In this document: one piece after another, positions 1 through 46,920 of the stretch | Numbering within the stretch: the stretch's first letter is position 1 | Layout: each line of letters starts with the position of its first letter | Assembly (NCBI GenBank): GCA_024641015.1 | Contig: JAHEDU010000004.1 | Location: 1-46,920, forward strand | Reading direction: 5' to 3' | DNA length: 46,920 nucleotides | Source: Micrococcales bacterium | Lineage (GTDB): Bacteria > Actinomycetota > Actinomycetes > Actinomycetales > Microbacteriaceae | The notes under the pieces: model-generated | What the model was told of the DNA's origin: nothing | What the model saw: the letters and a program-made list of their open reading frames with translations, nothing else | Databases searched by the model: none | Made by a program: the position numbers and the translations under genes

Positions 1-91
1 AGGGGAAGCGCTTACGCCAACCGTGATGGTTTAGACAAAAGACCTCACCTTGAACCTCAACTTGAGGCTCCGGCGGCGACGGGGGAGTGAG
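1..91. other. Left edge, intergenic or 3' end of an upstream gene
   Basis: No complete gene fits here. On the + strand, frame 1 is open from the window edge to a TGA at 88-90, so it could be the C-terminus of a truncated upstream gene that would end 1 bp before the convergent SDR stop. However, it uses AGA, TTA and AAA codons that are uncommon in this window. Frame 2 closes at a TAG at 32-34 and is an equally possible gene end. A perfect 13-bp inverted repeat, CCTCAA-C-TTGAGG, lies at 55-67. Confidence 0.3.
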
Positions 92-778
92 TTAGAACTC
101 CGTACTGGGAACGTCGGTTTCGCCGGCAACTATTGCCGCGACAATTCGACCGGCAACGGCGTCAGGGCTTGCGCCAGTTGGGAAATTCGGTGCCGTGCCG
201 GCGATCGCGCGAGTCGCCAACCCCGTTTCGGTGTGGGGCGGGCGAGTGTCGAAGATACGGATTCCTTCGCGTCGCAGTTCGCGCTGAGCGGCGGCAACGA
301 AGTGGCGAAGAGCGGACTTGCTCGCGCCATAGGCCGCCATCCCGGCCACGGCCGACTCGCTGATGACGCCCGAAATAGTGGTGATGAACGGCTCGTGCCC
401 GGAGGCGTTCGACTCGCGAAGTGCAGGGATCGCGGCAGTGACGATGTCAGCGACGCTGGTGAAATTAATGGCCGAGAGCTGCGCGACTGTCGCCGCGGAG
501 GTGTCGGACACGTTCCCGAACGCAACGACTCCGTGAGCGAACACAATTCCGTCAATCGGCCCGGCAGCCAAAACGGCGTCGATCAGTGCGGCGCCTGACC
601 CGGGAACCTCGAAGTCCACACCGAATGCTTCGGAATCCGACAGGGCAGCGTTGAGGCGCTCGCCGGGGCGCCCGGTCACGACCGTCGTGGCGCCGGCTGC
701 ACGGAGCTTTGCCGCGATAATCCCGCCCAAAACTCCAGTTCCGCCCGTGACGAGAACCCGGTGGCCAGTGATGTCCAT
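92..778 (-). CDS. SDR-family oxidoreductase
   Basis: A 228-residue short-chain dehydrogenase/reductase that should carry out NAD(P)-dependent oxidation or reduction of an unknown small substrate in the cytoplasm. A glycine-rich nucleotide motif TGGTGVLG lies at the N-terminus after the first beta strand. The catalytic pair appears as YGASK, preceded by a Ser-containing TISG strand and followed by RPPHTETGL, which matches the PG-x-T loop of classical SDRs. Length is normal for the family. The ATG at 778 was chosen because a longer reading frame would run through the divergent exporter gene and because a TACAGT -10 lies 6 bp upstream. Substrate specificity cannot be read from the sequence. Confidence 0.88.
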   Translation of the reverse strand: MDITGHRVLVTGGTGVLGGIIAAKLRAAGATTVVTGRPGERLNAALSDSEAFGVDFEVPGSGAALIDAVLAAGPIDGIVFAHGVVAFGNVSDTSAATVAQLSAINFTSVADIVTAAIPALRESNASGHEPFITTISGVISESAVAGMAAYGASKSALRHFVAAAQRELRREGIRIFDTRPPHTETGLATRAIAGTAPNFPTGASPDAVAGRIVAAIVAGETDVPSTEF

Positions 779-790
779 GCGTTCACTGTA
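779..790 (-). promoter_or_regulatory. Leaderless-type promoter of the SDR gene
   Basis: On the minus strand TACAGT (785-790) is followed by GAACGC and then the ATG at 778. There is no Shine-Dalgarno sequence. The spacing places the transcription start at the A of the start codon. Confidence 0.6.
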
Positions 791-799
791 CGCCCGCTC

Positions 800-811
800 T
801 ACACTTGGAAA
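800..811 (+). promoter_or_regulatory. Leaderless-type promoter of the LysE-family gene
   Basis: TACACT (800-805), then TGGAAA, then GTG at 812. It faces away from the SDR promoter; the two start codons are only 33 bp apart. Confidence 0.6.
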
Positions 812-1441
812 GTGGTTCCCGTTGAAAACCTGCTGCCGTTCATCGCCTTCTCGTTGGTGATCATCGCGATACCGGGGCCCTCGGTGATGTTTGCGATTTC
901 GCGCGCGTTGGTGTTGGGCCGGCGTGGGGCGGTGTTGACGGTCGTCGGAAACGGCATCGGTGTTTTGATTCAGGCGATGGTCGTCGCGGTGGGGTTGGGC
1001 GTGCTCATCCAGGAAAACGATTTCGTCATGCATGCAATCCGACTGGCGGGAGCGGCGTTCCTGGTTTACCTGGGATTCAATTCGATTCGTCACCGCAAGG
1101 ACGGACTCGACATTTCTGCCCCGGTCGAGGCGCCAAAGTCTGGTCACCTGTTGCTGGAGTCGATCATCGTCGGAATTTCCAACCCGAAGACAATCGTGTT
1201 CTTCTCGGCGATATTCCCGCAGTTCGTGAATTCCGCAAGCGGTCCGCTCGTGTGGCAGATGGTCGAGCTCGGGTTCGTCTTCGTGTTCTTCGGGATCTCG
1301 GGTGACGCGGTCTATGCGCTGTCCGCTGGTGCAGCCAGGGACTGGTTTGCGCGCTCGCCGTCGCGAATAGTGACCATCCGCACGATTGGTGGGTCGTTGA
1401 TTCTCGGACTCGGAATCGTCACCGCGGTCCTGCCCGCCTGA
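812..1441 (+). CDS. LysE/RhtB-family amino acid exporter
   Basis: A 209-residue integral membrane protein of the LysE/RhtB translocator family, expected to export an amino acid or related metabolite across the cytoplasmic membrane. The family signature is near the N-terminus (IPGPSVMFAISRAL followed by a Gly-rich segment). About six hydrophobic segments span the protein, and an SNPKT loop sits in the middle. Length is typical for the family, which is near 205-215 residues. The GTG at 812 was preferred to the in-frame ATG at 761, because 812 has a TANNNT hexamer 6 bp upstream and starts just before the first membrane segment, while 761 lies inside the divergent gene. The transported substrate is unknown. 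Confidence 0.88.
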   Translation: MVPVENLLPFIAFSLVIIAIPGPSVMFAISRALVLGRRGAVLTVVGNGIGVLIQAMVVAVGLGVLIQENDFVMHAIRLAGAAFLVYLGFNSIRHRKDGLDISAPVEAPKSGHLLLESIIVGISNPKTIVFFSAIFPQFVNSASGPLVWQMVELGFVFVFFGISGDAVYALSAGAARDWFARSPSRIVTIRTIGGSLILGLGIVTAVLPA

Positions 1442-1478
1442 CGCAATTCCTGAAATCGCGCGCCTTTCCGCGTAAAGT

Positions 1479-1484
1479 TAGCCT
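1479..1484 (+). promoter_or_regulatory. -10 element before the H1-like gene
   Basis: TAGCCT with a predicted start near 1491, giving a leader of about 35 nt that carries AAGGAG before the ATG at 1526. Confidence 0.4.
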
Positions 1485-1525
1485 GTTCGCCAATTCGCGA
1501 CACCATAATCTCAAGGAGTTATCCC

Positions 1526-2041
1526 ATGGCTAAGTTCAGCCTCTCGAACGCATTCAAGAAGTTCACCGGAAACGCGAAGTCCGCCGCCGCTGATTTCGAA
1601 CGCCAGGCAGAAGCCGCGTCGAAGCAGGCCGAGAAGATCGTTGACGACGTCGCCGAGCAGGTCGAAAAGGAAATCGCGAAGGCGACCAAGACTGTGAAGG
1701 CTGCGACGAAGACCGCGACCAAGACCACCAAGAAGGTTGTCGCGGAAACGAAGAAGGATGCAAAGGTTGTCGCCAAGAAGGTAACCAAGGTTGCCAAGGT
1801 TGCGGGCAAGGAAGCCGGAGCAGTCGCAAAGGTTGTCGCCAAGGAAGCAGGACAGGCCAAGGCCGCCGTCACTAAGCGTGCCACCGCTGCCGCTAAGACC
1901 GTCAAGGGCGCTGTCGCTGTCGCGACCGTGTCGAAGAACTCGACCGTTGCCGAGCTTCGTGCAGCTGCGAAGGCCAACGGAATCGCCGGTTATTCGTCAA
2001 TGGCTAAGCCCGCTCTGATCAAAGCCCTGAAAATCAAGTAA
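1526..2041 (+). CDS. Histone H1-like nucleoid protein with C-terminal Rho_N/SAP-like domain
   Basis: A 171-residue very basic protein that probably binds DNA or RNA. Residues 1-60 form a Lys/Glu/Ala-rich amphipathic helix. Residues 60-135 are a low-complexity Lys/Ala/Val tail with KVVAK and KEAG units like eukaryotic H1 tails and mycobacterial HupB tails. Residues 139-171 form a compact helix-turn-helix resembling the Rho N-terminal/SAP fold (VAELRAAAKANGI, then GYSSMAKPALIKAL). The start has AAGGAG six bases upstream. The next gene starts 9 bp downstream and is probably co-transcribed. A role in nucleoid compaction is inferred from composition and the domain; it is not one of the standard HU or Lsr2 families. 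Confidence 0.72.
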   Translation: MAKFSLSNAFKKFTGNAKSAAADFERQAEAASKQAEKIVDDVAEQVEKEIAKATKTVKAATKTATKTTKKVVAETKKDAKVVAKKVTKVAKVAGKEAGAVAKVVAKEAGQAKAAVTKRATAAAKTVKGAVAVATVSKNSTVAELRAAAKANGIAGYSSMAKPALIKALKIK

Positions 2042-2050
2042 GGAAAAATC

Positions 2051-2794
2051 ATGCGAAAGCTCATCTCTGCAGCTGTTCTGGCCATGTCGGCCATCGCGCT
2101 TGCGTCTCCGGCTAGCGCCGTCTCGTTCGACTTTCCGCAGCCGTCAGGAAACATTTTGATGCTTGGCGCGACTGTTCGAGAGAGCCTGACGACCGTTGAC
2201 AGCAATAACACCACGTACCGAATCGACAATGGTCTTCAATGGTTCAACTGGAACAGCGGCGGGCAAGAGGGCGATGGTTCGATGGGGTTTGCAGCAACGT
2301 CGGCATCGTTGGGGTTGAACACCTGTGACATGAACTTGGCAAACGAGGACGTCCTGTGTTGGCACGGTGTCCAATGGGACGGCGAAAACTATGTGACGCA
2401 GGGCTACCGCTGGGATCAACAAGACGACGTGTATGACTCCGACGGCTATTTCCGGATCGTGTTTACGTCCGACAACCCCACCTACTACCCTTCGGGCGCA
2501 CAGTACGACGTGCCGATTGAAGACCTCGAGGGCTGGACCGCCTGCTGGGCGGACGACTGGGGTGCGCAATGGGGCGACGAAAATGTGTCCTACACGGATC
2601 TTTTCGCCGCCTGTGATGGCGATTACCTGATGTTGGCCGTCGCTGAAGACGTGACCGAGGGTGACGCACGCTTCACTGTGAGTGCGCCTGACAACCTCGC
2701 GGAAACGGGGCTCGACGCCGCACCGATCGTCGGCGCGGGCCTTCTCGCTGTTGTTGCTGGCGCGATCGCTATCCGCCGACGCCGCACCAACTAA
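2051..2794 (+). CDS. Secreted surface protein with LAETG sortase signal
   Basis: A 247-residue protein that I do not recognise by domain. It has a clear Sec signal peptide (MRK, a hydrophobic stretch, then ASPASA before the mature start near residue 23). The mature part is acidic and rich in Trp, Tyr and Asn, with four Cys that could form two disulfides. The C-terminus is a textbook cell-wall sorting signal: LAETG at 216-220, a hydrophobic helix, then four arginines. LAxTG is the motif favoured by actinobacterial class E sortases, so the protein is probably linked covalently to peptidoglycan. No sortase gene lies in the window. The gene follows the H1-like gene by 9 bp with a GGAAA ribosome site and is followed by a strong terminator. 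Confidence 0.75.
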   Translation: MRKLISAAVLAMSAIALASPASAVSFDFPQPSGNILMLGATVRESLTTVDSNNTTYRIDNGLQWFNWNSGGQEGDGSMGFAATSASLGLNTCDMNLANEDVLCWHGVQWDGENYVTQGYRWDQQDDVYDSDGYFRIVFTSDNPTYYPSGAQYDVPIEDLEGWTACWADDWGAQWGDENVSYTDLFAACDGDYLMLAVAEDVTEGDARFTVSAPDNLAETGLDAAPIVGAGLLAVVAGAIAIRRRRTN

Positions 2795-2808
2795 CTACGC
2801 AATCGTCC

Positions 2809-2841
2809 AGCGCCAGCCCTTCGGGGCTGGCGCTTTCGTTT
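2809..2841. terminator. Intrinsic terminator, probably bidirectional
   Basis: A perfect 11-bp stem, AGCGCCAGCCC / GGGCTGGCGCT, with a TTCG loop is followed by TTTCGTTT. It separates the convergent surface-protein gene and small membrane-protein gene. Confidence 0.88.
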
Positions 2842-3025
2842 AGTAGTCGAGTTCGTCTTCGTCAGGATCGCTGATTGTCGCGATGATGGCGACGAGCGAG
2901 ATCAGCCACGATGCCCACAAGAGAATGAGCTTCCAGTCGCGCTTGCCGGTGATGGTCTGCTTGATCAAACCGAACCCGGAAAAGAGCGCACTGAGGAACG
3001 TCCCGTTCATCAGGAATCGTTTCAT
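2840..3025 (-). CDS. Small membrane protein of unknown function
   Basis: A 61-residue protein with a basic N-terminus, a short hydrophobic stretch, a TGKRDWK loop, one strong membrane segment (LILLWASWLISLVAIIATI) and an acidic tail ending DPDEDELDY. I do not recognise a named family. It is considered real because the ATG has GGAGG 6 bases upstream, a TAAAAT -10 precedes that, and it ends at a perfect terminator shared with the convergent gene. Confidence 0.65.
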   Translation of the reverse strand: MKRFLMNGTFLSALFSGFGLIKQTITGKRDWKLILLWASWLISLVAIIATISDPDEDELDY

Positions 3026-3043
3026 CGTGCACCTCCGCCTTCG

Positions 3044-3049
3044 ATTTTA
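3044..3049 (-). promoter_or_regulatory. -10 element of the small membrane-protein gene
   Basis: TAAAAT on the minus strand, about 18 bp upstream of the ATG at 3025, with GGAGG in between. Confidence 0.4.
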
Positions 3050-3103
3050 GCGGTTTCGGATGACGGGGTGAAGCGGGCTACCGAAGTGACGGATGGTCAG
3101 TGA

Positions 3104-3109
3104 TAGCGT
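3104..3109 (+). promoter_or_regulatory. -10 element of the lipoprotein gene
   Basis: TAGCGT, placing the start near 3116 and leaving a leader of about 35 nt before the GTG at 3151. Confidence 0.35.
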
Positions 3110-3150
3110 GGAAACGGCGAAATCGCCGCTTCACCTTCGATAGGAATCCC

Positions 3151-3738
3151 GTGAAAACCTTTGCCACATTCGCTTTGCTCGCAGTGACTTTGTCGGGTTG
3201 TTCCGCGGTCTCGTCCAATGGTGCACCGACCCCGGCGTCGAGCGAGACGATTGCGGTCGACGAAACGTTGACGACGGCAGCCATCACGATTCCCGCGAGC
3301 ATCATGCAGATGGGTGAAGGAGTTACGCAAAAGGACGTCGACGCCTCGGTCGCGAAGTCGGGCTTCGACAGCGGTGTCCTCAACGACGACGGTTCGGTGA
3401 CGTACACGATGACACAGGCGAAGCACCGCGAAATTCTTGACGAGTATGCCGCGTCGGTGGACTCGTCGATTGCCGATTCCATCAAGTCGGAAAAGTCGAT
3501 CAAGGAAGTGACGCACAACGACTCTTTCACCGAGTTCACGGTCACGGTCGATCGCGCTGCGTATGAAGACTCGATTTCGGCGCAATTTGTAGGTTTCGGC
3601 CTCGCGCTCACCGCCTCGATGTATCAGGCGTTTGATGGAGTCGGCGAGGGCGGGTACAAGGTGACCCTGAACTTTGTCGACGAATCGACGGGGAAGACGT
3701 TCGACACCTCGATCTATCCTGACGACTTCAACGACTAA
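3151..3738 (+). CDS. Secreted lipoprotein of unknown function
   Basis: A 195-residue lipoprotein. The signal peptide (VKTFATFALLAVT) ends in a lipobox LSGC, so the Cys is expected to be lipidated and the protein held on the outer face of the membrane. A Ser/Thr/Pro/Ala linker follows, then a soluble domain with acidic helices and a C-terminal beta-rich segment. No catalytic motif is recognisable. An in-frame ATG at 3100 would place 17 basic residues before the signal peptide; the GTG at 3151 with TAGGAA upstream gives a normal lipoprotein signal and is preferred. It ends at a hairpin just before the ilvD promoter. Confidence 0.72.
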   Translation: MKTFATFALLAVTLSGCSAVSSNGAPTPASSETIAVDETLTTAAITIPASIMQMGEGVTQKDVDASVAKSGFDSGVLNDDGSVTYTMTQAKHREILDEYAASVDSSIADSIKSEKSIKEVTHNDSFTEFTVTVDRAAYEDSISAQFVGFGLALTASMYQAFDGVGEGGYKVTLNFVDESTGKTFDTSIYPDDFND

Positions 3739-3765
3739 CCGCGCGACGGCGGGCCTGCGCGGTTT
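3739..3765 (+). terminator. Terminator after the lipoprotein gene
   Basis: CCGCGC (3739-3744) pairs with GCGCGG (3757-3762) and TTTG follows. The T tract is short, so efficiency is uncertain. Confidence 0.5.
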
Positions 3766-3766
3766 G

Positions 3767-3778
3767 TAGGATAGTGAA
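3767..3778 (+). promoter_or_regulatory. Leaderless-type promoter of ilvD
   Basis: TAGGAT (3767-3772), AGTGAA, then ATG at 3779. There is no ribosome binding site. It lies directly after the upstream terminator and drives the whole ilv block. Confidence 0.62.
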
Positions 3779-5473
3779 ATGAGCGAAATCGACCGCAAAC
3801 CGCGTTCACGCGTTGTTACCGACGGAATCGAAGCGACCACGTCGCGCGGAATGCTCCGCGCGGTCGGAATGGGTGACGCTGACTGGGACAAGCCCCAGAT
3901 CGGTGTCGCGAGTTCGTGGAACGAGATCACCCCGTGCAACCTGTCGCTCGGCCGTCTCGCTCAAGCCGCAAAGGAAGGCGTCCACGCGGGTGGCGGTTAC
4001 CCGCTGCAGTTCGGAACTGTTTCCGTTTCGGACGGCATCTCGATGGGCCACGAAGGCATGCACTTCTCCCTGGTGTCACGCGAAGTCATCGCCGACTCGG
4101 TCGAAACGGTCGTGCAGGCCGAGCGCCTTGACGGCACGGTTCTGCTCGCGGGTTGTGACAAGTCAATCCCCGGCATGTTGATGGCCGCAGCGCGACTCGA
4201 CCTCGCCAGCGTCTTCCTCTACGCCGGTTCGATTGCCCCCGGTTGGGTCAAGTTGTCGGACGGCACCGAGAAGGACATCACCATCATCGACTCGTTCGAG
4301 GCGGTCGGCGCGGTCAAGGCCGGCAAGATGAGCCTCGAGGACGCCCACCGCATCGAGTGCGCGTTTGCGCCCGGTGAAGGCGCCTGCGGTGGCATGTACA
4401 CCGCCAACACCATGGCTTCCGTCGCCGAAGCTCTGGGCATGAGCCTTCCCGGCTCGGCATCGCCCGCGTCATACGACCGCCGCCGTGACTACTTCGCTCA
4501 CCGATCGGGTGAGGCCGTCGTCGGAATGCTCGACCGTGGGCACACTGCTCGCGACATCCTCACGCGCGAAGCGTTCGAAAACGCGATCGCCGTCGCCATG
4601 GCCCTCGGGGGTTCGACCAACGTCGTTCTTCACCTTCTCGCTATCGCCAACGAAGCCGAAGTTCCGCTGACTCTCGACGACTTCAACCGCATCGGCGAGA
4701 AGGTCCCGCACCTCGGCGACCTCAAGCCGTTCGGCAAGTACGTCATGAACGACGTCGACCGTCACGGCGGACTTCCCGTTTTGCTCAAGGCGCTTCTCGA
4801 GGCGGGAATCCTGCACGGAGACGCACTCACCGTGACCGGCAAGACCATGGCCGAAAACCTCGCCGCGATGGACATCGACCCGCTCGACGGCGAAGTTCTG
4901 CGCACGATGGACAACCCCATCCACAAGACCGGCGGACTCACCATCCTCAAGGGTTCGCTTGCGCCCGACGGAGCCGTCGTCAAGACGGCCGGGTTCGACG
5001 CCGCGACCTTCGAAGGACCCGCCCGCGTTTTCGAACGTGAACGTGCCGCGATGGACGCGCTCACCAACGGTGAAATTGCCGCCGGTGACGTCGTCGTCAT
5101 CCGCTACGAAGGCCCCAAGGGCGGTCCCGGAATGCGCGAGATGCTTGCCATCACCGCCGCCATCAAGGGGGCCGGCCTCGGCAAGGATGTGCTACTTTTG
5201 ACGGACGGTCGATTCTCAGGCGGCACAACCGGACTGTGCATCGGCCATATAGCTCCCGAAGCAGTGGACGCAGGTCCCATTGCATTCGTGCGCGATGGTG
5301 ATCTCATACGGGTCGATATCGCTGCTCGGAGCATCGACTTACTCGTCGATGAATCCGAGTTGGAGGCGCGCCGCACCGGCTGGTCGCCCCTTCCCCCTCG
5401 TTACACGCGCGGGGTTCTTGCGAAATATTCGAAGCTCGTGAAGTCGGCCGCCCAGGGCGCCGTCACCGGCTAA
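3779..5473 (+). CDS. ilvD: Dihydroxy-acid dehydratase
   Basis: A 564-residue enzyme that dehydrates 2,3-dihydroxy-isovalerate and -methylvalerate to the 2-keto acids, the third step of valine and isoleucine synthesis. Conserved iron-sulfur cluster cysteines are visible at C53 (TPCN), C126 (GCDKSIPG) and C203 (GEGACGGM). The C-terminal DGRFSGGT block of the IlvD/Edd family is present. Full length. It opens the ilv block; ilvB follows after 30 bp with its own AGGAG, suggesting one transcript. The ATG lies 6 bp after a TAGGAT hexamer and appears to be translated from a leaderless message. Confidence 0.97.
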
Positions 5474-5503
5474 TCACCCACAAATCGCTCAGTAGGAGAA
5501 ATC

Positions 5504-7273
5504 ATGGTCGACCAGACCGCCGCCAAGGATGCCCCCATCCTCACCGGTAGTGGCGCCATCCTGAAGTCACTCGAAATCCTTGGAATCAAGGACGTTTTCG
5601 GGCTTCCCGGTGGAGCCATCATGCCGTTCTACGACGAACTCATGTCGCAGACCGCGATTCGCCACATCCTCGTTCGCCACGAACAGGGCGCGGGCCACGC
5701 CGCCGAGGGTTATGCCCTCGCCAACGGTTCGGTCGGCGTCTGCATCGCGACGAGTGGTCCCGGCGCGACGAACCTCGTCACCGCGATCGCCGACGCGCAC
5801 ATGGACTCCATCCCGATGATCGCTATCACCGGCCAGGTTTTCTCGACGTTGATGGGAACAGACGCGTTCCAAGAGGTCGACATCGTCGGAATCACGATGC
5901 CGATTACCAAGCACTCGTTCCTCGTCACCGACCCCGCCGAAATCCCCGAAGTCATGGCCGCCGCGTACCAGATCGCGACCGAGGGTCGTCCCGGCCCAGT
6001 CCTCATCGACGTCACCAAGGACGCACAGATCGCGTCGGCACCGTTCGTGTGGCCGGGCCGTGTTGACCTTCCCGGATTCAAGCCCGTTCAAAAGGCGCAC
6101 GGCAAGCAGGTTCAGGCCGCCGCGCAGATGATCGCCGAAGCCGAACGCCCCGTCTTCTATGTCGGTGGTGGAACGGTTCGTGCGAAGGCACAGAACGAAT
6201 TGCGTACTTTCGCGGAAGCGGTCGGCGCACCCGTCATCACGACACTCACCGCTCGCGGTGTCTTCCCCGACACGCACAAGCAGAACTTGGGCATGCCCGG
6301 AATGCACGGAACGGTACCCGCCGTTCTGTCGCTGCAGGAAAGCGACCTGCTCATCGTGCTCGGCGCGCGCTTTGACGACCGCGTCACGGGAAAGGTCAGC
6401 GAGTTCGCACCCGGCGCGAAAGTCATTCACATCGACATCGACCCCGCCGAGATCGGCAAGATTCGCGAGGCGGACGTGCCGATCGTTGGCGACGTGCGCG
6501 AAGTTCTCCTCGACCTCATCCCCGAGTGGAAGGCCGTCGCCAAGTCGGCCAAGTCGCTTGACTCGTGGTGGGCGCGACTCAACAAGCTTCGCGAAGACTT
6601 CCCGCTCGGGTATGTTGACCTCGACGACGGACTGCTCGCACCGCAGGGGATCATCAAGACGATCGGTGAAATGTCCGGTCCCGAGGCGATTTACGCTGCG
6701 GGCGTTGGCCAGCACCAGATGTGGTCGGCTCAGTTCATTGAATATGAGCGCCCCGGCGCATGGCTCAATTCGGGTGGTGCCGGAACCATGGGCTTCTCGG
6801 TTCCCGCCGCAATGGGCGCCAAGGTCGCACAGCCACAGCGCGTTGTGTGGGCAATCGACGGTGACGGCTGTTTCCAAATGACGAACCAAGAACTTGCGAC
6901 CTGTGTCATCAACGACATCCCGATCAAGGTTGCGATCATCAACAACTCGTCGCTCGGAATGGTTCGCCAGTGGCAGACGCTGTTCTACGACGGCCGCCAC
7001 TCGTTCACCGACCTTCAGCCGCTCGACGGTCCGGAATTCATCCCCGACTTCGTGAAGCTCGCCGAAGCGTACGGTTGCCTGGGAATCCGTGTTCGCACGG
7101 AAGAGGAAGTCAAGCCCGCCATCGAGCTCGCGCTCAAGACGAACGACCGACCCGTCGTCATCGACTTCATCGTGTCGCGTGAAGCGATGGTGTGGCCGAT
7201 GGTTCCGCAGGGCGTCGGCAACTCGAACGTTCAGTACGCGCGTGAACACGCACCAAGCTGGGGAGACGAGTAA
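5504..7273 (+). CDS. ilvB: Acetolactate synthase large subunit
   Basis: A 589-residue thiamine diphosphate and FAD enzyme that condenses pyruvate with pyruvate or 2-ketobutyrate, the first committed step for valine, leucine and isoleucine. The catalytic glutamate is E60 in the [13 protein letters not shown] block. The ThDP-binding GDG (453-455), followed about 28 residues later by [11 protein letters not shown], is intact. Length and motifs match catalytic AHAS subunits. AGGAG precedes the ATG. The regulatory subunit gene begins 2 bp after its stop, so the two are translationally close. Confidence 0.97.
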
Positions 7274-7275
7274 CC

Positions 7276-7788
7276 ATGAGCCAACACGTTCTCTCGCTTC
7301 TCGTCGAGGACAAGCCGGGTCTGCTGACCCGCGTCGCTGGGCTGTTCGCTCGTCGTGGGTACAACATCCACTCGCTCGCGGTGGGCACGACCGAGGTCGA
7401 AGGGCTCTCGCGCATCACGCTCGTCGTCGATGTCGAAGGCGCGCCGCTCGAGCAGGTCACCAAGCAGCTCAACAAGCTCATCAATGTTCTCAAGATCGTT
7501 GAACTCGAACCCGAACAGAGTGTCCAGCGCGAGCACATGCTCGTCAAGGTGCGCATTGACGCGGGAACCCGCAGTCAGATTCTGGAAGCGGTCAACCTCT
7601 TCCGTGCACGCGTCGTCGACGTCGCGCCGGATTCTCTCGTCATCGAGGTGACGGGGGACACCCAGAAGATCGAGGCGCTGTTGCGCGTGCTCGAGCCTTT
7701 CGGAATTAAGGAAATCGCCCAGAGTGGATTGCTCGCGATGGGCCGTGGTTCGAAATCGATTTCGGAACGCATCTTCAAGAACCAATAA
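7276..7788 (+). CDS. ilvN: Acetolactate synthase small (regulatory) subunit
   Basis: A 170-residue regulatory subunit that activates IlvB and confers valine feedback inhibition. An N-terminal ACT domain (residues about 4-78, HVLSLLVEDKPGLLTRVAGL and RGYNIHSLAVG) is followed by the ALS_ss C-terminal domain containing ALLRVLEPFGIKEIAQSG. Length is standard. It starts 2 bp after ilvB. Confidence 0.97.
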   Translation: MSQHVLSLLVEDKPGLLTRVAGLFARRGYNIHSLAVGTTEVEGLSRITLVVDVEGAPLEQVTKQLNKLINVLKIVELEPEQSVQREHMLVKVRIDAGTRSQILEAVNLFRARVVDVAPDSLVIEVTGDTQKIEALLRVLEPFGIKEIAQSGLLAMGRGSKSISERIFKNQ

Positions 7789-8865
<1,077 letters not shown>

Positions 8866-8880
8866 TCGTTGTCGACTTCG

Positions 8881-8916
8881 CGGAACCCCGGGCTTCGGCT
8901 CGGGGTTCCGTCATTT
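8881..8916 (+). terminator. Intrinsic terminator after ilvC
   Basis: A 13-bp stem (CGGAACCCCGGGC against GCTCGGGGTTCCG, one G-T wobble) with a TTCG loop at 8894-8897, followed by TCATTT. It ends the ilvD-B-N-C transcript. Confidence 0.88.
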
Positions 8917-8927
8917 ACGCTGGAAGT
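8916..8927 (+). promoter_or_regulatory. Leaderless-type promoter of the membrane-protein pair
   Basis: TACGCT (8916-8921), GGAAGT, then ATG at 8928, immediately after the ilvC terminator. Confidence 0.6.
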
Positions 8928-9245
8928 ATGACCGATGCCATCGAGCCGACCCCGCTGGGGCAGCGCGAGCGAATCCTCTTTGCTGCACTCGGTGGACTGT
9001 ACCTGGGCATGACGGTGGCGTGGCTTTTCGCGGCGCAAGCAAACCAGCTCATCGGAGTCGAGGACAAGTTCCAGAAGGCGATGATTCAGTTCGGTGAGTT
9101 CTTCGCGATCGTCGCTCCCGCGCTGTGGTTCTTCACGACGTTCTCGCAGGTCAAGTCGACACCGCTTCGCGTTGTCTCACTCGCGATCGGACTCGTCGTG
9201 TTGTTCCCGTTCCCATTATTTTTCGGGGTGACTCTCAGTGGCTGA
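8928..9245 (+). CDS. Small integral membrane protein, unknown
   Basis: A 105-residue protein with three predicted membrane segments (about 17-37, 53-72 and 78-102) and a short hydrophilic loop (NQLIGVEDKFQKAM). No family is recognised. The ATG at 8928 is fixed by a TANNNT hexamer 6 bp upstream; a longer frame would run back through ilvC and its terminator. It overlaps the next membrane-protein gene by 8 bp, so the two are translationally coupled and may form a complex. Its place between ilvC and serA suggests no particular amino acid role by itself. Confidence 0.68.
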   Translation: MTDAIEPTPLGQRERILFAALGGLYLGMTVAWLFAAQANQLIGVEDKFQKAMIQFGEFFAIVAPALWFFTTFSQVKSTPLRVVSLAIGLVVLFPFPLFFGVTLSG

Positions 9246-9606
9246 GACCGAAGTGCGCAAACCCGGAATCGTCGCCCGACTCGTCGTCGCGATCGCGGCC
9301 GGTGCGCTGTTCAGTTACCCGTTCTGGACGGCGCTTGGGAACCTCATCAACCTGCCGGGGTATTACCAGGAGCAGTTCGGTGTTGCGGCCGACAAGGTGC
9401 CGTGGGTGTTGTTGGTCGCGGGCGTGTTCGTTCCCGTCGTCGTTTTCGTGGGCGCGATTGTCGTCACGTGGAAGCGTGGAGCGGGCGCGATGGCGCTCGT
9501 CCTCACCGCCGGTTTCGCTGTGGTCAACGCCGTTGCCCTGACGATCCTCGCGTTTGAAAAGGAAACCGAACTTCGCATCGTCATCAGTTTCCTCACGGGC
9601 GCCTGA
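9238..9606 (+). CDS. Small integral membrane protein, unknown
   Basis: A 122-residue protein with three predicted membrane segments (about 12-32, 53-76 and 83-103) and a central loop containing NLINLPGYYQEQFG. The GTG start at 9238 lies inside the preceding gene. It is not recognised. It shares size and topology with its upstream partner, and 100 bp separate it from serA. Confidence 0.65.
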   Translation: MAETEVRKPGIVARLVVAIAAGALFSYPFWTALGNLINLPGYYQEQFGVAADKVPWVLLVAGVFVPVVVFVGAIVVTWKRGAGAMALVLTAGFAVVNAVALTILAFEKETELRIVISFLTGA

Positions 9607-9615
9607 CCCTTCCCG

Positions 9616-9621
9616 TAGAAT
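9616..9621 (+). promoter_or_regulatory. -10 element and leader of serA
   Basis: TAGAAT, with a predicted start near 9628. This leaves a leader of about 80 nt that can fold: TGGGG/CCCCA around 9620-9635 and GGCGG/CCGCC farther on. GAAGG precedes the GTG at 9707. Confidence 0.4.
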
Positions 9622-9706
9622 GGGGGTACTGCCCCAACGAGCGTGGCGGTCCCCATGTTGAAATGCGGCACCACCACTCGCCGCCCGGCACGAATGAAGG
9701 TATCCC

Positions 9707-11299
9707 GTGGCTAAACCCATCGTGTTGATCGCCGAGGAACTGTCGCCCGCCACCGTTGACGCGCTGGGTCCCGACTTCGACGTTCGCAACGTCGACGGAA
9801 CCGACCGTGCCGCGTTGCTTGCCGCCGTTCCTGAGGCCAAGGCGTTGCTCGTTCGAAGCGCAACCCAGGTTGACGTCGAGGTTGTCGCCGCGGGCAAGAA
9901 TCTCGTCGTCGTCGCCCGTGCGGGAGTCGGACTCGACAACGTTGACATCAAGTCCGCAACGGCCGCCGGAATCATGGTCGTCAACGCACCGACGTCGAAC
10001 GTTATCTCTGCCGCCGAATTGGCCATCGGGCACCTGCTCTCACTCGCACGATTCATTCCCGACGCCAACCATTCGATGAAGGCCGGCGAATGGAAGCGTT
10101 CCAAATTCACCGGCGTCGAATTCTTCGAAAAGACCATCGGAATCGTTGGACTCGGGCGAATTGGTGCGCTCGTCGCCGAGCGCCTCGCCGGATTTGGTGT
10201 GACGCTGATTGCCTACGACCCTTTCGTCCCGCCGGCCCGCGCGCAGCAGCTGGGTGTGCACATGGTCGAACTGGACGAGTTGATGGAGCGCAGTGATTTC
10301 ATCACTATTCACATCCCCAAGACACCTGAAACGACCGGACTGATCAGCGCGAAGCAGTTCGCCAAGGCAAAGCCGTCGCTGCGAATCGTCAACGCCAGCC
10401 GTGGCGGAATCATCGACGAAGAGGCATTGTTCGAGGCGTTGAAGTCGAAGCGGATTGCGGGCGCCGGCCTTGACGTCTTCGTCAGCGAGCCACCGAAGGA
10501 TTCGCCGTTGCTGGGGCTCGACAACATTCAGCTGACTCCGCATCTCGGCGCGTCAACCGACGAAGCCCAGGAAAAGGCGGGAATTGCCGTCGCCAAGTCG
10601 GTCAAGCTCGCCCTCGAAGGTGAACTCGTTCCCGACGCCGTCAACGTCGCTGGCGGTGTCATCGACCAATCGGTTCGTCCCGGACTTCCGCTGATGGAAA
10701 AGCTCGGCCAGGTCTTCGCCGGTCTTGCGACGCACGCCATCGCGGCGATCGATGTCGAGGTTCGTGGCGAGATCGCGAACTTCGATGTGTCGGCGCTCAA
10801 GCTTGCCGCGCTGAAGGGCGTTTTCTCGGCCGTCGCCTCGGAACAGGTGTCCTATGTCAACGCGCCTCTTCACGCCGAACAGCGCGGGGTCACCGTTCGA
10901 TTGGTGACCGAAACCAAGTCGGACGAGTACCGCAACCTGCTGACGATTCGCGGAACGCTCGTCGACGGAACGCAGATTTCGGTTTCGGGAACTCTGACCG
11001 GCTCGCGTCAGGCTCAGAAGATCGTCAGTATCAACGACTTTGACGTCGAGGTGCCGATGGCGGAACACTTCATCGTCATGCTGTACACCGACCGCCCCGG
11101 AATCGTCGCCGTGTACGGCAAGGAATTTGGCGACGCCAAGATCAACATCGCAGGAATGCAGATCGCGCGCCAGACGCGCGGTGGCACCGCATTGAGCATC
11201 CTCACCGTTGACTCACGCGTACCCGATAGCGTTCTCGAGAGGGTTGCCACCGAAATCGACGCCTCCATGATGAAGGCGATCGAAGTCGTCGAACTGTAA
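9707..11299 (+). CDS. serA: D-3-phosphoglycerate dehydrogenase
   Basis: A 530-residue enzyme that oxidises 3-phosphoglycerate with NAD+, the first step of serine synthesis. The nucleotide-binding GLGRIG is in the middle of the Rossmann domain, with RGGIIDEEAL and the catalytic His in TPHLGAS. The long C-terminal part contains an intervening allosteric domain followed by an ACT domain, the long form known from mycobacteria, where serine inhibits. The GTG has GAAGG 7 bases upstream. leuB starts 9 bp downstream and is probably co-transcribed. Confidence 0.97.
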   Translation: MAKPIVLIAEELSPATVDALGPDFDVRNVDGTDRAALLAAVPEAKALLVRSATQVDVEVVAAGKNLVVVARAGVGLDNVDIKSATAAGIMVVNAPTSNVISAAELAIGHLLSLARFIPDANHSMKAGEWKRSKFTGVEFFEKTIGIVGLGRIGALVAERLAGFGVTLIAYDPFVPPARAQQLGVHMVELDELMERSDFITIHIPKTPETTGLISAKQFAKAKPSLRIVNASRGGIIDEEALFEALKSKRIAGAGLDVFVSEPPKDSPLLGLDNIQLTPHLGASTDEAQEKAGIAVAKSVKLALEGELVPDAVNVAGGVIDQSVRPGLPLMEKLGQVFAGLATHAIAAIDVEVRGEIANFDVSALKLAALKGVFSAVASEQVSYVNAPLHAEQRGVTVRLVTETKSDEYRNLLTIRGTLVDGTQISVSGTLTGSRQAQKIVSINDFDVEVPMAEHFIVMLYTDRPGIVAVYGKEFGDAKINIAGMQIARQTRGGTALSILTVDSRVPDSVLERVATEIDASMMKAIEVVEL

Positions 11300-11308
11300 G
11301 GAAGAAAC

Positions 11309-12352
11309 ATGTCGCGCGTATTGAACATTGCGGTCATCCCCGGTGACGGAATTGGTCCCGAGGTCACCGCTGAAGCGCTCAAAGTGCTTCGCGCCGCAAT
11401 CGGGTCTGCCGCCGAAGTTCGAGCGACCGAATACACGCTCGGCGCTGCTCACTACCTTTCAACGGGCGAGATTCTGTCGGATGCCACCCTCGACGCACTT
11501 GCGACACACGACGCGATTTTGTTCGGAGCAGTGGGCGGAGACCCTCGCGATGAGCGCCTCGCCGGCGGAATCATCGAGCGCGGCTTGCTGCTCAAGCTGC
11601 GCTTCGCGTTCGACCACTACGTGAATTACCGACCGACCACCCTGTTCCCTGGAGTCGAGAGCCCGCTCGCCGACCCGGGTTCGGTCGATTTCGTCATCGT
11701 GCGCGAAGGCACCGAAGGTCCCTACGTCGGAAATGGCGGGGTCCTTCGCCGCGGAACACCTCACGAGATCGCGACCGAGTCGTCCGTCAACACCGCCCAC
11801 GGTGTCGAGCGCGTTGTGCGCTTCGCATTCGACGCTGCGATGGCGCGCGACAAGCACCTGACGCTCGTGCACAAGACGAACGTGCTGACGTTTGCCGGGT
11901 CGCTGTGGCAGCGCACGGTTGACGCCATCGCCACCGAATTCCCCGCCGTCACGGTCGACTACTTGCACATCGACGCGGCCACCATCTTCATGGTCACCGA
12001 TCCGTCGCGTTTTGACGTCATCGTCACCGACAACCTCTTTGGTGACATCCTCACCGACCTCGCCGGCGCAATCGGCGGTGGAATCGGTTTGGCCGCGAGC
12101 GGAAACCTAAACCCCGACCGCACGTTCCCCTCAATGTTCGAGCCCGTTCACGGGTCGGCACCCGACATCGCCGGTCAGCAGAAGGCGGACCCCACCGCCG
12201 CGATCCTGTCGGCGGCACTTCTTCTCGAGCACAACGGATTCCCCGAACAGGCCGCCGAAATTCACACCGCAGTCCTTGCCGACCTTGCTTCTCGCGACGG
12301 CGCCAAGCGCCCCACCGCCGCCGTCGGCGACGCCATCGTCGCCCGCCTCTAG
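11309..12352 (+). CDS. leuB: 3-isopropylmalate dehydrogenase
   Basis: A 347-residue NAD-dependent beta-decarboxylating dehydrogenase for leucine synthesis. The N-terminal GDGIGPEV motif, the substrate-loop arginines ([12 protein letters not shown]), the VHKTNVL segment and the metal-binding [10 protein letters not shown] block are all present. AAGGAAG precedes the ATG. It is the last gene of the serA-leuB unit. Confidence 0.96.
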
Positions 12353-12357
12353 AACGG

Positions 12358-12395
12358 AACGGCCCCGACGGCTTTCGCCGCCGAGACCGCCCGTT
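12358..12395. terminator. Weak hairpin after leuB
   Basis: AACGG (358-362 of the 12 kb block) pairs with CCGTT (391-395), with an inner CGACGGC/GCCGCCG stem carrying one mismatch. There is no T tract on either strand. It may slow transcription from leuB or from the opposite-strand peptide. Confidence 0.35.
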
Positions 12396-12399
12396 GGTC

Positions 12400-12486
12400 C
12401 TAGGGCGCGAGCATCGTGATCTCGATTGTCAGAATCACAATCTTGATCACCACCAGCACCAGGTCAACGATGGAATGCTTATCCAT
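12400..12486 (-). CDS. 28-residue hydrophobic peptide
   Basis: A short reading frame of 28 residues with ATG at 12486 and a good ribosome site (AGAAGGA, 4 bases upstream). After MDKHS the rest is one hydrophobic helix of Ile, Val and Leu interrupted by one Lys and one Glu, ending in TMLAP. Fifteen of 28 residues are Ile, Val or Leu. It could be a single-pass membrane peptide. The composition resembles ilv leader peptides, but the gene it points towards is convergent leuB, so classic attenuation in cis does not fit. It lies alone in the leuB-ilvE gap. Confidence 0.45.
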   Translation of the reverse strand: MDKHSIVDLVLVVIKIVILTIEITMLAP

Positions 12487-12549
12487 CTCGTCCTTCTCTC
12501 CACAGGCGCAGACCGTGAAAAGACGTCGAACCGGAACCCTTGACAACTC

Positions 12550-12578
12550 TGGAAATCCAGGTGGCCAAGGTTTATACT
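12550..12578 (+). promoter_or_regulatory. Promoter of the candidate intergenic RNA
   Basis: TATACT at 12573-12578 is the closest match to the -10 consensus among the promoters I found. It has a TGGAAA at 12550-12555, 17 bp upstream. The predicted start is near 12585. Confidence 0.5.
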
Positions 12579-12584
12579 TGGAGA

Positions 12585-12674
12585 GATTCATCGCTCCGGA
12601 AGCTTGTTTTCCGGTTCGACGCCTCAACAAGCGTCAAATAGGGTCCCTGGTTCCAGCCAGGGGCCTTATTTTTT
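12585..12674 (+). ncRNA. Candidate structured small RNA
   Basis: A region of about 90 nt with its own promoter-like element, no usable reading frame and three consecutive hairpins. Hairpin 1 is CCGGAA/TTCCGG (596-601 with 609-614, 7-nt loop). Hairpin 2 is GACGC/GCGTC (618-622 with 631-635, 8-nt loop). Hairpin 3 is a 15-bp stem ending in six T. I do not recognise it as tRNA, SRP RNA, 6S or 6C RNA. It stops about 115 bp before the ilvE promoter, so it appears to be a free RNA rather than an ilvE leader. Last three digits refer to positions 12xxx. Confidence 0.5.
12636..12674. terminator. Strong intrinsic terminator of the small RNA
   Basis: The stem pairs 12636-12650 with 12657-12671 (core GGTCCCTGG/CCAGGGGCC with two G-T wobbles, extended by an A/T-rich base) around a 6-nt loop. 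Six T at 12669-12674 follow. The A tract on the other side makes it potentially bidirectional. Confidence 0.85.
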
Positions 12675-12789
12675 GCCCGACACAACACGCTGCGCGTTGA
12701 TGTCATGCGAGGTCGAGTGTGGCGGAGTGACCGCAACCGGTGGTGTGAATTGTGAAATCTGGGCATAACCCGCGGCGTCTCGCGGTTGA
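12675..12789. other. Intergenic stretch before ilvE
   Basis: No reading frame is supported. A short inverted repeat CCGCG-GCGTCT-CGCGG at about 12769-12784 overlaps the position where the -35 of the ilvE promoter would fall and could be an operator. Confidence 0.3.
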
Positions 12790-12801
12790 TAGTGTGGAGC
12801 C
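12790..12801 (+). promoter_or_regulatory. Leaderless-type promoter of ilvE
   Basis: TAGTGT (12790-12795), GGAGCC, then ATG at 12802. Confidence 0.6.
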
Positions 12802-13890
12802 ATGACTGGGCTCGATTTCCACCGACACCTCAATCTGCAGGCGAAGTCGCCGAGTGAGCGCGACGCGATTCTTGCAAACCCCGGGTTCGTTGACCACTTC
12901 ACCGACCACATGGTGGACATTTGCTGGTCCGAAACCGGCGGGTGGCACCGCCCCCGAATCCAGGCGTACGGACCGATTGAACTCGATCCCGCAGCGGCAG
13001 TCCTGCATTACGGCCAGGAGATCTTCGAGGGTATGAAGGCCTTCCGTCATGCCGACGGAAGCATCTGGACGTTCCGCCCGGACGCCAACGCACGTCGCTT
13101 GAACGCCAGTGCCGTCCGCATGGCGCTTCCCGAACTTCCGGTCGAATACTTCCTTGACAGCCTCAAAGCGCTCATCTCGGTTGACGCCGAGTGGGTGCCG
13201 TCGTCGCCCGACATGAGCCTGTACATTCGACCTTTCATGTTCGCGAAGGAGGCGTTCCTCGGAGTTCGCCCCGCGAAGAAGGTCGCGTACTACGTCATCG
13301 CTGGCCCTGCTGGTTCATATTTCAAGGGCGGCGTCGCCCCCGTCTCCATCTGGCTGTCCGAACACTATTCGCGCGCGGGTAAGGGTGGAACCGGTGCGGC
13401 GAAGACCGGCGGAAACTACGCGGCATCGCTCGTCGCGCAGAACGAGGCGTACGCGAACGGTTGCCAGCAGGTCCTGTTCCTCGATTCGGTCGAGGGAAAG
13501 TACCTCGAAGAGCTCGGCGGCATGAACGTCGTTCTCGTCTACAAGGACGGGTCGATTGTGACGCCGTTGTCCGACTCGATCCTTCCCGGTATCACGCGTG
13601 ACTCGATCCTTCAACTTGCCGAAGAGCGCGGTCACACGGTGACCCGCCGACCCGTGTCGATCGACGAGTGGCGCGAGGGGGCAGCGAACGGTGACATCGT
13701 CGAGGCGTTCGCCTGTGGCACCGCTGCGGTCGTCACGCCGATCGGCCAGGTCAAAGCTAAGGACTTCACAATCGGTTCGGCCGACGCGGAACCCGGTGAA
13801 CTGACGATGTCACTTCGCCAAGAGCTCACCGACATTCAGTACGGTCGCCGCGAGGACACCCACGGCTGGATGTACCGTCTCGATGCTTGA
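12802..13890 (+). CDS. ilvE: Branched-chain amino acid aminotransferase
   Basis: A 362-residue fold-type IV PLP enzyme that transaminates the keto acids of valine, leucine and isoleucine, the last step of all three pathways. The PLP lysine is K201 in AAKTGGNYAASL. The EIFEGMKAF, YIRPFMFA and EAFACGTAAVVTPIG blocks are typical of BCAT. Length matches the long eukaryote/actinobacterial form. The start is fixed by the TAGTGT hexamer 6 bp upstream. It overlaps the next membrane-protein gene by 8 bp. Confidence 0.95.
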   Translation: MTGLDFHRHLNLQAKSPSERDAILANPGFVDHFTDHMVDICWSETGGWHRPRIQAYGPIELDPAAAVLHYGQEIFEGMKAFRHADGSIWTFRPDANARRLNASAVRMALPELPVEYFLDSLKALISVDAEWVPSSPDMSLYIRPFMFAKEAFLGVRPAKKVAYYVIAGPAGSYFKGGVAPVSIWLSEHYSRAGKGGTGAAKTGGNYAASLVAQNEAYANGCQQVLFLDSVEGKYLEELGGMNVVLVYKDGSIVTPLSDSILPGITRDSILQLAEERGHTVTRRPVSIDEWREGAANGDIVEAFACGTAAVVTPIGQVKAKDFTIGSADAEPGELTMSLRQELTDIQYGRREDTHGWMYRLDA

Positions 13891-14230
13891 GCGTGTCATC
13901 CGAGTCGTCCAAGCGTTCGTGGGCGGCGTCATCATCGCGATGCTTGCGACGGTCGTTCACACGGAATGGTTCCCGTGGGCGCTTGTCGCCGGTCTCGCGA
14001 CGGTGACCTGCTACCTCATTGCCCTTCGAATTCTGTGGGATGACCGCATGGTGTCCGTGGCTGGTGCGATTTCCGTCATCGTCACCGTGTTCATCCTTGC
14101 CCAGCGTTCCGAGGGCGGCAGCGTCCTCATCCAGGCCGACCTCGCCGGAAACGTCTGGGTCTTCGGAACCGCCATCATCGCGGGACTCGCGAGTGCGTGG
14201 CCTCAAATTCGCTTTCGCTCACGCGACTAA
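13883..14230 (+). CDS. Four-segment membrane protein, possibly DUF6113-like
   Basis: A 115-residue protein with about four predicted membrane helices and no catalytic motif. Small membrane proteins of this kind, annotated DUF6113, commonly sit before the fdx-dapC pair in actinobacteria, and the location agrees; I assign the family only tentatively. Its ATG overlaps the end of ilvE by 8 bp, so translation is probably coupled. Confidence 0.6.
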   Translation: MLERVIRVVQAFVGGVIIAMLATVVHTEWFPWALVAGLATVTCYLIALRILWDDRMVSVAGAISVIVTVFILAQRSEGGSVLIQADLAGNVWVFGTAIIAGLASAWPQIRFRSRD

Positions 14231-14251
14231 ACTGAACAGCAGGAGGTCCTC

Positions 14252-14569
14252 GTGACGTATGTAATCGCTCTTCCCTGTGTGGATGTGAAGGATCGCGCGT
14301 GCATTGATGAATGCCCCGTCGATTGCATCTACGAGGGCGACCGCATGCTCTATATCCACCCTGACGAGTGCGTCGACTGCGGAGCTTGCGAACCCGTGTG
14401 CCCCGTTGAAGCGATTTACTACGAGGACGATCTTCCTGAAAAGTGGAGCGAGTACTATCGCGCCAACGTCGAATTCTTCCGCGAGATCGGTTCGCCCGGC
14501 GGCGCCGCCAAGGGCGGTCCCATTCCCGGTGACCACGAGATCGTTGCGGCACTGCCGCCCCAGGCGTAA
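14252..14569 (+). CDS. fdxA: 7Fe ferredoxin
   Basis: A 105-residue electron-transfer protein of the Azotobacter FdI type. Cysteines are at 9, 17, 21, 25, 40, 43, 46 and 50. By analogy with FdI, C9, C17 and C50 bind a 3Fe-4S cluster, C21, C40, C43 and C46 bind the 4Fe-4S cluster, and C25 stays free. The GTG start has CAGGAGG upstream. It overlaps dapC by one base (TAATG), an arrangement known for ferredoxin-dapC pairs in actinobacteria. Confidence 0.93.
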   Translation: MTYVIALPCVDVKDRACIDECPVDCIYEGDRMLYIHPDECVDCGACEPVCPVEAIYYEDDLPEKWSEYYRANVEFFREIGSPGGAAKGGPIPGDHEIVAALPPQA

Positions 14570-15651
14570 TGCTCGTCCTTCCCGACTTCCCGTGGAATGC
14601 GTTGGCTTCCGCGCGTGAACGTGCAGAGGCTCACCCCGAGGGAATCGTCGACCTCTCCGTCGGCTCGCCCGTCGACCCGACTCCCGCGGTAGTACGCCGG
14701 GCGCTCGAAGCGACGACCGACGCACACGGCTACCCGACCACACAGGGCGCCAAGCAGGTTCGCGAAGCAATCGTTGATTGGTACGCCCGCAATCGTGGCG
14801 TTTCAACCCTTGACGTGTCGAGCGTCATCCCGACTGTCGGGTCTAAGGAATTCGTCGGTCTTCTCCCGACTTTCCTCGGGCTCGGTCCCGGCGATGTGGT
14901 CGTCCATCCGGCCGTCGCATACCCGACCTACGACATCGGCGCTCGTGTCGTCGGTGCGACGCCGTTCCCGTCGGACAACCCTGACGAGTGGCCCGCCAAC
15001 ACCAAGCTCGTCTGGCTCAACTCACCCGGAAACCCGAACGGCCGTGTCGATTCGGTCGAGGTTTTGGCCAAGGCCGTCGCCCGAGCGCGTGAACTCGGTG
15101 CCGTCATCGTCAACGACGAGTGTTACGCGTCTCTGACGTGGGATGTGGATTCGGCACCGTCGATTCTCGACCCGCGTGTGACGGGTGGAACGCACGAGGG
15201 CGTCCTCGCCGCGTATTCGTTGTCCAAGCAATCGAACCTTGCTGGCTATCGCGCCGCGTTCGTCGCGGGTGACCGCACGCTCATCGCGGGAATCCTCGAA
15301 ACGCGCAAACATCTTGGGCTGATCACGCCGTTGCCGATTCAGGCGGCGATGATCGCGGCACTTCGCGACGACGAGCACGTCAAGGCGCAGCGCGAGGTGT
15401 ACCGTCGCCGCCGCGAAATCCTCCGCCCTGCGGTTGAGGATGCTGGTTTCCGCATCGACGACTCGGTCGCCGGCCTGTACCTCTGGGCAACGCGCGACGA
15501 GCCTGCGTTCGATTCCGTCAACCATCTCGCCGAACTCGGAATTTTGGTCGCCCCGGGAAGTTTTTACGGCGAATCGGGCGCGAACCACGTTCGCATCGCC
15601 CTCACCGCGACCGACGAACGAATCCAAGCGGCAGCGCGCCGATTGGCGTAG
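14569..15651 (+). CDS. dapC: Succinyldiaminopimelate transaminase
   Basis: A 360-residue class I/II PLP aminotransferase. Its neighbours dapD and dapE support transamination of N-succinyl-2-amino-6-ketopimelate in the succinylase route to diaminopimelate and lysine. The Schiff-base lysine is K220 in YSLSKQSNLAGYRAAF. The NSPGNPNG (151-158) and VNDECYASL segments are intact, and a C-terminal Arg in NHVRIALT would bind the carboxylate. The start overlaps the ferredoxin stop by one base. General aminotransferase similarity alone would not fix the substrate; context does. Confidence 0.88.
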   Translation: MLVLPDFPWNALASARERAEAHPEGIVDLSVGSPVDPTPAVVRRALEATTDAHGYPTTQGAKQVREAIVDWYARNRGVSTLDVSSVIPTVGSKEFVGLLPTFLGLGPGDVVVHPAVAYPTYDIGARVVGATPFPSDNPDEWPANTKLVWLNSPGNPNGRVDSVEVLAKAVARARELGAVIVNDECYASLTWDVDSAPSILDPRVTGGTHEGVLAAYSLSKQSNLAGYRAAFVAGDRTLIAGILETRKHLGLITPLPIQAAMIAALRDDEHVKAQREVYRRRREILRPAVEDAGFRIDDSVAGLYLWATRDEPAFDSVNHLAELGILVAPGSFYGESGANHVRIALTATDERIQAAARRLA

Positions 15652-15672
15652 TGCCACCCGCGAATCCTGTTC

Positions 15673-15678
15673 TAGGCT
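15673..15678 (+). promoter_or_regulatory. -10 element of gltA
   Basis: TAGGCT, giving a leader of about 35-40 nt with GAGGAG before the GTG at 15722. Confidence 0.4.
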
Positions 15679-15721
15679 TGTGTCTACTGCACACAATGCA
15701 CAGTTCGACTGAGGAGAGCCC

Positions 15722-17008
15722 GTGACCAACGAGCCACATATCGCCCGCCTGGAATACCCCGGCGGTTCGGCGGAGTTCCCGATTGTCGAGTCCGTTGACG
15801 GACCGAACGCGATCGATATCGCCACGCTCTCCAAGCAGACCGGGCTAAACACCATCGACCGCGGGTTCGTGAACACCGCGTCGACCAAGTCGGCCATCAC
15901 CTACATCGACGGCGACCAGGGAATCCTGCGTTACCGCGGCTACGACATTCAGGACCTGGCCAAGAACTCGACTTTCATCGAGGTCGCCTACCTGTTGATT
16001 TACGGCGAGCTGCCGACTCCGTCCGAACTTTCGAACTTCGACGACCAGATTCGTCACCACACCCTTCTCCACGAAGACCTCAAGCGCTTCTTCGACGCTC
16101 TTCCGCACAACGCTCACCCGATGAGCGTGCTGTCCAGCGCGGTCGGCGCACTCGGTACGTACTACGGTGACTCGCTCAACGTGCACGACCCCGAACAGAT
16201 CGAGCTCTCGACCATCCGTCTTCTCGCGAAGCTGCCCGTCATCGCGGCCTACGCGCACAAGAAGTCGATTGGCCAGGCGTTCCTGTACCCGGACAACTCG
16301 CTGTCGTTCGTTGACAACTTCCTGCGTCTCAACTTCGGGCTGATGGCCGAAGACTACGAGCCCAACCCGTTGCTCGCGAAGGCGCTCGACCGTCTCCTCA
16401 TCCTTCACGCCGACCACGAACAGAACGCGTCGACCTCCACGGTTCGACTCGTCGGTTCGACGGACGCGACCATCTTCTCGTCGATTTCCGCCGGAATTTC
16501 GGCGCTGTCCGGTCCGCTTCACGGTGGCGCGAACGAGGCCGTCCTCGCGATGCTCGCCAACATCCAGGAATCGGGCGAGGGCGTTCAGAAGTTCGTCGAG
16601 CGCGTCAAGAAGAAGGACGAGGGTGTGAAGCTCATGGGCTTCGGGCACCGTGTCTACAAGAACTACGACCCGCGTGCGCGACTCGTCAAGGAAAGTGCGG
16701 ACGAGATTCTCGAACAGCTCGGCGTCACCGACCCGCTGCTCGACATCGCCAAGGAGCTCGAACAGATCGCACTGGCTGACCCGTACTTCCAGGAGCGCAA
16801 GTTGTACCCGAACGTCGACTTCTACACGGGCGTCATCTATAAGGCGATGGGCTTCCCGACGCGCATGTTCACGGTGCTGTTCGCCATCGGGCGTCTTCCC
16901 GGTTGGATTGCGCAGTGGCGCGAGGCGCGTGAAGACCCGGCGACCAAGATCGGCCGCCCCCAGCAGGTGTATATCGGGCCGGAACACCGCCCGTTCCCCA
17001 CGCGCTAG
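15722..17008 (+). CDS. gltA: Citrate synthase (type II)
   Basis: A 428-residue enzyme that condenses oxaloacetate and acetyl-CoA, entering the TCA cycle. The catalytic residues are in GPLHGGANEA (His), GFGHRVYKNYDPR (His) and NVDFYTGVIY (Asp). The long N-terminal beta domain containing TYIDGDQGILRYRGYDI marks the type II, NADH-sensitive length class. GAGGAG precedes the GTG. Its stop TAG ends directly against the stop of convergent dapD with no base in between and no terminator. Confidence 0.97.
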   Translation: MTNEPHIARLEYPGGSAEFPIVESVDGPNAIDIATLSKQTGLNTIDRGFVNTASTKSAITYIDGDQGILRYRGYDIQDLAKNSTFIEVAYLLIYGELPTPSELSNFDDQIRHHTLLHEDLKRFFDALPHNAHPMSVLSSAVGALGTYYGDSLNVHDPEQIELSTIRLLAKLPVIAAYAHKKSIGQAFLYPDNSLSFVDNFLRLNFGLMAEDYEPNPLLAKALDRLLILHADHEQNASTSTVRLVGSTDATIFSSISAGISALSGPLHGGANEAVLAMLANIQESGEGVQKFVERVKKKDEGVKLMGFGHRVYKNYDPRARLVKESADEILEQLGVTDPLLDIAKELEQIALADPYFQERKLYPNVDFYTGVIYKAMGFPTRMFTVLFAIGRLPGWIAQWREAREDPATKIGRPQQVYIGPEHRPFPTR

Positions 17009-17950
17009 TTAGGCGTGCAGTGCGGCATTCAGCGAAATGCCGTGCGCGTCGCGTGACGTTGCCTCGACGACTCCGGTGGTCGAGTTGCGGCGATACAGCA
17101 GGTTCGAGTGACCGGACAGGTCGCGAGCTGACACGACAGTTCCGTCGGTGTCACCGCCGCGCAGAGTGACCTTGGTGCCGGCGGTGACGTACAGACCAGC
17201 TTCGACAACGCAGTCGTCGCCCAACGAGATTCCGATTCCCGAATTCGCGCCAAGAAGGGATCGCTGACCGATGCTGACGCGGTGGGTTCCGCCGCCCGAC
17301 AGCGTTCCCATGATGGACGCGCCACCGCCGATGTCACTTCCGTTGCCGACGACGACTCCCTGCGAGATGCGTCCTTCGACCATCGATTCACCGAGGGTTC
17401 CCGCGTTGAAGTTGACGAAGCCCTCGTGCATGATCGTCGTTCCGGCTGACAGGTAGGCGCCGAGGCGGACTCGGTTTGCGTCCGCGATGCGAACGCGAGT
17501 CGGCGTGACGTAGTCAAGCAGGCGGGGGAACTTGTCGAGCGAGACGATCGAGACGCCAGAGCGCTGCAACGCGGCACGATGTTCAGCGAAGACCGAAGGC
17601 AACATCGGGCCATGAGTCGTGAACGCCACGATGGGCAGGTGCCCGTAGATTCCGTCGAGGTTCACCGTGTTCGGCTCGACGAGAAGGTGCGACAAGAGGT
17701 GAAGGCGAAGGTACGCGTCGCTCGTTGAGGCGGGCGCGGCAGCAAGCTCGATTTCGACGGTGACGGGGGTCACGGTGACGCCGCGAACGGGGAAAGTCCC
17801 AGCGGCGGCTTCGAGGTCAGCGGGCACCAGCCCGACGGAATCCTCGGGCCCACGGCCCAGCGCGGGAGCGGGGAACCACGTATCAAGGACCGTGCCGTCC
17901 TCGGCGATCGTCGCGAGTCCGTGGCCCCAGGCATGCGTTGCGTCAGTCAC
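17009..17950 (-). CDS. dapD: Tetrahydrodipicolinate N-succinyltransferase
   Basis: A 313-residue enzyme that succinylates tetrahydrodipicolinate, opening the succinylase branch of lysine synthesis. The N-terminal domain is the actinobacterial type, then a left-handed beta-helix of imperfect hexapeptides runs from about residue 140 ([34 protein letters not shown]). Length is close to the M. tuberculosis enzyme (about 317). The GTG at 17950 was chosen over longer frames because those run through dapE; it has TACGGT 6 bp upstream. Confidence 0.95.
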
Positions 17951-17962
17951 CCTTAAACCGTA
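17951..17962 (-). promoter_or_regulatory. Leaderless-type promoter of dapD
   Basis: On the minus strand TACGGT (17957-17962), TTAAGG, then GTG at 17950. Its -10 lies 7 bp from the -10 of divergent dapE. Confidence 0.62.
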
Positions 17963-17969
17963 GCGCGGG

Positions 17970-17981
17970 TACGCTGGATGC
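17970..17981 (+). promoter_or_regulatory. Leaderless-type promoter of dapE
   Basis: TACGCT (17970-17975), GGATGC, then GTG at 17982. Confidence 0.62.
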
Positions 17982-19046
17982 GTGGCCACCCTTGACCCTT
18001 CTCTCGACGCTGTCGCGCTGACCGCGGCGCTCGTCGACATTGAGTCCGTCTCGGGGAACGAAGCCCACATCGCCGACGCCATCGAGTTTTGGCTGCGCGA
18101 TTGCGCCCATCTTGAGGTCGTACGCGATGGAAATGCCCTCGTCGCACGAACCAATCTGGGTCGCGCATCACGAATTGTCATCGCCGGCCACATCGACACC
18201 GTTCCCGTGAACGAGAACCTTCCCAGCCAGCGCCGCGGCGACGAGTTGTGGGGTCGGGGAACCGTCGACATGAAGGGCGGAGTCGCGGTCCTGTTGTGGT
18301 TGGCGCGACACCTCGATGCCCCCGTTCACGACGTCACCTGGATCTTTTACGACCTGGAAGAGGTCGAGGCAAGTCGCAACGGTCTCGGCCGACTGGCCAA
18401 GTCTCGTCCCGAGCTTCTCGCCGGCGATTTCGCGATCCTCGGTGAACCGTCCAACGCAATCATCGAGGGCGGGTGCAACGGAACCTTGCGCGTCGAGGTG
18501 ACGACCCGTGGAACCCGCGCACACTCGGCACGGTCGTGGATGGGCGTCAACGCGATTCACGGCGCACACGCGATTCTCGAACGCCTCGCAACGTATTCCG
18601 CCGAGACGGTTCACGTCGATGGCTTGGATTACCGAGAAGGTATGAATGCGGTCGCAATTCGCGGCGGTGTTGCGGGAAACGTCATCCCCGATGAGTGCAC
18701 GGTCGAGGTCAACTACCGTTTTGCGCCGTCAAAGTCCGAGGCGGAAGCGCTCGGTGTCGTCCAGCGCTTGTTCTCCGAGTTCGACCTTTCCGTCACCGAC
18801 ATTTCGGGCGGGGCACGTCCCGGCGCCGATTCTGACCTCGCACGCAGTTTCATCGACGCAGTCGGTGGTCGAATCGCACCGAAATTCGGTTGGACCGATG
18901 TCGCTCGTTTCGCCGAGCTGGGTATCCCTGCGGTGAACTTCGGACCCGGTGACCCCGCGTTGGCGCACGCCGACGAGGAACGGGTTCCCGTTCAGCACAT
19001 CGTCGATTGCGTCGAGAGTCTTCGGTCGTGGCTGGGCGGTCACTAA
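17982..19046 (+). CDS. dapE: Succinyl-diaminopimelate desuccinylase
   Basis: A 354-residue M20-family zinc amidohydrolase that releases LL-diaminopimelate from its succinyl derivative. Metal and catalytic residues are visible: H70 and D72 in AGHIDTVP, D96 in GTVDMKGG, E126/E127 in YDLEEVE. The usual M20 dimerisation insert follows. Divergence from dapD, with both genes starting at the same 31-bp region, supports the substrate assignment. The 3' end overlaps the next gene. Confidence 0.94.
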
Positions 19047-20194
19047 CCTCGTCTGTTTCGCTGGGGGCCGTGCCGCGTTGGGCCGCCCTGCTGGGAATCA
19101 TCATCGTTTCCCGAACGGTGTCGACTGCGCTGATGTTGTGGTTCGCCGCTGGACAGGCGGAAAACCCGTGGACGGGCGCCCATCCCGACTTGTTCGAGTT
19201 CTCGCGGATTTGGGATTCGCACTGGTATCGAATCGTCGCCGAGGTCGGTTACCCCGCTGAGTTGCCCATGACCGGTGACGGCAGAGTCGGAGAAAGCGCG
19301 TGGGCGTTCATGCCCGTTTTCCCGTTGATCGTTCGTGCGCTCATGGCATTGTCGGGTGCTCCGTTCGCTTATGTTTCGGTAGTGGTCTCGCTCGCAGCTT
19401 TCGCGGGGTTCATCGTGTGCGCGGACCGACTGTTCCGACACCTCGTCGGCGACCGCGCCGCACTCTGGGCAGTTGCCGTCGTGGCGTTCTCGCCCGTGTC
19501 GCCCGTTTACCAGGTCGGGTACGCCGAATCGCTGGGGATGCTCTTCCTCACGCTCGTGCTCATCGGGCTGGTCGAGAAGCGGTGGGCACTCGCCGCGATT
19601 GCCATTCCGCTCGCCGCGCTGACCCGCCCGCTGGGCGCGGCGCTCACGATTGCGTTGATCGTCCTTGTCGTCGTGAAGTGGAAGTCGGACAGCAAGCGCG
19701 CCTACCTGTGGTTGACGGCGTTGGCGGCGGCGTCCACCGCTGCCTGGCCCGCCATCGCCTGGCTCGTCACCGGTCGCATGACCGCGTATCTGGAAACGGA
19801 ACTCGCGTGGCGACGACCGTACCTCAACGGCGAGTCCGGCCACGGCTGGGGGACGGGCTGGTGGGATTCGGCCAAATGGTGGTTCCACGAGAGCGCACCG
19901 TGGGTGATCGTCGCTCTCGCCATCGTCGTCGCGGTCATCGCGATTCTTCCGGCAACCCGCCGACTCGGCGCTGTTGCACTCTCGTGGTCGTTCGGGTATC
20001 TCGGTTACCTCGTCCTCGTGTTGTTCCCGCAGTCCTCGATTTTCCGCTTGCTCGCGCCGATGTGGCCCCTCGCAGGCGCGGTTTCTCGGTCACGCACCGC
20101 GTCCATCGTTGCAATCGGAGTCGGAATTGTGGGTCAGTTCTTCTGGATCCAATGGTGCTGGTCGGTGCAGGGGTCTGACTGGACTCCGCCGTAA
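19028..20194 (+). CDS. GT-C glycosyltransferase, PIG-V/mannosyltransferase-like
   Basis: A polytopic membrane protein of about 388 residues with 8-9 predicted helices. The first loop has RIWDSHWYRIVAEVGYP and the next helix begins WAFMPVFPLIVRAL, closely matching the WD-x-x-WY-x-x-IA-x-x-GY and FFP-x-YP patterns of the PIG-V/Gpi18-like family, which transfer mannose from a polyprenyl phosphate on the outer side of the membrane. The acceptor is unknown. The start is uncertain: TTG 19007, GTG 19028 and GTG 19070 are in frame, and the first membrane helix begins after all of them. It overlaps dapE, so translation is likely coupled. Confidence 0.75.
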   Translation: MAGRSLTSSVSLGAVPRWAALLGIIIVSRTVSTALMLWFAAGQAENPWTGAHPDLFEFSRIWDSHWYRIVAEVGYPAELPMTGDGRVGESAWAFMPVFPLIVRALMALSGAPFAYVSVVVSLAAFAGFIVCADRLFRHLVGDRAALWAVAVVAFSPVSPVYQVGYAESLGMLFLTLVLIGLVEKRWALAAIAIPLAALTRPLGAALTIALIVLVVVKWKSDSKRAYLWLTALAAASTAAWPAIAWLVTGRMTAYLETELAWRRPYLNGESGHGWGTGWWDSAKWWFHESAPWVIVALAIVVAVIAILPATRRLGAVALSWSFGYLGYLVLVLFPQSSIFRLLAPMWPLAGAVSRSRTASIVAIGVGIVGQFFWIQWCWSVQGSDWTPP

Positions 20195-20215
20195 TTGGTG
20201 CGCCAATTTCGGGGG

Positions 20216-20221
20216 TAAAAT
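20216..20221 (+). promoter_or_regulatory. -10 element of the DUF3117 gene
   Basis: TAAAAT, preceded by the palindrome AATTGGTGCGCCAATT at about 20193-20208. TAGGAG lies before the ATG at 20254. Confidence 0.4.
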
Positions 20222-20253
20222 GAGAGAAGTTACAACCCAATAGGAGTTACCCC

Positions 20254-20424
20254 ATGGCAGCACAGAAACCTCGCGCTGGCGACGGTCCCCTCGAGGCAAT
20301 CCGCGAAAAGAAGGACCTCGTTATCGTCAAGGTTCCCGCCGAAGGTGGCGGCCGCCTGGTCTTCTCACTCAAGGACGAAGAGGCAATCGCGCTTCGCGAC
20401 GCCCTCGCCGGAGTGACGAACTAG
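20254..20424 (+). CDS. DUF3117 family protein
   Basis: A 56-residue protein of a small conserved actinobacterial family of unknown function. The family signature is clear: MAAQKPRAGDGPLE at the N-terminus, then VKVPAEGGGRLVFSL and a C-terminal helix. TAGGAG stands 7 bases before the ATG. Its TAG stop shares the CTAG tetranucleotide at 20421-20424 with the stop of the convergent methyltransferase gene. Confidence 0.9.
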   Translation: MAAQKPRAGDGPLEAIREKKDLVIVKVPAEGGGRLVFSLKDEEAIALRDALAGVTN

Positions 20425-21047
20425 TTCTTGACCAACGTCAGGACTCCGTCACCGACGGGGACCAGCGTTGCGCGTACGTGCTCGTCGACGGCGTAGTCGC
20501 CGAGAATCGTGCGAAGTTCAGTCGTCACCGCGTCACGCTTGGCCGGGTTGGCGACGTGGCCACCGCCGAGCGAATGAGTCAGCACGACGAGCCCGCCGTT
20601 GCGGGCCAGGCGAAGCGCGTGGCGAACGTAGTCGAGCACGCCCTTACTCGTTGCGTTGACGAGCACGAGGTCGTACGTGCCCTCGTTCATGCGAGGGAGA
20701 ATGTCGGCGGCATCGCCCGAAATCACGCGGACGCGGGCGGATGGAACTCCTGACGAGACCATGAGGTCCTTGGCCGTCTGAAGGTGATCGACATCTTTTT
20801 CAATGGTGGTGAGGTTCGCATCGGAATTCCCGTGCAACAGCCACTGGCTGGCGACTCCGAGGCCGGTTCCGATCTCGACGATTGACTGCGCGCCGGTGAT
20901 GGCGACGAGCGAGGCGAGGTAGCTTCCGACGGCGGGAGTGACGGGCTCAACCCCGTGTTCCATCGACGCGTGACGAGCGGTTCGGATCGACTCCGGCTCA
21001 TTCACGTAGTTCTCGGTCCACGTACTGATCAAATCTGCGTCAAACAT
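20421..21047 (-). CDS. SAM-dependent O-methyltransferase (catechol OMT-like)
   Basis: A 208-residue methyltransferase related to M. tuberculosis Rv1220c. The SAM motif I is VEIGTGLGVASQWLL, motif II holds the acidic residue after TTIEKD, and ISGDAADILPRM and YDLVLVNA follow. The substrate is unknown. The ATG at 21047 was preferred to the GTG directly before it, since GAGGAGG is then 4 bases away. It is divergent from tatB, as in mycobacteria, but without the sigE genes that lie between them there. Confidence 0.85.
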   Translation of the reverse strand: MFDADLISTWTENYVNEPESIRTARHASMEHGVEPVTPAVGSYLASLVAITGAQSIVEIGTGLGVASQWLLHGNSDANLTTIEKDVDHLQTAKDLMVSSGVPSARVRVISGDAADILPRMNEGTYDLVLVNATSKGVLDYVRHALRLARNGGLVVLTHSLGGGHVANPAKRDAVTTELRTILGDYAVDEHVRATLVPVGDGVLTLVKN

Positions 21048-21064
21048 CACGCCTCCTCGAATTC

Positions 21065-21070
21065 ACACTA
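21065..21070 (-). promoter_or_regulatory. -10 element of the O-methyltransferase gene
   Basis: TAGTGT on the minus strand, about 18 bp before the ATG, with GAGGAGG between. This gene has a leader, unlike divergent tatB. Confidence 0.45.
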
Positions 21071-21093
21071 TCCGCCACTCTCCTCAAGCGGAG

Positions 21094-21105
21094 TATTCTG
21101 GGGCG
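21094..21105 (+). promoter_or_regulatory. Leaderless-type promoter of tatB
   Basis: TATTCT (21094-21099), GGGGCG, then GTG at 21106. Confidence 0.6.
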
Positions 21106-21453
21106 GTGTCGTTCGGTCTAACAATTGAGAAGCTCGCCCTTGTGGGGTTGGTTGCCTTGCTCATTGTCGGTCCCGACCGCCTTCCCGCCTACGCGGCGCA
21201 GCTCGCGCGATTGGTCAAGCGCCTCAAGGGGATGGCCCAAGGCGCCGAATCTCGACTTCGCGACGAGTTCGGTGACGACTTTGACCCAGACGAGTGGCGC
21301 AAGTTGGATCCGCGCAAGTACGACCCGCGTCGAATCATTCGTGATGCCCTGGTCGACGAGGTGACGGTCGAACCCGTCGCGGTCGCGAAATCGGTTCCCG
21401 CCCCGAAAAAGAAGTCGGGTGGCGCGACGCCGTTTGACTCGGAGTCGACCTAA
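21106..21453 (+). CDS. tatB: Sec-independent protein translocase TatB
   Basis: A 115-residue subunit of the twin-arginine translocase that takes part in substrate recognition. A short N-terminal membrane helix with the family hinge (LVALLIVGPDRLPAYAAQL) is followed by a long amphipathic helix and a charged, Lys-rich tail ending DSEST. In TatB the residue before GP is usually Phe, Val or Ile and the GP-x-x-LP pattern holds here. Convergent with the next gene, sharing a CTAA. Confidence 0.9.
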   Translation: MSFGLTIEKLALVGLVALLIVGPDRLPAYAAQLARLVKRLKGMAQGAESRLRDEFGDDFDPDEWRKLDPRKYDPRRIIRDALVDEVTVEPVAVAKSVPAPKKKSGGATPFDSEST

Positions 21454-21944
21454 GAGTTTTCGAGCGGCGCGCTGGCGAGGGCCGCACGCGCTGCGTCCGC
21501 CGTTCCGTTGGGAACGATGATGTCGTACTGGGACGCGACGACCTGTTGAACCGACTGGAAGTCGTGGCGGCGGCGACGCATCGAATAGGTGACGAGGTTG
21601 AACAGCATTCCGATGCCCGCGCCAATGGCCACGGTCGCCGGCAGGAAGACGGTCGTCGCGTCCGTTGACGTTGCGCCGAACATGAAACCGATGAACAAGC
21701 CGAACCAAGCACCGTTCAGGGCGCCGCGCATGGCGACCTTTGCGTACGTCAGTCGACCCGTGACGCGCTCGATCGTGACAAGGTCGCGACCGACGATGGC
21801 GATGTTTGCGACCGAATACCCCGCATGCGCAAGGCGGTTGACGACGGACTGTGCTTCCGCGTACGTGTCGAGACTCTGCAGCACATCCCCTCGGGGGACG
21901 GCGGCGTTGTTCGCTTTGCGCGAGAAGAGCGAGGGAGTAGTCAC
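21450..21944 (-). CDS. General stress protein 17M-like membrane protein
   Basis: A 164-residue protein. An N-terminal region (about 22-60) with a VVNRLAHAGYSVANIAIVGRDL pattern matches the GSP17M/YflT-type domain. Two predicted membrane helices follow (about 78-95 and 102-120), then a basic stretch and a small C-terminal alpha/beta segment. M. tuberculosis carries a comparable protein near its MgtE_N/CBS gene. The start is GTG at 21944 with a CAGAAT hexamer 6 bp upstream. Function is unknown. Confidence 0.72.
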   Translation of the reverse strand: MTTPSLFSRKANNAAVPRGDVLQSLDTYAEAQSVVNRLAHAGYSVANIAIVGRDLVTIERVTGRLTYAKVAMRGALNGAWFGLFIGFMFGATSTDATTVFLPATVAIGAGIGMLFNLVTYSMRRRRHDFQSVQQVVASQYDIIVPNGTADAARAALASAPLENS

Positions 21945-21956
21945 GTCATCATTCTG
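21945..21956 (-). promoter_or_regulatory. Possible leaderless promoter, variant -10
   Basis: CAGAAT, GATGAC, then GTG at 21944 on the minus strand. The first base departs from TANNNT but the spacing is the same. Confidence 0.35.
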
Positions 21957-21968
21957 TCACCTCGCGGG

Positions 21969-21980
21969 TACGCTGGAACC
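21969..21980 (+). promoter_or_regulatory. Leaderless-type promoter of the MgtE_N/CBS operon
   Basis: TACGCT (21969-21974), GGAACC, then GTG at 21981. It serves an operon of three genes ending at 24852. Confidence 0.62.
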
Positions 21981-23237
21981 GTGACTTCGACGCGCGTATA
22001 TGTAGCTCGGCTCGCAGGGTGTGCGGTCTTTGACCCGCTCGGCGACCGAGTCGGTCGCGTGCGCGATGTTGTGGTGTCGTATCGCCAGGCGGACGCACCG
22101 GTCGTCGTCGGGCTCATCGTCGAAATTCCCGGTCGTCGCCGTGTATTCCAAGGCATCAACCGCGTCACGAGCATCCGTCCCGGCCAGATCCTGACAACGG
22201 GAATTCTCAACATGCGCCGCTTCGAACAGCGCGCGGGCGAGGTTCGCATCTTTGCTGAATTGATTGGTCGCACCATGACGTTCCGCGACGGATCGGGAAC
22301 ATCGATGATCGAAGACGTTGCGATTGAAAGCGATGCGCTGGGTCAATGGGCGGTGTCGCAGTTGTACATGCGCCGCGACAAGTCCGCGGGTCTTTTCGGT
22401 AAGGGGCCGACCGTGTTTGCGCGCTGGGAGGACGTCGTCGACGCGAACGCCGACACCGACTCGCAGAGCGCAGAGCACCTTGTCGCGTCGTATTCGGAAC
22501 TTCACCCCGTCGACCTCGCCGCGTCAATTCTTGACCTTCCCGAGGACCGTCGAATTGAAGTTGCCGAAGAGTTGTCGGACGAGCGACTCGCTGATGCTCT
22601 GGAGGAGATGCCCGAGACCGACCAGCTCGAAATCATCGAGGGAATGGACGACGAACGTGTCGCCGATGTCCTCGACAACATGGAGCCCGACGACGCGGCC
22701 GACCTTCTCGCCCAAATGCCACAGGACCGCACCGAACAAATTCTTGAACTGATGGACCCGGAAGAGGCCGAGGACGTTCGATTCCTTCTTGCCTTCGACC
22801 CGGAAACCGCGGGTGGACTCATGTCGACCGAGCCGATCATGGTTTCCGCCGAAACGACTGTTGCCGAAGGGCTCGCGCTCATCCGTCGTTCCGACGTGAC
22901 CCCCGCGATGGCGGCGGCAATCTGCGTCACGCTTCCCCCATTCGAGTCGCCAACCGGCCGATTCCTCGGTATCGTTCACTTCCAGAGGATGCTGCGGCAC
23001 CCACCCCAGACTCAGCTGGGAACTATTCTGGACACTGGTGCGGAACCGTTGCTCGACACGGCGCCGCTGGACGAAATCGCTCGTACCTTTGCGAGCTACA
23101 ACCTGGTGTCACTGCCCGTCGTCGATGCGCAGGGACGATTGCTGGGTGTGGTCACCGTCGATGACGTTCTTGACCACATGCTGCCGGATGACTGGCGAAA
23201 CCCTTATTACGAGAGCGAACGGACGACAGGAGCGTGA
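21981..23237 (+). CDS. PRC-barrel / MgtE_N / CBS-domain protein
   Basis: A 418-residue soluble protein related to M. tuberculosis Rv1232c. Residues about 5-165 contain two PRC-barrel-like beta modules (VYVARLAGCAVFDPLGDRVG at the start). Residues about 180-285 form the MgtE intracellular N domain, a helical superhelix with LPEDRRIEVAEEL, DDERVADVLDNM and PDDAADLLAQM repeats. Two CBS domains follow. No membrane channel is present, so it senses Mg or nucleotides rather than transporting Mg alone; a regulatory partner is likely. The start was moved to GTG 21981 because of its -10 spacing and because an upstream frame crosses the divergent gene. DUF1003 follows after 3 bp. Confidence 0.86.
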   Translation: MTSTRVYVARLAGCAVFDPLGDRVGRVRDVVVSYRQADAPVVVGLIVEIPGRRRVFQGINRVTSIRPGQILTTGILNMRRFEQRAGEVRIFAELIGRTMTFRDGSGTSMIEDVAIESDALGQWAVSQLYMRRDKSAGLFGKGPTVFARWEDVVDANADTDSQSAEHLVASYSELHPVDLAASILDLPEDRRIEVAEELSDERLADALEEMPETDQLEIIEGMDDERVADVLDNMEPDDAADLLAQMPQDRTEQILELMDPEEAEDVRFLLAFDPETAGGLMSTEPIMVSAETTVAEGLALIRRSDVTPAMAAAICVTLPPFESPTGRFLGIVHFQRMLRHPPQTQLGTILDTGAEPLLDTAPLDEIARTFASYNLVSLPVVDAQGRLLGVVTVDDVLDHMLPDDWRNPYYESERTTGA

Positions 23238-23240
23238 GCC

Positions 23241-23777
23241 ATGGAGAAGCAGACCATCCGTGCGACGACCTCGCGTCGTCGCGCCGTACACATTGACGAA
23301 CAGCTGAACGCTCCGAAGAGCCTTCGCCCTGTTCTTTCTCGTCGTTCCAACGACCGCTTCGGTCGCTTCACCGAGGCTGTCGCTCGCGCGATGGGAACTC
23401 CGTTGTTCCTCATCGTCCTCACCCTTGTAGTCGTGTCGTGGATGACGTTCAACACGCTCGCGCCCGAGCAGTACCGATTCGACTCGGCTGACATCGGGTT
23501 CACCGCGCTGACGCTGATTCTCTCGCTGCAGGCGTCGTACGCGGCACCCCTTATTCTTTTGGCGCAGAACCGTCAGGACGACCGCGACCGAGTAGCGATG
23601 GAACAGGATCGCCAGCGCGCCGAGCGCAACCTCGCCGACACCGAGTACCTCGCTCGCGAGGTCGTCGCGTTGCGCCTTGCCATCAAGGACGTTGCCACCA
23701 AGGACTTCATTCGCGCGGAACTTCGCGCACTGCTGGAGGAACTGGACAAGTCCAGCTCGTCGGATGACAAGTCCTGA
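23241..23777 (+). CDS. DUF1003 membrane protein
   Basis: A 178-residue protein of the DUF1003 family. A basic N-terminus with RFGRFTEAVARAMGTPLFL leads into two membrane helices (about 54-72 and 88-108) separated by a short loop, then a long charged coiled coil with QNRQDDRDR, characteristic of the family. Function is unknown. The order MgtE_N/CBS, DUF1003, mrp is the same as in M. tuberculosis. The mrp start lies inside this gene. Confidence 0.9.
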   Translation: MEKQTIRATTSRRRAVHIDEQLNAPKSLRPVLSRRSNDRFGRFTEAVARAMGTPLFLIVLTLVVVSWMTFNTLAPEQYRFDSADIGFTALTLILSLQASYAAPLILLAQNRQDDRDRVAMEQDRQRAERNLADTEYLAREVVALRLAIKDVATKDFIRAELRALLEELDKSSSSDDKS

Positions 23778-24852
23778 CGCGGTTCGCGCCGCTGTCGGCG
23801 CGGTTGTCGACCCCGAACTTCGCCGGCCTTTATCTGACCTGGGGATGGTCGGTGATGTCACCGTCGTCGATGGCATCGCAACCGTCGAGGTTCGCCTGAC
23901 GATCGCTGCCTGCCCGAAACAGTCACAGATTGAGGACGAGGTTCGTGCCGCAGCGCTGTCAACCGGCGTCGGTTCGGCCACCGTGTCGTTTGGCGTCATG
24001 AGCGACGAGGAACGCCAAGCACTGTCCGATCGCATTCACGGCGGTCGTTCCCCAGAGGACCGATTTGGCCCGAATTCGCTGACGCGCGTGATTGCGGTCA
24101 CGAGCGGAAAGGGCGGCGTTGGAAAGTCGACCGTTGCCGCGAATCTTGCGGTCGCGCTTGCCGCGCGCGGGCAGAAGGTCGGGCTTCTCGACGCGGACGT
24201 CTTCGGTTTCTCGATTCCGGGCTTGATGGGCATCGACGGCGAAAAACCCACCAAGGTCGCCGACATGATTCTTCCGCCCGTCGCCCACGGCGTCTCGGTC
24301 ATCTCAATTGGGATGTTCGTCGACCCACATACGCCGGTGTCGTGGCGCGGACCGATGCTTCACCGAACGGTTCGTCAGTTCCTCGCCGACGTCTACTACG
24401 GCGACATCGACGTTCTTGTGTGCGACCTTCCGCCCGGCACGGGAGACGTGGCCATCTCGCTCGGGCAAATGGTTCCGCACGCCGATGTTCTGGTCGTCAC
24501 CACCCCGCAGGCGACGGCAAGTGATGTCGCTGAGCGTTCGGGGTTGGTCGCGCGCCAGCTCGGGCAAAGCGTCATTGGCGTGGTCGAGAACATGAGCGAC
24601 TGGACCGGCGCCGACGGGTCGCTGCGTACCATGTTCGGTTCGGGCGGTGGCCAGGACGTCGCCGACCGACTGGGAGTCCCGCTTCTCGGCTCGATTCCCC
24701 TGACCCCCGCCGTGATTGCTGCAGGAAATTCAGGCGTGCCGGTTGTTCACGACTCAACCGACCCTGCTGCCATCGCGATTGAGGCGATTACGGACGTAGT
24801 GATGAAGACCGCAAAGCCGCGCGGCAATTCTTCGCTACCGCTGAGCTTTTAG
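23764..24852 (+). CDS. mrp: Mrp/NBP35-family iron-sulfur carrier ATPase
   Basis: A 362-residue P-loop protein that binds and transfers Fe-S clusters. An N-terminal MIP18/DUF59-like domain (about 1-85) is followed by the deviant Walker A motif SGKGGVGKS, a Walker B-like DLPPGTGD and VTTPQATASDV. The C-terminal CxxC usual in many Mrp proteins is not seen; the segment reads VENMSDWTGADG, so cluster binding may differ. The ATG at 23764 overlaps DUF1003 by 14 bp. The last 18 bp overlap the convergent aminopeptidase gene. Confidence 0.92.
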   Translation: MTSPDAVRAAVGAVVDPELRRPLSDLGMVGDVTVVDGIATVEVRLTIAACPKQSQIEDEVRAAALSTGVGSATVSFGVMSDEERQALSDRIHGGRSPEDRFGPNSLTRVIAVTSGKGGVGKSTVAANLAVALAARGQKVGLLDADVFGFSIPGLMGIDGEKPTKVADMILPPVAHGVSVISIGMFVDPHTPVSWRGPMLHRTVRQFLADVYYGDIDVLVCDLPPGTGDVAISLGQMVPHADVLVVTTPQATASDVAERSGLVARQLGQSVIGVVENMSDWTGADGSLRTMFGSGGGQDVADRLGVPLLGSIPLTPAVIAAGNSGVPVVHDSTDPAAIAIEAITDVVMKTAKPRGNSSLPLSF

Positions 24853-26286
24853 CCACGCCTCGACGTCGTCCGCCGTGCGCGGAATGCCGATCGATAAGTT
24901 TTCCGCACCGGTCGCCGTGACGAGGATGTTGTCCTCAATGCGAACGCCAATTCCGCGGAACTCTTCGGGGACAGTCAGGTCATCGGGCTGGAAATAAAGT
25001 CCCGGTTCGATGGTGAACACCATCCCCTCGCGAACGACCGCTTCCTTGTAGAACTCCTTGCGCGCCTGACCGCAGTCGTGCACGTCAAGACCGAGGTGGT
25101 GGCTTGTCCCGTGGACCATGTAGCGGCGGTGATGCTGACCCGACTCTGCAAGAGATTCTTCGGCCGTGACGGGGATGAATCCCCACTCGGCGACCTTGCG
25201 GGCGATGACCGCCATCGCTGCCGCGTGGACGTCCTTGAAGATGATGCCTGGCTTGACAACCGCGAACGCGGCGTCGGCCGCCTCGCGCACCGCTTCGTAC
25301 ACCTCGCGTTGAACGGGCGAGTACGTTCCGGAAACCGGGAACGTGCGAGTGATGTCCGCCGTATACAGGCTTTCCACCTCAACACCGGCGTCCATCAGCA
25401 CGAGGTCCCCGTCTCGGACTTTGCCGTCATTTCGCGTCCAGTGGAGGATGCAGGCGTGGTCACCCGCCGCGGCGATGGTTTCGTACCCGATGAAGTTCCC
25501 TTCGGCGCGCGCGCGACGGTTGAAGGTTCCTTCGATTAGTCGCTCACCGCGCTCGTGCGCAACGATTTCGGGGATGTCCCGAAGGACATCGGCGAACCCC
25601 AACTTCGTGGCCTCGACCGCAGCGCGAATTTCGGCGATCTCGAACGAATCCTTGACGAGTCGCTGTTCGCTCGTGAAGCGGAAGAAGTCCTGGTCGGCGT
25701 CGAGGGTGGCCCCGCGGGCAGCATCCACAGCCGCGGTGACGTCGACGTCAGCCTCGCGAATGACCAGCCAGGTCGAATCGGCGTGAGCGGCAATCTCATC
25801 GAATTCGGCGCGAGGTGCGGTTGCCATGCCCAGCTCGATGGCGACGCCCTCGGGACTGGGGCGTGGGCCAACCCAGAACTCGCCGATGTCGGCATCGCTG
25901 TAGAACTCGTCCGTTCCACGCCCAGCGGGGAATCGGTAGTACAGCGTGGCGTCGTGCTCCTGGCCGCGAGGAGTCAACACAAGCACGCTGTCGGCGACGG
26001 TGTCGGAGCCCCAGCCCGTGTAATACGTGAACGACGAGTGTGCGCGGTACGGGTGGTGAGTGTCATACGACCGAACCAGCCACTGGCCGGCGGGAATGAC
26101 GAGTGTCTTGCCGGCAAATTCTGTTGACAGTGCGCGACGGCGTTCGACGCAGAACGGCACCTGTTCGCGGACGCGTGCCACCGGGCGCTCGCGATCCGCC
26201 CAATCGCCTGAAACGTAAGCCTTAAACGCACTCACGTCGGGAAGGGTGGAACGGTTTTCGTTGCGCGGAGCCTTGTCGTCACTCAT
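24835..26286 (-). CDS. pepP: Xaa-Pro aminopeptidase, M24B family
   Basis: A 483-residue cytoplasmic metallopeptidase that removes N-terminal residues preceding proline. The N-terminal AMP_N domain contains the SSFTYYTGW block. The pita-bread domain shows all five metal ligands: Asp in LMDAGVE, Asp in YTADITRTFP, His in VHGTSHHLGLDVHD, Glu in TIEPGLYF and Glu in GVRIEDNILV. The ATG at 26286 was chosen because an upstream frame runs through the divergent PHP gene. Either GAGGAC acts as ribosome site or the transcript is leaderless. Confidence 0.92.
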   Translation of the reverse strand: MSDDKAPRNENRSTLPDVSAFKAYVSGDWADRERPVARVREQVPFCVERRRALSTEFAGKTLVIPAGQWLVRSYDTHHPYRAHSSFTYYTGWGSDTVADSVLVLTPRGQEHDATLYYRFPAGRGTDEFYSDADIGEFWVGPRPSPEGVAIELGMATAPRAEFDEIAAHADSTWLVIREADVDVTAAVDAARGATLDADQDFFRFTSEQRLVKDSFEIAEIRAAVEATKLGFADVLRDIPEIVAHERGERLIEGTFNRRARAEGNFIGYETIAAAGDHACILHWTRNDGKVRDGDLVLMDAGVEVESLYTADITRTFPVSGTYSPVQREVYEAVREAADAAFAVVKPGIIFKDVHAAAMAVIARKVAEWGFIPVTAEESLAESGQHHRRYMVHGTSHHLGLDVHDCGQARKEFYKEAVVREGMVFTIEPGLYFQPDDLTVPEEFRGIGVRIEDNILVTATGAENLSIGIPRTADDVEAWLKAQR

Positions 26287-26299
26287 GTCCTCAAGTCTG
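26287..26299 (-). promoter_or_regulatory. Possible leaderless promoter of pepP, variant -10
   Basis: CAGACT, TGAGGAC, then ATG at 26286 on the minus strand. A weak GAGGA overlaps the spacer, so a very short leader is also possible. Confidence 0.35.
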
Positions 26300-26313
26300 G
26301 CACGGCTCGAAAC

Positions 26314-26325
26314 TAGACTGACGAC
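26314..26325 (+). promoter_or_regulatory. Leaderless-type promoter of the PHP gene
   Basis: TAGACT (26314-26319), GACGAC, then GTG at 26326. Confidence 0.6.
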
Positions 26326-27207
26326 GTGAGCGACCCCCGAATCGACCTGCACCTGCACTCGAACCGATCTGACGGTTCCGAGTCGCCCGCGGTCGTGATG
26401 CGTGCGGCGAAGGACGCCGGGCTGGACATCGTTGCACTGACCGATCACGACACGACCGACGGTTGGGGCGAAGCGCGCGAGGCGTGTGCTGACCTCGGGT
26501 TGACGTTCGTGCCGGGTATCGAATTCTCGGCGTCGAACAACGGATCGATTGTTCACCTGTTGGGGTACCTCGTCGATCCCGACAACGCCGCCTTCGCAGC
26601 CGAATGCGCCCGCACCCGGGACGACCGCCAGTGGCGCTTCGAAAAGATGGTCGACAACCTTCACCAGGACTTCGGGGGAATGACCCGCGAGTTCGCCTAT
26701 TCGTTCCACGAAGAAGGCGCGACTCTCGGCCGCCCAACCATCGCTCGTGCCCTCATCGACCTCGGAATCGTCGCGACGGTGTCCGAGGCGTTCGATGACC
26801 TGTTGTCGTCCTCAAATGACCGCTATTACGCCGGCCACTATGCCCCAACCATCGAGGACGCCATCGGTCTCGTTCGAGCCGCCGGCGGTGTGCCGGTGCT
26901 TGCGCACCCGTGGACGTCGACCCGAACGACTCTCGTGAACGAACACGACACCGACGAACAGGTCGAGGCCCGATTCGTGGCACTCGCAGAAGCCGGACTC
27001 GCCGGTCTCGAAGTCCACCACGAAGAGAACACGCCGTACGGCCGTGAACGGCTCGCCGAAATCGCGGCGCACCTCGGGCTGATTGTCACGGGGTCAAGCG
27101 ATTACCACGGGCTCGACACCAAGCCCGTTCGTCCAGGCGCACACACGACGTCGCTCGTGAATTTCGAGCGAATCGTCGAGTTGGGAACCGGTTCGACCGT
27201 TTCCTAG
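26326..27207 (+). CDS. PHP-domain phosphoesterase (RNase AM / YciV-like)
   Basis: A 293-residue metal-dependent phosphoesterase. PHP motif residues are clear: H9 and H11 ([12 protein letters not shown]), D16, D40 and H41 ([10 protein letters not shown]), Glu in GIEFS, and SDYHG near the C-terminus. Family members hydrolyse nucleoside 3',5'-bisphosphates and trim RNA 5' ends; the precise substrate here is inferred. The GTG start is set by the TAGACT hexamer 6 bp upstream. Its TAG stop shares CTAG with the convergent ACC deaminase gene. Confidence 0.88.
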
Positions 27208-28226
27208 TACGAGAACGCGGTGGTATACCCGTTGATTGCGGGCTGACCGCCGAGGTGTGCGTACAGGACGCGGCTTCCCTCGGGGAAGTAGCCTTCGCGA
27301 ACGAGGTCGATCATTCCGGCCATCGATTTGCCTTCGTAGACGGGGTCGGTGATCATGCCGTCGGTGCGTGCCGCGAGTTCGATTGCCTCGATGGTGCGGG
27401 GCCCGGCGATGCCGTAGATGTCGTCGTGCCAGCGGTCGAGCAGGACAATTTCCTCGTCGGCAATCTCGCGACCGAGTTCGATTCCTTCGGCGGTTCGGCG
27501 AGCGATGCGGGCAATCTGTTCCCACGTCTTTTCGACCGTCGCCGACGCGTCAATTCCGATGACCGACTGCGCGCGATTCGAGTGCGCGAATCCGGCGATC
27601 ATTCCGCCCTGGGTCGAACCCGTCACCGAACACACGATGACGTTGTCGAACTGGAAACCGAGTTCCTTCTCCTGGTCTTCGACCTCGAACGCCCAGCCGG
27701 CGAAGCCGTGTCCGCCAAGGACGTGGTCCGATGCTCCTGCGGGGATCGGGTACGGCTTTCCACCGCGGTCCTCAACCGAGGAAATCGCGTCTTCCCATGA
27801 CTTGCGGAATCCGATGTCGAAGCCGGCGGGGTCAAGTCGAACGTCGGCACCGAGAATGCGGCTCAACAGAATGTTCCCGGTCTTCTCGTAGTTGACCTCG
27901 TCCCAGTCGACCCAGTGTTCCTGAACCAGAACGGCCTTGAGCCCGAGCTTCGCGGCGACCGCGGCAACCTGGCGCGTGTGGTTCGACTGCACACCGCCAA
28001 TCGACACCAGAGTGTCACAGCCCTGCTTGATCGCGTCGGCTGCGAGGTATTCGAGCTTGCGGGTCTTGTTCCCACCGAAAGCAATGCCGGAGTTAACGTC
28101 TTCGCGCTTCGCCCACAGTTCGACCTTGCCGCCGAGGTGTTCGGTCAAGCGGTCGAGGCGGTGAATCGGTGACGGGCCAAACCGCAGATCGACTCGGGGG
28201 AAGTTTTCGAGGGCACTGCGCGACAT
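27204..28226 (-). CDS. acdS: 1-aminocyclopropane-1-carboxylate deaminase
   Basis: A 340-residue fold-type II PLP enzyme. Compared with the Pseudomonas ACC deaminase, all key positions are present with an offset of three: K54 (GGNKTRK, PLP lysine), S81 (GGVQSNH, the catalytic nucleophile), Y297 and E298 (VYEGKS), L325 (AHLGG). Glu and Leu at the last two sites distinguish ACC deaminase from D-cysteine desulfhydrase, which has Ser and Thr. It would open the cyclopropane ring of ACC, releasing ammonia and 2-oxobutyrate, an isoleucine precursor. GAAAGGA precedes the ATG. It follows the helicase gene after 18 bp. Confidence 0.9.
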
Positions 28227-28244
28227 GGTCGTCCTTTCGGTGGG

Positions 28245-29582
28245 TTATGCGGTGGGGGTTCCGCCACCCGCTGGGCGACGGCGACGCTGACGGGTGCGCC
28301 CGCTGCCGGCGGGCTTGTCGATGGCGGACTCGCCACGAGGTTCACGGGGCTGGCTGTCACGCGGGGGACGCCCGGCCGCCTTCTCTGCCCGGGGAATCGG
28401 GGTCGAGTTCAGTCGGCCCTTCGTTCCCGCCGGAATGTTCAAGTCTGTGAACAGGTGCGGCGACGACGAGTACGTCTCGGCCGGCTCGAGGGGCATGTCC
28501 AACGCGCGGGCGATGAGGTGCCACTTGTGCATGTCTTCCCAGTCCACGAACGTCACGGCAACGCCGGTGCGGCCAGCGCGACCCGTTCGGCCGACGCGGT
28601 GCAGGTACGCCTTGTCGTCCTCGGGGACGGTGTAGTTGATGACGTGGGTGACATCGTCGACGTCAATTCCACGAGCGGCAACGTCCGTGGCGATGAGGAT
28701 GTCTTTCTTGCCCGCCTTGAACGCCGCCATCGAGCGCTCGCGCGCCTCCTGGCTCATGTCGCCGTGCACGCTCGTCGCCGAGAATCCGCGGTCGGTCAGT
28801 TCTTCGGTGACCTTGGACGCGCTGCGCTTGGTGCGAGTGAAGATGACGACCTTTTCGCGGCCTTCCGCCTGCAGAATGCGGGCAACGACCTCGTCCTTGT
28901 CGAGGTTGTGCGCGCGATAGACGACGTGCTTGATGTTCGCCTGCGTCAGTCCCTCGTCGGGGTCGGTTGCGCGGATGTGAATCGGCTTGGACATGAAGCG
29001 ACGTGCGAGCGCAACGATCGGGCCGGGCATTGTCGCCGAGAACAGCATGGTGTGGCGTTCCGGGGGAGTCTGGGCGAACAGTTTTTCGACGTCACCGAGG
29101 AATCCAAGATCGAGCATGCGGTCGGCTTCGTCGAGAACCATGACCTCGACGGCCTTGAACGAGAGGAGTCGCTGGCTGGCAAGGTCGAGCAAGCGACCGG
29201 GCGTGCCGACGATGATTTGGGCGCCCGCCTTGATCTGGTCGACCTGGTCCTCGTACGACTTACCGCCGTAAATTGCCGCCACCTTTGTTTCACGGTTCGA
29301 AATCGCCAGTTCGATGTCCTCAGTCACCTGAACGCAGAGTTCGCGGGTGGGGACGACGATGAGCGCCTTGACACCCGGTTCGGGGTTAAGCCCGAGTCGC
29401 TGAATCAACGGAAGGCCGAAACCGAACGTCTTTCCCGTTCCGGTCTTTGCCTGGCCGATGATGTCTTGGCCGTTCAGGGCGAGGGGGATGGTCTGTTCTT
29501 GAATCGGAAACGGTTCAAGGATGCCGCGGCTGGCAAGCGCATCGACGATGTCTTCATCGATGCCGAGATCACGAAAAGTCAC
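28245..29582 (-). CDS. DEAD-box ATP-dependent RNA helicase
   Basis: A 445-residue RNA helicase for RNA unwinding in translation or decay. The Q motif (FPIQEQTIPLAL), Walker A AKTGTGKT (45-52), PTREL, TPGR, DEAD (151-154), SAT (182-184), ATDVAARGIDV and HRVGRTGRAGR are in order. The C-terminal tail (about 385-445) is a basic Arg/Pro/Gly-rich extension likely to bind RNA. The GTG start at 29582 lacks a Shine-Dalgarno sequence; a stop lies six codons upstream. Homologous to RhlE of M. tuberculosis by position beside the MiaE-like gene. Confidence 0.93.
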   Translation of the reverse strand: MTFRDLGIDEDIVDALASRGILEPFPIQEQTIPLALNGQDIIGQAKTGTGKTFGFGLPLIQRLGLNPEPGVKALIVVPTRELCVQVTEDIELAISNRETKVAAIYGGKSYEDQVDQIKAGAQIIVGTPGRLLDLASQRLLSFKAVEVMVLDEADRMLDLGFLGDVEKLFAQTPPERHTMLFSATMPGPIVALARRFMSKPIHIRATDPDEGLTQANIKHVVYRAHNLDKDEVVARILQAEGREKVVIFTRTKRSASKVTEELTDRGFSATSVHGDMSQEARERSMAAFKAGKKDILIATDVAARGIDVDDVTHVINYTVPEDDKAYLHRVGRTGRAGRTGVAVTFVDWEDMHKWHLIARALDMPLEPAETYSSSPHLFTDLNIPAGTKGRLNSTPIPRAEKAAGRPPRDSQPREPRGESAIDKPAGSGRTRQRRRRPAGGGTPTA

Positions 29583-29614
29583 AAATAACCCAATCAGTTG
29601 GTTTTCCTAGTCTA
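29583..29614 (-). promoter_or_regulatory. Promoter and hairpin leader of the helicase gene
   Basis: TAGACT on the minus strand (29609-29614) gives a start near 29602. The remaining 20-nt leader is almost fully an inverted repeat, AACCAACTGATTGGGTT (29587-29603 region), with no ribosome site. It could be a temperature-sensitive or autoregulated leader; that is inference. Confidence 0.35.
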
Positions 29615-29633
29615 CCCGTGGGGTGCGACTGCC

Positions 29634-29645
29634 TATGCTGGTGGC
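29634..29645 (+). promoter_or_regulatory. Leaderless-type promoter of the MiaE-like gene
   Basis: TATGCT (29634-29639), GGTGGC, then GTG at 29646. Confidence 0.6.
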
Positions 29646-30362
29646 GTGGCCCCACTCTTTTGGAAGCGAGACAAGCCGGCCGGACCTGCGCCGACGGTTC
29701 GTTCGCGTGACGAGGACAACGGTCAACGGATCGAGTTCACCGATCTCGCGCCGGAACCCGAGGTCTTCCTTGGCCAGAGTGCCTATCTGTTTCTTCGCTA
29801 CGCGGAATCCGCGGCCCGTCACGCGCACGACGCGACCGATCTCGAAACCGAGTCGACGCTTGCCGTGGTCGCCGAGGAATGTTTCCAGCGATTCTCGACG
29901 CTCGTCCGACTGCTCGACAAGCTGAAAGCTGACCGGGTGGAATCTATGAGCCCGTTCATCGCCCCGACGCGCGAATTCGAGCGCCGAACCCGCGGCCGCA
30001 ACTGGACCGAACGCGTTGCCTGCACCTGGATCACGATGGCGTTCTTGCAGGACTTCTGGCGTCGCCTCGCCGAAGGACTTCCCAAGTCGATTCGCGCTGA
30101 GGTCATCGAGGCGCTCGCCGACGACACGATGATCGAGGTGCTGCGCAGCGAACTCGAACGGCGAATCGCTCTCGAGCCCGGGCTACGTCCGGTCCTTGCC
30201 ATGTGGGGTCGACGACTGGTCGGCGACACAATGTTGATGGCCGAAAGTGCGTTGACGCACGGAGACGACCCGGTCGCCGAAGCGGACGGCGTTGAGCCGG
30301 TATTCACCGAAATCATCGGAGCCCATTCGCAGCGAATGGACTCGCTGGGATTGACTGCCTAG
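29646..30362 (+). CDS. Ferritin-fold protein, MiaE-like (tRNA hydroxylase family)
   Basis: A 238-residue all-alpha protein that resembles the actinobacterial MiaE-like family. Candidate di-iron residues occur in RYAESAARHAHD and AEECFQRF helices, later in WERVACTWITMAFLQDFW-type helices and EALADDTMIEV. Whether it hydroxylates a tRNA base is unproved for actinobacteria. It lies between the helicase and DUF3107, the same neighbourhood as M. tuberculosis Rv3210c. The GTG start is defined by its TATGCT hexamer; a longer frame covers the helicase promoter. Confidence 0.75.
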   Translation: MAPLFWKRDKPAGPAPTVRSRDEDNGQRIEFTDLAPEPEVFLGQSAYLFLRYAESAARHAHDATDLETESTLAVVAEECFQRFSTLVRLLDKLKADRVESMSPFIAPTREFERRTRGRNWTERVACTWITMAFLQDFWRRLAEGLPKSIRAEVIEALADDTMIEVLRSELERRIALEPGLRPVLAMWGRRLVGDTMLMAESALTHGDDPVAEADGVEPVFTEIIGAHSQRMDSLGLTA

Positions 30363-30580
30363 TTGACGAAGCCGACGGGTCGCGACTGAGTCGACCCGAA
30401 TTCGATGTAGGCGACGTTGGCGGCGGGAATCAGGTATGACTGACCCTTCACATCACCAAGGTTGAGGACACCGCCGTTAGCGAGTGCGGCGGTGAGTTGG
30501 GCGTTGATGTCTGCCGCCGACGACTCGGTTTCGAACGAGAGTTCACGAGGGGCGTGCTGAATTCCAATACGAATTTCCAT
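30359..30580 (-). CDS. DUF3107 family protein
   Basis: A 73-residue protein of a conserved actinobacterial family (M. tuberculosis TB9.4 type) of unknown function. It begins MEIRIGIQHAPRELSF and contains the family segment KGQSYLIPAANVAYIEFG. The ATG at 30580 has TACTCT 6 bp upstream. Its TAG shares CTAG at 30359-30362 with the MiaE-like gene. It is divergent from adnA. Confidence 0.9.
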   Translation of the reverse strand: MEIRIGIQHAPRELSFETESSAADINAQLTAALANGGVLNLGDVKGQSYLIPAANVAYIEFGSTQSRPVGFVN

Positions 30581-30592
30581 ACCTCAAGAGTA
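30581..30592 (-). promoter_or_regulatory. Leaderless-type promoter of the DUF3107 gene
   Basis: On the minus strand TACTCT (30587-30592), TGAGGT, then ATG at 30580. Confidence 0.58.
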
Positions 30593-30613
30593 TTCCGTGT
30601 CGCAGGTCACTTG

Positions 30614-30626
30614 TACCCTCGAAGGA
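30614..30626 (+). promoter_or_regulatory. Leaderless-type promoter of adnA
   Basis: TACCCT (30614-30619), CGAAGGA, then ATG at 30627. The 7-bp spacer also contains AAGGA, but it is too close to the ATG to act as an ordinary ribosome site. Confidence 0.5.
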
Positions 30627-33600
30627 ATGGACCACATCAGCCTCGACTCCGCCCAATCGGGCGCTCTCGAATCGATCCTCGCCGGCGGTAGCCGCCGGGT
30701 TTTTGGTGGTCCCGGGACGGGAAAGACGACTCTCATCGTCGAGGCGCTCGCCGCGCTCGTGAAGCGCGACGGCCGTGATTCGGTTCGTGTTGTGACCTCC
30801 AGTCGCCAGTCGGCAACCCGACTTCGTGATGAACTGTCGTTGCGTATCGCCGAACCGACGCGGGGACCCCTCGCGCGCAGCATGTCGTCATTCGCGTACG
30901 ACATCGTCGCGATGGATCGCGGTCCCGCATTCCCCGTGCGGCTGATTTCGGGTGGCGAACAGGATTCCGACATCAAGAGCCTTCTGGACGGCGAAATCGA
31001 GGACGGTACGGGTGATTATTGGCCCGAATCCCTTGGTCCCGAAGTCCGTTCCCTGCGCGAATTCCGCACTCAACTTCGTGACCTGCTCTCGCGTGCCCGT
31101 GACGCGGGACTCGTGTTGCCTCTCGACATGGACGTTCCCGCCGTCGACGGCTTGATGCAACGCGGTTATCACCACAACGTTCCAGAATGGGTCGCTGCCG
31201 CCCGATTCCTTGACCGCTACCTGCGACTCAGTGCACGGGCTCGCTCAAGCCAGATCGACCCCGCCGCGATCGTGGACGAAGCGACCGACATCATCACTCG
31301 CGGCGGCTACACGGATCTCACTGCACGCACTCTTCTCGTCGACGATGCTCAGGACTTGACCGTCGCCCAATGGCGGTTGCTCACCGCGTGGCACCACTCC
31401 CGCGGACCGGTGATCGCTTTCGGCGACCCCGACCTCGCCACGTCCGGTTTCCGCGGGGCAACCCCCACGATTTTTACGGGAAGCGAAAACATCGACGGGC
31501 TGATGTGGGAAAAGTCGGAATTTTTGACGACTAACCACCGACAGTCAGGGGTCATGCCACACGTCCTCGGGGTGATTGCGTCGGCAATTCCGGGACCGGG
31601 CGGCCCTGCGCGCAATTCCTACCCCGACGTCGACAAGCCAGCCGAACCGGCCGACGTGCGCGACCTGCCTGGCTTTTCGCTCTTCAGCGCTACTGCGGCC
31701 TCGCCGGCGGGGGAATATGACACCATCGCTCGATTTATCCAGAACCGGGTGAAGGAAGGCGTCGAATCGGGAGACATCGCCGTGATCGTGCGTTCCGGTT
31801 CAATCGCCGAGGGGCTGGTTGATTACCTGACCGCCAGTTCAATCCCCGCGTTCGCGGAAACCACGGGTTCACCTCTTCGTGACCACCCGGCCGTGTGGTC
31901 GTTGCTGACAATCATCGGCGTCGGAACGGGGTACACCGAATTCACCCCCGACGTCGCTCGCCAGTTGTTGACGGGGCCGTTCGGTCGACTGTCCTCACTC
32001 GATTACCGTCGATTCCGTCGCGCGCTGCGACTCGACGCCATCAACGCGGGGGATTACCGTCTTGCGGACGAACTGATGATGGACGCCCTCACGATTCCGG
32101 GCGCCTTCGCGACGACGGTGTCGTTCGCGGAGAAGGGCGTCGCCCGATTGATCAGTTTGCTCAACGAGGTGCGCGCGAATCCGACGTGGCAAATGGACGA
32201 ACTCCTGTGGCTGGTGTGGTCAAAGTCGGGCCGCGCCGACGTGTGGGCGAACGAATCCCGCGGAAGCGGTCCGATCGCGGCTCGTGCCCACGAATCGCTC
32301 GACGCTGTGCTTACTCTCTTTTCGGTGGCGGCGACCGCTCTCGAAAACGCACCCACCGAAACCGTCGACGTGTTCCTCGCACGCATGCTCGACCAAGCGG
32401 TCCCCAATGACACCTTGACTGCGCGAGGAGCCTTGGGGTCCGTCACGGTCTGTACACCCGCGGCCGCCATGGGCCGTGAATTCGACACCGTCATCGTCGC
32501 GGGCGTCAACGACGGCGTGTGGCCAAACTTTCGTGTCCGAAGCGCACTCGTCAAGTCCACGCTGTTGCCCCTCGCAATCGAAGGGGTCAATCTGGAAACG
32601 CTTGATCAGCGACAGGGAATTCTGGCGGACGAAATCCGGTTGTTCCTCGTCGCGATGTCGCGCGCGCGGTCAACGATTCTCGTTACGGCGATTGCGTCCG
32701 AAGACGAATCGCCCAGTGCCCTGTTCCGAATCGTCGCTGGAGAACGTCTCAAGGATGACGGGACGGAACCCAGCGAACCGGCGGCCAATTCGCGTGCCCA
32801 GTTGTTCATTCCGACCAACATCTTCGCGTCGCTGTCCGAACTCGTCGGTCACGCTCGGCACATCGTTCTCGATCCACACTCGTCAGACGGGGACAAAGCT
32901 CAGGCTGCGCTTGCGCTGAAGGAACTCGCCGCACGCGGCGTGAAGGGCGCCGACCCGAACGATTGGTTGGGGTTGGACCTCGGAACTCCGCGCGCGCTCA
33001 ACGGCGGCGACGTCGTGTCGATCTCGCCGTCCGGACTGAAATACTTCGACGAATCTCAGGTTGACTGGTTCGTCAAGCAGGTTGCCGGCGGTTCCTCCGG
33101 AATCGACGCCGCCGTCGGAACTCTTGTCCACAAGGCCGTGGAACTTGCGCCGAAGGGAACCGCAGAGGAATTGCGCGCGACCATCGCCGAACGCTGGCAG
33201 GAACTGGGATTCGAATCAAAGTGGCAGGCGGAGCGCTGGAAGAAGCTCACCGACCTGATGGTCGAGGGGCTTGTCGCGTTCTTTGCGGTGGCGGAATCCG
33301 AAGGCTTCGAACCCGTTGCGAACGAGGGGTACATCAACGTGCCACTGGAAGACCCCGCCGACCCGACGCTTCGAGCGGTGGTCAGCGGATCCATCGACCG
33401 AGTTGAAATCAACGAAGGCACCGCACGCATCATCGACATCAAGACGGGCAAGACCGTGGAAAGTGCCGACAACCATCTGCAATTGGCGGCATACCAATGG
33501 GCGTTGTCGAAAAAGGCCGTGACCGAACTTCCCGATGGCACAACCTCGGCTGGCGCGGCCCTGCTGTACCCCCGCATCAAACCAACCGACGGGACCCTCT

Positions 33601-33788
33601 TCACGTTCCGATTCCAAGAAACACTGACTGACGAACAGGTCGCCGCATTCGAAGCGATGCTGGTCGATACCGCGCACCTCATGAATTCGGAAGCCTTCGA
33701 AGGCCCGGCGGATGCGGGTCGAATCGGTCGCGAGATCAACTTTGACGGACAGTGGGTTCGCATCGGAGAGGTAGGAAGCGATGACTGA
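30627..33788 (+). CDS. adnA: Helicase-nuclease subunit AdnA
   Basis: A 1053-residue subunit of the AdnAB complex, which resects double-strand breaks in actinobacteria. An N-terminal UvrD-like motor has Walker A GGPGTGKT (27-34), but motif II reads VDDAQD instead of DE-x-Q, consistent with AdnA being the weaker motor. A C-terminal RecB-like nuclease holds GTLVHKAVE, GSIDRVE and IIDIKTGK, with the His, Asp and Asp-x-Lys residues. Length is close to the mycobacterial protein (about 1045). The ATG at 30627 was preferred to the GTG at 30597 because of its -10 spacing. It overlaps adnB by 8 bp. Confidence 0.91.
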   Translation: MDHISLDSAQSGALESILAGGSRRVFGGPGTGKTTLIVEALAALVKRDGRDSVRVVTSSRQSATRLRDELSLRIAEPTRGPLARSMSSFAYDIVAMDRGPAFPVRLISGGEQDSDIKSLLDGEIEDGTGDYWPESLGPEVRSLREFRTQLRDLLSRARDAGLVLPLDMDVPAVDGLMQRGYHHNVPEWVAAARFLDRYLRLSARARSSQIDPAAIVDEATDIITRGGYTDLTARTLLVDDAQDLTVAQWRLLTAWHHSRGPVIAFGDPDLATSGFRGATPTIFTGSENIDGLMWEKSEFLTTNHRQSGVMPHVLGVIASAIPGPGGPARNSYPDVDKPAEPADVRDLPGFSLFSATAASPAGEYDTIARFIQNRVKEGVESGDIAVIVRSGSIAEGLVDYLTASSIPAFAETTGSPLRDHPAVWSLLTIIGVGTGYTEFTPDVARQLLTGPFGRLSSLDYRRFRRALRLDAINAGDYRLADELMMDALTIPGAFATTVSFAEKGVARLISLLNEVRANPTWQMDELLWLVWSKSGRADVWANESRGSGPIAARAHESLDAVLTLFSVAATALENAPTETVDVFLARMLDQAVPNDTLTARGALGSVTVCTPAAAMGREFDTVIVAGVNDGVWPNFRVRSALVKSTLLPLAIEGVNLETLDQRQGILADEIRLFLVAMSRARSTILVTAIASEDESPSALFRIVAGERLKDDGTEPSEPAANSRAQLFIPTNIFASLSELVGHARHIVLDPHSSDGDKAQAALALKELAARGVKGADPNDWLGLDLGTPRALNGGDVVSISPSGLKYFDESQVDWFVKQVAGGSSGIDAAVGTLVHKAVELAPKGTAEELRATIAERWQELGFESKWQAERWKKLTDLMVEGLVAFFAVAESEGFEPVANEGYINVPLEDPADPTLRAVVSGSIDRVEINEGTARIIDIKTGKTVESADNHLQLAAYQWALSKKAVTELPDGTTSAGAALLYPRIKPTDGTLFTFRFQETLTDEQVAAFEAMLVDTAHLMNSEAFEGPADAGRIGREINFDGQWVRIGEVGSDD

Positions 33789-36700
33789 GCCGTTGAAGCC
33801 TGCAATCCTCAAAGACCTCCTCGGGTTGCCGTACGCGCCGACGGACGAGCAAAGCGCCGTTATCGACATGTCGCGCGAAGGAGTGCACCTTGTGTTGGCC
33901 GGTGCCGGATCAGGCAAGACCGAAACAATGTCGATGCGTGCGTTGTGGTTGATCGCGACGCAGGGGGTCCGTCCCGACCAAGTACTGGGCCTCACCTTCA
34001 CGCGCAAGGCCGCGCGTGAACTCGCGGAACGTTTCCGCCGCTACATCTCTCTCATGATTCAGCGTCGCGACCACTTCACGGCGGCCGGAATTGACCTCAG
34101 CCACCTGGGCGATGATCCGCACGGGTTTGCGGTGCCGACGGTGGCAACGTACAACTCGTTCGCGGCGCAAATCTTCAGCGACAACGCGGCACGAATCGGG
34201 TGGGACTCGGATACACCCGTCATCACCGAAGCAACCGCATACGGAATCGCCCGTGATGTCGTGATGAACACGGACAACCTCGGACTCGCGAACCTCGATG
34301 TTGGAATCGACACGATCGTGTCGGCCGTCATTCGCTTGTCGAACGAGCTCGCGGAATTCGAAATCGACGACACGACACCGATCATCGACATCGCGAAGCA
34401 GTTCGAGGCGATGGATAAATTCCCCTTCACTCTCAAGGGCGCGCTGGACATCAAGGACAAACTGGCCAAGGTCGCCGCGCTTCAGCACCTGATCCCTCTC
34501 GCGCTGGAATTCACCGAGGCGAAACGTTCGCGCGGGGTTGAATTTGCCGACCAGGTAACGTTTGCGCGTCGAATCGTCAACCGATTCGACGACGTCCGCG
34601 CCGAATATCAACAGCGCTACGGCGTTGTGATTCTCGACGAATACCAAGACACGTCATACGCCCAGACGAAACTGTTCACCGAGTTGTTCGGTCCGGAACG
34701 CATCACCGCTGTTGGCGACCCGAACCAGTCCATTTACGGTTGGCGCGGGGCAAGCCCGGCAAACGTCGCATCGTTCTTCGCTGACTTCGGACTTCCCACC
34801 AGCGAACCCAAGCAACTCGTCACGACGTGGCGAAACGGGACAAAAATCTTGGCCGCTGCGAACGCGATTCTTTCGAACCGCACTCAAACGCTTCCGCTTG
34901 ATGTGCCGGCCCTCAAGGCGGCGCCCGTCGCAAGTGAATTCCCGATTGACGCGACGTTCGCACCGACCATCGCCGACGAGGCCGAGCGCGTTGCGGCGTG
35001 GTTCGCGGCGCGTGCCGCCGAACCCCTCGTTGATTCCAAGACGGGCAAGTCGAAAGACCCGACGATGGCGATGCTCATCGAAAACCGCACTCACCTGCAG
35101 CCCTTCCTCGAGGCGTTCGATGCGATTGGCGTGAGGTATCACGTCCTCGGTGTCGCGGGAATCCTTAGCAACCCGTTCACCGCCGACCTGTATTGCGCCT
35201 TGTCGGTCATTGCCGACCCATCGGCCGGCGCGCGACTGATTCGACTTCTCGGCGGCACGCGTTGGCGTGTATCGGTTGATGACCTGTGGGCTCTTCACGG
35301 GCACGCCCGCAACATGGCCAAGAACTACACGACCGCAGAGCAGCGCAGCCGACTCGGTAAATCGCTTGTTCCCGATGAAGCTGATTCGCTGGTCGACGCA
35401 CTCGACGATCTGCGTTTCACGCCTCGCGACAAGATCCAGGTAGATGGTGGGCGCGGAATCAGTCGGGTTCGATTCTCCGACGACGGCTGGAAACGACTCC
35501 GACGAGCCGCCGAATTCTTCGCCGAATTGCGCGGTCACGTCGACCTGTCCATTCCCGACATGGTCAGTGTCACCGCCTCGCGACTGGGGCTTGATATCGA
35601 GGGACGCGCCGCGTTGACACGCAACCCCTCGGCACACCGTGAAGCGTTCAACGACCTCGTTCAGTCGTACTTGGCGATCCCGCAGTCACATTCGCTGCGC
35701 GGTTTTGTCGATTGGGTTTCCGCGGTCGAGCGCAAGGAAAAGAATTCGCCGCGCACCGAAGAGCCCGAACCCGGCACGGTGCAGATTCTGACGATCCACA
35801 CGTCCAAGGGACTCGAATGGGATGTGGTTGCCCTGCCCATGTGGACGCGTGATGCGGATCCGAAAACATCCACGAACTATCGCGGAGACCTGTCCTCCAA
35901 GGCCAACGAACTCGGTTGGCTCAACCTCGGCGCGCTCCCGCGCGAATTCCGAAAGGACAAGTCGTTCCTGCCCGAATTCGACTGGCGGGGGAAGACAACG
36001 CTCGACGAGCTCGAGAAAGAGTTCTCGGGCAAGTACAACAAGTCTGAACAGACTGACGGATACTCGGCGCGGTTGAAGAAAGAAATCTACCTCCCGGAGG
36101 AGCGTCGACTGATGTACGTTGCGGTGACGCGAGCGCGACACCGACTGCACATCTCGGGTTCGTGGTGGGTCAACCCGATTCCGACCAAGTCGTTCCTCGT
36201 GAACCCCGCGAAAGCGCGCACCGTCGCGCCGACGAGCCAGGTGCCCAGCTTCTATTTCGAGGAGCTGTGCCGAGCCGTCGACGACACGGGCAAGCCGCTC
36301 ATCGACCGCGACGCGGTGGTGGACGAGTTCCCAGTCGAGAATCCGACCAAGGACAAGGGAACCGTGACATGGCCACGCGACCCGCTGGGTTCGCCCGCAA
36401 ACCGAGCTCGCTACGAAGCCGCGGCCGCACGTGTTCGCGCTGCGACGGGTTCGCTCGAGCCGAGTTGGATGGAATCGATCGAACACCTCACCGCCATCCG
36501 CGACGACACGCAAGCACAGGTGCCCGTGCGAATCCCCGCTTCGCGATACGCGGAATGGGCGATGGATGTGTCAAAGGTCAAAGAGGGCAACCGTCGTCCG
36601 GTGCCGTCACGTCCGTATCGAGCCGCGCGGATCGGTACCGAGATGCACCTGTGGATTGAACAGGGCGTTTACGACGAAGGTCCTCTCGAATTCGTCGACT

Positions 36701-37089
36701 CCGACGGAATCGACGATGGTGTCAACATCGATGAATTAAAGGCGAAGTTCCTGGCCTCACGCTGGAATGGGCTCACGCCCGAACACCAGGAAATCGAAAT
36801 TCTGCTTCCCCAGGGTCGACACATCGTCGTCTGCAAGATTGACGCGGTGTTCAACCTCGACGGACGCTGGACAGTGGTCGACTGGAAAACGGGCGCGACC
36901 CCGTCGACGGAAGAGGAAAAGGACGTCAAGGCGATGCAGTTGGTGCTGTATCGCCGTGCCTTCGCCGAGTGGAAGGGAATCCCCGTCGACGATGTCGACG
37001 CGATTCTGTACTACGTCAAACACGACTGGGAATGGGCGATCGAGCCCGACCGACTCGCGCGACTCGACGCGCTGCCCATCATCGACTAG
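33781..37089 (+). CDS. adnB: Helicase-nuclease subunit AdnB
   Basis: A 1102-residue partner of AdnA and probably the main motor. UvrD-like motifs are complete: GAGSGKTE (41-48), FTRKAARELAERF, ILDEYQDTSYAQ (D286, E287), VGDPNQSIYGWRGA, and HTSKGLEWDVV with YVAVTRARHRL. The C-terminal RecB-like nuclease shows GTEMHLWIE, CKIDAVF and VVDWKTG. Together with AdnA it makes a dual-motor, dual-nuclease recombination machine. AGGAAG stands upstream of the ATG inside adnA. No recBCD genes are seen here. Confidence 0.93.
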   Translation: MTEPLKPAILKDLLGLPYAPTDEQSAVIDMSREGVHLVLAGAGSGKTETMSMRALWLIATQGVRPDQVLGLTFTRKAARELAERFRRYISLMIQRRDHFTAAGIDLSHLGDDPHGFAVPTVATYNSFAAQIFSDNAARIGWDSDTPVITEATAYGIARDVVMNTDNLGLANLDVGIDTIVSAVIRLSNELAEFEIDDTTPIIDIAKQFEAMDKFPFTLKGALDIKDKLAKVAALQHLIPLALEFTEAKRSRGVEFADQVTFARRIVNRFDDVRAEYQQRYGVVILDEYQDTSYAQTKLFTELFGPERITAVGDPNQSIYGWRGASPANVASFFADFGLPTSEPKQLVTTWRNGTKILAAANAILSNRTQTLPLDVPALKAAPVASEFPIDATFAPTIADEAERVAAWFAARAAEPLVDSKTGKSKDPTMAMLIENRTHLQPFLEAFDAIGVRYHVLGVAGILSNPFTADLYCALSVIADPSAGARLIRLLGGTRWRVSVDDLWALHGHARNMAKNYTTAEQRSRLGKSLVPDEADSLVDALDDLRFTPRDKIQVDGGRGISRVRFSDDGWKRLRRAAEFFAELRGHVDLSIPDMVSVTASRLGLDIEGRAALTRNPSAHREAFNDLVQSYLAIPQSHSLRGFVDWVSAVERKEKNSPRTEEPEPGTVQILTIHTSKGLEWDVVALPMWTRDADPKTSTNYRGDLSSKANELGWLNLGALPREFRKDKSFLPEFDWRGKTTLDELEKEFSGKYNKSEQTDGYSARLKKEIYLPEERRLMYVAVTRARHRLHISGSWWVNPIPTKSFLVNPAKARTVAPTSQVPSFYFEELCRAVDDTGKPLIDRDAVVDEFPVENPTKDKGTVTWPRDPLGSPANRARYEAAAARVRAATGSLEPSWMESIEHLTAIRDDTQAQVPVRIPASRYAEWAMDVSKVKEGNRRPVPSRPYRAARIGTEMHLWIEQGVYDEGPLEFVDSDGIDDGVNIDELKAKFLASRWNGLTPEHQEIEILLPQGRHIVVCKIDAVFNLDGRWTVVDWKTGATPSTEEEKDVKAMQLVLYRRAFAEWKGIPVDDVDAILYYVKHDWEWAIEPDRLARLDALPIID

Positions 37090-37095
37090 GTCGAA

Positions 37096-38355
37096 CTAAA
37101 GAATTTCGTCCTCGCGCGGGCGATCGGGGTCATCCCCAGCGGGCGCGGCTTCAGGCGCTGAGGATTCGGCCGAAGGCGACGCGTCGACGGTCGGCTGGAT
37201 CAACGACCTCGGCTGTTCGGCGGGTTCGACGTCAGAGAAGAATGCTTCGACGATGATTTCGTCAACCACCACGGGCTCGGGCTCTGCAACAACGGTCGGG
37301 GCATCCTCGACGAAGGCGGGCGCAGGCTCTTCCGCGACAACGGTCGGTGCATCCTCCACGTACGGCTCGGCCGCCACCTCGGTGACCGCTTCGGCGACAA
37401 CGGGCGAGTCCACCAGCAGGCTCACCGGTTTCACCGGCGAAGCGCCGAGGGACATCGCGGGGTTGTCCGTCACCGCGGCGACAAGGTTGGTCAGCATCTT
37501 GACGGCGTCGTCGATGTTGGGCTCGTCGTTGTTGTCGACGCAGTACACAAGCCAACGAGCGATTTCCAGTTCGGACAGGAACCGTGCACGGTGACCGACG
37601 CGGCGGTCGTTGCTTCCGCGGTGGGCAATGTAGTCGGTGACAAATCCAGCCGAAACTTCGGGGGCAAGAGGCCCGACGATTGCCTTGAGATCGTTCGCGG
37701 GGTCGCCCACACATGCGTCAGCCCAGTGAATCATGCCGACGACGTCATCGCCCGCGGTCAGCACCGATTCGAATTCGAGGTTGCCGTGCGTGATGGTCGG
37801 AACGAATTGCCACAGTTCCTGGTCCTCAATCGCGGCATCCCAGCGATCCAACAATGCGCTGGGCACGCGAGTTGTCTGGTGTGCGCGGTCGATCGCACCG
37901 GCAGCCTCACGAACCGCATCAAGCGCAGTCTTGGTGGGGACTGCATCGCGCTTGACGATCGTCGTCGGCAACGAGTGAAGGGAAGCCAGAGCAAGCGCCA
38001 ACGACGGCAACATCGGTCGAACATCACGGACAGTCGACAACGGTTGTCCTTGAGCTTCCTCGGTGACGACGACGCGGCGCTTACCCAGCAAACCTGCGCC
38101 AAGCGTGTGCGGAACGTCAAACCCGAGTCGTTCGCGAACCCCGGCGCTGAGCAACTGGCCAACGCGGTGTTCGTTGTCTTGAATCTTTGCGGCCTCAGCG
38201 GTCATTGGCGAAGCTATCGAAATCACGGCGCCATCACTGGTCCGGCAGGTCACGCGGTCGAGTTCAGCGGTCGACGTGTCGCGGTATCCGTCGATGTGAA
38301 GACCGGGGATTTCGGCAACGGCCCACGCCGTTAGCATGATGGGAGACAACGCCAT
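37096..38355 (-). CDS. Degenerate aminoglycoside-phosphotransferase-like protein
   Basis: A 419-residue protein. Residues about 1-280 have the layout of APH-type kinases, but the Brenner motif is THGNLEFESVL rather than HGDLH-x-x-N and the metal motif is IHWADACVGDPANDL, with His replacing the expected Asp. It is therefore probably a pseudokinase or an atypical enzyme. Similar degenerate phosphotransferases occur next to uvrD2 or adnB in Microbacteriaceae. Residues about 310-419 are an acidic, Val/Pro/Glu-rich tail with a 16-residue tandem repeat. The ATG at 38355 has TACAGT 6 bp upstream. Confidence 0.72.
   Translation of the reverse strand: MALSPIMLTAWAVAEIPGLHIDGYRDTSTAELDRVTCRTSDGAVISIASPMTAEAAKIQDNEHRVGQLLSAGVRERLGFDVPHTLGAGLLGKRRVVVTEEAQGQPLSTVRDVRPMLPSLALALASLHSLPTTIVKRDAVPTKTALDAVREAAGAIDRAHQTTRVPSALLDRWDAAIEDQELWQFVPTITHGNLEFESVLTAGDDVVGMIHWADACVGDPANDLKAIVGPLAPEVSAGFVTDYIAHRGSNDRRVGHRARFLSELEIARWLVYCVDNNDEPNIDDAVKMLTNLVAAVTDNPAMSLGASPVKPVSLLVDSPVVAEAVTEVAAEPYVEDAPTVVAEEPAPAFVEDAPTVVAEPEPVVVDEIIVEAFFSDVEPAEQPRSLIQPTVDASPSAESSAPEAAPAGDDPDRPREDEIL
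37289..37357. repeat. 48-bp tandem repeat in the phosphotransferase tail
   Basis: ACAACGGTCGG followed by GCATCCTC occurs at 37289 and again at 37337, giving a 48-bp period. On the minus strand it encodes two copies of VEDAPTVVAE. Confidence 0.65.
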
Positions 38356-38367
38356 ATCGCTACTGTA
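38356..38367 (-). promoter_or_regulatory. Leaderless-type promoter of the phosphotransferase gene
   Basis: On the minus strand TACAGT (38362-38367), AGCGAT, then ATG at 38355. The hexamer overlaps that of the opposite promoter by five bases. Confidence 0.6.
38361..38366 (+). promoter_or_regulatory. -10 element of uvrD2
   Basis: TACTGT, predicted start near 38373, with a leader of about 40 nt ending in GAGAGGAGG before the ATG at 38413. Confidence 0.5.
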
Positions 38368-38412
38368 TGGCGAAGCGCCGCGGGGTCGGCGTTGCCACGC
38401 GAGAGGAGGGTC

Positions 38413-40113
38413 ATGAGCGCGCTCATCGATGCCCTCGACGAAAATCAGCAGCGTGTTGCCCTCTCGCTGATTGGCCCGATGCGCGTTCTCGCCGGTGCCG
38501 GGTCGGGAAAGACGCGAGCCATCACGCACCGAATCGCTTTCGGCGTCGAGACCGGCGTGTACGCCCCCGAAAAGGTGCTGGCGTTGTCCTTCACGACGAA
38601 GGCAGCGGGCGAGATGCGTTCACGACTCGCAGCTCTCGGTGTTAACGCGGTCGCCTGTCGCACATTCCACTCCGCCGCAATGCGACAACTCATGTACTTC
38701 TGGCCGGACGTCATCGGGGGAGACTTCCCGAAGGTGCGGTCGGGCAAGGCCGCATTGCTGACTCAAGCGGCCGAGCAACTCAAGATCTCGTCGGCGACCG
38801 ATGTTCTTCGCGCGATGGCGGCCGAGATCGAGTGGCGCAAGGTTCGATTGCTCACGCCCGAGCAGTACGCGACGGCGCTCGAAAGCCGACCGCTTCCGTC
38901 GACGCTGACCGTCGACAAAGCGATGGCGCTGATTGAGCGGTACGAGAAGCTCAAGGACGAGCGCCGCGAACTCGACTTCGAGGACGTTCTGGTGACGACG
39001 CTCGGCTTGCTCGAATCAGAGACCTGGGTCCGTGAACGCGTCCACGAAGAATTCCGCTTCTTCGTCGTCGACGAGTTCCAAGACGTCTCACCCGTTCAGC
39101 GGGCACTTCTCGACGCGTGGCGCGGCAACCGCTCGGACATTTGTGTCGTTGGTGACCCGAACCAAACGATTTATTCCTTCGCCGGCGCAACTAGCGAGCA
39201 CCTGCTTCGCTTCGGCGAGCAATTCCCGAACGCCATCACGGTGACGCTCGACCGCAACTATCGTTCGACGCCCGAGATCGTTCATGTCGCGAACGCACTC
39301 ATCCCCGATTCGCCGCTCGAACTGGTGTCGACAACGGAAAGTGGCCCTGTGCCGCAACTTCGCTCAACCGCGTCCGACGCCGAAGAAGCTCGGGCAATTG
39401 CCGCGAACATCAAAGCGAAGATTGAGTCCGGGATTCGCCCCGAGAACATTGCGATTTTGTACCGAATCAACTCGCAGTCGATCGGACTAGAGACGGCGCT
39501 GGGATCTGCGGGAGTCCCCTTCCGTGTTCGCGGGTCGCGATTCTTTGAAGAGCAAGCCGTTCGCGAAACGATGCTCATCCTTCGTGGAACCGCGGCGACG
39601 AATCCGTCGATGTCGGCCCGCGATGCGTTGTCGATGATTCTGCGCGAACACTTCAACTGGATGTCCAAGCCGCCGACCAACCCGATCGAACGTCACTCGT
39701 GGAACGTCTTGGCCGCTGTTCAATCGCTCGCCGAGTCGCTTCCCGACACGGCAACCGCGGCCGAACTGCTCGCCGATCTCACGCACCGCGCCGAAGCCGA
39801 TGTCGAGCCGACCGTGAACGCCGTGACGCTGTCGACGATTCACGCGGCAAAGGGACTCGAGTGGGATTGCGTCTATATCGCCGGGGTCAGCGAAGGACTA
39901 TTGCCGCTGTCGTTCGCGACAGACGACGCGGCGATCGCTGAAGAGCGGCGACTTCTCTACGTCGCCGTCACGCGCGCGCGACACGAACTCACGCTGTCGT
40001 GGGCCGAACGCGGTGCGAACCAGTCGGGCACTCGGACGCGCAGCCGCTTTATTCCTGCGGCTCTGGCAGCGACTGACACCCGCACCGCGGATGCACCGCG
40101 TGCGGACGGATAA
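38413..40113 (+). CDS. uvrD2: UvrD-like DNA helicase, UvrD2 type without HRDC
   Basis: A 566-residue superfamily 1 helicase. Walker A GAGSGKTR, FTTKAAGEM, DFEDVL, VVDEFQDVS, VGDPNQTIYSFAGA, LDRNYRSTPEIV, TIHAAKGLEWDCV and LLYVAVTRARHEL are all present. Position after adnAB and sequence style fit UvrD2, but the M. tuberculosis protein (about 700 residues) continues with an HRDC domain and a tetracysteine module, both absent here; the protein ends in a disordered TRTADAPRADG tail. The ATG at 38413 has GGAGG 4-5 bases upstream, better than the TTG at 38392. The last 65 bp overlap a convergent gene. Confidence 0.86.
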   Translation: MSALIDALDENQQRVALSLIGPMRVLAGAGSGKTRAITHRIAFGVETGVYAPEKVLALSFTTKAAGEMRSRLAALGVNAVACRTFHSAAMRQLMYFWPDVIGGDFPKVRSGKAALLTQAAEQLKISSATDVLRAMAAEIEWRKVRLLTPEQYATALESRPLPSTLTVDKAMALIERYEKLKDERRELDFEDVLVTTLGLLESETWVRERVHEEFRFFVVDEFQDVSPVQRALLDAWRGNRSDICVVGDPNQTIYSFAGATSEHLLRFGEQFPNAITVTLDRNYRSTPEIVHVANALIPDSPLELVSTTESGPVPQLRSTASDAEEARAIAANIKAKIESGIRPENIAILYRINSQSIGLETALGSAGVPFRVRGSRFFEEQAVRETMLILRGTAATNPSMSARDALSMILREHFNWMSKPPTNPIERHSWNVLAAVQSLAESLPDTATAAELLADLTHRAEADVEPTVNAVTLSTIHAAKGLEWDCVYIAGVSEGLLPLSFATDDAAIAEERRLLYVAVTRARHELTLSWAERGANQSGTRTRSRFIPAALAATDTRTADAPRADG

Positions 40114-40810
40114 CCCGTCCAAACGTCTCGGCGTCAATTCGCGTTGAATAGCCGCTGCCCGCGGTCATCACCGACAGCACTTCCGACGCGGCGTGCGTCA
40201 CGAGCGCCCGAGTGGGGTGCGCGGTTCGAGACCAGACTTGCGGCGCGATGGCGCTCCACGCGGGGTCCGCGTCGATTCGCTCGAGTTCGACACACGTGAC
40301 GCACGCCGATTGGCCCGGTCGAACTAATGGACCGATCAGCGCGGAGGATTCGGTGAACACGACCGTCAGGTGATCGATGTCCCCACCGAGCCACGGTTGA
40401 ACGTCCATGGGGGAGACGACGAAGTCGCTGACGAGAACCACCACGTCCACCGTGATCGGGTCAACGTCTGTTGAATGCGTCACGACGGTCGTGGTCGAGA
40501 AGGCCGGCGCGCAGCGCTCGGCGAGAAGTCGGGTCGAGTCGGTCCGGCCGACGACGGCAACGCGGGGGAGCGGGATTCCCGGTCGTGACCCCAGGATCGG
40601 CGCGACGTGCTGGCGAAGAGCCGCACTTCGTTCGCCGCCCAACAACGCCGTCAGCCGCTGCGTCGATGTTCCCTTCACCAGATCGCCAAGTGCGCGCGCG
40701 GTCACGTCGTCGACGTCGTCAAACTGAACTCGAACGGGGTCGATTCCCGCCTGTGCCGAGTCGTGGGTGCGCCAGACGACGGGAATGGTGGGATCGATTT
40801 GGACGAACAC
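40049..40810 (-). CDS. E1-like / cyclodehydratase-family protein, degenerate
   Basis: A 253-residue protein resembling the ThiF/E1-like proteins annotated as TOMM cyclodehydratase or leader-peptide-binding proteins. A CVTC motif and a C-terminal HPRCGC give four cysteines that could hold zinc, as in that family. The nucleotide-binding glycine motif is absent: the strand reads VAVVGRTDSTRLLAE. No YcaO, precursor peptide or transporter is nearby, so a thiazole/oxazole pathway is not supported. Comparable genes sit beside uvrD2 in other actinobacteria. The start GTG 40810 lies 32 bp after the Zincin_2 gene, with CATCCT 6 bp upstream as a possible weak -10. Confidence 0.62.
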   Translation of the reverse strand: MFVQIDPTIPVVWRTHDSAQAGIDPVRVQFDDVDDVTARALGDLVKGTSTQRLTALLGGERSAALRQHVAPILGSRPGIPLPRVAVVGRTDSTRLLAERCAPAFSTTTVVTHSTDVDPITVDVVVLVSDFVVSPMDVQPWLGGDIDHLTVVFTESSALIGPLVRPGQSACVTCVELERIDADPAWSAIAPQVWSRTAHPTRALVTHAASEVLSVMTAGSGYSTRIDAETFGRVIRPHAVHPRCGCQSLPEPQE

Positions 40811-40842
40811 TCCGCGAGGATGTCAGGTTTCGACATCGGTCG

Positions 40843-42180
40843 TCAGTTTTCGTCCACAGTCCCGTCGTTGTCGAGCAGTTCCTGCAGTGCGACATCCATC
40901 GCGTCGGGAATCGTTGGACCGCCGGTCAGTCGCGAGATCAACGCCGCGGGATTGTCAATGTCTTCGGCTGTCGGGACCGCATCCGGGTGGTCCCACAGTG
41001 CGTCGCGCTTGTCGGCGCCGACAGCGTCGTGGACTCGTTTCCACATATCCGCCGCCTCGCGAAGTCGACGAGGTCGCGCCTCGATTCCGACGAGCCCGGC
41101 CAGAGCCTTTTCACCGGGTCGACCAACCGCGCGCTGTCGGCGGACCATTTCGGCTATCGCGTCACGACTGGGCAGTCGACTGGCCGCTTGATTTGCGACG
41201 ACGTCCACCCACCCTTCAACCAACGCGAGCACCGTTTCGATTCGGGCGAGGGCGACCAGTTGGTCATCCGTCTTCGGGGGAATCAAAGCGCCGTCACCGA
41301 CCAGGCGGCGAAGCGATTCGGGGTCGGACATGTCGACGTCTTCCATCGCATCGCGCAGTGCGTCCGAGTTGATGGAAATTCCATTGGCGTATTCGGTGAT
41401 CGCGGCGATCAGCGCAAGCTTCAGCCACTTCGCGTGCTTGAACAGTCTGGCGTGGGCGATTTCGCGAATCGCGAGGTACAACACCACGTCGTGCAACGGG
41501 ATGTCGAGGCCCTCAGCGAATGCCGCTGCGTTCTGGGGAATTAGGACCGCTCGGAGTTCGTGGTCCAGTGCCCCGTCGAGCAGGGGGATGCCGAGGTCGC
41601 TGCCGGTGGTGACTTCCTCGGAAAGCTGCCCCACGATTTGGCCGAGTTGCAGCGAGAACAGTGTTCCACCGAGGCGACCGAGCGCGGTGAATGCGCCTTC
41701 CTGGCGTGCGTCGATGTCGTCATCGTCGGGCAGCTGTTCGGTCAACAGCTTTTCCGCGGCCCGCGAAATCGATCGGGCGACGGGCTCGGCAATCTGAATC
41801 CACACGGGAATCGTCGCACGTGCCCATTCGGGCCGGGTCATCAGGCTTGGCGTGGAGGCAAGCGGCGAGATGCTGGTCGCTTCGTCCAGCCAGAGGGCTG
41901 CCAGTTGCAATGCCGAGTTCGCGGTGTCGAGAACCGCGGGGCTCACGGCAATCGCTTTCGCGTTGGCCGCGTTTGTCGCAGTGTCGCGCACGAGCTTTTC
42001 GGTGATTCCCTCGCCGCCCTGCGACAGAGCCGCTTGGAACTGCGCGAGCATCGCCTGGATGGACGCTGGATCGCCTGGAAGTCCGGCGGCCTTGGCGAAC
42101 TCGGCCACGTCGAATTCTTCGCCGTTTTCAAGGAAACGGCGGATCATGTCGCGAAAGTCTTCGGACTCGTCGTCGGTCAT
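40843..42180 (-). CDS. Zincin_2-family putative zinc metalloprotease
   Basis: A 445-residue actinobacterial protein of the PF10103/DUF2342 group, formerly noted as F420-associated. The zincin helix is REIAHARLFKHAKW, containing Glu and His at the expected spacing, with no classical HExxH. The N-terminus is acidic and helical. Its enzymatic activity is unproved. The ATG at 42180 has TACGGT 6 bp upstream and faces the PDZ protease gene. The E1-like gene follows on the same strand after 32 bp. Confidence 0.82.
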   Translation of the reverse strand: MTDDESEDFRDMIRRFLENGEEFDVAEFAKAAGLPGDPASIQAMLAQFQAALSQGGEGITEKLVRDTATNAANAKAIAVSPAVLDTANSALQLAALWLDEATSISPLASTPSLMTRPEWARATIPVWIQIAEPVARSISRAAEKLLTEQLPDDDDIDARQEGAFTALGRLGGTLFSLQLGQIVGQLSEEVTTGSDLGIPLLDGALDHELRAVLIPQNAAAFAEGLDIPLHDVVLYLAIREIAHARLFKHAKWLKLALIAAITEYANGISINSDALRDAMEDVDMSDPESLRRLVGDGALIPPKTDDQLVALARIETVLALVEGWVDVVANQAASRLPSRDAIAEMVRRQRAVGRPGEKALAGLVGIEARPRRLREAADMWKRVHDAVGADKRDALWDHPDAVPTAEDIDNPAALISRLTGGPTIPDAMDVALQELLDNDGTVDEN

Positions 42181-42192
42181 GACTCCACCGTA
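42181..42192 (-). promoter_or_regulatory. Leaderless-type promoter of the Zincin_2 gene
   Basis: On the minus strand TACGGT (42187-42192), GGAGTC, then ATG at 42180. Confidence 0.6.
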
Positions 42193-42200
42193 GTCTCACC

Positions 42201-42213
42201 TAGTCTGGTTGTC
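42201..42213 (+). promoter_or_regulatory. Leaderless-type promoter of the PDZ protease gene
   Basis: TAGTCT (42201-42206), GGTTGTC, then GTG at 42214. Confidence 0.58.
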
Positions 42214-43326
42214 GTGACGATTGAAACGCCCGAGACCCCCGCTCGCCCTCGACTGTCGACGAAGCGCAAGGTTGGTTTCGCGTTTCTCGCCGCGTCGGTT
42301 TTGGGTGCGGTCGGCTTGGCGGCGATTCCCGCGCCGTACGTGATCGAAATGCCCGGCCCGGTTTACGACACTCTGTCGACCGTGCAGGACACCGCGGGCA
42401 AGGACGTATCGCTGATTTCGATCGACGGAGCAGAGACGTACCCGACGGACGGCACGCTCTCGTTGCTCACGGTGTATGTCGCAGGATCACCTGATGACCA
42501 CCCGACGTGGCTTGATGTTGTCTCGGCGTGGTTCCGCCCGGATTACGCCGTCATCCCGATGGGTTTGATCTATGCGCCCGGCTCGACGCACCAGGACGAG
42601 GTGGACGCCGCCGCGATTCAGATGACGAATTCGCAGCAGGAGGCCGTCGCGGCCGCGATGACGAACCTGGGGATTTCGTACGACTCACAGATTGTTGTCG
42701 AAGACACAATGAAGGGGTACCCCGCGGTCGGCAAGTTGGAAAAGGGTGACGTGATCCTCACGGCGGATGGAAACCCGGTCGCCAACGTGTCTGACTTGCG
42801 CGCGGTGATCAAGGAAACCGGTGTCGGCGGTTCGGTTGAACTCGGCATCGAACGAAGCGGAAAGCCGTTGACCGTGTCGGTCGGTGTGGTCGCCAGCAAG
42901 CAGGACGCGTCGACCGCCGTCATCGGCGTCTACACGAGCGGCAAGTACCTCTTCCCGTTCGACGTTTCGATTCAGTTGTCGAACGTTGGCGGTTCGTCAG
43001 CCGGAATGATGTTCGCGCTGGGAATCATCGACGAGCTCACCCCCGGTCAGTTGAACGGTGGCGAAAACGTCGCCGGAACGGGCGAGATCACCGCTGCCGG
43101 CGAGGTCGGACCGATCGGTGGAATTGTCCAGAAGGCGTACGCCGCGCGCGACTCCGGGGCGAAATGGTTGCTCGTTCCCACGTCGAACTGTGACGACTTG
43201 TACGGGCACGTTCCGGACGGAATTCGCGAGATCCCGGTGAACACGTTGGACGATTCGCTCCGTGCGCTGAAAGTTATTGCGTCGGGCACGGGCACCGACA
43301 AGTTGCCGCACTGCCCGGCTCCGTAG
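42214..43326 (+). CDS. Membrane-anchored PDZ / Lon-like serine protease
   Basis: A 370-residue protease of the YlbL type. After a basic N-terminus, one membrane anchor (about 20-40) leads to an extracytoplasmic part. A PDZ domain (about 165-225, YPAVGKLEKGDVILTADG) precedes a Lon-type catalytic domain with the dyad Ser in GGSSAGMMFALG (S262) and Lys in GGIVQKAYAA (K307). The same gene order, PDZ protease then UPF0182, is found in M. tuberculosis (Rv3194c, Rv3193c). The GTG at 42214 replaces longer frames that run through the divergent gene. Confidence 0.9.
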   Translation: MTIETPETPARPRLSTKRKVGFAFLAASVLGAVGLAAIPAPYVIEMPGPVYDTLSTVQDTAGKDVSLISIDGAETYPTDGTLSLLTVYVAGSPDDHPTWLDVVSAWFRPDYAVIPMGLIYAPGSTHQDEVDAAAIQMTNSQQEAVAAAMTNLGISYDSQIVVEDTMKGYPAVGKLEKGDVILTADGNPVANVSDLRAVIKETGVGGSVELGIERSGKPLTVSVGVVASKQDASTAVIGVYTSGKYLFPFDVSIQLSNVGGSSAGMMFALGIIDELTPGQLNGGENVAGTGEITAAGEVGPIGGIVQKAYAARDSGAKWLLVPTSNCDDLYGHVPDGIREIPVNTLDDSLRALKVIASGTGTDKLPHCPAP

Positions 43327-43343
43327 CCCTCAGGTGGCGCGGG

Positions 43344-43349
43344 TAGACT
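43344..43349 (+). promoter_or_regulatory. -10 element of the UPF0182 gene
   Basis: TAGACT, with a start near 43356 and a short leader containing AAAGGAGG, 7 bases before the ATG at 43372. Confidence 0.5.
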
Positions 43350-43371
43350 CGCGTCAAAGGAGGCACTTGCT

Positions 43372-46200
43372 ATGACCACTTCCGCCACACAGCGTCGCCG
43401 TTCCCCTCTCGTCGTCACCGTCAGCATCCTCACGGTGTTGATCGCGATGTTCTTCCAGTTCGCGGCCGTCTTCGTCGACGTGCTCTGGTACCAGCAGACA
43501 GGGTTCCAATCCGTCCTCTTCACGCAGTGGGTCGCGATGGCTGCCGTCGGCGGTGCCGCGTTTGCGTTGACTGCCGGAACCGCGTGGTTGACGTTGTGGT
43601 TGTCGTACAAGTTCCGCCCGCTGACCGCGCGTTTGTCGGAAAGCGCCGAGCGCTACCGTGAAGCGATCCAGCCCATTCGCCGACTGATTCTGTGGGGCGG
43701 GCCGTTGCTCATCGGTGCGTTCACCGGCGCAACCGCCGCATCGCAGTGGCCGGTCGTCCTCCAGTTCCTCAACAAGACGCCGTTCGGGTCCACCGACCCC
43801 CAGTTCAATCTGGACCTGTCGTTCTTTGTCTACGACGTTCCGTTCTGGCTGTTTGTCATCGGAATCGTCGAGACCGCACTCGTTATCGCGTTCCTCGTCA
43901 CCGTCCTGACGGGCTTCCTGTACGGCGGCTTCCAGATCCTCGGTCGCCAGGTCGTCGTCTCGCGCGCTCTTCGCGTCCAGGCGTCGGTCGTGGCTGTCGC
44001 ATATCTCGCCGTGCTCGCCGCGCAGTTCTGGCTGAAGCAGTTCGAAACGCTCGTCACCCCGTCACAGGGATTTCTCGCGACCGGTGCCGGTTACACCGAG
44101 GTCAACGTCGATATCCCCGGTTACCAAATCCTCGCGGGCATCGCCGCGGTCGTCATCGTGTTCTTCGCCATCACCGCGGTGACCGGGCGCTGGCGTCTTC
44201 CGATTGTCGGAACCGCAATGCTCATCGTCTCGATGCTCGTTCTCGGCGGAGTCTCGTGGGTCGTTCAGCGATTCCAGGTCGATCCCAGCGCGCGAACGCT
44301 TGAATCGGAATACATCCAGCGCAACATCGACGGCACCCGACTCGGTTTCGGCCTTGCCGACGTCAACGAGGTGGAATACACCGCGACAACGACGGCCGAG
44401 CCCGGCGCCCTTCGCGCCGACGCCGAAACCACGGCGCACATTCGCATCATCGACCCGGCGCTCGTTCCCGACGCGTTCGCGCAGCTGGAACAGTTCCGCC
44501 AGTACTACAAGTTCCCCGAGCACCTCGATGTTGACCGGTACACGATCGACGGCAAGAAGCAGGACACAGTCCTCGCGGTTCGTGAACTGAACGCGGCCGG
44601 CTTGACCAGCTCGACCTGGTACAACGACCACATCGTGTACACCCACGGTTACGGTGTTGTCGCGGCTTACGGAAACAAGCGCAACGTGGACGGCCAGCCG
44701 ACGTTCCTCGAATCGGGAATTCCGGTGTCGGGAAACCTTGGCGAGTATGAACCGCGTATCTACTTCGGCGAAAACTCGACCGACTATTCCATCGTCGGTG
44801 CGAGCAGTTCGAGCGGACCGTTGGAGCTTGACTACCCGTCGGCGAACTCGACCAGCGATTCGGGCAACGCCAAGTACACCTTCGAGGGTGACGGCGGACC
44901 GAAGCTCGACAACATCTTCACTCGACTGATTTACGCGATGCACTTCCAGTCGGAGCAGATCCTGCTGTCGGACGCCATCACGAACGACTCGCAAATCCTG
45001 TACGACCGCCACCCGCTCGTGCGCGTCAACAAGGTTGCGCCGTACCTGACGCTTGACAACGACCCGTACCCCGCGGTCGTCGACGGCAAGGTGGTGTGGG
45101 TGGTCGACGGGTACACGACATCGAACGAGTTCCCGTACTCGACCAGTGTCGACATGAGCGAAGCGATCAAAGACACCTACACGACGAGCCCGCTCGTGCC
45201 GTCGGGGAACGTGAACTACATCCGCAACTCGGTCAAGGCAACCGTCGACGCGTATGACGGAACCGTCACTCTGTACGCGTGGGACACGACCGACCCGATC
45301 CTGACGACGTGGCAGAAGATCTTCCCGACGACGCTGAAGCCGGCGTCGGAAATGTCCGAGCAACTGTTGTCGCACATCCGTTACCCCTCAGACCTGTTCA
45401 AGGTTCAGCGCGAGGTTCTCGGCAGTTACCACGTCACCGATCCGGGAACGTTCTACTCGACCGAAGACACGTGGGTCACCCCGAACGACCCAGTGTCCGA
45501 CCCCAACGCGCCGACTCTGCAGCCGCCGTATTACTTGACGATGCAGATGCCGGGAGCCGAAGCCCCCGCGTTCTCGATCTATTCGACGTTCATCCCGAAG
45601 TCGACTGGCAAGGACGCTCGTAACGTTCTGTACGGTTACCTGTCGGCGAACTCGGATCCCGGTCCTGACTATGGCAAGTTGACGCTGTTGACGCTGCCCA
45701 AGCAGACGACGATTCCCGGACCGGGTCAGGTCCAGGCGCAGTTCGACTCGGACGCGACGGTCAGCCAGCAGCTCAACCTGTTGCGACAGGGAAAGACCGA
45801 GGTCATCCCCGGAAACCTGTTGACGCTTCCGGTCGGTGGCGGGCTTCTCTACGTTCAGCCGGTTTACGTCCGTTCAACGGGTGAAACGTCCTACCCGCTG
45901 CTTCGCAAGATCCTCGTCGCGTTCGGTGATTCGATTGCGTTCGAGGATTCGCTCGACGCGGCGCTCGACTCGCTGTTCGGAGGCAACTCGGGGGTCGTCA
46001 CGCCGACGGAACCCACCGACCCGAACAACCCGTCGACGGGCAAGCCTGTTTCGGCCGAGCTGGCGAAGGCACTCGCTGACGCGAAGAAGGCGTTGACCGA
46101 TCGTCAGGCGGCATACGCCAAGAACGACCTGGTTGCCGCGGCAGCCGCGGACGTTCGCCTCCAGCAGGCCCTGCAGACTGCGTACGAACTGTCGCGATAA
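43372..46200 (+). CDS. UPF0182 family membrane protein
   Basis: A 942-residue protein of the UPF0182 family, whose function is unknown. About seven membrane helices occupy the first 300 residues (VDVLWYQQTGFQSVLFTQW is a family hallmark). The rest is a large extracytoplasmic region with conserved segments such as FPEHLDVDRYTIDG and KVAPYLTLDNDPYP. Near residue 870 is a Pro/Thr-rich linker, then a C-terminal helix of Ala, Lys and Asp. AAAGGAGG precedes the ATG. Its TAA overlaps the ATG of the next gene by one base. Confidence 0.93.
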   Translation: MTTSATQRRRSPLVVTVSILTVLIAMFFQFAAVFVDVLWYQQTGFQSVLFTQWVAMAAVGGAAFALTAGTAWLTLWLSYKFRPLTARLSESAERYREAIQPIRRLILWGGPLLIGAFTGATAASQWPVVLQFLNKTPFGSTDPQFNLDLSFFVYDVPFWLFVIGIVETALVIAFLVTVLTGFLYGGFQILGRQVVVSRALRVQASVVAVAYLAVLAAQFWLKQFETLVTPSQGFLATGAGYTEVNVDIPGYQILAGIAAVVIVFFAITAVTGRWRLPIVGTAMLIVSMLVLGGVSWVVQRFQVDPSARTLESEYIQRNIDGTRLGFGLADVNEVEYTATTTAEPGALRADAETTAHIRIIDPALVPDAFAQLEQFRQYYKFPEHLDVDRYTIDGKKQDTVLAVRELNAAGLTSSTWYNDHIVYTHGYGVVAAYGNKRNVDGQPTFLESGIPVSGNLGEYEPRIYFGENSTDYSIVGASSSSGPLELDYPSANSTSDSGNAKYTFEGDGGPKLDNIFTRLIYAMHFQSEQILLSDAITNDSQILYDRHPLVRVNKVAPYLTLDNDPYPAVVDGKVVWVVDGYTTSNEFPYSTSVDMSEAIKDTYTTSPLVPSGNVNYIRNSVKATVDAYDGTVTLYAWDTTDPILTTWQKIFPTTLKPASEMSEQLLSHIRYPSDLFKVQREVLGSYHVTDPGTFYSTEDTWVTPNDPVSDPNAPTLQPPYYLTMQMPGAEAPAFSIYSTFIPKSTGKDARNVLYGYLSANSDPGPDYGKLTLLTLPKQTTIPGPGQVQAQFDSDATVSQQLNLLRQGKTEVIPGNLLTLPVGGGLLYVQPVYVRSTGETSYPLLRKILVAFGDSIAFEDSLDAALDSLFGGNSGVVTPTEPTDPNNPSTGKPVSAELAKALADAKKALTDRQAAYAKNDLVAAAAADVRLQQALQTAYELSR

Positions 46201-46920
46201 TGACCGCTGAAGTGACGACGAAGACCCGACTATTGGGGGTCTTCGTCGTCCTTGCGCGTGGCCTGTATTCCCTGTTCAAACTCGTTCCCGTTCGCGACAA
46301 GGTCACCTTCGTCAGCCGGCAACAGCGTTTCACGAGCATCGACTTCGAGTTGTTGGCGCAGCGGATTCGCACGTCGTCTCCGTCGACCGAAGTCGTCATC
46401 CTCAACCACCCGCTCGATCCCGCGATTCTGTACCCGTTCAAGGTGTGTATCGAGATGTTCCACATCGCCACCTCGCGGGCGGTCGTTGTTGACAGTTACA
46501 ACATCGTGGTGAGCGTGTTCGACCACAAGCCGCACCTGCGGATCGTTCAAATTTGGCACGCGCTAGGTGCGTTCAAGGCGTTCGGGCTCAAGGCGGTGGA
46601 CACCGCGGAAGGCAGCAGCCGTGCCGTCGCGTCGGTCATGCAGATGCACCGCAATTACACGTACGTCACCGCGGCCAGTGCGGCGACCGGGTCGACTTTC
46701 CAGGCCTGTTTCGGTGTGACACCTGAGCAGATTCTCATCGCGGGCTCGCCGCGCGTGGACTACCTTCAGGATCGAGAGCGCCAGGTCGAACAGCGCGCCG
46801 CACTTCGCCGCAAATACGGTGTCGCTGACGATCGCCAGGTCGTGCTCTTCGCCCCGACGTTCCGCAAGGGCAGCGCGTTGCCGCTCGCGGACCTCGTCAA
46901 CGTTTTCGACTTCGACCGAT
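46200..46920 (+). CDS. CDP-glycerol glycerophosphotransferase family, partial
   Basis: The first 240 residues of a protein that continues past the window edge. It resembles TagB/TagF-type enzymes that transfer glycerol phosphate to make wall teichoic acids. Family features visible are QIWHALGAFKAFG, AGSPRVDYL and VLFAPTFRKG. The N-terminal part has a membrane-associating stretch (LLGVFVVLARGLYSLFKL). The ATG overlaps the UPF0182 stop (TAATG), so the genes are coupled. The catalytic C-terminal half is outside the window, so enzyme class is inferred. Confidence 0.82.
   Translation, partial: MTAEVTTKTRLLGVFVVLARGLYSLFKLVPVRDKVTFVSRQQRFTSIDFELLAQRIRTSSPSTEVVILNHPLDPAILYPFKVCIEMFHIATSRAVVVDSYNIVVSVFDHKPHLRIVQIWHALGAFKAFGLKAVDTAEGSSRAVASVMQMHRNYTYVTAASAATGSTFQACFGVTPEQILIAGSPRVDYLQDRERQVEQRAALRRKYGVADDRQVVLFAPTFRKGSALPLADLVNVFDFDR

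Follow-up and report, generated by a model that had tools for sequence, protein, structure and literature searches.

Features between leuB and ilvE

The window, a 46,920-nt stretch of contig JAHEDU010000004.1 from a Micrococcales bacterium of the family Microbacteriaceae (GCA_024641015.1), holds leuB and ilvE at a distance of 452 nt (449 nt without the stop codon). The interval carries a candidate small RNA gene on the plus strand and, on the minus strand, a short open reading frame (12486-12400) with GGAGAGAAGGACGAG before it and a hairpin after it (Table 1). An earlier note had proposed a 90-nt non-coding RNA in this gap, with a TATACT promoter, three successive hairpins and a terminator. 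Promoter and terminator are both present on the plus strand, and a scan of 12300-12850 returned one promoter-like site against 0.1 expected and one terminator-like site against 0.4 expected. Two of the three hairpins proved solid; the third, GGAG/CTCC, is weaker (Table 1). The same segment, 12580-12597, is a palindrome directly after the small-RNA -10, whose symmetry tends to persist across related modules while its sequence changes; among 30 modules its structure was stronger on the peptide strand in 19 and on the small-RNA strand in 9.

Table 1. Positions in the window of the features between leuB and ilvE (SD, Shine-Dalgarno sequence; P-stem, long-range stem in the leader of the peptide mRNA).
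Feature	Position	Strand	Basis or remark
Inserted module, approximate extent	12353..12778	.	leuB-ilvE gap comparison with congeners
3' hairpin of peptide mRNA	12353..12395	-	terminator-like, without T run; 12-bp covarying stem
Hydrophobic 28-aa peptide MDKHSIVDLVLVVIKIVILTIEITMLAP, candidate membrane toxin	12403..12486, stop 12400-12402	-	family alignments A2, A5
SD GGAGAGAAGGA	12491-12501	-	upstream of 28-aa ORF
Predicted SD-sequestering hairpin, anti-SD UCUUUUCAC with GUGGAGAGA	12495..12523	-	fold and family covariation
P-stem 3' arm	12521..12536	-	shares 12521-12523 with SD hairpin, 12516-12523 when the stem extends
Internal leader hairpin HPi, approximate limits	12538..12570	-	folds better on the peptide strand, 29 to 0 of 30
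Small-RNA promoter TGGAAA-17-TATACT	12550..12578	+	TATACT at 12573-12578, TGGAAA 17 nt upstream
Weak hairpin GGAG/CTCC	12580-12597	+	overlaps hairpin 1; begins 5' of likely start site
Putative antisense small RNA	12584..12675	+	92 nt; start site placed from the -10
Hairpin 1 CCGGAA/TTCCGG	12596..12614	+	94.0% of cells paired
P-stem 5' arm	12609..12624	-	within stretch antisense to small RNA
Hairpin 2 GACGC/GCGTC	12618..12635	+	96.5% of cells paired
Intrinsic terminator	12636..12674	+	15-16 bp stem 12636-12671, T6 12669-12674; 99.0% of counted cells paired
Putative 5' hairpin HPu	12679..12704	-	no strand preference, 15 to 14 of 30
Putative -10 of peptide mRNA, CACACT	12716..12721	-	presumed from NANA[AC]T pattern

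The 92-nt RNA 12584-12675 folds at -41.5 kcal/mol, whereas dinucleotide shuffles reach -22.8 +/- 3.2 and none of 200 does as well (z -5.9); the terminator supplies most of this signal (z -5.8), the 54-nt 5' part alone giving z -2.35 (5 of 200). The proposal of a separate RNA of about 90 nt is upheld by this fold and by homologous copies elsewhere that keep the stems. Comparison of the window with Rfam yielded no family at gathering score and nine sub-threshold matches, all far below it, in agreement with the earlier failure to assign the RNA to a known class. Reading a 94-aa plus-strand ORF as an Ile-rich leader peptide was rejected, as the frame continues beyond the terminator.

Within the genus of the window, leuB was found in 11 of 15 genomes, its own included. 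In each of the ten others, leuB and ilvE share a contig and their matched ends are 40-76 nt apart; the 452 nt seen here therefore point to an insertion of about 400 nt. The insert leaves the ilvE promoter intact, and its G+C content is lower than that of the flanks. Immediately ahead of the ilvE start, the 10 congeners retain an element resembling TTGATAGTGTGG, with some variation. The ilvE gene appears leaderless, a -10-like TAGTGT (12791-12796) lying 5 nt before the ATG (12791-12802 together). The terminator of the small RNA precedes this -10-like site and the segment is absent from all ten congeners, which bears out the view that it does not serve as an ilvE leader. On the sequence evidence, the RNA is probably discrete, terminated, some 90 nt long and regulatory. 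In the four stretches of another genus, g11, for which flanking ORFs were listed, the neighbours of the related module are genes other than leuB and ilvE, and its location between these two genes is, by sequence comparison, incidental. Three modules of that genus (L312, L313 and L315) adjoin a gene that we take to be purD-like, and one of them lies near a probable ROK-type regulator. The purD-like neighbour in three modules suggests that the insertion site may recur across genomes.

Related modules and the minus-strand peptide

Searches with DNA, peptide and RNA differed in what they recovered. Among 398 genomes of the family, the DNA search gave the window's own copy and one 31-nt match only, which was rejected as a module copy as it falls in a gene read as yidC-like, and the initial peptide search gave the own copy only. 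Short DNA matches in congeners were discarded as well, the 20 fetched stretches having them inside open frames of at least 117 aa; no tRNA was found in these stretches or in the window, and plasmid and phage DNA contributed one 27-nt and one 26-nt match only. A covariance model of the small RNA alone matched 29 of the 398 genomes at E <=0.05, own included. Its four best non-own matches belong to genus g11, and all four have a related peptide at the corresponding position on the other strand; of the 10 stretches fetched from this first RNA-model search, these were the 4 with a peptide, and 6 (L211-L216) were without. The existence of homologous copies with conserved stems elsewhere indicates that the small RNA is more than a chance structure.

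Of 60 g11 genomes searched with a peptide profile built from the four g11 copies and the own copy, 18 gave a match at E <=1, and in 12 the value was below 1e-5. Several copies of the module occur in many of the g11 carriers, and in 4 of the 18 there are pairs 396-402 nt apart. Besides the own genome and two of g11, the profile gave weak matches inside longer frames in three of the 398 family genomes and, besides the own, one such match in 238 genomes of the order. A peptide DNA pattern was found in 13 stretches of genome_contigs, in MAG records. The 76-aa open frame containing the peptide, used as a query, retrieved 193 genome_contigs and 19 viral_contigs stretches, none of which was confirmed. 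In viral sequences a 15-nt pattern occurred in at least 120 stretches, and two peptide patterns in 31, none with a similar peptide (the nearest was a 26-aa hydrophobic ORF in L280) and none with the small RNA.

Thirty modules were aligned: of 34 peptide-profile rows, 30 had a locus, from which the decayed G423:C5 was removed and to which the window copy was added. Seven weak modules (E 0.015-0.22) were kept because the small RNA adjoins them; G422:C58 (E 0.28, containing a stop) was not counted. The peptide, not the RNA, was the first route to 25 of the 30, and the modules are related, so that counts across them are not independent. An improved RNA model, R2, was built from these 30, its matches to them being not independent either; it found 1 of 15 genomes in the genus of the window (the own) and 18 of 48 in g11, 15 below 1e-8 and for the most part at training-set loci, with one weak match among the 31 viral stretches (L266, E 0.056). 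Strong matches outside its training set were G430:C26 (two), G438:C8:8870, G439:C272, G422:C73:73 and G411:C5:34528.

The peptides of this family are 27-28 aa long, with a best 19-residue Kyte-Doolittle mean of 2.3-3.0, which fits the size of type I toxins (usually <60 aa), and charged residues lie within the predicted helix. The profile matches the window copy at E 7.6e-12, a value to be read with that copy as part of the profile. The window peptide has a net charge of -1 and the C-terminus AP, its relatives ending in R or K. The coding sequence suggests purifying selection: mean pN is 0.28 and mean pS 0.46, and pN is the lower of the two in 214 of 218 pairs, including 19 of 19 that involve the window copy. 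At a limit of E 1, the 28 peptides searched had no match in NCBIfam or PADLOC, matched only GvpK in Pfam (2 members, best E 0.075) and four unnamed families in PHROGs (one member each, best E 0.027); PDB sequences gave none up to E 10. A search of phages with the peptide also came back empty.

The small RNA is present, in one case cut by the contig end, at 33 of 33 checkable peptide copies, namely the 30 aligned modules, G445:C87:11653, G411:C5:34371 (end changed) and G422:C73:3397; among these last three, profile rows without a locus, the RNA is present in the first two and it is G422:C73:3397 that is cut. The RNA model further led to G439:C272, where the peptide is likewise present. Three small-RNA copies (two in G430:C26, and G438:C8:8870) have lost the start or body of the peptide, and two of these share one breakpoint, leaving two events. 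A bias towards RNA without peptide is what the decay of a toxin-antitoxin pair would be expected to produce, the numbers being small. In the sequences themselves, the peptide is deleted or replaced next to an intact RNA at L309:357-768 and L310:371-470 (G430:C26, G438:C8). G423:C5 (L244) holds a lone decayed peptide with a changed extended end, without the RNA.

Paired structure and a proposed switch

Across the modules (alignment A3) the small-RNA -10, TATACT and its variants, is kept, and no conserved -35 was recognised. Compensatory change in the stems, which the earlier note had named as a check, is evident: the 18 pairs of hairpin 1, hairpin 2 and the terminator are formed in 96.8% of cells, and 35 cells carry a double change against 8.3 in shuffled alignments (n = 30 modules). 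The peptide mRNA has covarying elements of its own in the 30 modules, the SD hairpin and the 12-bp 3' hairpin, the latter with z -5.1 on the minus strand versus -0.9 on the plus. On alignment A6 the SD hairpin is 86.8% paired, a slide of +1 giving 73.1% but a marginally better covariation score (0.300 versus 0.293), and its count of pairs with a double change was matched in 113 of 500 shuffles. The mRNA is accordingly predicted to carry an SD-sequestering structure that covaries, less clearly on A6. This transcript would run for about 355 nt on the minus strand from a start near 12709. A NANA[AC]T hexamer stands upstream of HPu in 29 of 30 modules, 0.26 being expected per segment, for a pattern chosen post hoc and in related modules; no -35 was recognised upstream of the candidate -10. 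A motif resembling CTGTTTATAAC occurs upstream of HPu and the putative mRNA promoter in many g11 modules (e.g. L217-L246) and may be an operator; it is palindromic in G411:C46:366 (CTGTTTATAACTCAAACAG) and was not seen in the window copy.

Since G.U pairs turn into A.C mismatches on the opposite strand, folding both strands gives a hint of which one is transcribed. In the 30 modules the small-RNA strand was the stronger for hairpin 1 and the terminator (26 to 4 each) and for hairpin 2 (29 to 1). The peptide strand was favoured by HPi in 29 modules and the opposite one in none, by the coding-region hairpins in 28 against 2, and by the 3' hairpin in all 30; taken in isolation, the SD segment was slightly stronger on the non-peptide strand (18 to 11). 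Judged by such tests, both the small RNA and the peptide mRNA look like real structured transcripts. The segments 12521-12536 and 12609-12624 form an inverted repeat of 16 bp, 94% complementary with 72 nt between the arms, and both arms change together across modules. As a stem (the P-stem) they are 94.4% paired, with 38 double-change cells versus 10.3 shuffled and at most 56% pairing in slid versions; less distinctive were the 8 pairs that show a double change, a number attained in 20 of 500 shuffles, and further pair types (142 of 500). Imperfect positions in the arms (columns 46-61, 27 distinct arm pairs) amount to G.U in 50 cells when read on the peptide strand, 24 of them from one conserved column, and in 4 when read on the RNA strand; the two columns flanking the P-stem show G.U on the RNA strand, 16 to 1.

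From the G.U asymmetry and the covarying P-stem we infer a peptide mRNA that spans the small-RNA gene and to whose leader the small RNA would be antisense; strand tests and P-stem together place the gene within the leader, which would imply full complementarity. The best reading of the sequences is that the small RNA would act as a cis-antisense regulator of the leader of the 28-aa peptide mRNA. A regulatory RNA is probable, as had been supposed, with as partner this minus-strand ORF, which the earlier note had missed, and not the branched-chain genes. Direct binding of the RNA to the SD region found no support in a swap test, in which cognate pairs did no better than swapped ones (p 0.14).

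In the proposed mechanism the leader would form the P-stem. Its 3' arm has 3 nt in common with the anti-SD for the 16-bp core in the window copy, and 8 nt when extended, and with the P-stem formed the SD would be more open. An RNA of about 90 nt, made from the opposite strand inside the leader, would be antisense to the P-stem 5' arm; by binding it, the RNA would free the 3' arm and let the anti-SD close the SD hairpin, so that the peptide would not be made. The mechanism would explain why the small RNA carries a near-copy of the P-stem 3' arm, since each would pair with the 5' arm. With the antisense target forced unpaired, predicted SD accessibility fell in 23 and rose in 1 of the 30 modules (means 0.27 to 0.17; 0.28 to 0.06 in the window copy), the shift being small in many copies. 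Blocking the P 5' arm alone lowered it in 25 and raised it in 1, the remainder of the target in 13 and 8, and the 3' hairpin, as a control, in 8 and 10; in the window copy this control lowered it equally, from 0.28 to 0.04. Folded over 12355-12730, the free mRNA of the window copy forms the P-stem, with 19 pairs, and lacks the SD hairpin, and the blocked mRNA forms the SD hairpin and lacks the P-stem; with slightly altered fold ends, both are present in the free mRNA, the SD hairpin being shortened a little.

We consider it likely, from comparative and modelled evidence, that the locus is a type I toxin-antitoxin-like module and that it works by antisense-induced translational attenuation. Its predicted anatomy works like that of a type I pair, of which it would be a candidate member. 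Comparison of the copies supports homology, covarying stems in both RNAs, the strand assignment of the mRNA stems and purifying selection on the peptide, and it is promoters, transcripts, the direction of the switch and toxicity that we infer.

The inverted repeat itself could be taken for a phase-variable switch, in which a recombinase inverts the promoter between the 16-bp arms; the arms do bracket the TATACT promoter, 72 nt apart, but the -10 points to the small RNA in 30 of 30 modules, 25 of them found first via the peptide, and an A/G difference between the arms, corresponding to a G.U pair in the mRNA, is retained in 24 of the 27 distinct arm pairs, so that this reading is scarcely credible. 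A stand-alone trans-acting RNA for branched-chain amino acid metabolism, a role the earlier note had thought plausible from the neighbouring leuB and ilvE, would also account for the RNA having its own promoter and terminator. We regard it as very improbable, given the short gap of 40-76 nt with no such RNA in 10 of 10 congeners, the other neighbours in four g11 stretches and the coupling of the RNA to an opposite-strand peptide mRNA.

A distinctly unlikely alternative keeps the antisense pair and gives the peptide another function, that of a non-toxic small membrane regulator (binding, for example, a transporter or kinase) whose level the RNA only tunes. The same sequence evidence applies to it, toxicity being a presumed property, and charged residues within the helix would suit a regulatory partner too; patchy distribution, multiple copies and tandem duplication nevertheless fit a toxin-antitoxin system better, as does the finding, in small numbers, of RNA without peptide and never of an intact peptide without RNA. 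It is also conceivable, if somewhat doubtful, that the same module works mainly through a duplex cleaved by ribonuclease or through blocking of a ribosome standby site, a variant of the attenuation reading and compatible with it. An mRNA crossing the RNA gene would offer complementarity over about 90 nt, the SD shift is small in several copies and equalled by the control block in the window copy, and standby control is described for tisB (PMC11228461). Against this variant, the near-identity of the small RNA to the P 3' arm and the overlap of P-stem and anti-SD are conserved, and simple cleavage needs neither. Attenuation through release of the anti-SD remains the preferred reading.

Comparison with known type I systems

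TisB/IstR-1, ZorO/OrzO, DinQ/AgrB and ShoB/OhsC are enterobacterial type I pairs in which the RNA pairs via a short complementary block. In its predicted arrangement the module resembles them: all combine a short hydrophobic helix with internal charged residues, an independently transcribed and terminated small RNA encoded on the opposite strand, and a structured leader. It differs in that the RNA appears to lie wholly within the leader, in its phylum and in being unmatched by family-level profile searches. In the countertranscript attenuation that controls replication of plasmids of the pT181 and pIP501 type, an antisense RNA captures an arm of a leader stem and a transcription terminator closes; arm capture would likewise close another hairpin in the module, there a terminator and here, as proposed, the SD hairpin.

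In length, the 28-aa peptide is close to TisB (29 aa; PMC9860968) and ZorO (29 aa; PMC6669753). A 2025 paper restricts the type I pairs identified before it to Proteobacteria, Firmicutes and Tenericutes, and offers the first cyanobacterial candidate (PMC12390103). Among the open-access titles and abstract openings listed, a body of literature from which subscription journals are mostly absent, none named an actinobacterial type I pair. That the module represents a new type I-like family of Actinomycetota (Microbacteriaceae), whose antitoxin RNA would act through a translational attenuator, mimicking one arm of a long-range stem in the toxin mRNA, binding the arm across from it and so setting an anti-SD free, is a tentative proposal to which we give slightly less than an even chance. 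If true, it would extend this kind of system to small-genome freshwater actinobacteria, where it is hardly known, and would make available some 30 naturally varied copies of a simple antisense-driven anti-SD switch. It also illustrates how inspection of the complementary strand can expose the partner gene of an orphan small RNA.

The closest parallels in mechanism come from systems whose leaders refold. For timP/TimR of Salmonella, two mutually exclusive leader folds are proposed, one of them translated, with a small RNA that undoes the active fold (PMC11228461). As predicted for the module, the SD there lies in a stable stem-loop and the small RNA reverses the active fold; timP uses a pseudoknot between two stem-loops, whereas the module would use a long-range stem arm that overlaps the anti-SD and is mimicked by the small RNA. 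The aapA/IsoA (Helicobacter) and hok/Sok systems share with its predicted design anti-SD hairpins, long-range translational control and an antisense RNA, but in these, 5'-3' long-distance pairing silences the full mRNA until processing (PMC6733600). Like the module, msoT1/msoA1 of Microcystis is a candidate type I pair found by sequence beyond the classical phyla; its antitoxin is predicted to target the last part of the coding region together with the 3' UTR, unlike the small RNA described here, whose presumed target is the leader (PMC12390103).
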